This document shows positions 1-64,000 of a stretch of DNA of 64,000 nucleotides, in pieces. The translations under genes were made by a program, and so were the position numbers. The stretch covers positions 62,001 through 126,000 of the forward strand of contig JAIBEX010000019.1 of assembly GCA_019459455.1 (NCBI GenBank), in the 5' to 3' direction. Position 1 is the stretch's first letter, and each line of letters begins with the position of its first letter. The stretch comes from Weeksellaceae bacterium. GTDB taxonomy: Bacteria > Bacteroidota > Bacteroidia > Flavobacteriales > Weeksellaceae. The notes beneath the pieces were generated by a model. The model saw nothing but the letters and a program-made list of their open reading frames with translations. It was not told the DNA's origin and ran no database searches.

Positions 1-1
1 C

Positions 2-385
2 GCTACAGGTGATATCGCAAGTGTGGCGATGACGAAGAGTTTTAAGTTTAAGGTGGCCCTTATGGAAGAGCATTTTAATGAAAACTACGCGGAGTCATCA
101 AAATATCCGAAAGCTACTTTTTCGGGTAAGATCTTAAATTTTAATTTGAATGAGCTCAGTGCATCTTCATCAAATTACACCATTTCAGGAACCCTGAACT
201 TTCATGGAGCCAACAATAAAGTGACTTCAATAGCCGCTATCTACACAAGAGAAGGAAAGATCTATATAACCGGCAAGTTTGTAGCCAGACCTGCCGATTA
301 CAAGGTGACCATCCCAAAAATGGTGACAAAGAAAATCGCGGAAAATGTAAAGGTGGACTATCATTTTGAACTGGTAAAACAATGA
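2..385 (+). CDS. YceI-like family protein (5' partial)
   Basis: The reading frame is open from the left edge, so the start lies outside the window; a GTG at 23 and an ATG at 29 are probably internal codons. The visible 127 residues match the C-terminal two thirds of a YceI-like lipocalin fold: an FKFKVALMEEHFNENY segment followed by KYPKATFSGKI, then alternating beta strands ending in a YHFELVKQ strand. In Bacteroidota such proteins are secreted or periplasmic and thought to bind an isoprenoid or other amphipathic ligand; the ligand here is unknown. The stop overlaps the next gene start by 4 nt (ATGA), so it is probably co-transcribed with the ankyrin and DOMON-like genes. Confidence 0.75.
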   Translation, partial: ATGDIASVAMTKSFKFKVALMEEHFNENYAESSKYPKATFSGKILNFNLNELSASSSNYTISGTLNFHGANNKVTSIAAIYTREGKIYITGKFVARPADYKVTIPKMVTKKIAENVKVDYHFELVKQ

Positions 386-906
386 AAAGAAAAATCATCA
401 TCCTCTTTTTTTTAATGGGTTTCATGTTTATCGATGCTCAGGCAAACGATGTGTTTGAGGTAGCCCGGACCGGAACCGCAGCTGAGATGCGTGAATTGGC
501 GAAGATAAAACCGGATATCATCAACACGCCCAACGAACTAGGCTTCACTCCACTTATTCTAGCCTGCTATCGCGGAAATGTGGAAGTTGCTAAATTTTTA
601 ATAGAGCATGTGAAGGATGTGAATTATGTAAGTTCCGAAGGGACTGCCCTCGCCGGCCTCAGCATTAACTATAACAGGGAACTTGTGGAGGCGCTACTCC
701 GCAAAAAGGCAGACCCCAACATTGCCGACGTGAACGGAACCACACCCCTTATCTGGGCTGTGAAAAGGGGAAATGAAGAACTGGTGAAACTGCTGCTGGA
801 ACACCATGCTAATAAGGATCAGCCCGACCACATGGGCATTAAACCGTTTGAGTATGCGGTACAAACCAAAAAACAAAATATTATTAACCTTTTAAAAATA
901 AACTGA
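382..906 (+). CDS. Secreted ankyrin-repeat protein
   Basis: The 174-residue product has an N-terminal signal peptide (KRK, then a hydrophobic stretch to about residue 21, cleavage after DAQA). About four ankyrin repeats follow between residues 25 and 170, recognisable from the GFTPLILACYRGNVEVAKFL and GTTPLIWAVKRGNEELVKLL units. Ankyrin repeats are protein-binding scaffolds, so it probably acts outside the cytoplasm as a binding partner of another exported protein. The start overlaps the YceI stop by 4 nt, and the next gene starts 1 nt after its stop, so the three genes look translationally coupled. No catalytic motif is visible. Confidence 0.8.
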   Translation: MKRKIIILFFLMGFMFIDAQANDVFEVARTGTAAEMRELAKIKPDIINTPNELGFTPLILACYRGNVEVAKFLIEHVKDVNYVSSEGTALAGLSINYNRELVEALLRKKADPNIADVNGTTPLIWAVKRGNEELVKLLLEHHANKDQPDHMGIKPFEYAVQTKKQNIINLLKIN

Positions 907-907
907 T

Positions 908-1666
908 ATGAAAAGAAAATTATTCCTTGTCTTCACAGTTGCATTCGCGAATATGTGGGCGCTGGCACAATACAGCAACGGAGCTCCATTCCCAGTGGGT
1001 TCTACGGGGGTTTCTGTGAAATTGGAAACCACGCCTACAATAGTGAGAATAACACTGGTAGGACCCAGCAACTCCTACCTTGCATTAGGCGCAGGAGATC
1101 AGGGGATGGCTGCTGGTGCTGATGGTTTCATCTATAACTCCACGGCATCAACCGATTATACCTTCGCCGGCGTGGGTGTCATGCCTTCTCCGGATGCGGT
1201 ACAGGACTGGACCATTAACTCCAACACCGTAACCGGCACCACAAGAACCATAGTTGCAACCCGAAGCCTTGCGGGAAGTGCAGGTGACACCCCTATTCCA
1301 AATGCCACCGGAGCTTTAGAGGTGTTTGTTGCAAGAGGGCCCAATTCGTTGGTTCTTCAATATCATGGCGCGAACAGAGATTATGCAACCCTGGGAATGA
1401 ATTTTGACCCAACTCTGGCAACTGGCGAGGTTGTAGTGGAAGAAAAAGCGATGATTTATCCTAATCCTGTTGGCGATGTGTTGCACATCAACAATTTAGT
1501 AAAAATTGACAAGCTGAAAATCTATGATGCCGCAGGAAGAGTCGTGATTTCGCCGGCACTAGTTACCGAAAAACTGGATGTCACAGCATTGCAAAGCGGA
1601 ACCTACTATGTGGAGGTCCGTACTTCGGACGGTAAAACGGCTTATGAAAAGATCATTAAAAAATGA
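908..1666 (+). CDS. DOMON-like domain protein with T9SS type A sorting domain
   Basis: The 252-residue product has a signal peptide (residues 1-20), a central beta-rich domain (about 22-165) and a C-terminal T9SS type A sorting domain (about 178-252) with the MIYPNPVGDVLHI entry motif and a final ...YEKIIKK strand. The central domain resembles DOMON domains, which bind heme or sugars: a glycine-rich LALGAGDQGMAAGADGFIY segment carries a methionine, and LQYHGANRDYA carries a histidine, in positions that fit the Met/His heme ligands of DOMON cytochromes. Heme binding is inferred. T9SS would place it on the surface or outside the cell. It is the last gene of the three-gene cluster and is followed by a strong terminator. 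Confidence 0.7.
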   Translation: MKRKLFLVFTVAFANMWALAQYSNGAPFPVGSTGVSVKLETTPTIVRITLVGPSNSYLALGAGDQGMAAGADGFIYNSTASTDYTFAGVGVMPSPDAVQDWTINSNTVTGTTRTIVATRSLAGSAGDTPIPNATGALEVFVARGPNSLVLQYHGANRDYATLGMNFDPTLATGEVVVEEKAMIYPNPVGDVLHINNLVKIDKLKIYDAAGRVVISPALVTEKLDVTALQSGTYYVEVRTSDGKTAYEKIIKK

Positions 1667-1676
1667 TGATGGAAAA

Positions 1677-1706
1677 TCCCCAGAGTAATCTGGGGACTTT
1701 TTTTTA
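1677..1706 (+). terminator. Rho-independent terminator after DOMON-like gene
   Basis: A perfect 8-bp stem TCCCCAGA (1677-1684) / TCTGGGGA (1689-1696) with a GTAA loop is followed by C and a run of T. It lies 10 nt after the stop at 1666 and ends the plus-strand cluster. Confidence 0.88.
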
Positions 1707-1712
1707 AAGACA

Positions 1713-1770
1713 TAAAAAAACTGATGACTCTGCTTTGGATTCCGAAGAATCTTTTAGCTGAATCATCAGT
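1713..1770 (-). terminator. Terminator of the candidate RNA (minus strand)
   Basis: An 8-bp outer stem (1720-1727 with 1763-1770), an inner 5-bp hairpin (1738-1742 with 1747-1751) and seven A on the plus strand (1713-1719), which read as a U-tract on the minus strand. It converges on the plus-strand terminator at 1677-1706. Confidence 0.6.
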
Positions 1771-1960
1771 TAAGTCATTTGCTTTAATTCTAACCTTGTC
1801 TAGTGCTTTGGGTCCTATGTTTTAACTTCTTCCTTTCGGTTTCCAGTTAAGCGACGAACCATCAGTTTTAGAGTTCAGCCATCAATTATTTTGAGTTTCT
1901 GAATCTCTACCTTTCGGTTTCAATTGATAATCCTCTGCGGTTTGACTTTTTTGTTGATGT
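1713..1960 (-). ncRNA. Candidate structured small RNA downstream of pyk
   Basis: No gene lies in 1667-2171. Read on the minus strand, the region ends in a terminator-like structure: ACTGATGA/TCATCAGT arms (plus 1720-1727 and 1763-1770) enclosing a second GATTC/GAATC stem, then a T-tract (1713-1719). Two further hairpins lie inside: TTAACT/AGTTAA (1822-1827/1845-1850) and ATCAATT/AATTGAT (1881-1887/1922-1928). Each loop carries one copy of the 12-mer GAAACCGAAAGG (plus 1832-1843 and 1910-1921). A weak promoter-like TGTATTTG lies near 1973. It does not show the RNase P, SRP, tmRNA or 6S hallmarks I know. The 5' end is approximate. Alternatives are the 3' UTR of pyk or a chance set of repeats. 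Confidence 0.42.
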
Positions 1961-2171
1961 AAAGATCGCAAATACAGCATCTTTAATCCAAATAAAAAAG
2001 CCTTTTCTTATCAACCTTTTGTCCTCTCGTTCTGCACCTCATCTTCCGTTCGAAAAATACCTATTATATTAAAGGTACAGGAGTTATCAACTGAATTATC
2101 CGCATTTTCACAATTTAAGCCAAAGTAAAATCTAAAACAAAACTGCAAAGCAGAACATAATTTTTAATGGT

Positions 2172-3614
2172 TTATATGGTTGTAAGCCTTAAAGTATTGG
2201 TACGGCCGCCATCACCTGATGGCGTAGCGTTCAGGTTGATTACAAAATCTCCTTCTTCCACATAGCCAAGGTCGCTGACCATCTGATTAACCTGAATAAT
2301 GGTTTCATCCGTGGATTTTTCAGCGTCGTAGTAATAGGCCCGGACACCCCACAGCAAGTTGAGCATTGTGGTCACCCTTTTGTTGGAGCTGAATACGATG
2401 ATATGAGAATTGGGACGGTGTGCAGAAATCTGGAAAGCGGTGTAACCGGAATGGGTCAGGGTAATAATCGCCTCAACGTCGGTACTCTTTGCAATCCTTA
2501 CGGCAGCCAGGCAGATCCTGTTCGTAATGAACCGCGTGTCAATACAGTTGAACTCCTTTTCTATGGGGGAATTCTTCTGGATATAGAAATTCGTATTTTC
2601 AATGTTTTTTACAATCTTAGTCATGTTCTTAACGACCTCAACCGGGTATCTTCCAACAGAGGTTTCTCCCGAAAGCATCACCGCATCTGCACCGTCCAGT
2701 ACGGAATTTGCCACGTCATTTACCTCAGCCCGGGTAGGGGTAAGGCTCGTGATCATGGTTTCCATCATTTGAGTCGCAATAATAACCGGCTTGGAATAGC
2801 TACGTGCTTTCTCCACCAGCATTTTCTGGATTGCTGGTACCTCTTCCATAGGAACCTCAACACCCAGGTCACCACGTGCAACCATCAAACCGTCACACTC
2901 CAGCAGAATCTGGTCGATATTTTTAACCCCTTCCGGCTTTTCAATCTTGGCTATGATGGGTGTTTTAGTCTGGTTGGGATGCTTCTTGAAAAGTTCCTTC
3001 AGATCAATGATGTCCTGTGCATGACGAACAAACGAAAGCGCAATCCAGTCCAGTTCCAGATCCAGCATGAAATTGGCATCTTCAATATCTTTTTCAGTTA
3101 ATGCAGGAAGTGAGACGTTGGTATTCGGTAAATTAACGCCTTTTTTAGAACTAAGCGGACCTCCCTGCACCGTCACCGCCTTCACCATATCCACTTCGTT
3201 TGTTTCAATAACCTGCAGTACAAGCTTACCGTCATCAATTAGGATCCTCTCCCCCGCTTTTACATCTTTGGGGAAATCCTTATAGGTCATATAAACCGTT
3301 TTGGAATCTCCTTCTATCTTTTCATTTGTAAATGTTAAGATGTCACCGGGATTCAGGTACGAACCTTCCTTTACAACCCCCACACGAAGTTTAGGACCCT
3401 GTAAATCTCCCAGGATGCCCACCGACGAACCCAGTTCCTGATTGATCTCCCGGATCATGCGTACATTGTTGGTCACAATTTCATAATCGGCGTGGGAAAA
3501 ATTTATTCTGAAAATATCAACACCTGCCTTTATGAGGTCGGTCATAATTTCCTTCGTTGAGGAAGCCGGGCCTAATGTCGCTATTATTTTTGTCTTTTTT
3601 AGATATTTATTCAT
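2172..3614 (-). CDS. pyk: Pyruvate kinase
   Basis: The 480-residue enzyme transfers phosphate from phosphoenolpyruvate to ADP, the last step of glycolysis. Visible signatures are the N-terminal KTKIIATLGPASS strand, GDLQGPKLRVG, the IIAKIEKPEG active-site lysine/glutamate strand around residue 225, the VARGDLGVEVP metal/substrate loop, and IIATQMMETM followed by TPTRAEVNDVANSVLDGAD. A C-terminal regulatory-type domain spans about 360-480. Length is normal for the family. The start overlaps the end of the IPExxxVDY gene by 8 nt, making pyk the last gene of the acpP-fabF-rnc operon, an arrangement typical of Bacteroidota. Confidence 0.96.
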   Translation of the reverse strand: MNKYLKKTKIIATLGPASSTKEIMTDLIKAGVDIFRINFSHADYEIVTNNVRMIREINQELGSSVGILGDLQGPKLRVGVVKEGSYLNPGDILTFTNEKIEGDSKTVYMTYKDFPKDVKAGERILIDDGKLVLQVIETNEVDMVKAVTVQGGPLSSKKGVNLPNTNVSLPALTEKDIEDANFMLDLELDWIALSFVRHAQDIIDLKELFKKHPNQTKTPIIAKIEKPEGVKNIDQILLECDGLMVARGDLGVEVPMEEVPAIQKMLVEKARSYSKPVIIATQMMETMITSLTPTRAEVNDVANSVLDGADAVMLSGETSVGRYPVEVVKNMTKIVKNIENTNFYIQKNSPIEKEFNCIDTRFITNRICLAAVRIAKSTDVEAIITLTHSGYTAFQISAHRPNSHIIVFSSNKRVTTMLNLLWGVRAYYYDAEKSTDETIIQVNQMVSDLGYVEEGDFVINLNATPSGDGGRTNTLRLTTI

Positions 3615-4077
3615 AGTACTGAATTATATGGAAGAGTTCCTCATCAGAACTCAAAGGAATTTCCTGCAACTGAAAGCACAGGTTTTCAGGCAGTAAAATT
3701 AAGGAAAAATCGGCACACTTATCTGCTGTGCTCAGGATATAATCGGTTTCTCTGTAATTATCGAGTAAATACCTTACCTCTTCCTCCTCCGTAAAAAGTT
3801 CCGTCGCCTGTTTCTTTTGGATACTGAAAGCGGATTTGTTGCTGATGAAACGGAAGCATGCTTTGCTTTCCCGGGTGTAGCCGCTGAAAACGGGGAAGTG
3901 ATAGGTATAGAATGTTCCTTCTAAAATAAGGTCATCTATCCTTTCAAAACAAAAACTATTCACTGTGTTGACGTGAAAGAAAATCTCGTAATCCGGAAGT
4001 TTCTTTACAAGCCTTACCAGGGCGATCCGTAAATCGTCCTCCTCGGTGTCGTCAAGTGTTAGTTTTAGGAGCTCCAA
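3607..4077 (-). CDS. IPExxxVDY family protein
   Basis: This 156-residue protein belongs to a Bacteroidota-restricted family named for its sequence motif and almost always encoded between rnc and pyk. No signal peptide, membrane segment or catalytic motif is seen; it is probably a small cytoplasmic alpha/beta protein. The LPDYEIFFHVNT region near residue 28 and the C-terminal FHIIQYYE are the recognisable parts. Its start overlaps the rnc 3' end by 26 nt and its stop overlaps the pyk start by 8 nt, so translational coupling is likely. Function is unknown. Confidence 0.8.
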   Translation of the reverse strand: MELLKLTLDDTEEDDLRIALVRLVKKLPDYEIFFHVNTVNSFCFERIDDLILEGTFYTYHFPVFSGYTRESKACFRFISNKSAFSIQKKQATELFTEEEEVRYLLDNYRETDYILSTADKCADFSLILLPENLCFQLQEIPLSSDEELFHIIQYYE

Positions 4078-4816
4078 TGATGTTTTCTTTTTTATTTAAA
4101 ACATAAAATGCGCGTTGTGCTGATTTTTCCTCCGCCTTCTTTTTTGAGGAATCAACCGCATTGGCAATCTTCTCATTATCCCGCCAAACGGTACAGCGGA
4201 AAACGGTGTTCTTATTTACCTGGATTTCCTCACAGGTTTCGTATCGGATGTTCAGTTTCCTTTTCTGACTCCATTCCAGCAACAACCCTTTATAACTTAC
4301 AATCTTATTTTCAAGTTTGTTAATTTCGGAAGGAGTTAGAAGCCGGTCCAGGACAATCCTTTTACAGACCGCATAATCCAGATCCAGATAGATGGCACCA
4401 ACCAGCGCCTCAAAAAGATTCCCGGAAATATTTTCACTCCAGGTGCATGAATTTCCGTTCAGGATGAATTTGGTCAGCTTTAGGTCGTCGCCCAGTTTGT
4501 TCAGGTTCTTCCTGTTTACAATCTTGGATTTCATCTGGGTCAGGTACCCTTCGTTAGCCTCAGGATACGTTGTGAAAAGGTGACAGGAGATAATGGAACC
4601 CAAAATAGAATCACCCAAAAATTCCAGGCGTTCATAATTTTTGAACTCCGGATTTTTTGAAGAACTTTTCAAAGAAAATGCCTCACGGTAAAGACTTATA
4701 TTCTGAATTTCACAGCCGATAATCCTGCTGATTTCCGAACTTAGATAGTAGTCTTTCTCCGATAATACTTTTTTTCTTTTTTTAAGGAACTTAGAGAAGT
4801 ATTTCTGTAACTCCAT
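4052..4816 (-). CDS. rnc: Ribonuclease III
   Basis: RNase III cleaves double-stranded RNA and processes rRNA precursors. The 254-residue protein has the signature YERLEFLGDSILG at residues 61-73, including the catalytic acidic residues, and a second acidic signature NLFEALVGAIYLD near residue 135. A double-stranded RNA-binding domain occupies about 168-240, ending in KKKAEEKSAQRA. A lysine-rich N-terminal extension of about 25 residues is present. It starts 9 nt after the fabF stop and overlaps the next gene by 26 nt. Confidence 0.95.
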   Translation of the reverse strand: MELQKYFSKFLKKRKKVLSEKDYYLSSEISRIIGCEIQNISLYREAFSLKSSSKNPEFKNYERLEFLGDSILGSIISCHLFTTYPEANEGYLTQMKSKIVNRKNLNKLGDDLKLTKFILNGNSCTWSENISGNLFEALVGAIYLDLDYAVCKRIVLDRLLTPSEINKLENKIVSYKGLLLEWSQKRKLNIRYETCEEIQVNKNTVFRCTVWRDNEKIANAVDSSKKKAEEKSAQRAFYVLNKKENIIGAPKTNT

Positions 4817-4825
4817 GAAGCAGTT

Positions 4826-6070
4826 TTACAGTTTCTTAAACAGGACGCAGGCGTTGTGTCCGCCGAAACCAAAAGTGTTACTCATGGCAACATTCACCTC
4901 TTTTTTCACGGCTGTATGGAACGTGAAATTAAGACGGCTGTCAATATTCTCGTCGTCTGTAAAATGATTGATGGTGGGAGGAACGATGCCGTGAATGATG
5001 GTCCCTAAAGCCGCAATGGCCTCTATGACTCCGGCTGCACCAAGCAGGTGGCCGGTCATTGATTTAGTTGAATTGATTTGAATGTCATACGCATGGTCAC
5101 CCAGTAATCTCGAAATGGCATTGGATTCGGCAATGTCACCAAGCGGAGTAGAAGTACCGTGCATATTGATATGATCCACTTCGTTTGCTGATATTCCTGC
5201 ATCCTCGAGACAGTTTTTCATTACCATGTGGGCGCCAAGGCCTTCTGGATGGGGTGCTGTCATATGATACGCATCTGCGCTCATTCCGCCGCCTTTTAGC
5301 TCTGCGTAAATGGTTGCACCACGTTTTTTTGCATGTTCATATTCTTCCAGAACAATACATCCTGCCCCTTCACCCAGAACAAAACCGTCACGGTCTTTAT
5401 CAAAAGGTCTGGAAGCGGTCTTTGGATCATCGTTTCTGGTTGATAGCGCCATCATGGCATTAAAGCCACCTACTCCACTTGCTGTAACTGCCGCTTCGGA
5501 ACCACCACATACAATGACATCTGCTTTCCCGAGTTGGATAAGCATTTTGGAGTCTATTAAAGCGTTTGCGGAAGAAGCACAGGCCGATACTGTGGTGTAG
5601 TTGGGTCCGTGAAAGCCATATTCAATTGAAATATGACCCGGAGTGATGTCGGCAATCATTTTGGGAATGAAAAAAGGGTTGAATCTTGGAATGTCCGTAT
5701 TGGCCCAGCCTAAAACCTCATGTTCAAAAGTTTCGAGACCGCCAATTCCTGAACCCCAGATTACCCCAACCCGGTTTTTGTCCACGTTATCTTCCATTAT
5801 TCTGGAATGTGCTACTGCTTCTCTTGCAGCAACCATCCCATACTGGGTATTGCGGTCCATCTTTTTCGCTTCTTTTTTCTCGAAGTGGTTAAGGGGATCC
5901 CAATTTTTGATTTCGCAGGCAAATTTTGTTTTGAAATTTGTGGCATCGAAAAGAGTAATAGGAGCGGCTCCGCTCTCACCTTTTACAAGGCTTTCCCAGT
6001 AATCTTGCGCATTGTTGCCAATAGGCGTAAGTGCTCCAAAACCGGTTACCACTACTCTTTTCAATTCCAT
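4826..6070 (-). CDS. fabF: 3-oxoacyl-[ACP] synthase II (KAS II)
   Basis: The 414-residue condensing enzyme extends acyl-ACP by two carbons using malonyl-ACP. The catalytic triad is visible: Cys164 in TTVSACASS, His304 in NMHGTSTPLGD and His341 in TGHLLGAAG, with the supporting Lys336 in NSTKSMTGH. The N-terminal RVVVTGFGALTPIG strand and C-terminal NTFGFGGHNACVLF are typical. It follows acpP by 27 nt, so the synthase and its carrier protein are co-expressed. Confidence 0.97.
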   Translation of the reverse strand: MELKRVVVTGFGALTPIGNNAQDYWESLVKGESGAAPITLFDATNFKTKFACEIKNWDPLNHFEKKEAKKMDRNTQYGMVAAREAVAHSRIMEDNVDKNRVGVIWGSGIGGLETFEHEVLGWANTDIPRFNPFFIPKMIADITPGHISIEYGFHGPNYTTVSACASSANALIDSKMLIQLGKADVIVCGGSEAAVTASGVGGFNAMMALSTRNDDPKTASRPFDKDRDGFVLGEGAGCIVLEEYEHAKKRGATIYAELKGGGMSADAYHMTAPHPEGLGAHMVMKNCLEDAGISANEVDHINMHGTSTPLGDIAESNAISRLLGDHAYDIQINSTKSMTGHLLGAAGVIEAIAALGTIIHGIVPPTINHFTDDENIDSRLNFTFHTAVKKEVNVAMSNTFGFGGHNACVLFKKL

Positions 6071-6097
6071 AAATTATTAATTTTCCGTTAAAGAAGT

Positions 6098-6337
6098 TTA
6101 TTTGTTTACCACTTCTTCGATATACGCAATTGCGTGACCTACCGTAGTGATTTTTTCAGCCTGATCATCAGGAATCTGAATGTTAAATTCTTTTTCGAAT
6201 TCCATAATAAGCTCTACAGTATCTAAAGAATCAGCTCCCAAATCGTTTGTGAAGCTAGCTTCTGGAGTAACTTCTGTTTCTTCAACGTCAAGCTTATCGG
6301 CGATGATAGCTTTTACTCTTGATGCAATGTCTGACAT
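6098..6337 (-). CDS. acpP: Acyl carrier protein
   Basis: The 79-residue acidic helical protein carries acyl groups on 4'-phosphopantetheine attached to Ser37 in the [10 protein letters not shown] motif. Length and acidic composition fit the housekeeping fatty-acid ACP. It is the first gene of the acpP-fabF-rnc-IPExxxVDY-pyk operon and has a -7 promoter element 35 nt upstream. Confidence 0.97.
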
Positions 6338-6371
6338 AGTAATTTAAATTTTTAATTGTTGTTAATTGCTG

Positions 6372-6379
6372 CAAATATA
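6372..6379 (-). promoter_or_regulatory. -7 promoter element of the acpP operon
   Basis: On the minus strand the sequence reads TATATTTG, a match to the Bacteroidota -7 consensus TAnnTTTG. No clear TTG lies 17-23 nt upstream, so only the -7 element is supported. Confidence 0.5.
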
Positions 6380-6486
6380 TAAAATTCTTTAGGATATATT
6401 GTTTTTTTGTGGTTTTTTGAGAAAAAATCGGGAAGCGACTTTGAACCAATAATATTTAGTTAAATTGGTGAGGCCTCAGTTTATTA

Positions 6487-6522
6487 AACAAAAACAATCC
6501 ACTGAAAATCAGCGGATTGTTT
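6487..6522 (-). terminator. Terminator of tmRNA
   Basis: A 13-bp stem (6493-6505 with 6509-6521, one G-U pair) and a 3-nt loop are followed on the minus strand by a U-rich tract. It starts 11 nt beyond the tmRNA 3' end. Confidence 0.85.
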
Positions 6523-6532
6523 TAAAGTGATG

Positions 6533-6928
6533 TGGAGTTGGAGGGATTCGAACCCTCGTCCAAACAAGCAACACATAAGATTTCTACATGCTTATTCTGC
6601 TATTGGTTTTCGACCGGGAACAGAGAGCAGACACCCAATTTCCGGCTTATCTTCTGAAGTTTTCGTGTTTTGGCCGAAGTTTCCAAAACCTTATTTCCGC
6701 ATTGCTATACCCCGGAATCAGACGTAGCGAAACAGAACTTCTGTGGGATATCTTGCCTCCTTACTATCTTCGGGAGAACGCTAAATCCTACTGTAATTCG
6801 GATTAAGCAGCAAGAGCAAACTCTTGGTCGCCAGTTAAAAATGTGTAGCAAGGGATTAAAGAGATCGCGCTACGGTTCTCTGCATGCTTACTTACCCATT
6901 GATCTTGCTGTCGAAACCAGTCAACCCC
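6533..6928 (-). ncRNA. ssrA: Transfer-messenger RNA (tmRNA)
   Basis: tmRNA rescues stalled ribosomes and tags the nascent peptide. The 5' end GGGGTTG (6928-6922) pairs with the 3' end CAACTCC (6540-6534), with a T-arm GGTTCGAATCC at the 3' side and the conserved GACTGGTTTCGACAGC near the 5' end. The tag frame around 6807-6836 reads GGC GAC CAA GAG TTT GCT CTT GCT GCT TAA, giving the peptide GDQEFALAA, which ends in the usual proteolysis signal ALAA. The CCA end is not encoded. At about 396 nt it is of normal length for a one-piece tmRNA. Confidence 0.95.
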
Positions 6929-6942
6929 AGGTTGTAAGTCTG

Positions 6943-6967
6943 CAAAGATATGAAAATATTATTCCAA
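6943..6967 (-). promoter_or_regulatory. ssrA promoter
   Basis: The minus strand reads TATCTTTG (6950-6943), a full TAnnTTTG match, with a TTTTTG element upstream. The TTG-to-TA spacing is about 14 nt, shorter than usual. Transcription would begin just ahead of the mature tmRNA 5' end at 6928. Confidence 0.55.
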
Positions 6968-6991
6968 AAATGATTTAAGGAAATCTCCCAA

Positions 6992-7013
6992 CAAAAAAGC
7001 CGCATTGTGCGGC
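6992..7013 (-). terminator. Terminator of the 1461-residue T9SS gene
   Basis: On the minus strand a 6-bp GC stem GCCGCA/TGCGGC (7013-7008 with 7004-6999) with a CAA loop is followed by six T. It lies 18 nt after the stop. Confidence 0.83.
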
Positions 7014-7030
7014 CTTAACATAAATAATTA

Positions 7031-10000
7031 TTAATCTCTGTTCTTAACAAGGATCCATCCATTCCGGAGGACCGCTTTCTGGGTTATCGGATCCACCCAG
7101 GTAATCTGATACCAATAAGTATCGGTACTTACCTTAAAGTTGGTGTAGTTCCCGCTCCAAACAGTCTTCGTAGGAGAAGCCCGGAACACTTCTTTACCAT
7201 AACGGTCATAAATGGCCGCACTGAAGCTCTTATACTTACTGACGCCGGTGAAGTCAATGTGGTCATTGATTCCGTCTCCGTTTGGTGTGATGGCATTCCC
7301 AATAAAGAATGTCAGGTATTCCACCGTTCCGTAACAGGTCTGGTCTTTATACCGTACGGAGATATAATAGGTCGTGTTCCGCAAAATGTTTCCGAAAATA
7401 TTTGAAGACTGCCAGGTGAGTCCGTTATCTATTGAAAATTCAAGACTCGGGCTTGGATCATCAACAATAATCGTTAGCTGATTGTTTTCGTACACAACTT
7501 CTTTCACAACCGGAATCGGAGTGTAAGATGCTGTTGCTGTGAAAATCTTTGAACACACCCCGTTATTGATGGTCACCGTATAGGTGCCCGGCGTATTTAC
7601 CGTTATGGTTTGAGTAGTGGCTCCTGTATTCCACAGATACGTATAATTTGCACCTGCACCGGCGTCAAGCACTCCACTGAGGCCCTCACAGTACTGTACA
7701 TCTTCAAGGGTAGAAGTTATTGCCGGAACTACCGTAATGGTAATATTTGCAGTACTACCCTGGCAACCATTGGCACCGACACCGGTTACGGTATAGGTAG
7801 TGGTGACAGTGGGCGAAACAACCTGGGTATTTCCGCTTCCTGTTAGGCCCGTCCAGGTATAGACCTGCGCTCCGGACGCCGTTAAGGTTACCGATTCACC
7901 CGCACAGATAGTCAAGTCATTTGCGGTGAGCCCAATTACCGGGGGAAGGTTATTTTCAACAACGGTAACCGTCTGCTGCTGGCTGCAGTTGTTCCCAAAG
8001 TTATTGGTTACAGTCAGCGTGTAATTTCCTCCTTCGTTCACGACCGGGGTCAGCGTATTCGCGCCGGAAACTATATTACCACCCGCACCCGCAGTCCAAA
8101 GTATGGTTGCCCCCGCCTGGAATGTTGATGCGGAAGCATTAAGGGTTACTGTGGGGTTGGTACAGGTAATCTGTGCAGGTTGTACAATACTGAGTGTTAT
8201 TGGAGCGTCCATTGTAACAGTGGCGCTCGCGCTGTACTGGCATCCTCCGGATGTTGTGACTGTAACAGTGTATATTCCGGCCGCATTTACAGTGGTAGAC
8301 TGCGAGGTGGAGCCGTTGGACCACAGGAAGGTATGTCCCGTTCCGGTCACATTAGCTGTTAAAGTAGTTGTAGACCCCTGGCAGAAAGAAAGAGTGCCCG
8401 AAATTGTTAAATTCGGATCATTGTTCTGGACAATGGTCACCGAAACCGGCGGGCTGCTGCAGGTACCGTTTGTAACGGTTAGGGTATAGGTGCCCGGTGT
8501 CGTTACAATAATCGTCTGCGAAGTTGCTCCGGTAGACCACACATTTCCTGTGGCATAGTTGGACGTAAGGGTGACAGGTGTGGTTCCGCAAATCGCCGGG
8601 GCGGACTGCGTAATCGCAGGAGACGGTGTTACGGTGACCGTAAGTTGCAGCTCTACAACTACAAAACAGTTTCCGTTGCTTACCCGGACATAGATTACTG
8701 CCGTACCTGAATTGTAGGCATTTGGCGTGGTGATATTATTCGTATTTCCTGCATTGGCGTCGGCCAGATTAGTATAATACGTGAAGGTTATACCCGGACT
8801 CGTACTTATATTAGGTTGGGCGCTTGTTAAATCAAACGTGAAAGATGCAGTGGGTGAACAGGTACTTAAGGCCGCGTTCTGCGCTGTAGGTACCGGATTC
8901 TGTGTTACAGCAACCGACTGCGTAAACTGGCAGTTCCCCGGTGTGGTTACGGTCACGGTATAGGTTCCCGCGCTTGAAACTGTGGTACTCGCAGTAGTTG
9001 CACCGTTGGACCATAGATAGGTATTTCCGGTTCCGGTAGCAGTGGCCGTTAAAGTGGTGGAACCTCCCGCGCAAAAGAAATTATTCCCGGTAATCTGCAC
9101 ATTTGGATCTGCATTAGCGGTAATTGTAATCGTCGCCGGTGCACCCGTACAGGTTCCGGACGTATTTGTAAGCGTGTAGGTTCCCGCAGTAGAAACAGTG
9201 ATCGTTTGGGTGGTCGCACCTGTAGACCAGGTATTTCCTGTGGCAAAATTGGAGGTCAGGGTTACACTTCCCGTTCCGCATATGACGGTAGAGGAAGCAG
9301 TGATTGTTGGAGTCACGGTCTGGCTTACCGTCAGTTGCAGCGGTACCACTACCGAACAGGTTCCGCTTACCACCCGGACGTAAATCGTGGCGGTACCGGA
9401 AACATAAGCGGTAGGATTGGCAATGATGTTGGCGTTTCCAGCATTCGCATCCGCCTGATTCACGTAATAGCTGAAAATAACGCCTGGTGTTGAACTGATA
9501 CTTGCTTGTGCAGATGTCAGGTCAAAGGTGCCTGTGGATGCCGAAGAACAGATACTTAAAGCAGACGCCTGCGCCACAGGAGGCGTGTCGGCCTGAACGG
9601 TTGCAGACTGTGTGAACTGGCAATTCTGTGAAGTGGTTACCGTAACGGTGTAGGTTCCGGCGGTGGTGACTGTAGTACTCGCGGTGGTGGCTCCGTTGGA
9701 CCATAAAAAAGTAGTCCCTGTTCCCGCAGCCGTTGCTGTAAGGGTGGTGGAACCTCCCTGACAAAATACAAGATTTCCGGATATCTGCACATTCGGGTTT
9801 GTAGCAGCGGAAATAATTACAGAACCGGCCAGACTAGGACAGTTTCCTGAGGTATGGGTTACCGTATAGGTTCCGGGAGTCGTCACCGTGATCGCCTGTG
9901 TTGTAGCTCCTGTGGACCAGGTATTTCCTGTGGCATAATTTGAGGTTAATGTGACACCCGTCGTTCCACAGATGAAGTTTGAGGACGCGGTGATCACCGG

Positions 10001-11416
10001 AGTGGCAGGAGTGGGATTCACGGTAAGCGTCAATGCGGCGATGTCGCTGCACTGTCCGGCAGTAACCCTTACATACACCACACCACTTCCTGACACATAT
10101 GCTCCCGGTGTGGCAATCGTATTGGTGTTTCCCGCGGTTGCATCGGCCAGTGATGCGTAGTAGCTGAAAGTCGTACCCGGAGTGGTACTGATGGTCGGCT
10201 GTGCGGTGGTGAGGTTAAAAGTGGCAGTTGCCGCGGCAGAACACTGGCTTAGACTGGCATCCAACGCCTGCGGTAGCGGAAGCAGGTTGATCGTTATCTG
10301 AGCGGAACCCGGACAGGTCGTTCCCGGCACCGTGACCTGCACCGAATAAATACCCGCCTGAGTCGCGGTGTATGAACTCGCCGTTGCACCTGTAATAGGA
10401 CCGCTATTGAAAAACCATTGGTAGGTCGCACCAGGAATAGGAACTGCGGCGTTCAGAACCTGGGAAGAACCGCTGCAAATATTGATGCTGGAAGGTAAAG
10501 GATTGCCCGATGGGTCGGTAAGCTGCACCCCGATATTAAAAGAACCGGCCTGGAAAAACACGCCTGTATCAAATTCAGTATCGTTATAATCTGCGATTAC
10601 CATCTTAAAACGGTACGTTTCACCCGGAACTACGGGTGCGGTAGCAGTAAGCGGAATGGTTCGCCCCTCAAAATTGGTTTCTATATTGGCGGTATTATTT
10701 CCGGCATAATACTGTTGATTGATTGCCGGGCAGGTTGCAGAAATATAGGGGTGGATATTCGTAACACTCACCGGTCCACCACCTGCGGGCAGCACGGCCA
10801 TATTGGTATAGGTAGGATCGGTAACTTTCTTAAGCAGCAAAGCAAAACCGTCGGTATAATTACAGGCAAAGCCACCTGAATATTCTTCTGAAGCGAAAAT
10901 ATAGTTGAAAGTTACCTCATTTGTAACAGGTACAAAATCAAACTGGATATAAGTGGCATCCCTAAGATTAGTATTGGAAACTCCAATAGCTGCAGCCAAA
11001 TCGGCATCTCCCCCCGTATTCAAAATACCGTTTAGATTACCCGAAATAAAATTATTTCCTGCCTGGCTCGCCTGTCCGGTCATTAGAACCACTCCTTCAG
11101 TAAAAGGAAAAGCAGTGGTCCCTTTATTAAAATAGCCCCATGACCTTGAAGGACTCGTAGCAGAAAGGTTAGGCGATACAATGACGTTTGTAACATTTGC
11201 GGTACAGTTTGCCCCGCCACTGATCAGCACATTCTGTATAAGTTGCTGTACAGTAAAACTGCTTTGTGTATATCCCGGCGTATTAACATCAATGAAAGCA
11301 CCGGCCATCATACTTTTCGCACTCGGTGTTCCCGGCGCACTTTCAGGTCTTGCATTTTGACCAAATACTGACGTAATGGAAAACACAATATATATGAGAA
11401 TAAAATATTTCTTCAT
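7031..11416 (-). CDS. Choice-of-anchor L protein with T9SS type B sorting domain
   Basis: This 1461-residue secreted protein has a signal peptide (residues 1-19). A choice-of-anchor L domain (about 45-300) contains the SPSRSWGYFNKGTTAFPF and EGVVLMTG segments. Ig/PKD-like repeats follow, and a C-terminal gliding-motility-type (T9SS type B) domain covers the last 90 residues, with FIGNAITPNGDGINDH and the closing NGWILVKNRD. Three tandem modules of about 230 residues (about 382-1070) each contain an FDLTSAQ segment, a TSNYATGNTWSTGATTQ segment and an FLWSNGATTAST segment. Composition is rich in Thr, Ser and Asn. It is most likely a surface adhesin or matrix protein; the ligand is unknown. It is transcribed alone, with its own promoter and terminator. 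Confidence 0.9.
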   Translation of the reverse strand: MKKYFILIYIVFSITSVFGQNARPESAPGTPSAKSMMAGAFIDVNTPGYTQSSFTVQQLIQNVLISGGANCTANVTNVIVSPNLSATSPSRSWGYFNKGTTAFPFTEGVVLMTGQASQAGNNFISGNLNGILNTGGDADLAAAIGVSNTNLRDATYIQFDFVPVTNEVTFNYIFASEEYSGGFACNYTDGFALLLKKVTDPTYTNMAVLPAGGGPVSVTNIHPYISATCPAINQQYYAGNNTANIETNFEGRTIPLTATAPVVPGETYRFKMVIADYNDTEFDTGVFFQAGSFNIGVQLTDPSGNPLPSSINICSGSSQVLNAAVPIPGATYQWFFNSGPITGATASSYTATQAGIYSVQVTVPGTTCPGSAQITINLLPLPQALDASLSQCSAAATATFNLTTAQPTISTTPGTTFSYYASLADATAGNTNTIATPGAYVSGSGVVYVRVTAGQCSDIAALTLTVNPTPATPVITASSNFICGTTGVTLTSNYATGNTWSTGATTQAITVTTPGTYTVTHTSGNCPSLAGSVIISAATNPNVQISGNLVFCQGGSTTLTATAAGTGTTFLWSNGATTASTTVTTAGTYTVTVTTSQNCQFTQSATVQADTPPVAQASALSICSSASTGTFDLTSAQASISSTPGVIFSYYVNQADANAGNANIIANPTAYVSGTATIYVRVVSGTCSVVVPLQLTVSQTVTPTITASSTVICGTGSVTLTSNFATGNTWSTGATTQTITVSTAGTYTLTNTSGTCTGAPATITITANADPNVQITGNNFFCAGGSTTLTATATGTGNTYLWSNGATTASTTVSSAGTYTVTVTTPGNCQFTQSVAVTQNPVPTAQNAALSTCSPTASFTFDLTSAQPNISTSPGITFTYYTNLADANAGNTNNITTPNAYNSGTAVIYVRVSNGNCFVVVELQLTVTVTPSPAITQSAPAICGTTPVTLTSNYATGNVWSTGATSQTIIVTTPGTYTLTVTNGTCSSPPVSVTIVQNNDPNLTISGTLSFCQGSTTTLTANVTGTGHTFLWSNGSTSQSTTVNAAGIYTVTVTTSGGCQYSASATVTMDAPITLSIVQPAQITCTNPTVTLNASASTFQAGATILWTAGAGGNIVSGANTLTPVVNEGGNYTLTVTNNFGNNCSQQQTVTVVENNLPPVIGLTANDLTICAGESVTLTASGAQVYTWTGLTGSGNTQVVSPTVTTTYTVTGVGANGCQGSTANITITVVPAITSTLEDVQYCEGLSGVLDAGAGANYTYLWNTGATTQTITVNTPGTYTVTINNGVCSKIFTATASYTPIPVVKEVVYENNQLTIIVDDPSPSLEFSIDNGLTWQSSNIFGNILRNTTYYISVRYKDQTCYGTVEYLTFFIGNAITPNGDGINDHIDFTGVSKYKSFSAAIYDRYGKEVFRASPTKTVWSGNYTNFKVSTDTYWYQITWVDPITQKAVLRNGWILVKNRD
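8205..10270 (-). repeat. Three tandem ~690-bp coding modules
   Basis: Within the T9SS type B gene, three consecutive modules begin near 10270, 9573 and 8886 and end near 8205. Each repeats the same order of segments (LSxCS, FDLTSAQ, YVRV, ICGT, TSNYATGN, WSTGAT, GTYT, FCxGGSTTLTA, LWSNG). The DNA repeats clearly but imperfectly, so the modules are old enough to have diverged while keeping frame. Confidence 0.8.
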
Positions 11417-11511
11417 GTCTTTTTAATTTTCTGAATGCCATTTGGGACATCCGGCAGAAACAATTGATGATACAATGTGATATCATTCAGCCATTTACAC
11501 ATATAAGGCTG

Positions 11512-11539
11512 CAAATTTACCGTTGAGCAGTAAGAACAA
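11512..11539 (-). promoter_or_regulatory. Promoter of the T9SS type B gene
   Basis: The minus strand carries TTG (11539-11537), a 17-nt spacer and TAAATTTG (11519-11512), matching both Bacteroidota elements. The leader would be about 90 nt. Confidence 0.6.
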
Positions 11540-11597
11540 TATCGCGAGGTTAAAAGTAGTAATAAATTTTTAATTCATCTTTTAACAATTATTAAAA

Positions 11598-11629
11598 TTT
11601 GGTCAGTTGAAAAAATAATTTTACTTTTG
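11598..11629 (+). promoter_or_regulatory. rpsU promoter
   Basis: TTTG (11598-11601), a 20-nt spacer and TACTTTTG (11622-11629) match the Bacteroidota consensus. It lies 23 nt ahead of the bS21 start codon. Confidence 0.7.
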
Positions 11630-11652
11630 CAATCCAAAATGAGATGTAATAT

Positions 11653-11850
11653 ATGTTAATAATTCCAGTAAAAGACGGAGAGTCTATCGACAGAGCACTT
11701 AAGAAATACAAAAGAAAATTTGACAAGACCGGTGTGGTGCGAGCTTTAAGAAGCAGACAGCAGTTCATTAAGCCGTCTATCACTTTGAGACAGTCTAAAC
11801 TTAAGGCTGCCTACAAGCAAAGAGAAGCCAGCAAAGACGAGCAGGCTTAA
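11653..11850 (+). CDS. rpsU: 30S ribosomal protein bS21
   Basis: The 65-residue basic protein begins MLIIPVKDGESIDRALKKYKR and contains FDKTGVVRALRSRQ, the family signature. bS21 binds the 30S platform near the anti-Shine-Dalgarno end of 16S rRNA and affects initiation; in Bacteroidota it takes part in sequestering that end, which fits the general lack of strong Shine-Dalgarno sites in this window. A terminator separates it from the recombinase gene. Confidence 0.96.
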   Translation: MLIIPVKDGESIDRALKKYKRKFDKTGVVRALRSRQQFIKPSITLRQSKLKAAYKQREASKDEQA

Positions 11851-11872
11851 AAATTTTTCTTTCAGAATACTA

Positions 11873-11912
11873 AAATCACTTTCCAAAGAGTTATATTTGG
11901 AGAGTGATTTTT
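11873..11912 (+). terminator. Terminator after rpsU
   Basis: A 15-bp stem (11873-11887 with 11896-11910, one G-U pair) with an 8-nt loop ends in TTTTT. It covers the first possible start of the next gene at 11911, which favours the ATG at 11929. Confidence 0.8.
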
Positions 11913-11928
11913 GCTTTATATACGTTTG

Positions 11929-12810
11929 ATGCTCAAAAAATTCCTGGAACATATTGAACTCGAAAAGCGGTATTCCCCGCACACCATAACGAGCTACAGG
12001 AAAGATCTGGAGGACTTCCACCTGTTCTATACATTGACCGAAGGTTCAGAAAAACTTTGGAATGCAGATAAAAAAGTCATCAGAAATTTCATTGTCTACC
12101 TAAGTGAAAGGAAGATTGCAAAAAGAAGCATCAACCGAAAACTCTCCTCACTTCGCTCCTACTTTCTCTTTCTCCTGAAGATTGGTGAAATATCCGTCTC
12201 TCCCATGGAAAGCATTAAGTCCCTGAAATTTTATGCAGAGAAGCAGATCCCCTTTTCTCAGGACGAAATGAACGATTTCCAGAAATTAACACCTATAAAA
12301 GAATCAGATTTCCTCTCTCAACTTATCATCGAAACGCTTTACCAAACAGGAATGCGTAAGGCAGAGCTTTGCGGGCTCCGTTATGATCACGTGGACCTTA
12401 GCGGACAGGAAATGAAAATCATCGGCAAAGGAAATAAGGAACGGGTAATACCCATTTCGGATGATCTGGCCGGAAGACTGCAGTCTTACCAGGAAAACAG
12501 GAAACCCCTGAAAGGGAGCGAAATATGGTTTTTCATAAATTCAAAGGGCAAAAAACTGGGAGAAAAGTTTGTATATTCTACAGTTAATAATTATCTTGGT
12601 ATGGTAAGTGCTAAAAAGAAAAAGGGCCCTCATATCCTACGACACAGTTTTGCGACGCACGTGTTGGATAATGGCGCCGAAATATCCAAGGTGAAAAAGC
12701 TGCTGGGTCATTCGTCCCTTGCCTCCACACAGGTATATACGACTGCGAACATTGAGCAGCTTAAAAAAGTATTTAACAATGCTCATCCAAGAGCAAAAGA
12801 TAAAGAGTGA
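11929..12810 (+). CDS. xerC: Tyrosine recombinase, XerC/XerD type
   Basis: XerC/D recombinases resolve chromosome dimers at dif. The product (293 residues from 11929) has an N-terminal SAM-like core-binding domain (1-85) and a catalytic domain with the full set of residues: Arg143 (TGMRKAELCGL), Lys167 (IIGKGNKERV), His235 and Arg238 (HILRHSFATH), His261 (LLGHSSLAST) and Tyr270. I chose ATG 11929 because the ATG-like start at 11911 lies in the rpsU terminator and the protein then begins LKKFLEHIELEKRYS as in its relatives. Whether it is XerC or XerD cannot be decided from sequence alone. Confidence 0.88.
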   Translation: MLKKFLEHIELEKRYSPHTITSYRKDLEDFHLFYTLTEGSEKLWNADKKVIRNFIVYLSERKIAKRSINRKLSSLRSYFLFLLKIGEISVSPMESIKSLKFYAEKQIPFSQDEMNDFQKLTPIKESDFLSQLIIETLYQTGMRKAELCGLRYDHVDLSGQEMKIIGKGNKERVIPISDDLAGRLQSYQENRKPLKGSEIWFFINSKGKKLGEKFVYSTVNNYLGMVSAKKKKGPHILRHSFATHVLDNGAEISKVKKLLGHSSLASTQVYTTANIEQLKKVFNNAHPRAKDKE

Positions 12811-12851
12811 ACGGGAACGTTTGAAGAATGTATAACTAAAAATAATCTATT

Positions 12852-13142
12852 ATGAAAATTTCAGTACAGTCTATGGGACTGACACCACACGCACCGCTTG
12901 AAGATCATATTGAGAACAAACTGAATAAACTTGATAATTATTATGATAAAATTGTAGATGTTAAAGTATTCCTGAAAGTAGAAAATAAATCAGATAAAGA
13001 AAATAAGACTGTAGAGCTGGTTTTGGCCGTTCCAGGTGAAGATATCGTGGTAAAAAAGACCACCTCCAGTTTTGAGCAGAGCCTTGACCTTTGCACCGAA
13101 GTTGCTAAAAAGCTGTTAATCAAGAAAAAAGAATTAGCATAA
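12852..13142 (+). CDS. hpf: Ribosome hibernation promoting factor (short HPF/RaiA family)
   Basis: The 96-residue product begins MKISVQSMGLTPHAPLEDHIENKLNKLDNYYDKI and has the beta-alpha-beta-beta-beta-alpha pattern of the HPF/RaiA fold. Such proteins bind the 30S decoding channel and silence ribosomes during starvation. It lacks the C-terminal dimerisation domain of long HPF. It lies 41 nt after xerC and ahead of the tRNA cluster, so it sits inside the translation block. Confidence 0.88.
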   Translation: MKISVQSMGLTPHAPLEDHIENKLNKLDNYYDKIVDVKVFLKVENKSDKENKTVELVLAVPGEDIVVKKTTSSFEQSLDLCTEVAKKLLIKKKELA

Positions 13143-13171
13143 TAATTTAAATAATATTTTTAAGGAAATAA

Positions 13172-13204
13172 TTTGTAGATTTTAAAAAAACAATCATATA
13201 TTTG
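13172..13204 (+). promoter_or_regulatory. Promoter of the tRNA-Thr/Tyr operon
   Basis: TTTG (13172-13175), 21-nt spacer, TATATTTG (13197-13204): a full match to both elements, 42 nt upstream of the first tRNA. Confidence 0.75.
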
Positions 13205-13245
13205 CACTCGCAAAAAGAGATAAGAAGTTCTTTTGAAATCTATTT

Positions 13246-13319
13246 GCCTCCTTAGCTCAGCTGGCCAGAGCACGTGATTTGTAATCTCGGGGTCGTGGGT
13301 TCGAATCCCTCAGGAGGCT
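13246..13319 (+). tRNA. tRNA-Thr (TGT)
   Basis: Acceptor GCCTCCT/AGGAGGC, T-arm GTGGGTTCGAATCCC, and anticodon loop TTTGTAA with anticodon TGT. The anticodon stem has one T-T mismatch. CCA is not encoded. Confidence 0.95.
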
Positions 13320-13334
13320 CATTTTTGTAAAATT

Positions 13335-13415
13335 GGGGAGATTCCAGAGCGGCCAAATGGGACTGACTGTAACTCAGTTGTTTCGACTTCGCAGGTTCGA
13401 ATCCTGCTCTCCCCA
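13335..13415 (+). tRNA. tRNA-Tyr (GTA)
   Basis: Acceptor GGGGAGA/TCTCCCC, a long variable arm as expected for a class II tRNA, T-arm GCAGGTTCGAATCCTGC and anticodon loop CTGTAAC with anticodon GTA. It is 81 nt long and CCA is not encoded. Confidence 0.95.
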
Positions 13416-13433
13416 CATTTTATTAAAAACAGC

Positions 13434-13463
13434 TTGCATTTTTGAAAATTAGTTTTAAATTTG
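13434..13463 (+). promoter_or_regulatory. Internal promoter before tRNA-Gly
   Basis: TTG (13434-13436), 19-nt spacer, TAAATTTG (13456-13463). It would allow tRNA-Gly to be transcribed separately from the tRNA-Thr/Tyr pair. Confidence 0.6.
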
Positions 13464-13496
13464 CAGACCGTTTACCAACAATTTGTAAACACAAAT

Positions 13497-13569
13497 GCGG
13501 AAGTAGCTCAGTTGGTAGAGCGTCAGCCTTCCAAGCTGAATGTCGCGAGTTCGACCCTCGTCTTCCGCT
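13497..13569 (+). tRNA. tRNA-Gly (TCC)
   Basis: Acceptor GCGGAAG/CTTCCGC, anticodon loop CTTCCAA with anticodon TCC, T-arm GCGAGTTCGACCCTCG. CCA is not encoded. Confidence 0.95.
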
Positions 13570-13574
13570 CTAAG

Positions 13575-13608
13575 AATCACAACCAACAACGGCTTGTGAT
13601 TTTTTTTT
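13575..13608 (+). terminator. Terminator after tRNA-Gly
   Basis: Stem AATCACAA/TTGTGATT (13575-13582 with 13594-13601) followed by eight T. It lies between two tRNAs of the cluster, so read-through or partial termination may set the ratio of the two. Confidence 0.78.
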
Positions 13609-13616
13609 AAGTTTTC

Positions 13617-13688
13617 GCCGACGTAGCTCAGGGGTAGAGCGTTTCCTTGGTAAGGAAGAGGTCGTGAGTTCAAATCTCATCGTTGGCT
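13617..13688 (+). tRNA. tRNA-Thr (GGT)
   Basis: Acceptor GCCGACG/CGTTGGC (one G-T pair), anticodon loop CTTGGTAA region with anticodon GGT, T-arm GTGAGTTCAAATCTCAT. CCA is not encoded. Confidence 0.94.
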
Positions 13689-13695
13689 CTTTATT

Positions 13696-13725
13696 AATCT
13701 CCTATCTGTTAGGAGATTTTTTTTT
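13696..13725 (+). terminator. Terminator after tRNA-Thr(GGT)
   Basis: Perfect 9-bp stem AATCTCCTA/TAGGAGATT (13696-13704 with 13710-13718) followed by a T-run. It ends the tRNA cluster before the tuf promoter region; 13727-13942 contains no gene. Confidence 0.85.
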
Positions 13726-13942
13726 GCACATCCTGCAAAAGATCTTCTTGATATTGCCTACCCTCCTGCATAAGCCGTTAAATAAAATCAAACGGCAAAG
13801 TATATAAGTGGTGTTACATTTTTTAATCAGCTAATTTTCAGAAACGAATAATTTTATTTAAATTTGCAGTCCTGTATTTTAATGTCCGCACGTGGCAAAT
13901 GCCTGAATTTGAATGTTGAAACTTTTTTTTACTGCAAAAAGG

Positions 13943-13971
13943 TTTTGATTTTCAAAAAATCACTATATTTG
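13943..13971 (+). promoter_or_regulatory. tuf promoter
   Basis: TTTTG (13943-13947), 16-nt spacer, TATATTTG (13964-13971), 43 nt ahead of the tuf start. A second -7-like TAAATTTG at 13859-13866 could be an additional promoter. Confidence 0.6.
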
Positions 13972-14013
13972 CGCACTGAAATTTTAAAAAGTTAATAAAT
14001 AAATATTTAAATC

Positions 14014-15201
14014 ATGGCAAAGGAAACGTTTAATCGTAACAAACCGCACTTAAACATTGGTACCATCGGTCACGTTGACCATGGTAAGACTACTTTAACT
14101 GCAGCAATTTCTAAAGTATTATCAGACAAAGGACTCGGAACTGCAAGAGATTTCTCTTCAATTGACTCCGCTCCTGAAGAAAAAGAAAGAGGGATCACCA
14201 TTAACACCGCTCACATTGAGTACGAAACTGAAAGCAGACACTACGCTCACGTAGACTGTCCGGGTCACGCCGACTATGTTAAGAACATGGTAACTGGTGC
14301 TGCCCAAATGGACGGAGCTATCCTTGTATGCGCTGCAACAGACGGACCAATGCCACAAACAAGAGAACACATCCTGCTTTGCCGTCAGGTAAATGTACCT
14401 AGAGTTGTTGTTTTCATGAACAAAGTGGATATGGTAGATGATGCTGAACTTCTTGAACTTGTTGAACTTGAACTAAGAGACCTTCTTTCTTCTTATGATT
14501 ATGACGGAGACAACTCTCCTGTAATCCAGGGTTCTGCTCTTGGTGCACTGAACGGTGAGCCAAAATGGGTTGCAACAGTAGAAGAACTTATGGAAGCTGT
14601 AGATACATGGATTCTACTTCCTATCAGAGATCAGGATAAGCCATTCCTTATGCCTATTGAAGATGTATTCTCTATTACAGGTAGAGGTACTGTAGCAACA
14701 GGTAGAATTGAAGCTGGGATCATTAACACTGGTGATGGTGTAGATATCGTGGGTATGGGTGATGAGAAATTGACCTCAACCGTAACAGGGGTGGAAATGT
14801 TCAGAAAAATCCTTGACAGAGGAGAAGCTGGAGATAACGTAGGTATCCTGCTTAGAGGTATCGAGAAAACCGACATCAGAAGAGGTATGGTAATCGCGAA
14901 AGCCGGATCTGTGAAACCACACAAAAAATTCAAGGCTGAGGTTTATATCCTTTCAAAAGAAGAAGGTGGACGTCACACTCCATTCCACAACAAATACCGT
15001 CCGCAGTTCTACGTAAGAACCACTGACGTTACAGGTGAAATCTTCTTGCCGGAAGGTGTAGAAATGGTAATGCCTGGTGATAACATCACCATCACTGTAG
15101 AATTGTTGCAGCCAATCGCTCTGAACATCGGTCTTAGATTCGCGATCAGAGAAGGAGGTAGAACAGTTGGTGCTGGTCAGGTAACTGAAATCTTAGATTA
15201 A
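14014..15201 (+). CDS. tuf: Elongation factor Tu
   Basis: EF-Tu delivers aminoacyl-tRNA to the ribosome using GTP. The 395-residue protein has the G1 P-loop GHVDHGKTT (19-27), the [13 protein letters not shown] effector region, [12 protein letters not shown] (G3) and NKVDMVDD (G4), then beta-barrel domains 2 and 3 with [12 protein letters not shown] and the C-terminal [16 protein letters not shown]. The codon usage is strongly biased as in highly expressed genes. It lies between the tRNA-Thr/Tyr/Gly/Thr cluster and tRNA-Trp. Confidence 0.98.
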
Positions 15202-15219
15202 TACCATCTAAATAATTAC

Positions 15220-15249
15220 AGTTCCGTAGGGAAACTTGCGGAACTTTTT
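15220..15249 (+). terminator. Attenuator/terminator between tuf and tRNA-Trp
   Basis: A 9-bp stem (15220-15228 with 15237-15245, one G-U pair) and an 8-nt loop followed by TTTTT. It lies 5 nt before tRNA-Trp, so partial read-through would be needed to reach tRNA-Trp, secE and nusG unless another promoter exists. Confidence 0.6.
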
Positions 15250-15254
15250 AATCT

Positions 15255-15325
15255 ACGGGCATCGTCCAATGGTAGGATACCGGTCTCCAAAACCGTTGAT
15301 CAGGGTTCGAATCCTTGTGCCCGTG
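15255..15325 (+). tRNA. tRNA-Trp (CCA)
   Basis: Acceptor ACGGGCA/TGCCCGT, anticodon loop CTCCAAA with anticodon CCA, T-arm CAGGGTTCGAATCCTTG. The CCA tail is not encoded. secE starts 13 nt downstream. Confidence 0.95.
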
Positions 15326-15338
15326 CAAAATTTTAGAA

Positions 15339-15542
15339 ATGAGCGTAGCAAATTTTATAAAAGGTTCTTATCACGAATTTAAAGATAAAGTGGAATGGCC
15401 TAAATGGTCTGAACTTCAGTCTTCAACAATAGTTATTACTGTTGCTACTGTAATTCTTGCGCTGTTTGTATTCGGAGTGGATGAGCTTTTTTCCAAAGCC
15501 ATCAAAAATATTATTGACTTGCTTTCAAGTCTTTTCATTTAA
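15339..15542 (+). CDS. secE: Preprotein translocase subunit SecE
   Basis: SecE is an essential clamp of the SecYEG channel. The 67-residue product has the conserved amphipathic stretch SYHEFKDKVEWPKWSELQSS followed by one membrane segment (about 30-51), the single-TM form common outside gamma-proteobacteria. A longer in-frame start at 15315 lies inside tRNA-Trp and is rejected; ATG 15339 gives MSVANFIKGSYHEF. nusG follows after 19 nt. Confidence 0.93.
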   Translation: MSVANFIKGSYHEFKDKVEWPKWSELQSSTIVITVATVILALFVFGVDELFSKAIKNIIDLLSSLFI

Positions 15543-15561
15543 AAAATAATTTCCCCCGGAA

Positions 15562-16104
15562 ATGAGTGATTTGAAATGGTACGTGCTGAAATCAATCAGC
15601 GGTCAGGAAAATAAGGTAAAAACCTACATTGAGAACGAGATGAAACATTTTGGCTTTGAGGAGCACGTTACTCAGGTAGTTATTCCTATGGAAAAAGTTA
15701 TCGTGATGAGAAACGGTAAAAAAGTACCGAAGGAAAGGCCATACTATCCAGGCTATCTGATGGTTGAAGCCAATCTGATCGGTGAAATCCCGCACATCAT
15801 TAAGAACATCCCCGGAGTAATCTCATTTTTAAGTCTGACGAAAGGCGGAGATCCTGTACCGATGCGTAAATCGGAAGTGAACAGAATGCTGGGCAGGATG
15901 GACGAACTTTCAGAATTCGCGACCGAACTGGAAATTCCGTTTGTTGTGGGTGAGAATGTAAAAGTTATCGAAGGACCCTTCAACGGGTTTAACGGTACTG
16001 TGGAGAAAATTCTTGAAGATAAAAAGAAACTGGAGGTTTCCGTTCTTATTTTCGGAAGAAAAACGCCTATGGAACTTAGTTTTCTTCAGGTAGAGAAGGT
16101 TTAG
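15562..16104 (+). CDS. nusG: Transcription termination/antitermination factor NusG
   Basis: NusG binds RNA polymerase and links it to Rho or the ribosome. The 180-residue product has the NGN domain (1-110; KWYVLKSISGQENKVKTYIE, RPYYPGYLMVE, NIPGVISFL) and a C-terminal KOW domain (about 125-178; VVGENVKVIEGPFNGFNGTV). It follows secE directly, as in most bacteria. A terminator stands between nusG and rplK. Confidence 0.96.
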   Translation: MSDLKWYVLKSISGQENKVKTYIENEMKHFGFEEHVTQVVIPMEKVIVMRNGKKVPKERPYYPGYLMVEANLIGEIPHIIKNIPGVISFLSLTKGGDPVPMRKSEVNRMLGRMDELSEFATELEIPFVVGENVKVIEGPFNGFNGTVEKILEDKKKLEVSVLIFGRKTPMELSFLQVEKV

Positions 16105-16129
16105 TACAGGGTTACAATAAGATATTATA

Positions 16130-16160
16130 AAGACTGCTCCACATGAGCGGTCTTTTTTTA
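16130..16160 (+). terminator. Terminator after nusG
   Basis: A 10-bp stem (16130-16139 with 16145-16154, one wobble pair) with a CACAT-type loop is followed by seven T. It splits secE-nusG from the rplK operon. Confidence 0.82.
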
Positions 16161-16214
16161 TAGAAGACCAAAGGGGTATTTTTGGAATTCTTTCTAAAAA
16201 TCAAACATTTACAC

Positions 16215-16244
16215 TTGCAGAATAAAAATAATTTCTTAATTTTG
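16215..16244 (+). promoter_or_regulatory. rplK operon promoter and leader
   Basis: TTG (16215-16217), 19-nt spacer, TAATTTTG (16237-16244). The 5' leader of roughly 90 nt to the rplK start contains an imperfect hairpin (AAGTAGTT/AACTGCTT, about 16259-16285). In other bacteria L1 represses the rplKA mRNA through a leader structure; a similar role here is inference. Confidence 0.6.
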
Positions 16245-16339
16245 CAGTCCGAAATGCGAAGTAGTTTTGTGAGACAACTGCTTTGCAGATTTATAAATGC
16301 TTCCACATTCATAAATTTCTTAATTTTTAAAAACAAAAA

Positions 16340-16783
16340 ATGGCTAAAAAAGTCTTTAAAATGGTAAAGCTTCAGGTGAAGGGTGGCGCAGCTAACCCGT
16401 CTCCACCAGTAGGTCCGGCATTAGGTTCTGCAGGTGTGAACATCATGGAGTTTTGTAAACAATTTAACGGTAGAACTCAAGACAAGCCTGGACAGGTATT
16501 GCCGGTAGTGATTACGGTTTACGAAGACAAATCTTTTGAATTCGTCATCAAAACCCCTCCTGCTGCAGTCCAGTTAATGGAAGCTGCTAAAGTGAAAGGC
16601 GGTTCCGGTGAACCTAACCGTAACAAAGTAGGTGCGGTATCATGGGATCAGGTTAAAAAAATCGCAGAAGATAAAATGACCGATTTAAACTGCTTTACCA
16701 TTGACTCAGCACTGAGCATGGTAGCAGGAACGGCGAGATCTATGGGATTAAGAGTAACAGGACAGAAACCAACAAACGCTTAA
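16340..16783 (+). CDS. rplK: 50S ribosomal protein uL11
   Basis: L11 forms the GTPase-associated stalk base and is needed for the stringent response through RelA. The 147-residue product has [29 protein letters not shown] at the N-terminal domain and the proline-rich hinge, and the rRNA-binding C-terminal domain ending [12 protein letters not shown]. It is the first gene of rplK-rplA-rplJ-rplL. Confidence 0.97.
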
Positions 16784-16795
16784 AACTTACTGAAG

Positions 16796-17488
16796 ATGGC
16801 AAAATTGACTAAAAAACAAAAGGAAGCGTTAAGCAAAGTTGAAAAGAACAAGATTTACAACCTGGACGAAGCTTCGGCTTTGGTGAAGGAAGTGAATACT
16901 GCAAAATTCGATGCATCTGTAGATATCGCGGTTCGTTTGGGCGTAGACCCAAGAAAAGCCAACCAAATGGTTAGAGGTGTAGTATCTCTGCCACACGGTA
17001 CCGGTAAAGATGTGAAGGTTCTTGCCCTGGTAACTCCGGACAAGGAAGCAGAAGCAAAAGAAGCAGGAGCAGACTATGTAGGTCTTGATGAATATCTTGA
17101 AAAAATCAAAAACGGCTGGACCGATGTTGACGTAATTGTTACCATGCCTGCAGTTATGGGTAAACTGGGACCTTTGGGTAGAGTTTTAGGACCAAGAGGT
17201 CTTATGCCAAATCCAAAATCCGGAACCGTAACCATGGATGTAGCTAAAGCAGTTGCTGAAGTTAAAGCCGGTAAAATCGATTTCAAGGTAGATAAATACG
17301 GTATCATACACGCAGCAATCGGGAAAGTATCATTTGATGCGGCCAAGATTAAAGAAAATGCTCAGGAACTTATCCACACGCTGATCAAACTGAAGCCAAC
17401 AGCGGCTAAGGGGATCTATGTGAAAAGCATCTATATGTCTTCTACCATGAGCCCGGGTATTGCAATTGATACTAAATCTGTAAACTAA
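16796..17488 (+). CDS. rplA: 50S ribosomal protein uL1
   Basis: L1 forms the mobile stalk at the E site and represses its own operon in other bacteria. The 230-residue product has the signature [15 protein letters not shown] near residue 140 and the [21 protein letters not shown] strand near residue 40. It starts 12 nt after rplK. Confidence 0.97.
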
Positions 17489-17501
17489 AATCTGAAATAC
17501 A

Positions 17502-18104
17502 ATGACTAAAGAAGATAAAGTATTGGTAATACAAGAAATAAAAGAGCTTCTACTGGACGCGAAAGTGGTTTATGTAGCAGATCTTGAAGGCTTGAATGCT
17601 GCAAAGTCGTCAGATTTCAGAAGACAGGCATTTAAGAACAACATACAGGTAAAAGTGGTGAAAAACACCCTTTTGCAAAAGGCAATGGAATCAATGGACG
17701 TGGATTTCTCTGAAATGTTTGAATCATTCAAAGGGAACTCTGCACTTATGGTTTCGGAAACGGCCAACGGACCGGCTAAACTGATTAGGGATTTCAGAAA
17801 AAAAGAGGAGAAACCTGCTCTTAAGTCTGCTTACGTACAGGAAACTGTTTATGTGGGTGATGAAAACCTTGAAACGCTTGCAAACATCAAGTCCAGAGAG
17901 GAAATGATTGGGGAAATCATCGGATTGCTTCAGTCACCTATCCAAAGACTTGTTTCTGCATTACAGAACAAAGCTGAGAATGCTGATGCTCCAGCTGAAG
18001 CTGCTCCGGCAGAAGAAACAAAAGTGGAAGAAGCTCCGGCTGCTGAAACTACGGAAGCTCCAGAAGCTGCCGCAGAAGGAACTGAAACTCCTGCTGCTGA
18101 ATAA
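17502..18104 (+). CDS. rplJ: 50S ribosomal protein uL10
   Basis: L10 anchors L7/L12 dimers at the stalk base. The core (about 1-160) has YVADLEGLNAAKSSDFRRQAF and KVVKNTLLQKAM. After residue 160 comes a tail of about 40 residues made almost only of Ala, Glu, Pro and Thr, longer than the E. coli protein (165 residues). Such tails occur in several Bacteroidota L10 proteins; the role is not known. rplL follows after 48 nt. Confidence 0.96.
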   Translation: MTKEDKVLVIQEIKELLLDAKVVYVADLEGLNAAKSSDFRRQAFKNNIQVKVVKNTLLQKAMESMDVDFSEMFESFKGNSALMVSETANGPAKLIRDFRKKEEKPALKSAYVQETVYVGDENLETLANIKSREEMIGEIIGLLQSPIQRLVSALQNKAENADAPAEAAPAEETKVEEAPAAETTEAPEAAAEGTETPAAE

Positions 18105-18152
18105 TACACACTCAATACAACATAATCGTTCAACATTAAAAACATTATCACA

Positions 18153-18521
18153 ATGTCAGATTTAAAAAACTTAGCGGAAACGCTTGTAAACTTAACAGTA
18201 AAAGACGTAAATGAATTAGCTGCTATCCTTAAGGATGAGTACGGAATTGAGCCAGCTGCTGCTGCTGTAGTAGTATCAGGTGCAGGTGCCGGAGAAGCTG
18301 CTGAAGAAAAAACTGAATTCGACGTAATTCTTAAAGCTGCCGGTGCATCTAAACTTGCAGTAGTTAAATTGGTTAAAGACCTGACAGGTGCTGGTCTTAA
18401 AGAAGCTAAGGACATGGTAGACAGTGCTCCTGCTCCAATCAAACAGGGAATTTCTAAAGACGAAGCTGAAGCGCTTAAGAAGCAACTTGAAGAAGCTGGT
18501 GCTGAAGTAGAACTGAAGTAA
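18153..18521 (+). CDS. rplL: 50S ribosomal protein bL12 (L7/L12)
   Basis: The 122-residue stalk protein has an N-terminal dimerisation domain ([20 protein letters not shown]), an Ala-rich hinge (about 33-52) and the C-terminal factor-binding domain ([34 protein letters not shown]). In most bacteria rpoB follows; here a terminator and an opposite-strand aldehyde dehydrogenase follow instead. Confidence 0.97.
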
Positions 18522-18541
18522 GCTCTTTTACATCATATAAG

Positions 18542-18571
18542 GAAAGCGTCTTTTATAAGACGCTTTCTTTG
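18542..18571 (+). terminator. Terminator after rplL
   Basis: A perfect 11-bp stem GAAAGCGTCTT/AAGACGCTTTC (18542-18552 with 18557-18567) followed by TTTGTTTT. It shows the ribosomal operon really ends here. Confidence 0.85.
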
Positions 18572-18599
18572 TTTTATGTTATGTCCGTTCCAATTCCTG

Positions 18600-19895
18600 C
18601 TAATTTCCTACAACCGTTTTGGCAGTAACAAACTCTTTTAACGCAAGCAGCGAGAGTTCCACTCCATAGCCTGAAGATTTTACACCTCCAAAAGGCAATC
18701 TTGGGTCCGAGCTGGTCTCTTTGTTGATGCTTACCGTCCCTGAATCCAGATTGTCAATAAAGAACTGCTGTCTTTTCCTGTCCTTTGTCCACACGGCGTT
18801 GGCGAGACCAAAAGGTATATAATTTGCGAATTCCAGCGCTTCAGCATCATTTTTAGCAATCATCACCATACCGAGCGGCCCGAAAAGTTCTTCCTGCAAA
18901 ATTGGATTGCCGGCCTTTACCTGTATAAGGCCCGGCATAAAAGCCGTTTCAGAAATCCGCTCCAGCGGAAGTATAATCTCAGCGCCGTTATTAAGGGCTT
19001 TTCTGTATTGCTTTTCCAAACCGTCGGCTAAATCCGGCCGGGCCATTCCGGCAATCTTTGTGTTGGGGTCAAGTGCATCACCAGGTATATATTTACGGTA
19101 CTCCTGTATGAATAATGGCATGAATTCTCTTTCGACATTTTTTTGGATAATGAAGCGCTTCCCGGCATTACAGGCCTGTCCACAGTTCGCAAGCCTCGCC
19201 TTCGCACCGCTTTCGGCTGCCTGAGCCAGGTCGGCATCATCAAGCACGATGAAGGCGTCACTACCACCAAGCTCCAGTAAAGATTTTTTTATGTTCTTTC
19301 CTGCGGTTGCAGCCACTTCACCGCCTGCCTTTTCGCTGCCGGTCAGGCTGACCGCTTTAATTATCTCATGTTCCAAAAGTTCCTTTACTTCGGCATGACC
19401 GACTTCAAGGTTTTGAAAGATACCCTTAGGAAAGCCGGCTTCCATAAATATCTTTTCAATGGCATTTCCGCTGCCGAAGCAAATGGATGCATGTTTCAGC
19501 ACCACCGTATTTCCGGCTAAAATCGCGGGTACGGCAAACCGAAGCACCTGCCAGAAGGGGAAATTCCAGGGCATAACACCGAATACAACACCTTTGGGCA
19601 CATAGTGGACTTCCGAAATACGGAATTCAGTCTCCACCTTCTCGGGTTTCAGAACATTTTTGGCAGATGCGTAATAATCGGTCATCAAAGCGCACTTCTC
19701 AATTTCCGCAATGGACTGGGAAATGGGCTTGTTCATTTCTGTGGTGATGATCTTACCAAATTTCTCTGTATTGGCCTTCAGTATTTTCGCAAGTTTTTTT
19801 AAAAGTTTCTGCCGTTCCGCAAAGGGAACGTTCTTCCACCCGTGAAAGGCTTTGTCGGCTGTGCTTAATTTATTCTGAATCTTTTTTTGCATCAT
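18600..19895 (-). CDS. Aldehyde dehydrogenase, NAD(P)-dependent succinate-semialdehyde type
   Basis: The 431-residue enzyme oxidises an aldehyde to the acid using NAD(P). Catalytic residues are visible: Asn111 (PWNFPFWQ), Glu208 (LELGGSDAF) and nucleophile Cys242 (NCGQACNAGKR); the cofactor-binding SLTGSEKAGG follows the expected spacing. The LELGGSDAFIVL form is typical of the GabD/SSADH-like branch. It is about 20 residues shorter at the N-terminus than usual (it lacks the TINPATG start), and an in-frame stop closely upstream rules out an ATG extension. It lies 53 nt after hutG on the same strand, so an amino-acid catabolic role is likely; the true substrate is not established. Confidence 0.82.
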   Translation of the reverse strand: MMQKKIQNKLSTADKAFHGWKNVPFAERQKLLKKLAKILKANTEKFGKIITTEMNKPISQSIAEIEKCALMTDYYASAKNVLKPEKVETEFRISEVHYVPKGVVFGVMPWNFPFWQVLRFAVPAILAGNTVVLKHASICFGSGNAIEKIFMEAGFPKGIFQNLEVGHAEVKELLEHEIIKAVSLTGSEKAGGEVAATAGKNIKKSLLELGGSDAFIVLDDADLAQAAESGAKARLANCGQACNAGKRFIIQKNVEREFMPLFIQEYRKYIPGDALDPNTKIAGMARPDLADGLEKQYRKALNNGAEIILPLERISETAFMPGLIQVKAGNPILQEELFGPLGMVMIAKNDAEALEFANYIPFGLANAVWTKDRKRQQFFIDNLDSGTVSINKETSSDPRLPFGGVKSSGYGVELSLLALKEFVTAKTVVGN

Positions 19896-19948
19896 CTCAT
19901 CTATTATAGGACTACATCATCCCCTGTTATTACTTCTTAACCCTTCCA

Positions 19949-20881
19949 TCAAATCATAAACCACTCGTTTACTAAACCAGCAGCCAGCCTTGCTGTTCTG
20001 TCCTGTTGGTCATAAGCAGGATTCACTTCGGCCACATCCAGCGCAATAAGTTTATCATTTTCCAAAATATGCCTGTACAAATGCATAAAAGCAGCATCCG
20101 CAAAAATCCCGTTATAGGCCAAAGCCGATACCCCTGGTGCAATGGAAACATTGAAGACATCCATGCAGATGGTGAGATACACCACCTCTACACCGTCCAC
20201 AAATTCATTAACCTTCTGATAAACACGGGGCAGGTTTTCAAAGAAGAGTTCATCGGCCAGAATGTACTTCATACCATACTGATGTGCGGTATCAAAGAGT
20301 TTAAGGGTGTTTGAATTCCTCTGGATACCGATGTGCAGTGAATGAATTTCACCCTCCTGCGCAATCTGCCAAAACCCTGTGCCCGAGCTGGCACCTGTGC
20401 CTTCCTCCGGCTCCCTGTTGTCGAAATGGGCATCGATATTGATGATTCCAATCTTCTTGTCAGGAAAAGCCATTCTCAAACCAGAATAATGTGCAAAAGT
20501 GACTTCATGCCCCCCGCCAAGAACAACCGACCGGGCTCCTCTTTCCAATACCCTACAGGCTTTTTCCGCAAGTTCTGCCTGAGATTTTTCCAGATCTGTA
20601 CCGTTACAGGTGATATCCCCAAAATCCTTAAGTCTGAAGTCAGGACTGACGACGGGAAAATTGGACATACTCCTGCGGATGATGCTGGGAGCTCCGGCTG
20701 CACCTACCCTTCCCTTGTTTCTCCGCACACCCTCATCAACGGCGAAACCGTGCAAAACGAAATCCTTCGGTGAAATAGTTCCATACTCCTGCTCCAAAGA
20801 AACCCGTTGGAAAATGCGGTGCTGCAAAGGGTCTGTGCCATCGAGACGACCCGTCCATATATTATGACCTGTTTCAGACAT
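19949..20881 (-). CDS. hutG: Formimidoylglutamase
   Basis: HutG splits N-formimidoyl-L-glutamate into glutamate and formamide, the last step of one histidine degradation route. The product (310 residues from ATG 20881) is an arginase/agmatinase fold protein: metal ligand His125 in LGGGHEVTFA, Asp150/His152/Asp154 in NIDAHFDNR and Asp241 in ICMDVFNVSIAPG. In the last motif the usual DxD reads CxD. I chose ATG 20881 over an upstream start because it gives MSETGHNIWTGR and overlaps the hutI stop by only 8 nt. Neighbour hutI supports the assignment. Confidence 0.88.
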   Translation of the reverse strand: MSETGHNIWTGRLDGTDPLQHRIFQRVSLEQEYGTISPKDFVLHGFAVDEGVRRNKGRVGAAGAPSIIRRSMSNFPVVSPDFRLKDFGDITCNGTDLEKSQAELAEKACRVLERGARSVVLGGGHEVTFAHYSGLRMAFPDKKIGIINIDAHFDNREPEEGTGASSGTGFWQIAQEGEIHSLHIGIQRNSNTLKLFDTAHQYGMKYILADELFFENLPRVYQKVNEFVDGVEVVYLTICMDVFNVSIAPGVSALAYNGIFADAAFMHLYRHILENDKLIALDVAEVNPAYDQQDRTARLAAGLVNEWFMI

Positions 20882-22121
20882 GAGCTTGCACTTTTTCGCC
20901 CTGAATATAAACATGTGCCGCCTTCAGGCTTCCCTGATGATAGAGCACATTTTGAAAGTTATCTGTTTTGAAAGTCACAAAATCCGCTTTTTTGCCCTTT
21001 TCCAGTTTACCACGATCTTCCAGGCCCAATGCATATGCGGACCGGAACGTGATTCCGGCAAGTACTTCGGCGGTGGAGAGTTTTTCAAAAGTAGCTAAAA
21101 CAGAAGCCTGCGTAATCAGATTTCCCATCGGTGCCGAGCCGGGATTCCAGTCGCTTGCTATGGCCAGGATACCGTTACTGTCCAGGATTTTCCGTGCCGG
21201 CGTAAATTTTTCTCCCAGACCTAAACTCGCTCCGGGTAAGGCAGTGGCAACGGTATCCGAATAGGCCAGGTATTCAATATCCTCTTCGATGGTTGCTTCC
21301 AGGTGATCGGCCGACTTCGCCCCCACTTCCACAGCGATTCTTGAACTGCCTGGGGTAAACTGGTCTGCATGTACCGTAATATCAAATCCCAATGCTTTTG
21401 CTTTCAGTAAAAACTCCCGGCTTTCTTCCGGCTGGAAGGCAGATTTTTCGATGAAGATGTCAACACGCTTGGCGAGATCTTCGGCTTTAACTTTAGGTAA
21501 GATTTCATCAACAATATAATGCAGGTACTCCTGAGTTGTGCCGCCGTAATCCCGCGGTTTCAGATGCGCTGAAAGACAGGTCGGGACCAGGGTGGCTTTT
21601 GTTAAAGCCTGCGTCTTCTTAATTACACGGAGCATTTTCAGCTCATTTTCCACATCCAGCCCATAACCTGATTTTATTTCAATTGTTGTAATTCCAAGGA
21701 AGATCAGCGAATTAATTCTTTCTAAGGTGCTTTCAAGTAACTCCTCTTCAGAAGCAATTCTTGTTTGGAGGACTGAACTCCAGATTCCACCGCCACTTTC
21801 CGCAATTTCAAGATATGTTTTGCCTGCATTCCGCATCGCAAAATCATTGGCGCGGTTTCCACCGAAACAGATATGGGTATGTGAATCGGTGAAAGCCGGC
21901 ATACAAATCTGTACCCCTTCAGTATATTCCAAGTGTAAGCTCACATTGCCGTGCGGAATAACCGTTTTCAGCTTTTCATAGTTGCCGGTTTGGACTATTT
22001 TCCCATCTTCCATTAAAATTCCACCGTCTTCAATGATTTCAAGTTGGTCATCCGAAAGTTTTCCTCTAAGCGGAAGATTTGCAAGTGTAATAATCTGTTT
22101 GAAAGGACCGATAAGTTTCAT
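20874..22121 (-). CDS. hutI: Imidazolonepropionase
   Basis: HutI hydrolyses imidazolone-5-propionate to formimidoylglutamate, the step before HutG. The product (415 residues from ATG 22121) is an amidohydrolase with the metal motif DSHTHICFGGNR (His81, His83), TTIEIKSGYGLD, the HADQF motif and ASDWNPGSAP near the C-terminus. The ATG at 22157 would add a 12-residue extension not seen in the family. hutH and hutU are not in this window, so the pathway is split or lies elsewhere in the genome. Confidence 0.92.
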   Translation of the reverse strand: MKLIGPFKQIITLANLPLRGKLSDDQLEIIEDGGILMEDGKIVQTGNYEKLKTVIPHGNVSLHLEYTEGVQICMPAFTDSHTHICFGGNRANDFAMRNAGKTYLEIAESGGGIWSSVLQTRIASEEELLESTLERINSLIFLGITTIEIKSGYGLDVENELKMLRVIKKTQALTKATLVPTCLSAHLKPRDYGGTTQEYLHYIVDEILPKVKAEDLAKRVDIFIEKSAFQPEESREFLLKAKALGFDITVHADQFTPGSSRIAVEVGAKSADHLEATIEEDIEYLAYSDTVATALPGASLGLGEKFTPARKILDSNGILAIASDWNPGSAPMGNLITQASVLATFEKLSTAEVLAGITFRSAYALGLEDRGKLEKGKKADFVTFKTDNFQNVLYHQGSLKAAHVYIQGEKVQAHV

Positions 22122-22218
22122 ACCGGTAAATTTAATATTTAAACACAAAGCACACAAAGTATTTCAACAAGATCATGCTTTTGACAGACTTTAAGAATTC
22201 TATGGCCTTGCGTTCTTC

Positions 22219-22248
22219 TTGAAATTCAAATAAAAAATTTTACCTTTG
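22219..22248 (+). promoter_or_regulatory. ruvB promoter
   Basis: TTG (22219-22221), 19-nt spacer, TACCTTTG (22241-22248), 24 nt before the ruvB start. Confidence 0.65.
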
Positions 22249-22271
22249 AAGGTATACAAACCCAAATACGA

Positions 22272-23294
22272 ATGCCCGATTTTTTACATCCGGATAAGGA
22301 TAATTTTTCTGATGATGAACTTTTGCAGGAGGAAAAAATCCGGCCCCAGAGTTTTCAGGATTTTGCCGGTCAGCGAAAAACCCTGGATAATCTGGAAGTT
22401 TTCGTGGCGGCAGCAAAAAACCGAGGCGGCGCTCTGGATCATGTGCTGCTGCACGGACCTCCGGGTCTGGGCAAGACAACCCTAGCTCATATTATAGCGA
22501 ATGAGTTGCGCGTAGGCTGTAAAATCACTTCCGGTCCTGTTTTGGACAAGCCGGGTAGTCTGGCCGGCTTACTCACCAATTTAGAAGAAAACGATGTGCT
22601 TTTTATTGATGAAATTCACAGGCTTTCGCCGATTGTGGAAGAATATCTTTACTCGGCCATGGAAGATTATAAAATTGACATTATGCTCGAGTCTGGTCCA
22701 AATGCGAGAAGTGTTCAGATTGGATTGAATCCTTTCACTCTTGTAGGTGCCACCACCCGAAGCGGAATGCTTACAAAACCGATGCTCGCCAGGTTTGGGA
22801 TACAGTCCAGGCTGGAATATTATACGATCGAACTTTTGGGGATGATCATTGAGAGAAGTGCCCGCGTTCTGGGTGTTAAAATATATGATGATGCGGCACT
22901 TGAAATTGCAAGGAGAAGCCGCGGTACCCCAAGGATCGCGAACGCGCTGCTAAGAAGGGTACGAGATTTTGCAGAAATCAAAGGTAACGGTGAAATTGAA
23001 ATCGGTATCACTAAATTCGCATTGAATTCCTTAAATGTAGATGAATTCGGTCTTGATGACATGGACAATAAGATCATGCGGGTCATGATTGAAAACTTCC
23101 GCGGTAAACCTGTGGGGATCTCTGCCTTGGCCACTTCCATCGGCGAAAATCCCGAAACTCTGGAAGAAGTGTACGAGCCGTTTCTCATTCAGGAAGGCTT
23201 CATTATCAGAACCCCACGCGGACGGGAAGTCACGGAAAAAGCATATAGACATTTGAATTTATCGATACCGAAACGACCGGACACGCTGTTTTAA
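22272..23294 (+). CDS. ruvB: Holliday junction branch migration helicase RuvB
   Basis: RuvB is the hexameric AAA+ motor that drives branch migration with RuvA. The 340-residue product has Walker A GPPGLGKT (62-69), Walker B LFIDEIH (110-116), sensor VGATTRSG (158-165), an arginine finger in PMLARF (near 174), and a C-terminal winged helix ending [18 protein letters not shown]. Length is typical. ruvA is not nearby. Confidence 0.97.
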
Positions 23295-23427
23295 TTTTTG
23301 ATTACCAGTATTTTTTTGAGCAAGAGACTGTCATTCCTAATTTCGTTGTTACTCTTTAAAGCTTAGCGCAAGTTGCCTGAAAAAAAGTGAAAAGTATTAA
23401 AATCAGTAAACTCAGAATTTAAAATAT

Positions 23428-24294
23428 ATGAAACTATATCCTATACAATGCGGGAAATTTAAACTGGATGGTGGTGCTATGTTTGGCGTCGTTCCAAAGA
23501 CCCTATGGGAAAGAACTAACCCAGCAGACGAACGAAACTTAATCGAACTCGGAACCCGCTCCCTTTTGGTAGAGGACGGTAAAAAACTCATCCTCATCGA
23601 CTGTGGCCTTGGTAATAAGCAGGATGAAAAATTTTTTGGACATTATTCCCTTTGGGGCGATGATTCCCTGGATAAAAACCTGAAGAAATACGGCTTCGTC
23701 CGGGAAGACATCACTGACGTCTTCCTTACCCATCTTCACTTCGATCACTGTGGTGGAGCTATTGAATGGAACGACGACCGTACGGGTTACAGGCCGGCTT
23801 TTAAAAACGCTCAGTTCTGGACCAACGAAGAACACTGGAAGTGGGCAACTGAGCCCAATCCACGCGAAAAGGCCAGCTTTTTAAAGGAAAACATCATCCC
23901 TATGCAGGAAAGCGGCCAGCTCAATTTCCTCCCCACTCCCCAAAACGGAAACTACGGTTTCGCACCGGACCTGAAAATAGATGTCATCTTTGTGGATGGG
24001 CATACTGAAAAGCAGATGCTGCCAGTGATTCAGTATCAGGAAAAAACAGTGGTGTTCACAGCAGATCTCATTCCGACCGTCGGGCATATTCCCCAGGTCT
24101 ACGTGATGAGTTATGACACGCGGCCCCTGTTAACCATGGAAGAAAAAGCAAAGTTCCTGAAACAGTGTATCGATAATGAGTACCTGCTCTTCTTCGAACA
24201 TGATGCACACAACGAATTGGCAAGCCTTAAAATGACGGAGAAGGGAGTCCGTCTGGATGAAACCTTTACAATGAATGATGTTTTCGGCTATTAA
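23428..24294 (+). CDS. MBL-fold metal-dependent hydrolase
   Basis: The 288-residue product is a cytoplasmic metallo-beta-lactamase fold hydrolase. Metal ligands are visible: His102, His104, Asp106 and His107 in THLHFDHCGG, His192 in FVDGHTEKQ, Asp213 in FTADLIPT and His258 in FFEHDAHNE. Relatives include lactonases and other hydrolases, but the substrate cannot be read from sequence. No signal peptide is present. It lies between ruvB (133 nt) and coaE (82 nt). Confidence 0.85.
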   Translation: MKLYPIQCGKFKLDGGAMFGVVPKTLWERTNPADERNLIELGTRSLLVEDGKKLILIDCGLGNKQDEKFFGHYSLWGDDSLDKNLKKYGFVREDITDVFLTHLHFDHCGGAIEWNDDRTGYRPAFKNAQFWTNEEHWKWATEPNPREKASFLKENIIPMQESGQLNFLPTPQNGNYGFAPDLKIDVIFVDGHTEKQMLPVIQYQEKTVVFTADLIPTVGHIPQVYVMSYDTRPLLTMEEKAKFLKQCIDNEYLLFFEHDAHNELASLKMTEKGVRLDETFTMNDVFGY

Positions 24295-24376
24295 AAGCCC
24301 GTCGGAAATGAAGCGGGGAATGTTCATTACAAAAAATTAGAATTGATTATCTTTGACCATTAATTAAATAGAGATT

Positions 24377-25003
24377 ATGGACACTACCGAAGGCGGGACT
24401 TCCTCGCCCGAACCCGAACCCAAGATTATAGGCCTGACCGGCGGAATTGGTTCCGGGAAAACAACTGTCGCAAAATTCATCGAAGAGATGGGTTTTCCGG
24501 TTTATTATTCCGATGTTCGCGCAAAAGAGATTGTAAATGACGACGCCGCGCTTAAAGAAAGAATCAAAGAACTTCTGGGTTCCGCCTCATATGATAAGGA
24601 TGACCGCTACAACAGAAAGTACATTGCCGATCAGGTCTTCGAAAATGAAACCCTGCTGCAAAGCCTTAACGGTTTAATTCATCCTGCGGTGCGTTTGGAT
24701 TTTGAGAGTTGGGTTAAGAGACAGCATGGGGAATTTCTCTTTAAGGAAACTGCGCTGCTTTTTGAACTGGGTCTGCACAAGGAATGTTTTAAATCCGTAC
24801 TCGTGACCGCTGAAGACAATGTGCGGATGAAAAGGGTAATGGACCGCGATAGTAAAACCTATCGGGAGATTGAGGCGATAATGGACAACCAGATGCCGGA
24901 AAAGGATAAAATAAAACAGGCTGATTTCGTCATTTACAATAATGACGGTCTAGCCGAACTTCAGAAACAAACTTCCTTTCTCATACACGAACTTAAAGGA
25001 TAG
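24377..25003 (+). CDS. coaE: Dephospho-CoA kinase
   Basis: CoaE phosphorylates dephospho-CoA in the last step of CoA synthesis. The 208-residue product has the P-loop GGIGSGKT (22-29), the GFPVYYSDVRAKEIV segment after it, and the LLFELGLHKECF lid region. The first 16 residues (MDTTEGGTSSPEPEPK) are a low-complexity extension ahead of the usual IIGLTGG start. A -7 element TATCTTTG (24348-24355) stands upstream, and a strong terminator follows. Confidence 0.94.
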   Translation: MDTTEGGTSSPEPEPKIIGLTGGIGSGKTTVAKFIEEMGFPVYYSDVRAKEIVNDDAALKERIKELLGSASYDKDDRYNRKYIADQVFENETLLQSLNGLIHPAVRLDFESWVKRQHGEFLFKETALLFELGLHKECFKSVLVTAEDNVRMKRVMDRDSKTYREIEAIMDNQMPEKDKIKQADFVIYNNDGLAELQKQTSFLIHELKG

Positions 25004-25025
25004 GAAGTACATCATCAAAAAAAAA

Positions 25026-25059
25026 AGAGAAGACTGATTATGCAGTCTTCTCTTTTTTT
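25026..25059 (+). terminator. Terminator after coaE
   Basis: A perfect 11-bp stem AGAGAAGACTG/CAGTCTTCTCT (25026-25036 with 25043-25053) followed by seven T. Confidence 0.88.
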
Positions 25060-25071
25060 GTACATACCCAC

Positions 25072-25098
25072 AAAAAAAGTCCTCATTGCTGAGGACTT
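25072..25098 (-). terminator. Terminator of the 2206-residue metalloprotease gene
   Basis: Stem AAGTCCTCA/TGAGGACTT (25077-25085 with 25090-25098) followed on the minus strand by a T-run. It lies 22 nt after the stop and faces the coaE terminator. Confidence 0.87.
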
Positions 25099-25120
25099 TA
25101 CTATATCAATGACTTAGAAA

Positions 25121-28100
25121 TTATTCTTTAATGAATTTTTTCTGAGCCGTTTCGCCATTGGTATCTGTGATATCAATTACGAATACACCGTTAATCAGTC
25201 TGCTTACATCTATCTTATTACTCAGAATTGTACCTGTTTGAACAAGCTGTCCAATCGCGCTGTACACTTTATATTTCGCGCCATCTTTAACCTTGGTGAT
25301 GAACAGGGTGTTCTTCGTAGGATTCGGATAAACAATGATCTGGTTATTATCCATGATGTTGTTCGGCATTGCCTTCGTGATTCTAACCCTGTAATCCTCA
25401 ACTTCGCCGTTGGCAAATGTAGAACACATTTCAGGTGAACCGTTTCTGCTCATCGCCACCCTCATCACCACATAGCGGTCGTTCGTCAGACTCACATAAG
25501 CATCAGCTGGAACTGAGAAGGTAGTGGTAACTGGGGTCTGTTGGTTTGCAGGTGCAATCAGTATCCTTTCATTATTAGAGAATACTCCGTTTCTGTTGAA
25601 ATCAATCCAAACAGTCACCGCCTCGTTATACTGGGTGTTGGCCCATTCTTTCGAAATCGAAATCTGGTTACCGGTTGAGCCCTGCAGAAGTACGATGTGT
25701 TTCGTAGGATCAGCCAGGTAGCTCGTATAACCTGAAGCTCCGGAATCATTGTTCATCTCTGTTCCACCAGCCGGTTTCACATTTACATTTGAAATGTGTT
25801 CCGCTGATGAACTTGTTGCAGACATATCGCAGTATACCAAACTTGGTGTCGTAAACACATAAGGATGCGTGAACTGCTGAGTCGCGCCGTTACAAACATT
25901 GGCAACCTGAACCTCATACTGAGTTTCTTCGGTCAGACCAGTAATTATATACGTGTTGGTGGTCAGGTTCAGGGTTGTCCATCCGCTGGTTCCAACTTTT
26001 CTCCATCTGAATACATAAGTAGCACCCGGATATGCATTCCAGTCTACCTGTGCCTGGGTCATGGTGATGTTGGTAACTGTAAGGCCAACAGGAGCCATTT
26101 CGCAGGTTGGTAAGGTGGTAAACACAATCGGCGTTGAATATGGATTTATCGCTCCTGAACATTCTGATGCTACCTGAACCTCATACGTAGTATAAGGATT
26201 TAAACCTGTGATGGTATAAGTAGTACCTGTTACATTCACGGTTGTCCATGTTGCTGCACCTACCGGTCTGTATTGTAACACATAGACTGCTGTTGCTACA
26301 GGATTCCAGGATACGACTGCACTGGTTGTAGTGATGGCGGATACCGTAAAATTGGTTGGTGGTTCAGGGTCACACTTGGTTTCAAACGGAACTTCCGTAG
26401 GTGGACCGGGAACATTGTCACAAAGCGCGATCACCTGCACAATATATTGCGTTGCCGGAGTAAGATTAGGTATTGTATATGTACCTGTCAGATAAGTCAA
26501 TGGAATCTGTCCTGTCCAGGTGGCCGCCCCTACCGGTTTGTACTGTACGATATAGGTCGCCCCACCCGGGTCCGGAGTCCATGTTACAGTTGCTGAGTTG
26601 TGCGTAATGCCTGATACCACTACATTAAGAGGTGCCGCACTGCTACAAGGAATGGGTTCCTCCAAATGAACGGGATAATCTTCAACTTCTCCAAAATTAA
26701 AGGAGCCACAGGCTGTTGGAATCGTCGTAAGTCTTGCGATTACCCTCATTTTGGTGTGGTAAGGACTGGTATATCCCACAGCCGGAACATCAAACGTATC
26801 AGTAACAGGAGTTAACTGATTAGCTGCAGTATTGAGTATCTGTTCCGTTGTCTCGAAAGTTCCGTTTCTGTTGAAATCAATCCATGCCGCTACCGCCACA
26901 TTGGAAGGTGCATTCACCCAGCCTTTCTCTACAGAAATTGTATTTCCGGTAGAACCAAGAACCAACGTTACCAGTTTGGTTGGATCAAAATAGTAGTCGG
27001 TATAATTACTCGGTCCGGAATTATTCACCATTGGTGGACTAATTGGGAAACCGGTAGGGTTAACGGTCACATTGGTGATGTGCTCATCCAGAGGTGCACT
27101 TGTAGAGCCGGCAGTACACCAGTTCAAAGGTGGTGTAGTGAACTGGAATGGTCCACCCCATGCTCCCTGAACGCCGCTACAAACATAGGCTACCTGGAAC
27201 TCGTAAGTGGTCTGTTCCTGTAAACCGGTAAGGATATGGAAACTGTTAACCGGTGCAGGAGTTACAGTAATCCATGGGGAAGCCGGTGTAGTCACCTCTC
27301 TCCATTGCAGTACATAGGTAGCTCCGGTCGCAGGCATCCACGACAGCGTAGCGGTAGTCGGTCCCATATTACTTGCAGCAAGACCCTGAGGGGCTGCAGA
27401 AGTACATGGAATAGGCTCTACCAGTTTTACATCGTAATCCTCCACTTCACCATAGGTAAATGTTCCACAGGCGGTAGGGTTACCGGCTTCACGGACAATT
27501 ACCCTCATTCTTGTTTTCAGCGGTCCGTTATATACATTCGGAGGCAGCTGGACAGAGAATGTAGCTGTAACCGGATTCGTGGTATTGGACGCAGAGGTAA
27601 GCACGCGTTCTGCATTTTCAAAGGTTCCGTTTCTGTTAAAGTCGATCCAGACGCCTGTTCCAGCCGCATAAGTAGTTCCGGTCCATGCTTTGGTCACGGT
27701 TACGGTATTTCCTGCGGTTCCCATAATCAAGGTTACCAAACGGGATGGGTCACCGGTGTAATCAATATATTGTTGCCCACCGGTGGAAGCACTTACCATT
27801 GTAGGCGCACCAACAGCGTTAACCGTCACATTGGAGATATACGTCCGTTCCAGCGTACTGGTTGGATTTGCTGCGCAATACGGCAAGGCGGTGGTTGTAA
27901 ACTGAACCGGAGTGGCAAAGTTACCCTGTACTGTGCCGCAAACATAAGCCACCCGGAATTCATACTGCGTCTGTTCAGTCAGTCCTGTCAAAGAATAAAA
28001 ACTGGCCGTCGGAGCTGGAGTTACGGTAGTCCACGTTGGTGAGCCTACTGCTCTCCACTGTACCACATAGGCCGCTCCCTGCGCCGGCATCCATGAAAGG

Positions 28101-31100
28101 TTAGCACTTATGTTGGTAATACCGGATACATTCAAGTTTGTTGGTGCAGCAGATGTACACGGAGGTAATGGTTCACCTACGAGCTGCAGCTGTGGAATAA
28201 TTGCATATCGGGAGCTCGCGGTTGGCGGCACAACAGGATCCGGATTTGTACCGTCGCTATAATAGAGCATTCCCCTGTTTGTTCCCGCTGTGTAACCGCC
28301 CCACTGGGCCGTAGAGGTCCAGTCCGGTGAATTTTCATCCACCGCAATCACGATATTGTTCACCCCATCCCAAATAAATGGTTGGTTTAAAGTTAACTCG
28401 ACCCAAGTACCGGCAGTCATATTCGCTAAAGTCCCGGTGTAGACCTGCTGTAACTGGTTGTAAGGCACCCAGGAGGTGGTTGTGGCAAAATTATTCTGCG
28501 TGGTATTACCCATGTAAACCGTCCAGTTGTTATACTTGGTCTGGTCGGTGCCGGTAGTAACAACCTTAAACCTAATTTTGGTAATTACCTGATTGGCTCC
28601 AACTGCTGATGTTACCTCTGCACCGGTATAGATCTGCTGTGAGTAATTGTATCCAAAGAAAGAATAAACCGGAAGATTCCCAGTCGTTGCGGTACCCGAA
28701 CCGATCTGACCCGGAGTAAATGAAGGTCCGGCAACCCAGAAACTGCTGTCGGTTGCGGAACAGATTGCGCGAACCCACCAGTAATAAGTAGTACCCGGTA
28801 CCAATCCCGGTAAATTTACAGATGTTCCCGGAACTGCAGTACCTACGGTAGCTGATGTTGGAGGGGTATTCGTTGTATTGAAAAAATACTGGTATCCATT
28901 TGCCGGCACTGTAGATGGTGCAGTCCAGCCAATTGTAGCTGAAGTAGGCATCACATTGGTGACCGCCATATTTCCCGGAGTCAGACAGGTTGGAATTGCA
29001 AAATTAATGTTATCAACCGCTGCAGGTGGGTTTGTACCCACGCTGGTATCATTTCTCCATTCAAAAACCAAACGCATTGTTGTTCCGGCGAAGGGCGCAA
29101 TATTCACTACAGGATCAAAATAATTCTGCCACGTCGTTACATTCTGAAAATTCCCTCCAATCTGGATCCTGTTAGCTGCGCCTGTAATCTGTGCTCCCGC
29201 AGTTGGCGTAAAGGAAGCAGGAACAAGCCAAACCCTCATATAATCCCAGGTTGTACCGTCATTTCCAAATGATTTCCAGTCGAAGGACAAAGTAGCAACA
29301 GTAGAACCCGCAGGAATAATCAATTCCTTATATGCATGTGCTACAGATGCCGAGTTGTTTGTATAGGCATTTGTTACTCCACTATCATTGGATACATAGA
29401 TCGCGTTTGGTGGATTACCGGCAGCTGCACCATAAGCCCACTTGTTGGCCTGTGTACCAATAAAAGTAAAATCGTTGTTTGTAAAAGGCTGTACGTATGG
29501 CAGTGTTGATGGTCCTACCGTAGTAAAGTTCACCGAAGCAGAAAATGCCCCCGGTGTTCCGGTACAAACTGCCGCCACCTGAACTTCATACGTTGTTGAA
29601 GGTGCAAGCGGGGTAAGGAGCTGGGATGTGGTCAGGATATTATTAATTGCTATCCATGTGGGCGATCCTACCGCCCTGTACTGTAGGTTATAGGTAGCAC
29701 CGGTAATGGCAGTCCAGGATACGGTTGCCTGCGTCCCGGTAATTCCTGTAGCGGTAATTCCCACCGGAGGAGCTCCCGTACAAAGTGCCGATGCGGTGAC
29801 ATTCACTGGGCCAACAGCATAAAATACGTTGCCGATGGCACTCACCCTAACCTTCACTGTGGCACCCGTAGTAACTCCTGTAAACGTAAGATCTTCTGTA
29901 CCATCATTTGGCGTAGAGGCCAATAGTGTTACCCAGGTAGCACCATTGTCGGCCGTATAGTCTATCTTAACATTCGGACTGTTAAACGGAGCAGCGTTGG
30001 TACCCACCACATCCCACGTAAATGGAGAAGCTGCGTTGTTAAAAGCTGTTGTGGAGTTTACTTTAAATGGTCCATTATTGGAAACCGTAATGGTTTGCTG
30101 AGCAAACTGTGTTTGCTGCTGGTTAGCGGTTGCATGGTTATCTCGTACTGTAACTCTGAAGTTTGTCGGTCTTGCAACGGTGGATACCGCTTCCCAAAGG
30201 TTATTGCTGTTGTTTAGAACGCCGTTCAAAACTGAACTAAGTCTCGGGAAATATCTTGTAGGACTCGTGCCCGGCAGTAAAGACCTGAAAGAAGGTCCTG
30301 TCGCCAGCGTACCAAGGTTTGCTGATGTTGTAGCCAAAGTTCCGTTATCAAACTGTTCCCACGTGTAAGTCATTGGATCATTCTCCGGGTCTGTGGCACT
30401 GGCGGTAAGCACGAATGCCGTTCCCTTAGGAATGGTGTAAGGCGTAAGCGCTGCAATAACAGGCGGATTGTTTGCAATGTTTGTTTCAGTATCGCAGGTT
30501 TTCGAAACTAAATTCCCTTGGATCTGCTCAATTGATCTTGCATGGAAGTACGGATCGGAATTATTCTGTACATTCTGATTCGTAATACCTGCATATCCCA
30601 TGATGGTGGATCCTGAACCAGGTTCCATGCTGCTTCCTCCTCCCTGAATCTGATGGGTAAAGGTGTGGGTGCCCGCAAGCTGATGACCCATTTCATGAGC
30701 CACATAATCGATGTCGAATGAATCGCCTGAAGGTGGACCACCACCGGGAGATGTATAGGCCGAACCTTTTCCATTAGGAACTGCAGTGGTAGGATTCACA
30801 CAGATGCAGCCAATACAGCCAGCATTACCTCCTCCTCCGGCACTACCGAAGAGGTGTCCTATATCATAACTGCCATTACCGACAACTGTAGTCAGTGTTT
30901 GCTGAAGCTGTCCGTTCCACGCATCCATTCCGCCGGGTGCAGGTGCATTCCAGGCGTCATAAGGATCTGTTGCCGCGTTCGTATAGATTAACGTGGGATA
31001 ATTTTGTAGTATAAGTCGCAGGGCAAGGTCCTTTTCAAAAACAAAATTCACCCTGGTTAAGGTGGCATTCATTTGAGTCAAAGCTCCTGCTGTCCCCCCA

Positions 31101-31741
31101 AAGAAAGCAGTATATTCCGCAGTCACGGAGAGGGCGAGTCTTAGTGTTCTGTATTTTTTATCAGAACTTTTCGCAAAATCTGCCGGATTGTTGCTGAAGG
31201 ATTTCCCTGATTTATAAAGCTGTTCGATCTGCTTCTGCACTGATGGACTTTCTTCCGTGGTGCATAAAAAAGCTTTATTACCCGTATTAACGGTTTTAGG
31301 GTGTATCCTGAAAATGGTTTTCGATTTGTTGGCAGGATCAATGAACTGGTATTGGCCTCCCTTAGCTATGGTAGACTGAAAATCATCACCAGAGACGCTG
31401 AATCGGATCAGTTTCGAAGGATCATCAATACCGACTCCGGCATAGGATCCCAGCTGATATTGTGCAGCAAGTTCTTTCACCACAACGGGTGCGCTGTACA
31501 CATTAAATCTTTCGACTTTACCACCTAAAACCGGAATGGAAATCACCACCGGTTTAGCATAGTTGCCAGATTCCTGTGCATTAGCTAGCTGAGACTTTAA
31601 CTGCTTTATGTCCAGTGTGAAAAATTCTTCCTTATCGGAAGCACTTCCCAACCTTTCCCCCTGCATGGATGTAGGCTTCCACTGAGCGAAAGACCCTACA
31701 AACAGACTAAAGAGAAACAAAAAAGTAAAGAGTTTCTTCAT
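25121..31741 (-). CDS. Reprolysin-like zinc metalloprotease with FN3/GEVED repeats and T9SS type A domain
   Basis: This 2206-residue protein is a secreted multidomain protease. A signal peptide (1-19) and a propeptide-like region are followed by a metzincin catalytic domain with HEMGHQLAGTH (349-359), matching HExxHxxGxxH, and a downstream Met-turn candidate (STIMGYAGI). From about residue 647 there are about seven fibronectin type III domains (each opening like PCTSAAPTNL and closing like YEVQVAAVC) interleaved with three GEVED-type beta domains (GEVEDY near residues 1432, 1689 and 2115). The last 70 residues are a T9SS type A sorting domain (IIVYPNPTKNTLFI). T9SS would export it to the surface or medium. 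It is transcribed alone. Confidence 0.9.
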   Translation of the reverse strand: MKKLFTFLFLFSLFVGSFAQWKPTSMQGERLGSASDKEEFFTLDIKQLKSQLANAQESGNYAKPVVISIPVLGGKVERFNVYSAPVVVKELAAQYQLGSYAGVGIDDPSKLIRFSVSGDDFQSTIAKGGQYQFIDPANKSKTIFRIHPKTVNTGNKAFLCTTEESPSVQKQIEQLYKSGKSFSNNPADFAKSSDKKYRTLRLALSVTAEYTAFFGGTAGALTQMNATLTRVNFVFEKDLALRLILQNYPTLIYTNAATDPYDAWNAPAPGGMDAWNGQLQQTLTTVVGNGSYDIGHLFGSAGGGGNAGCIGCICVNPTTAVPNGKGSAYTSPGGGPPSGDSFDIDYVAHEMGHQLAGTHTFTHQIQGGGSSMEPGSGSTIMGYAGITNQNVQNNSDPYFHARSIEQIQGNLVSKTCDTETNIANNPPVIAALTPYTIPKGTAFVLTASATDPENDPMTYTWEQFDNGTLATTSANLGTLATGPSFRSLLPGTSPTRYFPRLSSVLNGVLNNSNNLWEAVSTVARPTNFRVTVRDNHATANQQQTQFAQQTITVSNNGPFKVNSTTAFNNAASPFTWDVVGTNAAPFNSPNVKIDYTADNGATWVTLLASTPNDGTEDLTFTGVTTGATVKVRVSAIGNVFYAVGPVNVTASALCTGAPPVGITATGITGTQATVSWTAITGATYNLQYRAVGSPTWIAINNILTTSQLLTPLAPSTTYEVQVAAVCTGTPGAFSASVNFTTVGPSTLPYVQPFTNNDFTFIGTQANKWAYGAAAGNPPNAIYVSNDSGVTNAYTNNSASVAHAYKELIIPAGSTVATLSFDWKSFGNDGTTWDYMRVWLVPASFTPTAGAQITGAANRIQIGGNFQNVTTWQNYFDPVVNIAPFAGTTMRLVFEWRNDTSVGTNPPAAVDNINFAIPTCLTPGNMAVTNVMPTSATIGWTAPSTVPANGYQYFFNTTNTPPTSATVGTAVPGTSVNLPGLVPGTTYYWWVRAICSATDSSFWVAGPSFTPGQIGSGTATTGNLPVYSFFGYNYSQQIYTGAEVTSAVGANQVITKIRFKVVTTGTDQTKYNNWTVYMGNTTQNNFATTTSWVPYNQLQQVYTGTLANMTAGTWVELTLNQPFIWDGVNNIVIAVDENSPDWTSTAQWGGYTAGTNRGMLYYSDGTNPDPVVPPTASSRYAIIPQLQLVGEPLPPCTSAAPTNLNVSGITNISANLSWMPAQGAAYVVQWRAVGSPTWTTVTPAPTASFYSLTGLTEQTQYEFRVAYVCGTVQGNFATPVQFTTTALPYCAANPTSTLERTYISNVTVNAVGAPTMVSASTGGQQYIDYTGDPSRLVTLIMGTAGNTVTVTKAWTGTTYAAGTGVWIDFNRNGTFENAERVLTSASNTTNPVTATFSVQLPPNVYNGPLKTRMRVIVREAGNPTACGTFTYGEVEDYDVKLVEPIPCTSAAPQGLAASNMGPTTATLSWMPATGATYVLQWREVTTPASPWITVTPAPVNSFHILTGLQEQTTYEFQVAYVCSGVQGAWGGPFQFTTPPLNWCTAGSTSAPLDEHITNVTVNPTGFPISPPMVNNSGPSNYTDYYFDPTKLVTLVLGSTGNTISVEKGWVNAPSNVAVAAWIDFNRNGTFETTEQILNTAANQLTPVTDTFDVPAVGYTSPYHTKMRVIARLTTIPTACGSFNFGEVEDYPVHLEEPIPCSSAAPLNVVVSGITHNSATVTWTPDPGGATYIVQYKPVGAATWTGQIPLTYLTGTYTIPNLTPATQYIVQVIALCDNVPGPPTEVPFETKCDPEPPTNFTVSAITTTSAVVSWNPVATAVYVLQYRPVGAATWTTVNVTGTTYTITGLNPYTTYEVQVASECSGAINPYSTPIVFTTLPTCEMAPVGLTVTNITMTQAQVDWNAYPGATYVFRWRKVGTSGWTTLNLTTNTYIITGLTEETQYEVQVANVCNGATQQFTHPYVFTTPSLVYCDMSATSSSAEHISNVNVKPAGGTEMNNDSGASGYTSYLADPTKHIVLLQGSTGNQISISKEWANTQYNEAVTVWIDFNRNGVFSNNERILIAPANQQTPVTTTFSVPADAYVSLTNDRYVVMRVAMSRNGSPEMCSTFANGEVEDYRVRITKAMPNNIMDNNQIIVYPNPTKNTLFITKVKDGAKYKVYSAIGQLVQTGTILSNKIDVSRLINGVFVIDITDTNGETAQKKFIKE

Positions 31742-32057
31742 AACTATCTTAATGTATTAATTTGTACAAAACTAAATAATTTTTGGGATTAATCTTACTA
31801 AAAACTTATAAATTTTGCAATTAGTCCAAAGATCACCGAATACAGATACCTAATAATTAATAAAGAATATTCGGAACCGCAGGCTGTGATTGTTATGCAT
31901 GGCGTTGTTCTGATGTCTCATATGACAAATCAGAACAGTATACTCATAACCCGCCATCCAAAAACAGGACAAATCTCCTGTGCCTTCAGAACCTATCATC
32001 ATAAAAGTTTTGTCTGAAAGCCAAAAGAAGCAACATCAGTAGTAGCCAATTAGCGGA
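31742..32057. other. Intergenic stretch with an inverted repeat
   Basis: No gene is seen between the two protease genes. The stretch holds a minus-strand -7-like TAGTTTTG (31774-31767) ahead of the 2206-residue protease and an inverted repeat GTTCTGAT/ATCAGAAC (31907-31914 with 31929-31936) whose inner bases GTC/GAC can extend the stem with a 2-nt bulge. No T-run follows it, so it is not a typical terminator. Confidence 0.5.
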
Positions 32058-32089
32058 CAAAAAAAATCCCCAAACGAAGTTGAGGATTT
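32058..32089 (-). terminator. Terminator of the M43-type protease gene
   Basis: On the minus strand AAATCCTCA pairs with TGGGGATTT (32089-32081 with 32072-32064, one G-U) and a run of T follows. Confidence 0.72.
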
Positions 32090-32109
32090 CATGGTGAGAA
32101 AAAATCAGG

Positions 32110-34149
32110 TTATTTTTTGATGAACTTCACCGTACCGGTAAATTCTTTGTCTTTAACCGTTATTATGTAGGTTCCAGTGACAAGTGCGGAAACATTCACT
32201 TTGTTGTCCTTCACCAAACCGGAAGCAACAAGCTGGCCTGCAGCACTGAAGATGTTATACTGAGCCCTGTTGGATACCTTTGTTATATTAAGGATATCGG
32301 TAACCGGAATCGGGAAGACCTCAAAGTTATTTGTGCCGGTTTCAGCAGTAGCCATCTGGCTAACCAGCTTAAATGACACCTTTTCCTGAGAGGCGAATGT
32401 TCCGCCACTGTAAATGATAACCGTTCCATCCGCAGATTTTAAATCGAAGTAACCGTTACCCGACCCGCTGTTCAGTCCGTCACCATAGGAATCGTTGATG
32501 GTAAAGGTGTAACAGTCATTCACAGCTAAAGCCCATGTTTCTGAAATGAGTGCTGGTAAAGTTGGAAAGTTAGCCGAGGTATCCTGGTAAGGTCCGCCGG
32601 AATACAAAATAGTTCCTGCACTGTTTTTTAGATCCCAGGAAATTTCGTCCCCGTACACGTCCTGCTGTAGCCTGAACGCTACGGTATTTAATGCATAACT
32701 TGGCGCACCAAAACTTTTAGTTGCCGCATTGTTGCTGGCTCTCTGATCTGTAGTTCCGTTAGCAGATGACACATTCGCTGTCAAATTTTCAAGCACCGTG
32801 TTTGCCGGAAGGTTGATGGTAATGGTACTGAATTTATCCTGTGCAAGCGAACCGCTCCAGTTATAAGTCTGTATTGTACCGTTGTTAAACGTGTAATTTA
32901 TTACTGCAGAAGTTAAATTGGAAGTCCCACGGTTGTACAGTGTCACCTTAAAAGAACTTACAACAATGCTACAGTCTCCGCCACATATGTTTTCAATTTT
33001 CACTTCCGCATCATTGGGGAAGAGGGGAATTGCGACATCAGCTGTCGAAGTTTTAAGCGTTGCTCTTCTCGGCGAATTGATCAATACTGCAGCCATCCTG
33101 GCTTTTTGATCGTTGGTGAAAATGTTCATGCATGCATCACCTGTATAATTCATATAATTCCGAACCATATCAAGACCCGGACTTGTCGGACATGAATCCT
33201 GCGCGTCATTACAAACGTACTGCGCATTTCCAGCGTTGGACGAAACCGGAGTATCTGTGCAGAAATCATCAACCGTACAGCCACCGTCGCCCCAAAGATG
33301 TCTTAAACCTAAGAAGTGTCCCACCTCATGCGTCATCGTTCTGCCGTAATCAGAACCTGTCAGCAAATTGAATGTTCCGTCATTATAATCTGCACTTCCA
33401 AAAGCCCTGTAGGTAGAGACCACCCCATCGCTGTTTGCACCACCACCATTCCCCGGCATTCCAGGTAACCCGGACGCACTTGGAAACTGGGCATATCCCA
33501 ATAAACCTGAACCGGAAAAGTTAACAGTCCACATATTTAGGTATTGGGTTGGGTCCCATATCGTTTGTGGCTTCACTTTAGCGTCCACATCATCCGTAGT
33601 CCAGGAAGTTGCGCACAGGTTCACCCGGTCGATTCCGTTTGTTGGATTGCCATTAGGATCTACCTTGGCCAGCGCAAACTGAATCATGACATCTGCACCC
33701 ACGGGATCCGTGTTGTCGCCCCGTGACAATGGGATTTTCCGGTAATCATTATTCATGGCGGTAATCTGCGATATCACCTGGTTATCACCAATATTAGCCT
33801 GGAATCCTACTGGCTGACCACTGTGAATAACATGCACAACAACGGGTATGGTAATGATCCCATTGTTTTGAGACTTGTCCGCTTTGGCTTTCGCAACAAG
33901 CGGAGCCAGCCAGGCCTCAAACTGAGCGTCGGTAAGCCTGTTTGGGTCTTTCGCCTGCAGCCTAGCCTCGTATTCTGTAGTGGCACACTTTATGACACCT
34001 CCAGTTTCAAGAAGCTGATCTTTAGTATAGGTCTTTCCAAAAATTACAACATCTGAATCCGCTTTTCCTTTCTTTTGGGCGTTCAGTGAAGAAGTACCCA
34101 ATAAAAATACCGAAAGTAAAAATGATTTCAGTAAGGATGATTTAATCAT
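32110..34149 (-). CDS. M43 (pappalysin/cytophagalysin-like) zinc metalloprotease, T9SS type A
   Basis: The 679-residue protein has a signal peptide (1-24), a propeptide, an M43-type catalytic domain with HEVGHFLGLRHLWGD (274-288, the extended HExxHxxGxxHxxGD form), and a following Met-turn candidate around NYMNYTGDACM. A middle beta-sandwich region (about 385-600) resembles CARDB/convertase-type accessory domains. A T9SS type A sorting domain closes the protein (from about 608; FEVFPIPVTDILNI). Its conserved cysteines after the zinc site (CTVDDFCTDTP) fit the family. It probably acts outside the cell on protein substrates. Confidence 0.9.
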   Translation of the reverse strand: MIKSSLLKSFLLSVFLLGTSSLNAQKKGKADSDVVIFGKTYTKDQLLETGGVIKCATTEYEARLQAKDPNRLTDAQFEAWLAPLVAKAKADKSQNNGIITIPVVVHVIHSGQPVGFQANIGDNQVISQITAMNNDYRKIPLSRGDNTDPVGADVMIQFALAKVDPNGNPTNGIDRVNLCATSWTTDDVDAKVKPQTIWDPTQYLNMWTVNFSGSGLLGYAQFPSASGLPGMPGNGGGANSDGVVSTYRAFGSADYNDGTFNLLTGSDYGRTMTHEVGHFLGLRHLWGDGGCTVDDFCTDTPVSSNAGNAQYVCNDAQDSCPTSPGLDMVRNYMNYTGDACMNIFTNDQKARMAAVLINSPRRATLKTSTADVAIPLFPNDAEVKIENICGGDCSIVVSSFKVTLYNRGTSNLTSAVINYTFNNGTIQTYNWSGSLAQDKFSTITINLPANTVLENLTANVSSANGTTDQRASNNAATKSFGAPSYALNTVAFRLQQDVYGDEISWDLKNSAGTILYSGGPYQDTSANFPTLPALISETWALAVNDCYTFTINDSYGDGLNSGSGNGYFDLKSADGTVIIYSGGTFASQEKVSFKLVSQMATAETGTNNFEVFPIPVTDILNITKVSNRAQYNIFSAAGQLVASGLVKDNKVNVSALVTGTYIITVKDKEFTGTVKFIKK

Positions 34150-34210
34150 AATTAAAATTAATTTTATAGAGATTTATATTATTTTTTAAGATTTGCGAAA
34201 GTAAAGATTT

Positions 34211-34260
34211 TTTTTTACTTTATTGTACTATTCACTATTAAGTAAGTTTTTTACTTTATT
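34211..34260. repeat. Direct repeat in a divergent promoter region
   Basis: The 14-mer TTTTTTACTTTATT occurs at 34211-34224 and 34247-34260, with start points 36 nt apart, between the divergent M43 protease and a small secreted-protein gene. It could be a regulator site or AT-rich promoter sequence. Confidence 0.4.
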
Positions 34261-34286
34261 TTAGTCATCTAAAAATCCAAGATCTT

Positions 34287-34754
34287 ATGATTTACATAAA
34301 AACGATTCTGCTGGCTGCGACGGCACTTGTAGCCATTCAGTGCGATGCACAGAAAAAGGCCAATGAAAAAAACAGCACTGTACAAACTGCAACCGCCAGT
34401 AAAATGAATATCCAAAAAATAGAACTGGAGGAAATGACGAGGGGCTCCAGAAGGATGGTGACCATTACTCCCACCGTAAAAATGGTTGAGATAAACGGTA
34501 CAAAGACGGAAATGAAAACCGGTACGACAGAATGGAATACCTTAATGAAATTGATTCCTTCCCAGGATCTTAACAAACTGGCGTCCTATCCATCTCCTAC
34601 CACAAAGCGCTATCACGATGGAGCACTCTCAGCAGACCTTAAGATTACCGTAGGTGGTAAAACGTTCAGCTCACAGAGTTTTGATTCCGGAGTGCCTCCT
34701 AAACCGATTTCAGATCTTTACTTTGAGGTAACCAAGAATTTTAAAGCCAGATAG
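34287..34754 (+). CDS. Small exported protein of unknown function
   Basis: The 155-residue product has an N-terminal signal (MIYIKTILLAATALVAIQCDAQ). A Cys at residue 19 is close to a lipobox position, but the residue before it is Gln, so lipidation is uncertain. The remainder is a small beta-rich domain with EMTRGSRRMVTITP, TTEWNTLMKLIP and a DGALSADLKITVGGKTFSSQSFD segment. I do not recognise a function. It ends 1 nt before the convergent DUF6048 gene. Confidence 0.7.
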   Translation: MIYIKTILLAATALVAIQCDAQKKANEKNSTVQTATASKMNIQKIELEEMTRGSRRMVTITPTVKMVEINGTKTEMKTGTTEWNTLMKLIPSQDLNKLASYPSPTTKRYHDGALSADLKITVGGKTFSSQSFDSGVPPKPISDLYFEVTKNFKAR

Positions 34755-34755
34755 G

Positions 34756-35415
34756 CTAGAATGAGTAGGCAATATTCCACATATAACCCATATTGAATTT
34801 CCCGGAACTTTTGCCAAAACCTGGTACGATCATAGGCTGAATATCCTCCTGTTTGGTAGTGTATATCAGGTATTTAGGTTGAATATTTACATCAATATAG
34901 AAATTGCTGTCAAAAAGCTGGACCCGGCCCCCCGCCGCACCTTCAATCCAGTAAGAAGACTGTCCGGATGATGGGAACTCTTCAAAAGAAGAACTGCCTC
35001 CAAAACCGCGCACGGGTACCGCCCTGTATTCCTGTTTGTAGAATGATGCCGCCAGTTTTCCGCCTACATAAAATCCATTCAGTCTGTTCTCCGGATCTTT
35101 CATCAGCCTGTATAAGGTTCCCAATTTAACAAAAGGTCCCTTAACCTCCCCATCATAACCGTTTTTCACATATATATTCCTTTCAAAACCGGCGTCTGCA
35201 ACCACATGTAATTCCCTGTTAAGCCGTGATGACACGAAACCCTGATACACCTTCCGCTCGGAAAAAAATGAAAGTCCCGCATTAAGTATGTCAAAGCCCA
35301 CCATGAAATTGGGTTCATATTTCCACTTCGGTTTGTCTGCAATCTCCGTTTCCTGAGCCATGCTCAGTACAACCAGCAGACTAAAAAAGAAGGAAAAGGT
35401 GCGTTTTGCTTTCAT
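34756..35415 (-). CDS. DUF6048 family outer-membrane-like protein
   Basis: The 219-residue product has a signal peptide (1-20) and an all-beta body with repeated aromatic/glycine strands, ending in the aromatic IAYSF typical of outer membrane beta-barrels. I recognise it as DUF6048, a Bacteroidota family usually found beside DUF6452 and rlmD, both of which are present here. Function is unknown. Its start overlaps the end of the DUF6452 gene by 35 nt. Confidence 0.75.
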   Translation of the reverse strand: MKAKRTFSFFFSLLVVLSMAQETEIADKPKWKYEPNFMVGFDILNAGLSFFSERKVYQGFVSSRLNRELHVVADAGFERNIYVKNGYDGEVKGPFVKLGTLYRLMKDPENRLNGFYVGGKLAASFYKQEYRAVPVRGFGGSSSFEEFPSSGQSSYWIEGAAGGRVQLFDSNFYIDVNIQPKYLIYTTKQEDIQPMIVPGFGKSSGKFNMGYMWNIAYSF

Positions 35416-35860
35416 TTACAATTTCATTTTGGGCAGTTTCTGTTCCCAGAACCGGATTCGGGTTCTGGAGTTCATAGCTTACATTTTCATACATTTTCCT
35501 TATGCCGCACGCCGGGGAAACATATTCCGACTTTGTGCTGTAACTGACCCGAACTCTGGATTTGTTTCCCGCTTTTGAGGTGCTGATATAGAGGTCGGTA
35601 AAAGGGACATCTTCAACCCGTAAGGGAATTAGGAGTGAGTCAGTTTTCATAAAATTTTCAACTACTGCCACAGGTCCGCTACCGTAATCCACGTTTACAA
35701 AAATTGAATCCATGGTCCTCGGTTTGCCCGTCGCTTCGGTCTTGAATTTTATTTTCATCCTGGGCGTACCCTCACCTCCAACACAGATATCATCATCTGC
35801 CTGGCAGGAAACAAACAGCATTACTACCGAGAGTATGGTCAGAATGGATCTCATTATCAC
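35381..35860 (-). CDS. DUF6452 family lipoprotein
   Basis: The 159-residue product begins MIMRSILTILSVVMLFVSCQADDDIC, a lipoprotein signal with the acceptor Cys near residue 19, followed by a beta-rich domain (TPRMKIKFK, DSIFVNVDYG). It matches the DUF6452 family that accompanies DUF6048. The start overlaps the upstream protease stop by 4 nt, so the genes are likely co-transcribed. Function is unknown. Confidence 0.75.
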   Translation of the reverse strand: MIMRSILTILSVVMLFVSCQADDDICVGGEGTPRMKIKFKTEATGKPRTMDSIFVNVDYGSGPVAVVENFMKTDSLLIPLRVEDVPFTDLYISTSKAGNKSRVRVSYSTKSEYVSPACGIRKMYENVSYELQNPNPVLGTETAQNEIVNESKTHLFLLF

Positions 35861-38367
35861 CTAAGGGGATTGAGTGCTTTTTCCAGACGGAATACCAGAT
35901 CTTCATAATGGTATCTTGTAGTGGCATCTGTCGCAGATTTTGTCTTCAGTTCATTTTTCAGTTCATTCAGTGTACCGCGTACGATGGACTTCACGTCGGA
36001 ATTATCTGAAACCGTGACAGACCTTCCAAACCGTATTGTATTCGCAGCAGGTTTACTGTTTAGCAACGTCAGCATGGATTCCACGTAATTACGCTGGAGG
36101 TTTCTGCGGTAAAGGTCACTCTCACTGGTAAATACGGCGGTCTTAAGCTCACTCATATAGTCCGTAAGCTGATAAGCAGTCTTGTCCACGGCCTGGGACT
36201 GATACATCATCTGAAGGACATTATCACTTAAAATCCTGTTCAGTACTGAGTTCTGGAGTTTTTCGACCACTTCCACGGGTGATGCTCCTGTTTTTTCATA
36301 AATGTCATTATTCAGAAGCCATTTGGGTGTCTCAAAAATATTCTGTTTCAGGAAGTTCAATGCCGCTCTCTGATCTTCCTTCGCAACCACTTCGTATACG
36401 GCACCTGTCTGCTCAATTGTTTTTGGGGTCTCCATCTGGCCGCCGATGTATTTGGAAACGTGTCCCAGGTATCTCCCAAACTGTGCCGTAACCTGGTCGT
36501 ACATGGTACTGAGGTCGTCGTAATTTTCATTCGGTTTTGCCGTCCATTTGTCCAAATCATTGACAATCCGTTCCAGATTTTTTATTCCGTACGTTCCGGC
36601 AAGCATCGGATTATTGCCGATCTGCTCACTCTGCAGTCGAGGGTCAAACTGGTTACTCTCCGTACCAAACCAAAGTCTTTGATCTTTCAGTTTACCGATT
36701 ACCCATTTGTTCAGATGTTCTTTTTCGTTTTCCGGAGACGGGAACTGGTAAAAACGGCGGTATCCCCACTCAATTGCCCAATCGTCATAATCGCCAATAC
36801 GGGGCATGATCCCGCTGTCCGGAATCCGGTCTTCGGGCTGTGCCACATAATTAAAGCGGGCATAATCCATTATGGAAGGTGTGTGGCCGTTTTTCTCCAG
36901 CCATTTTTTATCTCTCAGTTTTTCTACCGGAACTGCGTTGCTTGCTATGAAATTATGTCTCAGTCCAATCGTATGTCCCACTTCGTGGGCGGAAACGAAA
37001 CGGATCAGTTCCCCCATCAGTTTATCATCAAAATCCAGGGTGCGGGCACGCGGATCATTTGGAGATGCCTGTATAAAATACCAGTTACGGAGCAGGTTCA
37101 TTACATTATGATACCAGTTAATGTGGCTTTCCAGGATTTCACCGGTCCTCGGGTCGGAGATTGAAGGTCCGGAAGCGTTCGGAACATCGGAAGGTTTATA
37201 AACGATTGCGGAAAAACGCGCATCTTCCAGACTCCATTCCGGATCGTCCTTAGCATTTGGAATCTTTGCATAGATCGCATTCTTAAAGCCCGCTTTCTCA
37301 AAAGCCTGCTGCCAATCGTTTACGCCCTGCATCAGATAAGGAATCCATTTCTTTGGTGTAGCGGGGTCTATATAAAATACAATCGGTTTGGCAGGTTCAA
37401 CCAGCTCCCCTCTTTTATACTTCTCCAAATCCTGAGGCTTTGGTTCCAGTCGCCACCTTTTAATAAGTGAAATTCTTTTCACACCCTGCGGATCCAGATC
37501 AAAATCGGTATAACCCACCGTAAAATAGCCTACGCGCGGATCATAGTATCGTGCCTGCATTTTATTTTCAGGCAGCAGGACCAGAGATGAATTGATTTCA
37601 ACCGTGTAGTTACCGCTTATTTCGGGCTTTTCAACTCCGGGTGGAAAGGTAATATTTCCTAAAGTCCTGGCAAAGGTCTTGGTTGTGTTGATTTCAATGT
37701 TATTTGGAAAGGACTTCACAAAGTTTACAAAAGATTTATCTTTCTGGAAAGCACCTACTTTGTACCCTTTCTTTACAGAAGGATCAAAGGAAACCAGCGT
37801 ATTATCGGCATTAATTAAATCGGTAATATCCACTACCGAAGATTTTTTGTCTTTTCCGAAAGCTTTGATTTCGAACGCATGGATAATGGACTGCATGTTG
37901 TTCCGCATGACCGAGTTATACATCTGCGAAGTGGAATCGGCAGCATAATCGGCATAAGAAATGGAGCGTACGAAAATCTTGTCCTGCGGGCCTTTCTCGA
38001 AAGAGATCAGGTTCTGGGCAATCTGGTCTCCCGCGTAGCCTGTTGTCCCCGAACGCATTCCGGCAGCAGCCTTGGTGAGACGGCTTACCAAAAGAAATTC
38101 TTTCTTCAGCGCACTGTCCGGGATTTCGAAAAAGTATTTGTCCTCCACCTTATGAACGGTAATGGCACCGGCATCGGTAACCGCCTTTGCAGTAATGACG
38201 TCTTTATATGGTTTTATCTTTTCCGGCTTTTTAACGCTGGCTGCTGAAGCAGGCAATTTCACATTGGCCGTGTCGGTCTTTCCTTTAACCGTGTCCTTTT
38301 CCTGAGCCGGAACAAGTGAAAAAGATGAAGTGAGGATTAAAACTAAAAGTATTCTTTTAAGGTTCAT
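35857..38367 (-). CDS. Zinc-dependent metalloprotease (DUF5117/DUF5118 family)
   Basis: The product (836 residues from ATG 38367) has a signal peptide (MNLKRILLVLILTSSFSLVPAQ), an N-terminal DUF5118/DUF5117 region with YDPRVGYFTVGYTDFD and FYIDPATPKKWIPYL, and the zinc site HEVGHTIGLRHNF (461-473). The zinc-binding HExxHxxGxxH is complete. No T9SS domain is seen, so it is probably periplasmic or outer-membrane associated rather than released. I chose ATG 38367 because the longer start places a non-signal-like stretch ahead of an obvious signal peptide. Confidence 0.88.
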   Translation of the reverse strand: MNLKRILLVLILTSSFSLVPAQEKDTVKGKTDTANVKLPASAASVKKPEKIKPYKDVITAKAVTDAGAITVHKVEDKYFFEIPDSALKKEFLLVSRLTKAAAGMRSGTTGYAGDQIAQNLISFEKGPQDKIFVRSISYADYAADSTSQMYNSVMRNNMQSIIHAFEIKAFGKDKKSSVVDITDLINADNTLVSFDPSVKKGYKVGAFQKDKSFVNFVKSFPNNIEINTTKTFARTLGNITFPPGVEKPEISGNYTVEINSSLVLLPENKMQARYYDPRVGYFTVGYTDFDLDPQGVKRISLIKRWRLEPKPQDLEKYKRGELVEPAKPIVFYIDPATPKKWIPYLMQGVNDWQQAFEKAGFKNAIYAKIPNAKDDPEWSLEDARFSAIVYKPSDVPNASGPSISDPRTGEILESHINWYHNVMNLLRNWYFIQASPNDPRARTLDFDDKLMGELIRFVSAHEVGHTIGLRHNFIASNAVPVEKLRDKKWLEKNGHTPSIMDYARFNYVAQPEDRIPDSGIMPRIGDYDDWAIEWGYRRFYQFPSPENEKEHLNKWVIGKLKDQRLWFGTESNQFDPRLQSEQIGNNPMLAGTYGIKNLERIVNDLDKWTAKPNENYDDLSTMYDQVTAQFGRYLGHVSKYIGGQMETPKTIEQTGAVYEVVAKEDQRAALNFLKQNIFETPKWLLNNDIYEKTGASPVEVVEKLQNSVLNRILSDNVLQMMYQSQAVDKTAYQLTDYMSELKTAVFTSESDLYRRNLQRNYVESMLTLLNSKPAANTIRFGRSVTVSDNSDVKSIVRGTLNELKNELKTKSATDATTRYHYEDLVFRLEKALNPLR

Positions 38368-38490
38368 AAGGGTTTTTAATTTGGCTAAAGATATATAAAA
38401 TTCATAAATACGCTGAGCGGATGATAAGCAGTAGCGGCCAGAAAACAAATTCGGTGCATAGCTTATTCTACAGCGTCTTCTTTTTCTCAG

Positions 38491-39903
38491 TTAAATCTTT
38501 TCAAGTAGCGCGATGTTCTCCACGTGGTGGGTCTGCGGAAACATATCTACCGGCAGGATTTTTACCAGTCTGTAATGATCCTTCATGAGCGCCAGGTCAC
38601 GTGCCTGAGTAGCAGAATTACAGCTCACATACACAATACGCTGTGGAGCCAATTTAAGGATCTGCTCCACCACCTTTTGGTGCATACCGTCGCGCGGCGG
38701 ATCCGTAATAAGCACATCTGCCGGCGGATGGTTGGCCAGGAAATCGTCATTGAAAATTTCCTTCATATCACCACAATAGAAAGTGCAGTTGGAAAGCCCG
38801 TTCAATTCGGCATGTTCCTTTGCTGCGGCAATGGCTTCGGGAACCGATTCAATACCGATCACCTGCTTTGCGTTACGTGCAACATATTGGGCAATGGTGC
38901 CTGTACCGGTGTAAAGGTCATAAACTACCTCGTGTCCCTGCAGGTCTGCAAACTCCAGAGTCTTGCGGTACAGCTCGAGTGCCTGCCGGTAATTGGTCTG
39001 GAAAAAGGATTTTGGTCCTATCTTGAACTTCAGGCCGTCCATTTCTTCCATTATAAAGCCATCGCCGGAATAGGTTACCACTTCCTGGTCATAGATGGAG
39101 TCATTCTGTTTGCTGTTTATGGTATAGACCAACGTTTTAATCTGTGGAAATTCCTTAAGCATATATTCAAACAATTTCTCACGGTTTTCCTTTTCCTCCC
39201 GGAAGAGCTGGAAAAGAACCATCCAGTCGCCCATGGAATTCTGGCGCAGCATTAAAGTCCGAAGAAAGCCCTGCTGACTTTTTACATCAAAAAACTCAAG
39301 CCCGTTGGCCACCGCATAGTTGCGAACTGCGAGTCGGATGTCGTTGGAAGGTGCTTCCTGCAGCCAACATTCCTTAAGGTCCAGGATTTTGCTCCACATG
39401 CCAGGAATATGGAAGCCGAGGGCATCGCGGCTTCCGAAATTCTCTTCAGAACTTATTTCATATTGGGTAAGCCAGCGCGCATTGGAAAAAGAGAACTCCA
39501 TTTTGTTGCGGTAAAAGTATTGCTCCGCACTTCCCAGGATGGGCAGGGTTTCAAAATCCTCGAGCCCACCAATCCTTTTTATATGGTTGAAGACCTCGTC
39601 CTGCTTAATGTCCAGCTGTTTTTCGTAGGACAGGTTTTGCCACTTGCAGCCACCACATACGCCGAAATGGATACACTTGGGCTCCACGCGGAAAGGTGAG
39701 CGTTCCAGTATTTCCACGGTTTCGGCTTCAAAATAGTTGGATTTCGCTTTCTTCACGCGGGCATTTACACGGTCGCCGGGGACTGCTCCCGACACGAGCA
39801 CGGTTTTGCCTTCGGCGGTACGGCCCACGGCTACACCTTTGGCACCTGCGGAAACAAGCTGAATATTTTCGAGGATCTGATTTTTTCTTCTGTTTTTAGA
39901 CAT
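38491..39903 (-). CDS. rlmD: 23S rRNA (uracil-1939-C5)-methyltransferase
   Basis: RlmD methylates U1939 of 23S rRNA using S-adenosylmethionine. The 470-residue product has an N-terminal TRAM domain (about 10-68), iron-sulfur cysteines Cys77, Cys83 and Cys86 (CIHFGVCGGCKWQN), a SAM-binding YDLYTGTGTIAQYVA motif, and the nucleophile Cys428 in VYVSCNSATQARD. The related RlmCD/RumB enzymes share these motifs, so the exact uridine is by family. Its start is only 4 nt from a -7 promoter element. Confidence 0.9.
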   Translation of the reverse strand: MSKNRRKNQILENIQLVSAGAKGVAVGRTAEGKTVLVSGAVPGDRVNARVKKAKSNYFEAETVEILERSPFRVEPKCIHFGVCGGCKWQNLSYEKQLDIKQDEVFNHIKRIGGLEDFETLPILGSAEQYFYRNKMEFSFSNARWLTQYEISSEENFGSRDALGFHIPGMWSKILDLKECWLQEAPSNDIRLAVRNYAVANGLEFFDVKSQQGFLRTLMLRQNSMGDWMVLFQLFREEKENREKLFEYMLKEFPQIKTLVYTINSKQNDSIYDQEVVTYSGDGFIMEEMDGLKFKIGPKSFFQTNYRQALELYRKTLEFADLQGHEVVYDLYTGTGTIAQYVARNAKQVIGIESVPEAIAAAKEHAELNGLSNCTFYCGDMKEIFNDDFLANHPPADVLITDPPRDGMHQKVVEQILKLAPQRIVYVSCNSATQARDLALMKDHYRLVKILPVDMFPQTHHVENIALLEKI

Positions 39904-39907
39904 GCTG

Positions 39908-39915
39908 CAAAAGTA
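39908..39915 (-). promoter_or_regulatory. -7 promoter element abutting rlmD start
   Basis: The minus strand reads TACTTTTG (39915-39908), a full TAnnTTTG match, and the ATG begins at 39903. Transcription would start at or within a few bases of the ATG. Confidence 0.5.
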
Positions 39916-39923
39916 CGCTTTTG

Positions 39924-39952
39924 CAATAAAAAAACCGCCGGGTGGCGGTTTT
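39924..39952 (-). terminator. Terminator between the 40-kb orphan gene and rlmD
   Basis: Stem AAAACCGCC/GGCGGTTTT (39931-39939 with 39944-39952) with a 4-nt loop. On the minus strand seven T follow. It would end transcripts from the orphan gene at 40064-40954. Confidence 0.8.
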
Positions 39953-40000
39953 GAATTTATTGTTTGGTTGAGAATGGACTTATCGTAAAATTAAATAAAA

Positions 40001-40063
40001 TCACGGAGTACAAATCCACGACATCGGACTCAGGCTGGGTCACAAATCCGCGACATAGGGGTT
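40001..40063 (-). repeat. REP-like repeat copies, left side of the orphan gene
   Basis: Two minus-strand copies of a roughly 25-bp element lie here. One reads CCGATGTCGTGGATTTGTAC (40027-40008) and the other CCTATGTCGCGGATTTGTGA (40059-40040). They match plus-strand copies at 41030-41078 and 41301-41326, so the orphan gene is bracketed by inverted copies. Confidence 0.65.
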
Positions 40064-40954
40064 TTAGTTTACTTCTGAATGTTCTGCATTAAATTTTTTA
40101 AGCCTTTCCAATGCTTCATCAAAACCATCTGGCATAATCAACTTACCTACATCAGTGTACGTCTTTTTTGATCCGTCAAAATACTCAATTGATAAGGATA
40201 CGATACGACCGGTGTGAAAAGAATCATCGCTCCAAATGGTCTCAAACAACCAGGAAGCCCCACTCTGTGGTTCCACTGGACCTACGCCCCGAATTACTTT
40301 TGTTAATCCGCCTGAAAGCGTATAAACCCGGTCTTTAACTGCATTAAGACCTGCCACGGTAAAACTTGCATATTTGATCCTTTTATTTGAATTATTATAC
40401 AGTTCTACCGAGAAACCAACAAAATATTCACCAGGGAAAGAAAAATTAGTAATGACTACAGAATTTTTTAAAACCGCGCCACCATCGTCCAAAACTGCTT
40501 TGTCCTCCTGAATTATTTCATAATCAGTCTCCAGTTTTACTTTTTGTTTACTGCTTTCCACTGCTTTCTCTACTTGGAGTATGTGCTCTTTTTTTTCAGT
40601 AGGAGTTAACTTGCTGAAATACACCTTGGCCATATCATCATTTTTTTTCTCCGAAATAACGGTAGCATTAGAAACGGTGGTATAGAGCGTCTGATGCCCA
40701 TCATATAATTTGTAATAAAAACGAGGAGAAACACCGTCGTGGCAGAGAATATAATCTTCTAGAACAAAAACATCTGGATCAAAAAAATCAGGTCTCAACA
40801 ACACTTCTCCCTCAAGCCGGCACTTGTCGGTAATGTATTTACCATATTTAGCCTCAGTAGCTTTTACTAAATATACTTCTGCAGTAAACTTTTGTTCTTG
40901 TGCTTGCAGAAACGACCAAACAAGGAATGGCACAGTCAATAAAATTTTTTTCAT
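40064..40954 (-). CDS. Exported orphan protein of unknown function
   Basis: The product (296 residues from ATG 40954) has a signal peptide (MKKILLTVPFLVWSFLQAQEQ). Two parts can be seen: an N-terminal half with a lysine-rich helical stretch (KKEHILQVEKAVESSKQKVKLE) and a C-terminal beta-sandwich with EYFVGFSVELYNNSNKRIKY, RGVGPVEPQSGASW and RIVSLSIEYFDGSKKTY. I do not recognise the family. ATG 40954 is chosen because the longer frame runs through the repeat-rich upstream region. It is the only gene between rlmD and the repeats and is bracketed by inverted repeat copies, which may mark an inserted segment. Confidence 0.7.
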   Translation of the reverse strand: MKKILLTVPFLVWSFLQAQEQKFTAEVYLVKATEAKYGKYITDKCRLEGEVLLRPDFFDPDVFVLEDYILCHDGVSPRFYYKLYDGHQTLYTTVSNATVISEKKNDDMAKVYFSKLTPTEKKEHILQVEKAVESSKQKVKLETDYEIIQEDKAVLDDGGAVLKNSVVITNFSFPGEYFVGFSVELYNNSNKRIKYASFTVAGLNAVKDRVYTLSGGLTKVIRGVGPVEPQSGASWLFETIWSDDSFHTGRIVSLSIEYFDGSKKTYTDVGKLIMPDGFDEALERLKKFNAEHSEVN

Positions 40955-41029
40955 CGTTATATTTTCCTCAAATATAACAAAAGGAGCGTTATAGATTTTA
41001 GGCATATAAAAGTGGCAAATATTTACCAG

Positions 41030-41078
41030 ATGTAGCGCATTTGTAATCCATGAACCCCATGTCGCGGACTTGCATCCA
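41030..41078 (+). repeat. REP-like repeat copies, right side of the orphan gene
   Basis: Two plus-strand copies: AGATGTAGCGCATTTGTAAT (41029-41048) and CCATGTCGCGGACTTGCATC (41057-41076). They run directly into the 21-bp tandem repeat. Together with the left copies they fit the consensus GATGTCGCGSATTTGTAATCC. Confidence 0.65.
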
Positions 41079-41204
41079 GAAATGAATCCGCACCTTACAG
41101 AAATCATTCCGCAACCTTAGGAAATGGCTCCGCAACCTTTAGAAATCATTCCGCAACTGTTAGAAATGGTCCCGCAACTGCAGGAAATGACAAAACAACA
41201 TTGC
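41079..41204 (+). repeat. 21-bp tandem repeat, six units
   Basis: Units start at exactly 41079, 41100, 41121, 41142, 41163 and 41184. The consensus is GAAATSRTTCCGCAACCTTA and the last unit is degenerate. In one frame each unit reads seven codons like E-I-I-P-Q-P-L, but unit 2 ends in TAG. Nothing else is seen in the 400-nt gap 40955-41354 apart from the repeats and a 25-codon ORF at 41281-41358. Confidence 0.8.
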
Positions 41205-41300
41205 GCGTCCATTTAATTGAGTGATAATTTGTTTCTTTCTCCATTTATTTATAATTTTTTACAATAAAATACAAATAAAGATGGCAAACCCAGAAACTCC

Positions 41301-41326
41301 CGATGTCGCGCATTTGGAATCCGTGG
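41301..41326 (+). repeat. REP-like repeat copy
   Basis: CGATGTCGCGCATTTGGAAT (41301-41320) and the following CCGTGG match the other copies; with the minus-strand copy at 40027-40002 it agrees at about 22 of 26 positions. Confidence 0.6.
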
Positions 41327-41354
41327 CCATTTCGCCAGCAGTCCAGGACTATAT

Positions 41355-41660
41355 TTAATTATGTCCTACCAACTGATCGCGCTGAACTAAATAAATAATA
41401 CTCACTAAACTTCCAAAACAAAATATCCCTATAACCCATAATAACGAATTTCTGAAGGAATGTTTAATGATATCGTAAAGTACAGCTAACCACACCAGTA
41501 AACCCGGAATTATACCTATTGTCAGAAGAAAATTTGCAGTGAAAGGTCCGAAGCTGATGTGGGTGATTTTGAGCCAGGCACCCATTAAAACGGTAAGAAA
41601 ACTTAGAACCGCAACAACAAGCAGTATTTTACGGTCAATAATCATGGGTGAAGGTCTCAT
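41355..41660 (-). CDS. Small membrane protein resembling the GldL N-terminus
   Basis: The product (101 residues from ATG 41660; a TTG at 41678 or ATG 41645 are alternatives) has three membrane segments: LLVVAVLSFLTVLMGAW, FLLTIGIIPGLLVWLAVLY and LLWVIGIFCFGSLVSIIYL. The GAWLKITHISFGPFTANFLLTIGI segment resembles the first two membrane helices of GldL, the T9SS/gliding motor protein, but the long cytoplasmic region of GldL is absent. It is more likely a small relative than GldL itself. Function is unknown. Confidence 0.6.
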   Translation of the reverse strand: MRPSPMIIDRKILLVVAVLSFLTVLMGAWLKITHISFGPFTANFLLTIGIIPGLLVWLAVLYDIIKHSFRNSLLWVIGIFCFGSLVSIIYLVQRDQLVGHN

Positions 41661-41756
41661 AGGTAAAAGTTTGGTCAACGATTTATTAAAACAGCAGTTC
41701 AGTAGAAATTTAACCGAGGCATCTATATATTATCTCGATGACCTCATTTTGTATAA

Positions 41757-41789
41757 AATTAAAAAAACCTTGCCAACTGACAAGGTTTT
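41757..41789 (-). terminator. Terminator of the thioredoxin-fold lipoprotein gene
   Basis: Stem AAAACCTTG/CAAGGTTTT (41764-41772 with 41781-41789); on the minus strand it is followed by TTT and an AT-rich tract. It lies 18 nt after the stop. Confidence 0.8.
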
Positions 41790-41807
41790 AAATGTATGTT
41801 CTGTTTA

Positions 41808-43376
41808 TTACTTCGCTGCTGCGGTATCGGCAGGTGCAGGCTGCGGAGCCAAAAGGTCATTCTGCAATGAGGCCTCCGGTGCTACCTGCGGTGCCTTCAA
41901 GCCGGATAACTGATCCAACAGTTCTACAAGTTCCGGATCGCCCAAATTAAAGAAGTTCCGTCCCGCAATCTTGCCGTCTTTATCAAGAACAAGGAAACTT
42001 GGAGTCAGTTTGAAACCGTAGATGCCGTACTTCTTGGCAAAATCAGAATTCAGGCCGCCTTCCGCATACACATTGGTTCCGGGGATGCCTTTCAGCATCG
42101 CACTGCTGGTCTTGTTAAACTGCTCTTTGGTATCATCAAAATTCACGAAGGTGAAATTCATTTTCTGTTTGTAGAAATCCACCACCTGACGAAGGATTGG
42201 AACGGTAGATTCCGTAATATAAGGCGTCCATGAAGAGTAGAACATCATTACCGTTGGTTTCCCTTTACTCTCGGTAAGTTTGTAGGCCTTACCGTCCTGC
42301 TTTATAAGCGCAGCTTCCGGAGCTGCTTCACCTTTTTTCAGACCGGTAAGCACAAACTGTACTTTTTTCAGGTCTTTTTTGATGGTTTCATCCTTGATGT
42401 CCTTATCGATGATCACTGCCAACTTATCGTTCGTCTCTTTTGTTGCAGACGGATTGATGTCCGACTGTGCCATTACGAAGGCGAGAAGATAGTCTTTCGC
42501 AATTAGGGAAAGGTCCTTTCTCTGCTTCAGGTAGCTGCTGAACACTTCGGAAGTGATTAAACCCGTTTTACCCTGGGTCTGCGCAGTGGCATACTTCTGG
42601 AAATCCTCGCTCATTTTACCCAAAAGGTAGTTGCGGTATAGTGGATGCTCCTTCACCATTTTATCCTTGTCCTCCTGAAGTTTGAGTTCATAATCCTTCA
42701 GGGCTTTTGAATTTGCGAAAGCCGGGTTTGCCGTCATCTGCTTGCGGTACATTTCGTACTGTGGGATGATGGACATGATACCAGTCCTGACATCATTTTT
42801 CTTCCACGACACCACTTCTTTATCGGCGCCGGTTTTCTTCGCCACGTCGTCTATATTTTTTTCCAGGTCGGACTGTATTTTCTGTAATGCTTTCAGAAAA
42901 GTAGGCTCATCTTTTCCCATATTATCCTGCATGTTCACCTTCTGGGTGTATTCCGTCATGTGTTTCTGAGTCTGCTGCAGGAAGTCGTTGTTTCCTTTTG
43001 CATCACCTGTAATGGTGTACTCGCCTGGGAAAGTCGCTGCGTTACCCGAGATATTGAGGCTTTGGCCGCTTTTCAGATAAATCAGGTTCTGCTTTCCCGC
43101 ATAGGAAATCACGTACATGCCACTTCTCGGCGCGTCAAAATTACCTTTGAAATTACCGTCTTTGTCCAAACCAATGTTAATGATCGGCAAGGTGGCCACT
43201 CCCGAGGCTTCGGTGAATTCTATTCTTTCCAAAGGCGATCCGCCGGTCACTTTACCGGTTACTTCTACCTTCTTGGAACAGGACACGGCAAGCATGGCTA
43301 CTAAAATCAAAACCAGGTACTTGCTAACGGACCTCAGCATGTTTTGCTGCAATGCGTGAATCTTCAATTTCTTCAT
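41808..43376 (-). CDS. TlpA-like thioredoxin-fold lipoprotein lacking CxxC
   Basis: The 522-residue product carries a lipoprotein signal ending LAVSCSKK (ATG 43340 gives a more typical length; 43376 is the longer start). An N-terminal DUF4369-like beta domain (about 38-140), a helical middle region and a C-terminal AhpC/TSA-thioredoxin domain (about 365-490) follow. The thioredoxin domain keeps the fold markers KPTVMMFYSSW and the cis-Pro loop KLTPSFLVLD, but the active-site position reads WTPY rather than WCxxC. It therefore cannot act as an ordinary disulfide reductase. It is probably anchored in the periplasm; a binding or chaperone role is inferred. Confidence 0.82.
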   Translation of the reverse strand: MKKLKIHALQQNMLRSVSKYLVLILVAMLAVSCSKKVEVTGKVTGGSPLERIEFTEASGVATLPIINIGLDKDGNFKGNFDAPRSGMYVISYAGKQNLIYLKSGQSLNISGNAATFPGEYTITGDAKGNNDFLQQTQKHMTEYTQKVNMQDNMGKDEPTFLKALQKIQSDLEKNIDDVAKKTGADKEVVSWKKNDVRTGIMSIIPQYEMYRKQMTANPAFANSKALKDYELKLQEDKDKMVKEHPLYRNYLLGKMSEDFQKYATAQTQGKTGLITSEVFSSYLKQRKDLSLIAKDYLLAFVMAQSDINPSATKETNDKLAVIIDKDIKDETIKKDLKKVQFVLTGLKKGEAAPEAALIKQDGKAYKLTESKGKPTVMMFYSSWTPYITESTVPILRQVVDFYKQKMNFTFVNFDDTKEQFNKTSSAMLKGIPGTNVYAEGGLNSDFAKKYGIYGFKLTPSFLVLDKDGKIAGRNFFNLGDPELVELLDQLSGLKAPQVAPEASLQNDLLAPQPAPADTAAAK

Positions 43377-43460
43377 TATATATTAAATTTGGGCAAAAAT
43401 AAACTTTTGAAGCTTTTAAATAAAATTAAATTTCAGAAATTGTGATTGTTTAACAAGAGA

Positions 43461-43488
43461 AAACCGCCTTCTGATATGAAAACGGTCT
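43461..43488 (-). terminator. Possible weak terminator after sdhB
   Basis: Minus strand AGACCG pairs with CGGTTT (43488-43483 with 43466-43461) and is followed by TTCTC. The stem is short, so support is limited. Confidence 0.4.
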
Positions 43489-43509
43489 TAATATAATGTT
43501 TTAAAACTT

Positions 43510-44277
43510 TTATCCTCTGTCCAGATTCGCCGACATATACTCGCGGTTCATCCTGGCAATCACTTCAAGTGAAATTCCTTTCGGGCATTCCACCTCGCAG
43601 GCACCGGTGTTGGAACAGTTTCCGAATCCTTCCTCATCCATGGCCTTCACCATGTTCAGAACCCTTCTCTGTGCCTCTACCCTTCCCTGAGGAAGCAAGG
43701 CGTACTGGGAAACCTTCGCGCCAACAAAAAGCATTGCGGAGCCGTTCTTACAGGTGGCCACACAGGCACCACATCCGATACATGCGGCAGCGTCCATCGC
43801 TTTGTCCGCATCTTCCTTGCGAACCGGAATCGCGTTCGCATCCAGGGTATTTCCTGAAGTATTTACTGAGATAAAACCACCGGCAGCCATCACCCGGTCA
43901 AAAGAGCTTCTGTCCACGACCAAATCCTTGATTACCGGAAAAGCGGCACTTCTCCAGGGCTCAATGTGGATGGTCTCGCCGTCCTTGAACATCCTCATGT
44001 GAAGCTGGCAAGTTGTGATCCCGGTATCCGGTCCATGTGCTCTTCCGTTAATGTACAGGGAACACATTCCGCAGATCCCTTCCCGGCAGTCGTGGTCGAA
44101 AGCGATGGGTTCCTGTCCGGCATTGATCATATTTTCGTTGAGCATATCCAACATCTCCAGAAAGGAAGATTCGGTGGAAACGTCTGAAATCTTATAGGTT
44201 TCAAACTGCCCTTTTGATTTATTGTTTTTCTGTCTCCAAATTTTCAGAGTCAGGTTTAATCCTTTTTTTGCACTCAT
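43510..44277 (-). CDS. sdhB: Succinate dehydrogenase iron-sulfur subunit
   Basis: SdhB relays electrons from the flavin to quinone through three iron-sulfur clusters. The 255-residue product has the [2Fe-2S] cysteines in CREGICGMC and the distal TTCQLHM, the ferredoxin-type [11 protein letters not shown], and [16 protein letters not shown]. It follows sdhA by 22 nt. The subunit set (one cytochrome b, no SdhD) is the type B form typical of Bacteroidota, which can also work as fumarate reductase. Confidence 0.96.
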
Positions 44278-44299
44278 TTTTATAAATTTTACTTGGAGA

Positions 44300-46312
44300 T
44301 TACTTATAACTTCTTTGTTTTACCTCGATGTTTTCGTAAATCAAATATTCTTTGTGCACGACTTCCTGCCTGATGTCGGATCCCTGATATTCCCAACAGG
44401 CGGCATATTTGTAATTTACATCGTCACGTTCGGCCTCTCCGTCCGGCGTTGAGTGGTCCTCCCGGAAATGTCCTCCGCAGGATTCGTTTCTCTCCAAAGC
44501 GTCTTTTGCCATCAGCTGGCCCAATTCAAGAAAATCCGCAACCCTCAGTGCTTTTTCAAGTTCAGGATTCATTTCTTCGTTGGTTCCGGGAACCTTTACA
44601 TTCTTCCAGAAATCCGCCTTTACTTCTTCAATCTCGGCGATTGCTTCCTTCAGACCTTCAGGGGTCCTGCCCATTCCCACCTTGTTCCACATGATATTTC
44701 CTAATTTCTTGTGGAAATGGTCTACCGTGTGCGTACCGTTGTTGTTCAGGAAGAAACTGATCTTATCTTTAATTTCCTTTTCAGCTGCATCAAAATCTGC
44801 CGAGTCGGTAGGAATAGCACCGGTCCGGATGTCAGCCGAAAGGTAATCGGCAATGGTATATGGCAGTACGAAATATCCGTCGGCCAGACCCTGCATCAAA
44901 GCGGAGGCTCCAAGCCTGTTCGCACCGTGGTCAGAGAAGTTAGCCTCCCCAATCACGAAGCATCCCGGAATGGTAGACTGTAAATTGTAATCCACCCAAA
45001 CACCGCCCATGGTGTAGTGTACAGCCGGATAAATCTTCATTGGCGTCACATAAGGATTGTCTGCTGTAATCTTTTCGTACATCACAAAAAGGTTTCCGTA
45101 TTTTTCCTCTATCCAGGCCTTTCCCAAATCATAGATTTGCTGTGGTGTTGGGTTGTGTATGTTCTTTTCGATGGCGGTCTCTTTTCCTTTTTTAAGGATC
45201 TCTGTGGAGAAATCCAGGAATACGCCTTCTTTTGTGTCGTTGTTCTCGATTCCGTAACCGGCATCGCATCTTTCCTTTGCCGCTCTGGAAGCCACGTCGC
45301 GCGGAACCAGGTTACCAAAAGCAGGATACCTTCTTTCCAGATAATAATCACGGTTCTCTTCAGCGATGTTTTCCGGTCTTAGGCTGCCTTCGCGAATGGC
45401 TGCAGCATCCTCTATGTTTTTCGGAACCCATATTCTGCCGGAATTCCTTAAGGATTCAGACATTAAGGTCAGTTTGGACTGCTGGGTTCCGTGAACCGGA
45501 ATGCACGTCGGGTGAATCTGTACATAGCAGGGGTTTGCGAAATAAGCTCCTCTTTTATGGATTTTCCAGGCCGCTGAGACATTGGAACCCATGGCGTTTG
45601 TGGAAAGGAAGTAGACATTTCCGTATCCGCCCGAAGCAATAACTACTGCGTGTGCAGAATGTCTTTCAATTTCTCCGGTTACCAAATTCCTTGCGATAAT
45701 CCCTCTTGCCTTGCCATCTACGATGACCAAATCGAGCATTTCGTGACGGTTGTACATCTTGATCCTACCTTTTCCGATCTGGCGGCTCATGGCAGAATAT
45801 GCGCCAAGCAATAGCTGCTGTCCCGTCTGACCTTTTGCGTAGAAGGTCCTTTTCACCTGAACTCCACCGAAAGAACGGTTGTCCAGCTGTCCGCCGTAAT
45901 CGCGGCCGAAAGGAACACCCTGCGAAACACACTGGTCAATGATATTTGCTGAAACTTCGGCCAAACGGTAAACATTGGCTTCCCGTGCGCGGTAATCACC
46001 GCCTTTTATGGTATCGTAAAAAAGACGGTAAGTGGAATCTCCGTCTCCCTGATAATTTTTTGCTGCATTGATACCACCCTGCGCTGCAATGGAGTGTGCT
46101 CTGCGGGGAGAATCCTGATAGCAGAACGCCTTTACATTATAGCCCTGCTCGGCTAAAGTTGCGGCTGCTGAACCTCCCGCTAAGCCGGTGCCAACGACGA
46201 TGATATCAATCTTATCGCGGTTGTTGGGCGCCACGAGGTTCATATGGTTTTTATGATTGGCCCACTTTTCGGCCAATGGCCCCTGTGGAATTTTTGAATC
46301 TAATTTGCTCAT
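44300..46312 (-). CDS. sdhA: Succinate dehydrogenase flavoprotein subunit
   Basis: SdhA oxidises succinate to fumarate with covalently bound FAD. The 670-residue product has the Rossmann [15 protein letters not shown] (41-55), the FAD-linking His73 in [11 protein letters not shown], the active-site HPTCIPVHG region and the C-terminal domain ending with [14 protein letters not shown]. The length matches type B enzymes. It lies between sdhC (57 nt) and sdhB (22 nt). Confidence 0.96.
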
Positions 46313-46369
46313 TGTTTGAAATTTTAAATTTTGAATTTTAGATTTTGAATTAAACTAAAACTTAAAATT

Positions 46370-47032
46370 TTATTGAGTTAAATAGTGATAAAGTGCAATC
46401 AAGATGAATCCTGCAGGAATCAGGATGGAGTACCAGGTTCCAAGCGCCTTGATTAACGGGGTATATTTCGGATGTCTCGCACCTACAGACTGGAACGACG
46501 ACTGAAAGCCGTGCGCCAAATGCAGTCCCAGCAAGACAAAAGCAACCAAATAGATCAGTACCCGCCAAAGGTCAGCAAATTTTGCGTGCAGTTCCGGCCA
46601 GAATCTTTCGTTATCCGGTGTGTTTGCCTCAACATATTTAAAGTTGATCTCATGCCACCAGAAATCGTACATGTGCAGCCCCAAAAACGCCAGTACGACC
46701 AATCCGGAGATAATCATATTTCTGGACATCCAGGTTGAATTTGCTGAGCCGTTGTTTACTGCATATCTCACCGGTCGTGCGCTCCTGTTCTTAAGTTCAA
46801 GAACAAAGCCCATCACAAAGTGAAAGATTACGGCAAATCCCAGAACAGGCTGCATGAAAAACTGGATCAGTGGATTGTACCCCATAAATTCTGACGCTGA
46901 GTTGAAAGCGGCCGGACTGAAAACTGAGATTAGATTCACCGAGAGGTGCATGATAAGGAATATGAGCAAAAACATTGCAGACAATGCCATTGCGTACTTT
47001 CTACCAATAGTAGAACTTGTTAATCCTGCCAT
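46370..47032 (-). CDS. sdhC: Succinate dehydrogenase cytochrome b subunit
   Basis: The 220-residue membrane anchor has about five transmembrane helices (near 12-32, 55-77, 98-120, 155-178, 196-216) and histidines placed to bind the two b hemes (LIMHLSVN, VIFHFVMGF, GLHMYDFWWH, LGLHLAHGF). It is a type B SdhC. It is the first gene of sdhCAB. Confidence 0.93.
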   Translation of the reverse strand: MAGLTSSTIGRKYAMALSAMFLLIFLIMHLSVNLISVFSPAAFNSASEFMGYNPLIQFFMQPVLGFAVIFHFVMGFVLELKNRSARPVRYAVNNGSANSTWMSRNMIISGLVVLAFLGLHMYDFWWHEINFKYVEANTPDNERFWPELHAKFADLWRVLIYLVAFVLLGLHLAHGFQSSFQSVGARHPKYTPLIKALGTWYSILIPAGFILIALYHYLTQ

Positions 47033-47059
47033 AATGAATGTTTAAATTTTGAAATTTGA

Positions 47060-47067
47060 CAAAGTTA
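47060..47067 (-). promoter_or_regulatory. -7 promoter element of sdhCAB
   Basis: Minus strand TAACTTTG (47067-47060), 28 nt ahead of the sdhC start. No matching TTG is seen at the usual distance. Confidence 0.4.
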
Positions 47068-47187
47068 AAAAAATGTTAAGGTATAGGGAATGAGAAAAGT
47101 CAGATATATTTAGTTTGTAATACTTCTAAATAATCCTAAAAGTGCCACATCCAGCTATGCTTTAATGGTATGAATATCATTCGCGGC

Positions 47188-48936
<1,749 letters not shown>

Positions 48937-48975
48937 TTCTAACTGAAATTTGAGGTGATATATTGTGAGTTTTGG

Positions 48976-48983
48976 CAAAGATA
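48976..48983 (-). promoter_or_regulatory. -7 promoter element of aspS
   Basis: Minus strand TATCTTTG (48983-48976), 39 nt upstream of ATG 48936. It decides the start codon choice for aspS. No clear -33 element is seen. Confidence 0.5.
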
Positions 48984-48999
48984 GAACATTCAGAGAAAA

Positions 49000-49206
49000 T
49001 CATTCGGGCCTGTACTCAATTAAATCGCCGGGCTGGCAGTCCAGGACTTTGCATATAGCTTCCAGTGTTGACAGTTTCACGGCCTTCGCTTTTCCGGTCT
49101 TCAGGATGGAGAGGTTGGCCTGGGTAATCCCAATCTTTTCGGCGAGCTCCTGCGACTGCATTTTGCGTTTGGCAAGCATAACGTCAATATTTATTATTAT
49201 CGGCAT
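49000..49206 (-). CDS. XRE-family (Cro/CI-type) transcriptional regulator
   Basis: The 68-residue product is a single helix-turn-helix domain: SQELAEKIGITQANLSILKTGKAKAVKLSTLEAICKVLDCQPGDLIEY. It resembles YozG-like small regulators that are commonly encoded next to DUF2975 proteins. It starts 3 nt after the DUF2975 gene stop and so is the last gene of a three-gene operon. The expected role is to repress its own operon; target sites are not seen. Confidence 0.88.
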   Translation of the reverse strand: MPIIINIDVMLAKRKMQSQELAEKIGITQANLSILKTGKAKAVKLSTLEAICKVLDCQPGDLIEYRPE

Positions 49207-49209
49207 TAC

Positions 49210-49806
49210 TTAAATGGTTAAGTCGGTTTGTGACTGCAGTTCAACGGCTTTTTTATAGAATTCCACTGCAAATAGAACGATGAGCCCTACCAATCCTATA
49301 ACAACCACCTGAAGAAGAGCGAAAGGAGTTACCTGAAAAAAGATCAGCACAGAAATGAGCAAAATTGAAGCGAAGAGAAAATTAACGATTCCGAACCGGA
49401 ACAACCACTTGCCCGCATCGGGTGAAAAAACGCGGTCGCTGCTTATTTCCCGGAAAAACCGGAACGCGCACAGGAAAAATAGAGTAAAGTAGGTAAATGC
49501 TAACAGATTAGAGAAAATCTGTACAGGCTCATAGAAACCGGTAACTAACTGTTGGCTAGTGAAGGGATAATTAATTCGGAATTTAAGACCATTACCCAAT
49601 GTGTTGGTCCATCGATTATTTTCCCACCCAACCTCATTTCCCAAAATAAAAGTTTCAGAAAAAAGCTGACTTCCGGTGTGGAACTTATAGAAAAGAAATG
49701 TATGCGCAACTATCTCGTACACCAAATGAATTGCCGATAGTACAAAAAATGCCTGCAGGATATAAGCCAGGATTTGTGAGATTGAATTTTTGCCAATGAT
49801 TTTCAT
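49210..49806 (-). CDS. DUF2975 membrane protein (copy 2)
   Basis: The 198-residue product has four predicted membrane segments (near 12-34, 90-113, 135-157, 160-183). It ends AVELQSQTDLTI, nearly the same as the neighbouring paralogue. DUF2975 proteins with an adjacent XRE regulator are common in Gram-positive and Bacteroidota genomes; their function is not known. It is separated by 10 nt from the upstream paralogue. Confidence 0.8.
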   Translation of the reverse strand: MKIIGKNSISQILAYILQAFFVLSAIHLVYEIVAHTFLFYKFHTGSQLFSETFILGNEVGWENNRWTNTLGNGLKFRINYPFTSQQLVTGFYEPVQIFSNLLAFTYFTLFFLCAFRFFREISSDRVFSPDAGKWLFRFGIVNFLFASILLISVLIFFQVTPFALLQVVVIGLVGLIVLFAVEFYKKAVELQSQTDLTI

Positions 49807-49816
49807 GATGTTTTTT

Positions 49817-50362
49817 TTAAATGGTTAGGTCACTTTGAGACTGCAGGTCTACTCCTCTTCTGAAGATGGAGGCTACCCAATAAAAAATCGCAGCTACGAT
49901 GAAAAAATTAAATGCGCCAAATTCCACCTCCATTTCAAGCATGCTGTGATAAATTAGGGTAAACACAACGTCCACCACTATATTCAGAATACCCAGATGG
50001 AGCGCCAGGGCGGCCGCACGGGAAATCAACACAGAAACATCCTGAGTGAAGGGGTTCTGAAGGTCTACTATTTTAATGGTCCGGATCGCGGTCCAAAATA
50101 ATCTTGCGAGCACCCACAGATAGTACAGGCCAAATGCTGCCATCAATAAAAACCTGTAGGTACCTTTTGCCTGGAGATCAGCAAGGGAAAATTTTTCGTC
50201 GCCAAGGTTTATCTTTACCGCTGACAGGAAACTCAGGTCAACATTAAATACAGAATTAACTGTTGCAATTCCCAAAAGGATTGCAAGAACTATAACGGAG
50301 GCCAATGAAAGCCAAAGGAACGGTATTAAAAAATACTGAAGTATTACAGAATTAGTTTTCAT
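49817..50362 (-). CDS. DUF2975 membrane protein (copy 1)
   Basis: The 181-residue product has four membrane segments (near 11-33, 68-92, 105-130, 140-162) and ends GVDLQSQSDLTI. It is a divergent paralogue of the next gene and heads the operon DUF2975-DUF2975-XRE. Both share a conserved C-terminal peptide LQSQ(S/T)DLTI, which may be a binding site. Function is unknown. Confidence 0.8.
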   Translation of the reverse strand: MKTNSVILQYFLIPFLWLSLASVIVLAILLGIATVNSVFNVDLSFLSAVKINLGDEKFSLADLQAKGTYRFLLMAAFGLYYLWVLARLFWTAIRTIKIVDLQNPFTQDVSVLISRAAALALHLGILNIVVDVVFTLIYHSMLEMEVEFGAFNFFIVAAIFYWVASIFRRGVDLQSQSDLTI

Positions 50363-50383
50363 ACAATTTTAGTTTTTTTATTG

Positions 50384-50412
50384 CAAATATATAAATATTT
50401 ATCGTTTTACAA
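50384..50412 (-). promoter_or_regulatory. Promoter of the DUF2975-XRE operon
   Basis: Minus strand TTG (50412-50410), 18-nt spacer, TATATTTG (50391-50384). Leader length is about 20 nt. The AT-rich flanks would suit XRE autoregulation, but no clear palindrome is seen. Confidence 0.65.
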
Positions 50413-50530
50413 TAACTATTTCGAAATTTATTTAAATTGTTTGTTTAGTTGGCTACTATAAAACCATTACCTTGTGCTATATCTAACAGAACTGATATTG
50501 GCTATGATGAGAATGTATTGCAATAGAAAA

Positions 50531-50556
50531 CGCCCGGAGAAAGTGATTATCGGGCG
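50531..50556. other. Unassigned GC hairpin
   Basis: CGCCCG (50531-50536) pairs with CGGGCG (50551-50556) around a 14-nt loop, in an otherwise empty 284-nt gap before the bTHX gene. On the minus strand TTTTCT follows, so it may be a terminator for a transcript not identified here. Confidence 0.4.
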
Positions 50557-50646
50557 AGGGGCACGCGCAAATTTTATGAGTTTTTAGAAGGACGATTGAA
50601 TTATTTCGTTAACTTTGTGTAAATCATTAACAAAAATTATAGCATT

Positions 50647-50892
50647 ATGGGAAAAGGAGACCGCAAATCCAAAAGAGGAAAAATAATAGCTGGCAGCTAC
50701 GGTAAGAAAAGACTTCGCAAATCACCGTCGGTAAAAAATATTCCTGTAACGGTACTGGATGAAGATGATAAAAAAGCACCCAAAACCAAGGTAAGAAAAG
50801 AAGTTGGATATCCCACTGAAAAATCTGAAAACGCAGAGGTCGCCACGGAAACCAAACCAAAAGCCACCAGAAAGAAAAAAACCGAAGAATAA
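50647..50892 (+). CDS. 30S ribosomal protein bTHX with a long charged tail
   Basis: The first about 30 residues (MGKGDRKSKRGKIIAGSYGK) match bTHX, a very small 30S protein first seen in Thermus that fills a cavity at the top of the head. Here the protein is 81 residues, with a roughly 50-residue tail rich in Lys, Glu, Thr and Pro. Similar tails occur in Flavobacteriia bTHX proteins. A -7 element TAACTTTG (50610-50617) lies 29 nt upstream, and the stop codon overlaps the terminator stem. Confidence 0.82.
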   Translation: MGKGDRKSKRGKIIAGSYGKKRLRKSPSVKNIPVTVLDEDDKKAPKTKVRKEVGYPTEKSENAEVATETKPKATRKKKTEE

Positions 50893-50908
50893 TCTTCGAT
50901 TTTTTTTA
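50883..50908. terminator. Bidirectional terminator between bTHX and DUF937
   Basis: Stem CGAAGA/TCTTCG (50883-50888 with 50893-50898) contains the bTHX stop codon in its loop region. A T-run follows on the plus strand (50900-50907) and a T-run follows on the minus strand toward 50876, so it serves both convergent genes. Confidence 0.75.
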
Positions 50909-50926
50909 TCGTGTATGATCAGGGAA

Positions 50927-51592
50927 TTATTTTCCTCCTCCTAAAATACTGCCTAAAAGACCTCCCAATCCACCCTGCTGCTGCTGGTTGTTATTATTAC
51001 CTCCCAAAACACTTCCGAGGATATCGTTGAGTGGATTACCTGAAGACTGCTGAGAACCGCCGCCTAAAACGCTTCCTAAAATATCGTTCAGCGGGTTTGA
51101 AGGTTCTGCCTGAGCCTGGTTCTGGGCACCGCCTAAAATTCCCCCCAACAAATCGCCCAATCCACCGCCGGAGTTCACTCCGCTGGTCTGCTTTTCTTTC
51201 CCAATGTACCCCATAATAAGTGGAGCGAGCATTGCCAAAATAGGGCCGATTTTATCCATTGAAATGCCGGTGTTCTGCGAGAGCTGGTTTTCCACCTGCG
51301 ATTTCTGTCCGCCGAAGATATGGTCCAAAATGGAACCGCCCTCCTGCTGCCTTGCTTCGACCTGCGAAGGATCATCGAGGATGCTTCCGTCATGGTCTTT
51401 ATCCAGTGCGCTGTTTATCGCTTCTGCTTCATTGGGGTCGTCCTGGGATTTTTTTCTCAGATAGGAGATGACCAACGGAGCCGCCACCGCCATAAGGGCG
51501 ATAATCTGATTCTTGCTGATACCGAATTTGTTTTCTGCCTGCGATGCTACCTGCGAACCGGCATTTCCTGTGATAAGATCAATTAAATTCAT
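50927..51592 (-). CDS. DUF937 domain protein
   Basis: The 221-residue product has two similar helical DUF937 halves (MNLIDLITGNAGSQVASQAENKFGI, and a second around NQLSQNTGISMDKIGPILAMLAPLIMGYI), then a Gly/Gln/Asn-rich tail with the repeated NPLNDILGSVLGG(G/N) motif. No signal peptide is present. Function is unknown. Confidence 0.82.
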   Translation of the reverse strand: MNLIDLITGNAGSQVASQAENKFGISKNQIIALMAVAAPLVISYLRKKSQDDPNEAEAINSALDKDHDGSILDDPSQVEARQQEGGSILDHIFGGQKSQVENQLSQNTGISMDKIGPILAMLAPLIMGYIGKEKQTSGVNSGGGLGDLLGGILGGAQNQAQAEPSNPLNDILGSVLGGGSQQSSGNPLNDILGSVLGGNNNNQQQQGGLGGLLGSILGGGK

Positions 51593-51679
51593 AGTTTCTT
51601 ATTTTAATGTTGGTGAAAAATGAATATCAAAGTTACCAAAAACTATTCCGCCAGCCTTTTGTGAACTGATAAAAGACTG

Positions 51680-52933
51680 TTAAAGTTTCCGTATTTCCTC
51701 CAGGGAATAACCCTGGGCTTTTTTTAGCCGGATAAATTCTTCAGCACTCTTTGTCATCCATTCCATACGGTCGGGTGCGGTTCTTCCGTCAATGGTGAAC
51801 TCCAGGATTCCAACATTATTTTTCATCCATGGCAACATATAATAAGAAAGCCCGCCTTTATATGACTTGCGTTCTCCGAATGCCTTTCCGTGTTCAGTGG
51901 TGGAAGCCACCGCCAAGGAAATCCAATAAAAAGCAGGAACCAACAGCGAAGAAAAGGCAATGATTCTCACTGCTTTTCTCTCCTTCATCCTACAAATTCC
52001 GACTCCGCAAAGAATGGCAAGGATGAAATTGAAGGGTAAAAAAAACACATAATTATCGGAGACACTGAAAATAACGGAGAACAGAAAGACCGGAACTGCC
52101 GCCGAAATAAAGAAGAGAAAAATCCTGTAGTGGTTTTTATACATATGAATTAAACCCAAAACCGAAAACAGTACAAAGTACCAGAAATTATAGAAGATGT
52201 AGCCAACCGCACCTGCAAAACTTTTGATGACTGCAGCATACTGAAAAGTGTCCAGCACGGTTCCGGTAGAAAACACACCCGCCACCGGCTCACCCTTCAG
52301 CAGAGGAACTGAAATTAAAGCCAACACCGAAAAAGCAAAGATGAGCAGGCTGCTGAGGGAGGTTCTTTGATCCCTGCTCCAAATCAACAGGAGCAGCAGT
52401 GCAGGAACCATCAGGATATTCTGGATATGACTGAAAAGGCTTATGCCCAGAAAGAGTGAAGCCAGCAGCAGAGGTGTTCCCTTTTGTGTTAACAGGAACT
52501 TCACGGAAAAAAGGAGAAACAGCGCAATCCATACCAGATTGAAAGTGTAGATCTCGATAATTTCTGAATTCCTCCAGAATGTAAAACTGAGACCGAAAAT
52601 CACTGCGCTAAAAAATGAAGAAAAATAATCACGGGTGAGTGTAAGAACGGTCTTATAAAGAAGCACCAAAGAGGCACAGGAAGAGGTGATGACCAGAAAA
52701 CGACCGATCTCAGAACTCTCGACGAAGGAAAATATTTTCTTCAGGACAATCAAAGTATTGGTGAATAGGAAATGTGCGTAGGTAGAAGTGGACATTACAA
52801 AGTCACCTTTTTCCGTATCGGCAACGAATCCAATGCAGTCGCCAAAAGGAATTCTGGAAAAACTTCCAAAGAAATAAATCAGATAAAAGCCCAGAAATAA
52901 AACCCCGGGAAGGATGAACCCTTTATTGTGCAT
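51680..52933 (-). CDS. DUF2723-like integral membrane protein (putative glycosyltransferase)
   Basis: The 417-residue product has about ten membrane segments. The SSFFSAVIFGLSFTFWRNSEIIEIYTFN segment resembles the loop motif of DUF2723 (protein O-mannosyltransferase-like) proteins; a GD near the first loop (PFGDCIGFVADTEKG) may be the catalytic acid. The protein is half the length of typical DUF2723 proteins, so it may be a shorter family member. It starts 5 nt after the DUF2480 stop. The role in surface glycosylation is inferred. Confidence 0.6.
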   Translation of the reverse strand: MHNKGFILPGVLFLGFYLIYFFGSFSRIPFGDCIGFVADTEKGDFVMSTSTYAHFLFTNTLIVLKKIFSFVESSEIGRFLVITSSCASLVLLYKTVLTLTRDYFSSFFSAVIFGLSFTFWRNSEIIEIYTFNLVWIALFLLFSVKFLLTQKGTPLLLASLFLGISLFSHIQNILMVPALLLLLIWSRDQRTSLSSLLIFAFSVLALISVPLLKGEPVAGVFSTGTVLDTFQYAAVIKSFAGAVGYIFYNFWYFVLFSVLGLIHMYKNHYRIFLFFISAAVPVFLFSVIFSVSDNYVFFLPFNFILAILCGVGICRMKERKAVRIIAFSSLLVPAFYWISLAVASTTEHGKAFGERKSYKGGLSYYMLPWMKNNVGILEFTIDGRTAPDRMEWMTKSAEEFIRLKKAQGYSLEEIRKL

Positions 52934-52938
52934 ACATC

Positions 52939-53448
52939 CTAATTCTTAAAGATGGGCACATTGGAGCAGGCCTCTCCAAACATCAGCGATTTTACGATGG
53001 GTTTAAGCTGCTCCACCAGCTCAATATAGGCATTTTCGGGAATGCTTTCGTCGGAACAGCCCTTCACGAGTACCCGTTTATGCATGAGTTCTGTAAAATC
53101 ATAGGTCTGAATGGCGTTATGCATCAGCAGGACTTCCAAATCCTCACGGTTTCCGTACACGATTTTCCTTGCCAGATCCGTGATTTTGGCGGTGATTAAA
53201 AAATAAGCCCAGAGCGGGACGATGGCTTCAGCAGAATTGTAAATATAAACATACGAATCCCGGTATTCCTCCGGGTTCACAGTTGCCACCTTATCACGGA
53301 AGTCCTTTTCCTTTAGAATCATGCCTTCAAAAAGAAAATCCTTAAGGTCAATGCCCAGGCGACGCCCTTTCGGAACCAGCGCGGAGAGGTCAAAATTCAC
53401 CAGGCCACTGTCTGCAATTTTATTTTTTATTTCAAAATCTTCTGACAT
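52939..53448 (-). CDS. DUF2480 family protein
   Basis: The 169-residue cytoplasmic protein matches DUF2480: the VNFDLSALVPKGRRLGIDLKDFLFEG opening, the DSYVYIYNSAEAIVPLWAY motif and C-terminal RVLVKGCSD. It is a Bacteroidota-specific family with no known function. It is divergent from lpxB and 5 nt from the DUF2723-like gene. Confidence 0.82.
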   Translation of the reverse strand: MSEDFEIKNKIADSGLVNFDLSALVPKGRRLGIDLKDFLFEGMILKEKDFRDKVATVNPEEYRDSYVYIYNSAEAIVPLWAYFLITAKITDLARKIVYGNREDLEVLLMHNAIQTYDFTELMHKRVLVKGCSDESIPENAYIELVEQLKPIVKSLMFGEACSNVPIFKN

Positions 53449-53490
53449 TATTATTTTTATCTTTGAACAAATTTACAATTTTAAAACCAA

Positions 53491-54594
53491 GTGAAGTACT
53501 ATATCATCGCAGGAGAAGCCTCGGGAGACCTGCACGCCTCCAACCTTATGAAATCAATTCTGGAAAGGGATGCGCAAGCCGAATTCCGGTTCTGGGGCGG
53601 TGATTTAATGACGATGGTCGCCGGTTTTAAACCGGTGAAACATTATATGGAACTGGCCTTCATGGGATTTCTGGAAGTAGCAAAGAACCTGAAGACCATT
53701 CTGAGGAACATCAGATTTTGCAAGAAAGATATTGCGGACTATCAACCCGATGTTCTTATCCTGGTGGACTATCCCGGATTCAATTTAAGGATTGCAGAAT
53801 TTGGCAAAAATTCAGGGATTAAAGTCGTTTATTATATCTCGCCCCAACTTTGGGCGTGGAAGGAAGGCCGGGTTGAAAAGATCCGGAAGTTCGTAGATGA
53901 GATGCTCGTCATCCTTCCCTTCGAAAGGGAATTCTATAAAAAACACGGGGTTGAAGCCCATTTTGTCGGTCATCCGCTCCTGGATGCCATTGTGGACCTG
54001 CCATCAATCGATTTGCGTAAGTTCAAATCAGAGCATGGCCTTGACGAAAGGGAAATCATTGCCCTGCTGCCCGGTTCCCGCGAACAGGAGGTGGAAAAAA
54101 TGCTGGAAATCATGCTGTCAGTTAGGCCAAACTTCAGACATTATCAGTTTGTTATTGCAGGTGCACCAAGTCTTCCAAAGACTTTTTACGAAAGATATGT
54201 GGACAGCGACGTTCATTTTGTGTCCAATAAAACCTACGATCTGCTGCGGTGCTCCAAAGCGGCACTGGTGACTTCCGGAACGGCAACGCTTGAAACCGCA
54301 CTGCTCAATATTCCGGAAGTGGTATGCTACAGGAGTTCGCAGATTTCCTATGAAATCGGGAAAAGGGTGGTGAAGAACATCCAATATATTTCTCTGGTTA
54401 ACCTGATTATGGACCGGGAAGTCGTAAAAGAACTGATTCAGCGGGATCTTAACACTTCAAATCTTGTGAAAGAACTCCAGGAGATTCTGGAGGGAGACAA
54501 GCGGAAAAAAATGCTTGAGGATTATAAAGACCTCCGCAAAAAACTGGGCGGGAAAGGTGCCAGCGACAATGCAGCCGCAATCATCATAAAATAG
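53491..54594 (+). CDS. lpxB: Lipid-A-disaccharide synthase
   Basis: LpxB joins UDP-2,3-diacylglucosamine and lipid X to make the lipid A disaccharide. The 367-residue product (GTG start at 53491) has KYYIIAGEASGDLHASNLM at the N-terminus, LVDYPGFNLRIA, VVYYISPQLWAWKEGRVEKI and the VGHPLLD and ALLPGSREQEV motifs, and the VTSGTATLETALL motif. This is a complete GT19 enzyme. comEC follows after 68 nt, an association known in Flavobacteriia. Confidence 0.95.
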   Translation: MKYYIIAGEASGDLHASNLMKSILERDAQAEFRFWGGDLMTMVAGFKPVKHYMELAFMGFLEVAKNLKTILRNIRFCKKDIADYQPDVLILVDYPGFNLRIAEFGKNSGIKVVYYISPQLWAWKEGRVEKIRKFVDEMLVILPFEREFYKKHGVEAHFVGHPLLDAIVDLPSIDLRKFKSEHGLDEREIIALLPGSREQEVEKMLEIMLSVRPNFRHYQFVIAGAPSLPKTFYERYVDSDVHFVSNKTYDLLRCSKAALVTSGTATLETALLNIPEVVCYRSSQISYEIGKRVVKNIQYISLVNLIMDREVVKELIQRDLNTSNLVKELQEILEGDKRKKMLEDYKDLRKKLGGKGASDNAAAIIIK

Positions 54595-54662
54595 CCGTGT
54601 AAAAGATTTACAGTCAAAAGATTAAGAAAAAATATCTTAATTTTATTTGTAAATAACTTTCG

Positions 54663-56435
54663 GTGCGAAAACAGCCGTTACTCATTCTCTGCATTTGTTT
54701 TATCCTGGGAATAATTGTCCGGGACTATTGGGCCGTTGACCTTAAAACAGCTTACATCATTTTCGTAAGCAGCAGTTTAACGCTGATTTCATTTTTTTCC
54801 ACTTCGATACCCATCCTTAAGCTGAGAACGTACTTCATCTGTCTGTTTTTCTTTACCCTGGGCCTACTTCTGCACTCCATTTATTCAAAAAATACGATTC
54901 TTCCCCAGCTGAACCAGAAGGAAGAATTGATTTTTAAAGTGGATAAAAAACTCAACTCCAACGAAAGAAACCGCCGGTACGAAATATTGATTTACAATGA
55001 AAATTCAGAATTAAAAAGCGTACTCTCCGTTCCCCGGTCTTTACCGGAATTCGACTTCAGACATTATTATCAGGCAGAACTTTTCATAAACCGTGTGCAG
55101 CATCCCAAAAATGACTATCAGTTCGATTACGCTAAATACCTGAACAGAAAAGGGATCTATTTTCAAAGTTATCTGCCGGGTTCATACCGAATTGCCGAGC
55201 GGAAGTATGTTGGTTGGAACGACTACATCAGGCAAAAGCGGATGGATGTGCTTCAGCGCATTGACCGGACTGCAATTTCTGCGAAAAGCCGGGAATTCCT
55301 GAAAGGCATCATCCTGGCCGACCGGACCGAGATGGACCGGGAGACGGTGTCCGACTTCACAAAAACCGGACTGGTACATATTCTGGCAATTTCGGGTTCT
55401 CATATTGTGATCATCTTCGGCATCTTTTTCTGGCTGCTGGTAAAGATATTTCCCGTTGGTTTCAGAAAATATGCCATCATCTGCAGTTTGATCCTTATCT
55501 GGATTTTCGCAGTTTTCATTGGCTACGGGAATTCCGTGGTAAGGTCCTGCATCATGATATCGGTGTACTTCATCTATGTACTTTTGCAGAGGAAGCCTGA
55601 TCTCCTTCATTCCATGGCGTTGGCAGCATTCATTATTTTACTTGCCGATACCCATCAGATTTTTGATGTCGGTTTTCAGCTCAGTTTCCTCGCTGTATTT
55701 GGGATTTACTGGCTTAATCAGCCCATACTGAAGTATTTTCCCAAGCAGGATAATTTCTTTAAGAGAATCCTTTTCAACACCTTTTCAATTTCTCTGGCAG
55801 CACAGATTTCTACGCTTCCCGCCGTTCTCTACTATTTTCATCAGTTTTCCATGATTTCCATACTGGCCAATCTGATCATTATCCCGCTCTCCGAATTCAT
55901 CATTGTCTTCAGTCTCTTCATGACGCTGGTAATAGGTTTTGGCTTTAATTCTTCCCTGCTCAGTGTGGTGTATGATTCTTTCATTAAGCTGGTTTTACAA
56001 CTGATTCACTGGTTTTCCACTTTTGACCGTTTCCTACTCCAAAATGTGCCGATGAGCCTGGCAGAAGTTGCCATAATGTGTGCAGGAATTTACTTCTTAA
56101 GGTTTCTGATTAAAGAATTTGATCTCCGGAATATGCTGCGGGTGGCCTTTATAATTCTTATTTACTTTGGGCTGCACATCGGTCTGACCCTTTATGAACA
56201 GCGACAAAATGAAGTCATGATTCATCACCATTTCAGGGAAAAATATTTCTCTGTAAAAGAAACTGAGCACATTACCTTTTGGATCAGAAAAGATGCGGAC
56301 ATCGTAAAGGTTAAAAAATACATCATCGATCCCTACCTCACCTCAAAACGCGCGAAGGAATTTGATTTAAAAATCCTGCCCGCCGGTACTACGACAATTA
56401 ACTACGGTGGAAAACAGTACTTCATCGTAGAATAG
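54663..56435 (+). CDS. comEC: ComEC/Rec2-type DNA uptake channel (without MBL domain)
   Basis: The 590-residue membrane protein (GTG start at 54663) has an N-terminal soluble DUF4131-like domain between membrane segments (about 25-190) and a competence domain with LVHILAISGSHIVIIFGIFFW and GYGNSVVRSCIMISVYFIYVLLQRK. ComEC forms the inner-membrane channel for single-stranded DNA during transformation. The C-terminal nuclease-like MBL domain found in many ComEC proteins is absent; the last about 80 residues are short and lack HxHxDH. Confidence 0.87.
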   Translation: MRKQPLLILCICFILGIIVRDYWAVDLKTAYIIFVSSSLTLISFFSTSIPILKLRTYFICLFFFTLGLLLHSIYSKNTILPQLNQKEELIFKVDKKLNSNERNRRYEILIYNENSELKSVLSVPRSLPEFDFRHYYQAELFINRVQHPKNDYQFDYAKYLNRKGIYFQSYLPGSYRIAERKYVGWNDYIRQKRMDVLQRIDRTAISAKSREFLKGIILADRTEMDRETVSDFTKTGLVHILAISGSHIVIIFGIFFWLLVKIFPVGFRKYAIICSLILIWIFAVFIGYGNSVVRSCIMISVYFIYVLLQRKPDLLHSMALAAFIILLADTHQIFDVGFQLSFLAVFGIYWLNQPILKYFPKQDNFFKRILFNTFSISLAAQISTLPAVLYYFHQFSMISILANLIIIPLSEFIIVFSLFMTLVIGFGFNSSLLSVVYDSFIKLVLQLIHWFSTFDRFLLQNVPMSLAEVAIMCAGIYFLRFLIKEFDLRNMLRVAFIILIYFGLHIGLTLYEQRQNEVMIHHHFREKYFSVKETEHITFWIRKDADIVKVKKYIIDPYLTSKRAKEFDLKILPAGTTTINYGGKQYFIVE

Positions 56436-56532
56436 TTAGCCTAAATCGCAGGTTTTCTGATATTTTTCACGCTGCCCGCGAGCGGAAATGCCTGTTTAAA
56501 GGCTTAACTTTGTTTGCAATAAATTCCAAACC

Positions 56533-58221
56533 ATGTTCGACTGGCTCCGTACGCTTCTTCTTCCTTTTGAAAATCCAAGTGTTATACAATCGTTAATTGT
56601 GATTATGTTAGCCATTGGAAGCGGAATTTTTTTTGGAAGGCTTAAGATTGCGAAAGTTTCCCTGGGGGTTTCTGCGGTTATGTTTACCGGACTTATCCTC
56701 GGACATCTGGGATACCGGATACAGTATGAAATCCTGGACTTCATAAGGGATTTTGGGCTTATCCTGTTTGTATACGCTATCGGCATCCAGGTAGGGCCCT
56801 CCTTTTTTTCCTCTTTCAGGAGCGAAGGGCTTAAATTTAACATCCTCGCGGTTTCCTGTGTGCTGTTGGGAGCTCTGATTACCTTCATCATCTTTAAAAT
56901 TAGCGGCGTAAGCATTGAGAATCTGGTTGGCATTATGTCAGGCGCGGTAACGAACACCCCTGGTCTCGGCGCTGCAAAAAGCACCCTTCAGGAAATCCAG
57001 ACCCGTTTTCCGGACCGGGTTTACGACGATCCGGCAATAGGATACGCCATTACCTACCCCATTGGTGTGCTGGGCATCATTTTTACGATCATTATCTCGA
57101 AGATAATACTGAAGATTCATCCCGAAAAAGAAATGCGTCTTTTCCGTATGGCAAAAATCAAAACTGAACTTCCCGTCATCAGCCAAAAGATAAGGATTAC
57201 AAATGCTGCAGCAGTTGGCAAAACCCTGCAGCAGCTTATTGAGGAGAACGGCAAAAACATTGTAATTTCAAGGATAAAACACAGCGGCAGTGAGGCCGTT
57301 TTTTCGCCTACTCTTGATACCGCCGTACGAATGCGGGATGTTCTTATGATTGTGGGGCTGCAAAAAGATCTGGAGGAATTTACAAAAACGGTTGGCCGTC
57401 CGTCAACCGATCAGTTCATTGAAACGGGCAGCGAAATCACCCTGAAGAATTTCTTTGTTACCAAGCCCTCTGCCATGCATAAAACGCTTGCGGACCTTGA
57501 CCTGTACAGCAAATATGATTTGAAAGTAACCAGGGTGTTCCGCGCAGGCAAGGAAATGCTCGCCCGCCCCTCATTTGAACTCTTTTATGGGGATAAAGTA
57601 AGGATAGTGGGCACCGAAGAAAGTCTGAAAGAGGCGGAACGGATCATCGGGAATTCGGAGAAGAAACTCATGGAGCCGGATTTCCTTTCGCTGTTTGGTG
57701 GACTCTTAATCGGTATCATCATAGGGTCCATTCCAATTATGATTCCCTCACTGCCAGTTCCTATAAAACTCGGGTTTGCAGCCGGGCCGCTCATCACTGC
57801 ACTTTTTATCAGTAGGTACGGGGGAATTTCGTTTATCCATTCCTACATTAATAACGGTGCAATCTATTTCATGAAAGATCTTGGAATCTGTCTGTTCTTC
57901 GCGGCAGTCGGAATCCACGCTGGCGAGGGTTTTTATGAGAATTTCATCAAAAACAACGGGTGGACCTGGCTGCTTTATGGTTCGGCGGTCACCTTCATCC
58001 CGCTGATTCTTATGGTCATCATCGGAAGGGCATTTATGAAAATCAATTTCCTTCAGCTTGCAGGAATCATGAGCGGGAGTTATACCGATCCTGCGGCACT
58101 GTCTTTCAGTACCACGTATCTTGATAGTGATGTGCCGCTGCAAAGCTATGCTCAGGTGTATCCCTTGGTTACAATTTTCAGGATATTTGTGGCTCAGATC
58201 CTAATCCTGCTCCTGGTATAA
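56533..58221 (+). CDS. AspT/YidE-type transporter with two TrkA-C domains
   Basis: The 562-residue product belongs to the aspartate:alanine exchanger family. It has N-terminal membrane segments (about 10-190, with NTPGLGAAKSTL), two TrkA-C (RCK_C) ligand-binding domains in the middle (about 210-380), and a second membrane half (about 385-560) with the repeated GIMSGSYTDPAALSF motif. The pairing of NTPGL and TDPAAL is the family's internal duplication. The substrate cannot be told from the sequence. A -7 element TAACTTTG is at 56505-56512. Confidence 0.82.
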   Translation: MFDWLRTLLLPFENPSVIQSLIVIMLAIGSGIFFGRLKIAKVSLGVSAVMFTGLILGHLGYRIQYEILDFIRDFGLILFVYAIGIQVGPSFFSSFRSEGLKFNILAVSCVLLGALITFIIFKISGVSIENLVGIMSGAVTNTPGLGAAKSTLQEIQTRFPDRVYDDPAIGYAITYPIGVLGIIFTIIISKIILKIHPEKEMRLFRMAKIKTELPVISQKIRITNAAAVGKTLQQLIEENGKNIVISRIKHSGSEAVFSPTLDTAVRMRDVLMIVGLQKDLEEFTKTVGRPSTDQFIETGSEITLKNFFVTKPSAMHKTLADLDLYSKYDLKVTRVFRAGKEMLARPSFELFYGDKVRIVGTEESLKEAERIIGNSEKKLMEPDFLSLFGGLLIGIIIGSIPIMIPSLPVPIKLGFAAGPLITALFISRYGGISFIHSYINNGAIYFMKDLGICLFFAAVGIHAGEGFYENFIKNNGWTWLLYGSAVTFIPLILMVIIGRAFMKINFLQLAGIMSGSYTDPAALSFSTTYLDSDVPLQSYAQVYPLVTIFRIFVAQILILLLV

Positions 58222-58226
58222 AAAAG

Positions 58227-58248
58227 AAGCACCCAGAACTGGGTGCTT
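58227..58248. terminator. Bidirectional terminator
   Basis: A perfect 10-bp stem AAGCACCCAG/CTGGGTGCTT (58227-58236 with 58239-58248). The minus strand has a T-run (58226-58220) beyond it; the plus strand is AT-rich. It lies between the convergent AspT-type and DUF3276 genes. Confidence 0.8.
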
Positions 58249-58265
58249 ATAATCGTTTTTGCTTT

Positions 58266-58601
58266 TTAAACTTCGTCGTCCGAATCAATGGTAAATGATT
58301 TTGACTTGAAATCTTTATCATGCTTTTCAGAAATTACATCCTCACCTTTCTCATTGATGATAAAATCTGTACTTTCATTAAACATTTCGTGAAACGCACT
58401 GAAATCTTCCTTGTAAAGATAAATTTTATGCTTTTCGAATGTTGCCTCTCCGTTTTCCCCGAAGTTCTTTTTGCTTTCGGTAATCGTAAGATAATAATCT
58501 CCCGCTTTCGTCTCGCGCACATCAAAGAAATAGGTTCTTCTGCCTGCTTTTAACACCTTCGTGAAAATTTCGTTTTCGTGGCGTTCCTTGTAATCACTCA
58601 T
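58266..58601 (-). CDS. DUF3276 / PUR-alpha-like nucleic-acid-binding protein
   Basis: The 111-residue product matches the Bacteroidota PUR-alpha-like family (DUF3276): NEIFTKVLKAGRRTYFFDVRETKAGDYYLTITESKK, HKIYLYKEDFSAFHEMF, and an acidic tail. PUR folds bind single-stranded DNA or RNA; here the target is unknown. No signal peptide. Confidence 0.87.
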   Translation of the reverse strand: MSDYKERHENEIFTKVLKAGRRTYFFDVRETKAGDYYLTITESKKNFGENGEATFEKHKIYLYKEDFSAFHEMFNESTDFIINEKGEDVISEKHDKDFKSKSFTIDSDDEV

Positions 58602-58718
58602 TGTACGATAATTTAGAAATCTTAGTTAAACAAATATAAAAGATTTCCCGGAACTGCAAAATATTTTCCTTAAATATTTGCTAAGTAAAACGGATTATCA
58701 ATAAAAAAAAGACAAAAA

Positions 58719-60380
58719 CTATGCAGACTTGTTGTTTTCTATTTCTGTGAGGTTCAATATTTTATCCGCCCGTTTTGCACTGGATTCACGGTGGGTGATG
58801 ATTACAGAGGTGCAGTGGTGGAGGTATTTTTCAATGTTCTGAAGGATATTTTCCTCAGTTTCAGTGTCCAGCGCCGAGAGTGAATCGTCAAAAATCAGGA
58901 TTGAGGGTTCCTTGATCAGGGCGCGCGCAATGCAGATGCGCTGTTTCTGACCTCCGGAAAGCATCACCCCCCGTTCTCCAACCATGGTCTTGTACTGATC
59001 CTTGAACTCTACTATGTTTTTATGGACGTCAGCTTTCTTTGCGAATTCCACCACCTTTGCCAGCGTTGGATTATCGACGGCAAAGCCGATATTGTTTTCA
59101 ACGGTATCTGAAAACAGGTAGCTTTCCTGTGGGATATATCCAATATGTCTGCGGTAATTTTGCAGACTGTGGTCCTTCAGGTTTTTACCATCCACCCAAA
59201 TTTCTCCTTCCGTGGGATCTATTAACCTGGCAAGGAGTAAGGCAATGGTTGACTTTCCGCTTCCGGTTTTTCCCATTATCGCCAGTGATTTTCCCGCTTC
59301 TATTTTGAAACTTAAATTGTGAAGCGCCTTAATGCCCGTGTTCGGATACGTGTAGGACACATTCCGGAACTCGATATCCCCCGAAACCGGAAATATCCCG
59401 GACTCACCTTCGGTGACTTCAGACTTCATGTCCAGAAATTCATTGATTCTCGCCATGGATGCTTCTGCCCGCTGGTTGATGGATGTAACCCACCCCACCA
59501 GAGAGAAAGGCCAAATCAGAATATTGATGTACATAAAAAAATCGGCGATCTTCCCGACTGAAAGTTCATTGTTAAGATACTTCTGACCGCCGATGAAAAG
59601 GACGGCAACATTCAGAAGACCAATAACGAAAAGGATGATCGTGAAAAAGTATGCTTCTGTCTTTGCAAGGTCCAGCGCTTTATCCTGATAATCTTTGACC
59701 TTGAGACCATAATTTTTTTCGATGTATTTTTCTTTTGCAAAGAACTTCACAACACGGATCCCGGAAAAACTGTCCTGCACAAATGTTGAAATCGCCGACT
59801 GGCTCTTCTGCATCACCTTTGATTTACGGTTGATCACGGAACTCACCCAGTAAATCAGAAAAGACAGAATCGGGAGTGGAATAAGCGTCCAGAGCGTCAT
59901 GGAAACATCAGTCCGGATCATATAAACACTCGTGATGAGCAATAGAATGAGCAGGTTTACCACATACATCACCCCCGGCCCCAGGTACATCCTTACCGCG
60001 ACCACATCCTCACTTAAACGGTTCATCAGGTCTCCGGTGGTCGTTTTTTTGAAGTCCGTTAGAGACAGTTCCTGGTAATGCTGGTATATTTTATTCTTCA
60101 GTTCATATTCTATCCGGCGGGAAGCCACGATAATGGTCTGACGCATCATGAACGTGAAAAGGCCCGTTAATATTGAAGAAGCTACAATGATCCCAACATA
60201 AATGAGAACCTGCCGGTTAAAACCCAAATGTGAGGTCTGGGCAATTTCATCCACCGATTTTCCAACAAACTGAACTTTGTAGATATTGAAGAAATTACTC
60301 GCAATAATGAACAGGAATCCCCAAAACAACAGCATTCTGTGTTTCCAGAAATAGGGATTAAGGGTTTTTAACGCGTTCAT
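58719..60380 (-). CDS. ABC transporter, fused permease and ATPase
   Basis: The product (553 residues from ATG 60380) is a half-size exporter: six membrane helices (about 12-290), then an ATPase domain with Walker A MGKTGSGKST, Q-loop IGYIPQESYLFSD, signature LSGGQKQR and Walker B ILIFDDSLSALD, and H-loop ITHRESS. It resembles lipid or drug exporters; the substrate is unknown. ATG 60380 is preferred to 60452 because the longer stretch overlaps the promoter. Confidence 0.88.
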   Translation of the reverse strand: MNALKTLNPYFWKHRMLLFWGFLFIIASNFFNIYKVQFVGKSVDEIAQTSHLGFNRQVLIYVGIIVASSILTGLFTFMMRQTIIVASRRIEYELKNKIYQHYQELSLTDFKKTTTGDLMNRLSEDVVAVRMYLGPGVMYVVNLLILLLITSVYMIRTDVSMTLWTLIPLPILSFLIYWVSSVINRKSKVMQKSQSAISTFVQDSFSGIRVVKFFAKEKYIEKNYGLKVKDYQDKALDLAKTEAYFFTIILFVIGLLNVAVLFIGGQKYLNNELSVGKIADFFMYINILIWPFSLVGWVTSINQRAEASMARINEFLDMKSEVTEGESGIFPVSGDIEFRNVSYTYPNTGIKALHNLSFKIEAGKSLAIMGKTGSGKSTIALLLARLIDPTEGEIWVDGKNLKDHSLQNYRRHIGYIPQESYLFSDTVENNIGFAVDNPTLAKVVEFAKKADVHKNIVEFKDQYKTMVGERGVMLSGGQKQRICIARALIKEPSILIFDDSLSALDTETEENILQNIEKYLHHCTSVIITHRESSAKRADKILNLTEIENNKSA

Positions 60381-60421
60381 AGTCTGTATAAATCTGCTCG
60401 CAGCCGTAGAGTATTGGCGTG

Positions 60422-60452
60422 CAAAAATACAAAAATGAAAATGGTTTTTCAA
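60422..60452 (-). promoter_or_regulatory. Promoter of the ABC exporter gene
   Basis: Minus strand TTG (60452-60450), 20-nt spacer, TATTTTTG (60429-60422). Leader is about 40 nt to ATG 60380. Confidence 0.6.
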
Positions 60453-60486
60453 AAGGCCAATGCCCCGGCGATAAGTAAAAAATTGC

Positions 60487-60494
60487 TATCTTTG
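60487..60494 (+). promoter_or_regulatory. -7 promoter element of nusB
   Basis: TATCTTTG (60487-60494) matches the -7 consensus; no TTG is seen at the usual spacing. It lies 22 nt before ATG 60517. Confidence 0.45.
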
Positions 60495-60516
60495 CCGGCA
60501 CAAAATGCTCTTTGAA

Positions 60517-61422
60517 ATGTTAGGAAGACGACAGATCCGTGAAAAAGTGGTGGAAACCCTCTATTCGTATTATCAAAATCCGATTAAGTTTGATGTATTG
60601 GAAAAGAATATGCTGAATGAAATCGATAAGATTTATCACCTCTATATCTACCAGCTCAATTTCATGGTGGCCCTGAAAGAACTTGCAGAGAAGCAAATTG
60701 AAATCGGTAAAAAGAAGTATCTGAGAACCGATGCGGAGTTACACCCCAACCAACGATTCATCAACAATCAGGTTCTGAAAAAGATTGAAGAGAATGCTGA
60801 ACGCAGGTCTTTCACCGCAAAGCACCGGGAACTTACCTGGGAAATGCATGACGACCTTTTGGTTAAAACCTTCCAAAGGATCACAGCAGGAAAAAGATAC
60901 CAGGATTTCATGAAGGAAGAGGATCAATCTTTTGAACAGGACCAAAAATTCATCGGCAAACTGTTTTTACGGTACATCGCTGAAAATGAGGACTTTCATG
61001 AGCATCTGGAAGAAAAAGAAATGAGTTGGGCCGATGATTTCCACATTTCAAACTCCATGATTCAGAAAACCATTGGTTTTTTCAAGGAAGACCAGCCATC
61101 CAACACCCTGATTAAAATGATCAAGGACCAGGAGGATGAGGAATTTGCAAAGAAACTGCTGAAAGAAAGCCTGAACAACTGGGAGGAAAGTGAGAAGAAA
61201 CTTGAAGATAAACTTGAGAACTGGGATCTGGAAAGAGTGGCACTTATGGACAAGATTATTCTTGTGACGGCCATCACCGAACTGGACCGTTTTCCTCTAA
61301 CCCCTTCCCGTGTCATTATTAATGAATATATAGAAATTTCCAAAGTATATGCCACGGACAGGTCGAATATCTTTGTGAACGGAATACTAGATAAATATAC
61401 GAAAGAATTAAACCGAATATAA
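60517..61422 (+). CDS. nusB: Transcription antitermination protein NusB
   Basis: NusB acts with NusE in rRNA antitermination. The product (301 residues from ATG 60517, giving MLGRRQIREKVVETLYSYY) is much longer than the about 140-residue E. coli protein; the family-typical C-terminal half (about 210-300; VALMDKIILVTAITELDRFPLTPSRVIINEYIEISK) is preceded by a helical Bacteroidota-type extension. The ATG at 60505 would add four residues. It is followed after 10 nt by the DUF1573 lipoprotein and then yajC. Confidence 0.9.
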   Translation: MLGRRQIREKVVETLYSYYQNPIKFDVLEKNMLNEIDKIYHLYIYQLNFMVALKELAEKQIEIGKKKYLRTDAELHPNQRFINNQVLKKIEENAERRSFTAKHRELTWEMHDDLLVKTFQRITAGKRYQDFMKEEDQSFEQDQKFIGKLFLRYIAENEDFHEHLEEKEMSWADDFHISNSMIQKTIGFFKEDQPSNTLIKMIKDQEDEEFAKKLLKESLNNWEESEKKLEDKLENWDLERVALMDKIILVTAITELDRFPLTPSRVIINEYIEISKVYATDRSNIFVNGILDKYTKELNRI

Positions 61423-61432
61423 TTACAGAAAA

Positions 61433-61942
61433 ATGAAAAAGTCAATAGTTGTTTTGTCACTTTTCGTCGCTGCCTTAGGAGTGACTTCATGTGAAAAAAA
61501 AGAAAAGGCAGATGTCCTGACGCAGGAACCTGTAGAACTGCAAGGCAATCCAAAAGGTCTTGATGTAAATGCAGAAGCCCCTGTGGTAGACTCTCAGGAA
61601 GAGCTGATTAAAAAGGCACAGTCCCACCCGTTAACCAGTCTTGCGCTGTCTGAAAATCATTTTGATTTTAAAAGTGTAAAGAAAGGTGAAAAAGTAACGC
61701 ACGTGTACGAGGTCACCAATACCGGGAGCAACCCGCTGATTATCTCGCAGGTAAAACCCGCTTGTGGATGTACCGCTCCCGACTATACAAAAACACCCAT
61801 CCTTCCGGGTCAAAAAGGAAATATTACCCTACAGTTTGATTCCTCAAGTTTTGACGGACTGCAGAACAAACAGGCAGAAATTTTTGCCAATGTGGAGAAA
61901 GCTCCAATTACGATCACCTTTTCTGCCAACGTAATCAACTAA
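61433..61942 (+). CDS. DUF1573 lipoprotein
   Basis: The 169-residue product has a lipoprotein signal (LGVTSCEKKEK, acceptor Cys20) and a DUF1573 domain (about 65-165) with HVYEVTNTGSNPLIISQVKPACGCTAPDY and the closing ITFSANVIN strand. DUF1573 is an Ig-like domain with a conserved CGC motif; function is unknown. It is in the nusB-yajC operon. Confidence 0.9.
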   Translation: MKKSIVVLSLFVAALGVTSCEKKEKADVLTQEPVELQGNPKGLDVNAEAPVVDSQEELIKKAQSHPLTSLALSENHFDFKSVKKGEKVTHVYEVTNTGSNPLIISQVKPACGCTAPDYTKTPILPGQKGNITLQFDSSSFDGLQNKQAEIFANVEKAPITITFSANVIN

Positions 61943-61953
61943 ATTAAATACAA

Positions 61954-62283
61954 ATGATAAGTATATTTTTACAGGCTCCGGCCGCCGGTGGCAGCAGTAT
62001 GACGATGATGCTCATGATGGGCTTGATGTTCGTTGGATTTTATTTTCTGATGATCCGCCCGCAAATGAGAAAGGCAAAACAGGAAAAAGGCTTCCAGGAG
62101 TCTCTTAAAGTAGGGCAAAGAGTAGTAACTACCGCAGGTCTGCACGGACGGATTGCTCAGATTATGGAAGACGGGATCGTGATTGAAACACTTTCAGGAA
62201 AACTGAAGTTTGAAAAATCATCTATTTCGCGCGATTATACACAGGTAAGATTTCCTGATAGCGCTGTAGAAGAAAAGAAATAA
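61954..62283 (+). CDS. yajC: Preprotein translocase subunit YajC
   Basis: The 109-residue product is a single-pass membrane protein (membrane segment near 18-40: MTMMLMMGLMFVGFYFLMIRPQ) with the cytoplasmic domain GQRVVTTAGLHGRIAQI. YajC joins SecDF at the translocon. It follows the DUF1573 gene after 11 nt. Confidence 0.94.
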   Translation: MISIFLQAPAAGGSSMTMMLMMGLMFVGFYFLMIRPQMRKAKQEKGFQESLKVGQRVVTTAGLHGRIAQIMEDGIVIETLSGKLKFEKSSISRDYTQVRFPDSAVEEKK

Positions 62284-62301
62284 GCCTTCAGCTATAAAAA
62301 A

Positions 62302-62332
62302 CAAAAACGTACTGAGATTCAGTACGTTTTTT
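62302..62332. terminator. Bidirectional terminator between yajC and tRNA-His
   Basis: Stem ACGTACTGA/TCAGTACGT (62307-62315 with 62319-62327) with A-rich and T-rich flanks serving both strands. Confidence 0.85.
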
Positions 62333-62337
62333 GTTTG

Positions 62338-62412
62338 GGTGAATGAGGGGTCTCGAACCCCCGACCTCCGGAACCACAATCCGGCGCTCTAACCAACTGA
62401 GCTACAATCACC
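62338..62412 (-). tRNA. tRNA-His (GTG)
   Basis: Anticodon loop TTGTGGT gives anticodon GTG. The 5' end GGTGATTG and 3' end CATTCACC pair with an extra G(-1):C73 pair, the histidine identity element, and one T-T mismatch. T-arm is GGGGGTTCGAGACCCC. Confidence 0.93.
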
Positions 62413-62446
62413 GTTTGAGGTTGCAAATATAAAGCTTTTCGAGAAA

Positions 62447-63166
62447 TTACAAAATTATTCCGTCAAAATTTTTGAAGGCCAGTAATCTTTCTGTCGTGAA
62501 GCCCTCCGCGTAACGAACGCCCGAGAGGCGGCCGAGATCCTGCGCTCTATAAGTGAGGCTTTCTAAGAAGTCTTTCGTCGCTATCGGCGTCATGGGTTCC
62601 TGGGAATCCGGATCGTAAAACTGGGTTTTATAGGCTAAACAGGCTTCAATTTTCCGATCCATGAAATCTGATATATCCACAACGAAATCCGGGGTGATGT
62701 GTTTCCACTGAATGTAGTGAAAAACGTGCTTTGGCCGCCACGGCCCTTGTACATCTCCATCAAGGTCAGTCTTAATTTTTACAAGACCTGCCAGAAAACA
62801 TGAATCTGAAACCAATTTTGCTGCTTTCGCATGGTCGGGGTGGCGGTCTTCTATTGCGTTGGCAAATATAATGTCCGGCTGATATTTGCGGATCACTTTA
62901 ACAATTTCCAACTGTTGCGCTTCCGTGTTCAAAAGAAACCCGTCTTTCATCTTTAAATTTTCGCGAGCAGAGATGTTCAGGATTTTAGAGGCTTCCGCCG
63001 CTTCCTGCGCTCTTGTAATGTTGGTGCCGCGCGTGCCCAGTTCACCCTCAGTCAGATCCACAATGGCTGCTGTTTTGCCTTCAGAAATTAATTTTGCAAT
63101 CGTTCCGCCACAACCGAGTTCTACGTCGTCAGGATGCGCTCCTATGGCTAAAATATCCACTTTCAT
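62447..63166 (-). CDS. bshB1: Bacillithiol biosynthesis deacetylase BshB1
   Basis: BshB1 deacetylates N-acetylglucosaminyl-malate on the way to bacillithiol, the main low-molecular-weight thiol of several Firmicutes and Bacteroidota. The 239-residue product has the LmbE-type AIGAHPDDVELGCGGT motif (8-23) and the second metal motif DRHPDHAKAA near 122-131. The TEGELGTRGTNITR segment fits the BshB1 branch. bshA and bshC are not in the window. Confidence 0.9.
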   Translation of the reverse strand: MKVDILAIGAHPDDVELGCGGTIAKLISEGKTAAIVDLTEGELGTRGTNITRAQEAAEASKILNISARENLKMKDGFLLNTEAQQLEIVKVIRKYQPDIIFANAIEDRHPDHAKAAKLVSDSCFLAGLVKIKTDLDGDVQGPWRPKHVFHYIQWKHITPDFVVDISDFMDRKIEACLAYKTQFYDPDSQEPMTPIATKDFLESLTYRAQDLGRLSGVRYAEGFTTERLLAFKNFDGIIL

Positions 63167-63170
63167 CTTT

Positions 63171-63178
63171 CAAATATA
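63171..63178 (-). promoter_or_regulatory. -7 promoter element abutting bshB1 start
   Basis: Minus strand TATATTTG (63178-63171), four bases ahead of the ATG at 63166. The same 4-nt spacing is seen at rlmD. Confidence 0.5.
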
Positions 63179-63183
63179 CAGTT

Positions 63184-63214
63184 AAAAAAAATTCCCGGCC
63201 TTTACAGCCGGGAA
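63184..63214 (-). terminator. Terminator of the TPR protein gene
   Basis: Perfect 8-bp stem TTCCCGGC/GCCGGGAA (63192-63199 with 63207-63214); eight T follow on the minus strand. It lies 20 nt after the stop. Confidence 0.87.
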
Positions 63215-63234
63215 GTATGGTTCATTTTATATGT

Positions 63235-64000
63235 TTACTTATTCAGGTTCGCGTTTAAACTTACTGCATCCTGGTAAGTTGGATTAAGTTGCACTGCCTT
63301 TGCCGCGTAATCCTTTGCTTTAGCCATATCCTTAGTCTGGTTGAAGTAAGCAATCAGATAGTAGGCGTAAGAAAGAGTTTCTCTCTGGCCTGCCTGCTCT
63401 TCAGGTTTCTGCGTTAGCACAGTGTCAATAAACTTCTGGTAAGAGGCTTCAGCCATTGCCTCGTTTCCTAACTGTTGATATGAAGCGCCCTTTGCGTAAT
63501 AGGAGTATGCCCAAGTTGGAGAAAGCGTAATCATTTTATCCCATGTAAGGATAGCACCATTCCAGTTTTTAGCTTCCTGATATGCGCTACCAAGTTTTAC
63601 CAGTGCGTCCAAATCGTTGGGATTAGAAGCAATCTGTTTTTTCAGTGCTTCGATTGCAGGACTTGTAGGACCTGCGTTTGCAGCAATGTTACTTGCCCCA
63701 CCGCCTTGGATTTTCAAAAGTTCCATATTCCAGTCGAGCGTCTCATCTTTTGCATTCTTCGCGATTGCAATCTTTTGCTGAGACTCCATCATCATTGCTG
63801 ATTTCCTGGCCGCATCTTTTTCGTCCTTGGCCAAACCGGCGATAATCAATCCTTCAAGACCACGGTCCGCAGGATAAATTCTGGACTTATCGGTTACAGC
63901 ATTGATAAAGGTATTCAAGTCCGTTTTTGCCTGCGCATAATTTCCTTCTGCGTAATCCAGATACGCTCTGAGCTTGAATTTAATGGGATCTTCAACAACA
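63235..64000 (-). CDS. TPR-repeat protein (N-terminus outside window)
   Basis: The reading frame is open to the right edge (VVEDPIKFKLRAYLDYAEGNYAQAKTDLNTF...), so the gene is 5' partial. The visible 254 residues contain several tetratricopeptide repeats: ALVKLGSAYQEAKNWNGAILTWDK, AYSYYAKGASYQQLGNEAMAEASYQKFID and SYAYYLIAYFNQTKDMAKAKDYAAKAVQLNP. TPR units are protein-binding scaffolds; Bacteroidota have many such exported TPR proteins. Specific function is not recognisable. Confidence 0.85.
   Translation of the reverse strand, partial: VVEDPIKFKLRAYLDYAEGNYAQAKTDLNTFINAVTDKSRIYPADRGLEGLIIAGLAKDEKDAARKSAMMMESQQKIAIAKNAKDETLDWNMELLKIQGGGASNIAANAGPTSPAIEALKKQIASNPNDLDALVKLGSAYQEAKNWNGAILTWDKMITLSPTWAYSYYAKGASYQQLGNEAMAEASYQKFIDTVLTQKPEEQAGQRETLSYAYYLIAYFNQTKDMAKAKDYAAKAVQLNPTYQDAVSLNANLNK

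Follow-up and report, generated by a model that had tools for sequence, protein, structure and literature searches.

CsrB and RsmZ are protein-titrating RNAs that carry many copies of one hairpin in changing copy number, and type III toxin-antitoxin RNAs consist of tandem repeats and a terminator, followed by an adjacent toxin gene. For Flavobacterium psychrophilum, PMC9723704 describes the Rfp small RNAs, of which 18 of the 45 non-antisense members were called strongly structured, presents Rfp18 as a small RNA with predicted mRNA pairing, and gives a sigma-A box consensus of TAnnTTTG at -12 to -5; Flavobacteriaceae, a related family, are there called understudied. Little work has been done on regulation by small RNAs in this part of the Bacteroidota. 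The locus compared here with such systems lies in the window (the whole 64-kb stretch of Weeksellaceae DNA that was analysed), in an intergenic gap that, judged from sequence, contains the short version of an RNA gene that some relatives keep near dinB in a form about twice as long. A sponge for a partner molecule is the leading guess for its role.

The gap, described beforehand as gene-free, was confirmed at 505 nt between the end of a + strand open reading frame (ORF; 908-1666) and the stop codon of pyk at 2172 (pyk, 2172-3614, minus strand; Pfam PK, 1e-113), the latter being the upstream neighbour and lying outside the RNA gene. The predicted transcript runs on the minus strand from about 1955 to 1712 (~243 nt), close to the 1713-1960 of the preliminary description, which had also rightly reported a 12-mer in two minus-strand loops (exact copies of GAAACCGAAAGG at 1910-1921 and 1832-1843) and a terminator-like stem, found here as a 16-nt inverted repeat on the minus strand (1719-1734 with 1756-1771), followed by a T run. 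Even when one mismatch was tolerated, the window had no further match to GAAACCGAAAGG; shuffled controls gave a mean of 0.54 matches, with at least two matches in 10 of 100 shuffles. The repeated loop motif had been regarded as unusual, and the duplication is real but by itself weak evidence for an RNA gene, because the window contains 14 exact 12-mer pairs at 20-120 nt spacing (words with fewer than three different letters excluded, longer repeats counted repeatedly). The case for an RNA gene rests on the homologs rather than on the repeat alone. A second hairpin, CCCCAGA/TCTGGGG at 1673-1700 with a T run on the + strand, is probably the terminator of the convergent + strand ORF and separate from that of the RNA.

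Rfam 15 was searched, as had been proposed beforehand, and no family was found at the gathering cut-off near 1712-1955, nor in any of 12 loci (that of the window and 11 of the 15 homolog loci), the best sub-cut-off score being 22.5 bits, far below the cut-offs. With no Rfam model matching in the gap, the earlier statement that the RNA is none of RNase P, SRP, 6S and tmRNA holds; the tmRNA of the window is located elsewhere (6530-6928, minus strand; RF00023, 138.6 bits). The RNA was not found described in the literature searched, including works citing the 224-motif paper, and is called undescribed provisionally.

A first BLAST of the window RNA against 40 genomes, its own included, gave a clear non-self match only in the terminator of G014 (E 2.3e-10); matches in G012 (E 2.2e-4) and at a second position of G014 were recognised afterwards as real homologs. 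The G014 locus, located away from the pyk of that genome, contains a longer RNA that shares the 5' element ATCTTTACATCAACA and the terminator arm with the window copy and has three CCGAAAGG motifs. Among 120 family genomes, only that of the window had the double 12-mer pattern. Using pattern searches and a 5' profile (R1), carriers were identified in 16 of 320 family genomes with the window included (15 of 319 others), eleven being dinB-linked, the window among them (G000, G014, G043, G052, G099, G119, G160, G178, G184, G188, G190), and five belonging to a single genus, g10 (G012, G055, G071, G103, G110). Fourteen of the 16 carriers, among them the window, supplied the sequences for R1; its search added only G190 (E 1.4e-15) and G052 (E 7.4e-6, confirmed on reading the locus). 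Across the 320 genomes, 216 were matched by R1 at E <=0.05, 15 of them at E <=1.4e-15 and G052 at the value given; the remaining matches (E 9.6e-5 and up, among the matches listed) were taken as noise. The 5' pattern with two mismatches matched 126 of 320 genomes, its backwards control also matched often, and 10 of 14 regions taken from these matches were real. The terminator pattern matched 14 of 320 genomes, nine of which are carriers, and two of the five non-carrier matches (L106, L108) read as coding sequence by eye. Within 158 genomes of the order, R1 returned two strong matches, both known carriers, and seven more at E 1.3e-4 to 9.0e-4.

Carriers per genus amounted to 1/4 in the genus of the window, 1/2 in g6, 1/1 in g12, 8/36 in g41 and 5/7 in g10, with the size of each genus counted by eye. 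No clear copy was seen in the remaining three genomes of the former genus (G001 and G003 without match, G002 with a best E of 0.0083, where 'former' refers to the genus of the window), and G084 and G094, from the genus of G012, were absent from the matches listed. This patchy presence likely reflects frequent loss; since no clear copy was found in 304 of the 320 family genomes, the gene is not generally needed. Predicted transcripts measure 243 nt in the window, 541-593 nt in the ten other dinB-type carriers and 466, 467, 467, 894 and 1182 nt in g10. As the more distant genome G052 has a form of 566 nt, the short form of the window is probably derived, presumably through loss of the middle. 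That all 16 carriers represent one family appears well supported at both ends of the RNA and weakly supported in its middle.

The start of the transcript was predicted from the sigma-A box position in PMC9723704. All elements were assigned to the minus strand. The upstream element GTTGATAA (2008-2015) lies in a region conserved in alignments A1 and A2 and is present as the exact word in 5/16 carriers; the -33 element TTTG (1989-1992) is preserved as TTG at this place in 13/16 carriers (missing from G055, G071 and G103) and as TTTG in 10/16; and the TAnnTTTG-like -7 box GATCTTTA (1960-1967) reads ATCTTTA in 8/16 carriers and TATCTTTA in 5/16, with variants in the others. The conserved 5' leader AACAAAAAAGUCAAAC (1940-1955) includes AANNAAGUC in 14/16 carriers, replaced by AAAGCA in G014 and G052. 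Hairpin 1 (1893-1938) contains CCGAAAGG at 1910-1917 and outer pairs GAG/CUC, and hairpin 2 (1822-1850) is composed of UUAACU, a purine internal loop, CC-GAAA-GG and AGUUAA. In the transcript, these hairpins lie at offsets 39 and 117 and are followed at 186 by the intrinsic terminator hairpin ACUGAUGAUUCAGC ... GCAGAGUCAUCAGU (1719-1771; 17 pairs in the model described below), which starts with CUGAUGA in 16/16 carriers and is succeeded by a U tract (1712-1718). The 5' part and the terminator are common to the 15 homologs. Longest sense ORFs comprise 20-82 aa and vary widely between homologs. The marks of a base-pairing small RNA, namely an own promoter, an intrinsic terminator and a noncoding body, are found at the sequence level, and the stretch is best read as an independent noncoding RNA gene with a Bacteroidota-like promoter and not as the 3' UTR of pyk.

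Two models were constructed with the window left out: R3 for the 5' part (15 sequences, structure-free) and R2 for the 3' part (10 dinB-type sequences, 17 pairs). In the 64-kb window, the best match of R3 was 1927-2023, minus strand (E 4.8e-16; next 0.027, opposite strand, same place), and that of R2 was 1710-1810, minus strand (E 1.1e-11; runners-up 3.1e-5, from the same palindrome read on the opposite strand, and 0.087), these E-values being optimistic within window-derived words, as the homologs had been collected with such words or with R1, which includes the window. This collection applied no selection on hairpin offsets, on the 3' terminator arm or on the upstream region. R2 placed the terminators of the five g10 loci correctly (E 1.2e-7 to 4.6e-5), though built from none of them, and R3 gave no match in 15 loci, among them G078 and loci without the RNA. 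At the G078 locus (L123:2619-2720), upstream of dinB, only the terminator end was recognisable (R2 E 1.1e-18, G078 being likewise outside the sequences used for R2; 5' match absent); it appears to be a remnant of the RNA gene.

In dinB-type RNAs, up to five CCGNAAGG-like hairpins were located near offsets 39, 117, 230, 337 and 440, picked manually by motif and position. Their loops are mostly GNRA-type, with exceptions such as GCAC, GCAU and GACA. All five were recognised in G188, G099 and G178, and fewer in the other dinB-type carriers. Hairpin 1 is found at offset 39 in the window, G184, G188, G099 and G178 and at 38 in G190, and was not recognised in G014, G160, G043, G119 and G052; hairpin 2 is found at 117 in the window, G184 and G188 and at 111-125 elsewhere. 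The two similar loops noticed beforehand are indeed two hairpins, yet not a plain duplication, being the counterparts of hairpins 1 and 2 in arrays that have as many as five members elsewhere. Because the internal loops vary in length, pairing was assessed by a flank-swap test, which asks whether the 5' and 3' flanks from one species pair better with each other than flanks swapped between species; elements that remained unassigned (G014 at 94, G184 at 147, G119 at 415) were left out. Own flanks paired better, with p values of 0.025 for hairpin 2 (n=11), 0.0036 for hairpin 3 (n=10), 0.047 for hairpin 4 (n=4) and 0.014 for hairpin 5 (n=8), and no co-variation was seen for hairpin 1 (p 0.42, n=6). 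Combined, hairpins 2-5 gave p 5.8e-5 (repeat run), with 12 displaced-anchor controls at 0.078-0.85. With near relatives dropped, the values for hairpins 2-5 were 0.051, 0.0036, 0.17 and 0.030, respectively, and 5.3e-4 combined. Compared with shuffled flanks, 9 of 39 single hairpin instances reached 0.05, among them none of the 11 instances of hairpin 2.

Folding of window 1700-1985 gave a z of -3.46 (0/200 shuffles as good) and of the window RNA without terminator -1.71 (12/200 shuffles); the fold signal of the window comes mostly from the terminator. For G184, the whole RNA including the terminator had a z of -2.71 (0/100 shuffles), and the RNA cut inside the terminator a z of -0.80 (18/100 shuffles folding equally well). 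Across the terminators of 10 homologs, 11 of 17 pairs are invariant, four vary on one side and two are changed on both sides, the latter number being matched by 24 of 500 shuffles. The A content was 39-50% in 11 RNAs.

In the five g10 genomes, the 5' end and the terminator are those of the other carriers and enclose interiors that differ (RNA length 466-1182 nt). The RNA of G012, located after a DUF779 gene, contains nine GAC-A(n)-GUC hairpins (strict pattern), which differ from the dinB-type hairpins, and a tandem duplication of 284 nt inside the RNA gene (2.1 copies, 85% match; L092:1339-1926), in which expansion of the array is directly exemplified. G110 has an RNA 288 nt shorter than that of G012, with about six GAC-A(n)-GUC hairpins by eye and no duplication of the 284-nt type seen by the repeat finder. 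Short forms are present in G055, G103 and G071, and the strict pattern found no such hairpin in G055 and G071. The combination of same ends and different interior suggests one RNA gene with fast module turnover.

As the best explanation, tentatively held, the gene would encode an independently transcribed, intrinsically terminated Weeksellaceae RNA that acts in trans by titrating a partner. Its A-rich strand would present a series of small hairpins, each unit formed by a mostly GNRA-type loop, a short CC/GG stem and a purine-rich internal loop; in trans, these would bind multiple molecules of a single partner, either an RNA-binding protein or a further RNA, and such multi-site binding would titrate the partner in the manner of a sponge. 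The window copy would then be a shortened one, in which two hairpins stand against a maximum of five elsewhere. A trans-acting, multi-site RNA is proposed because the hairpins are repeated at similar spacing, with co-varying flanks and changing copy number; to these features, homology and the promoter and terminator anatomy are added by the sequences, and we infer from them transcription, action in trans, titration and the nature of the partner. The differing interiors of the dinB-linked and the G012 groups are awkward for one conserved protein partner. Weak folding without the full terminator, the small share of single hairpin instances that exceed shuffled flanks, the missing co-variation of hairpin 1, the weaker values of hairpins 2 and 4 once near relatives are dropped, the patchy presence in the family and a possible decay of the window copy speak against this explanation as well. 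A bolder form, in which CsrA-less bacteria would possess a modular sponge with fixed ends and an array that is swapped, expanded by tandem duplication (G012) or shortened (window) between lineages, tuning the capacity for an RNA-binding partner of the Bacteroidota, is conceivable and must be rated unlikely for now.

The serious rival is a base-pairing small RNA, in which the leader (CAACAANNAAGUCAAAC) and A-rich single strands would pair with mRNAs and the hairpins would only stabilise the molecule. This is a genuine possibility, albeit a doubtful one: the 5' leader belongs to the best-conserved parts, A is abundant in the RNA, folding is weak apart from the terminator, and a precedent exists in Rfp18 of Flavobacterium psychrophilum with its predicted mRNA pairing (PMC9723704), but it would leave unexplained why one hairpin recurs several times with flanks that co-vary and why the array is expanded in G012. 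Base pairing through the leader can be combined with multi-site binding.

The copy in the window may still work in its shortened form, or it may be a relic. As a decaying, non-functional relic, it would descend from an ancestor of ~560 nt by loss of the middle and hairpins 3-5, comparable to G078, where the terminator is kept without a 5' match. The probable derivation of the short form from one like that of G052 and the three other genomes of the genus without a clear copy are in line with such decay; it is nevertheless considered rather improbable, as the window copy retains intact promoter-like boxes, leader and terminator, together with hairpins 1 and 2 at the same positions as in G184 and G188. 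A scaffold RNA that self-assembles or forms an RNA-protein particle through GNRA-type loops, like the large ornate RNAs, would account for the spaced, mostly GNRA-type hairpins and for lengths of up to 1182 nt, and is judged very unlikely in view of the weak folding outside the terminator, the high A content and the great variation in length.

In 11/11 dinB-type carriers, no more than 5 kb separate the RNA from dinB; it is on the same strand and upstream in 10, with a gap of ~300 nt or less in six (G043, G119, G160, G052, G099, G184), of 0.76-1.4 kb in G014, G188 and G178, of 4.0 kb in the window and of 4.6 kb in G190, there on the opposite strand and with lpxK and a purine-nucleoside-phosphorylase-type gene preceding the RNA. 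Pfam confirmed the dinB assignment in G190 and in the genome of the window; other neighbours were named by eye. Homologs adjoin dinB/punA or other genes, and the gene of the window is probably at the ancestral place near dinB with other genes intervening, rather than an appendage of pyk. Among 30 regions upstream of dinB, loops and terminator arm were present in four (G043, G160, G119, G014), G078 had a variant terminator arm only, G178 had the arm 1.46 kb upstream, and some of the remaining regions contained another gene. The exact 5' element or terminator arm was found at 0 of 29 other pyk loci (30 loci sampled from 196 genomes with a match). Several dinB genes (L127, L130, L131 and others) start a few bases past a TAnnTTTG-like box by eye, and dinB mRNA may be nearly leaderless.

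A cis-acting pyk 3' UTR or dinB leader/attenuator, to which the adjacency to pyk in the window and the distance of ~300 nt or less to dinB in 6/11 dinB-type genomes could point, was rejected on synteny and retains next to no probability, since the RNA is absent from 29/29 other pyk loci examined, dinB is 0.76-4.6 kb away in 5/11 carriers and once on the opposite strand (G190), and several RNA-less dinB genes have the said box just before the start codon (by eye). From the two readings offered by the preliminary description, the regulatory 3' UTR of pyk was accordingly dropped, also because homologs stand beside other genes, and a small RNA outside known families was retained, as indicated by the lack of an Rfam match at cut-off, the RNA's own terminator and promoter-like sequences, homologs elsewhere and co-varying flanks. 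A mobile or phage element was rejected as well, the terminator pattern having no exact match in viral contigs; BLAST of the G184 RNA gave no match in plasmids or phages.

The gene is compact, its start is promoter-like and its terminator clear, and since natural variants carry between two and about nine hairpins, the sponge model is testable in culturable relatives. It could lead to an RNA-binding partner in Bacteroidota and serves as an example of an RNA gene with conserved ends and a rapidly changing interior.

With regard to known systems, type III toxin-antitoxin RNAs precede a toxin gene, and in the loci read here dinB or other genes follow the RNA (mostly by eye). The large ornate RNAs OLE, ROOL and GOLLD resemble it as long structured noncoding bacterial RNAs, whereas the RNA described here folds more weakly outside the terminator and has no Rfam match at cut-off. 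The Rfp small RNAs (PMC9723704) are likewise intergenic and independent and come from the same phylum, in an organism whose sigma-A box is TAnnTTTG, but belong to another family of bacteria and include Rfp18, which is presented with predicted mRNA pairing. A CsrB-type RNA was rejected because CsrA (PF02599) was found in 0/16 carrier genomes, the control search finding it in 3/14 known genomes; moreover, the loops are mostly GNRA-type instead of the GGA-in-loop of CsrB and RsmZ, and Rfam gave no match at cut-off. Several copies of one hairpin, the hallmark of CsrB and RsmZ, are seen together with their co-variation, and a protein may be bound by them. The RNA would work at most like CsrB without being one, and the likeness lies in a noncoding, intrinsically terminated molecule that carries several copies of one small hairpin in a number that varies among relatives.
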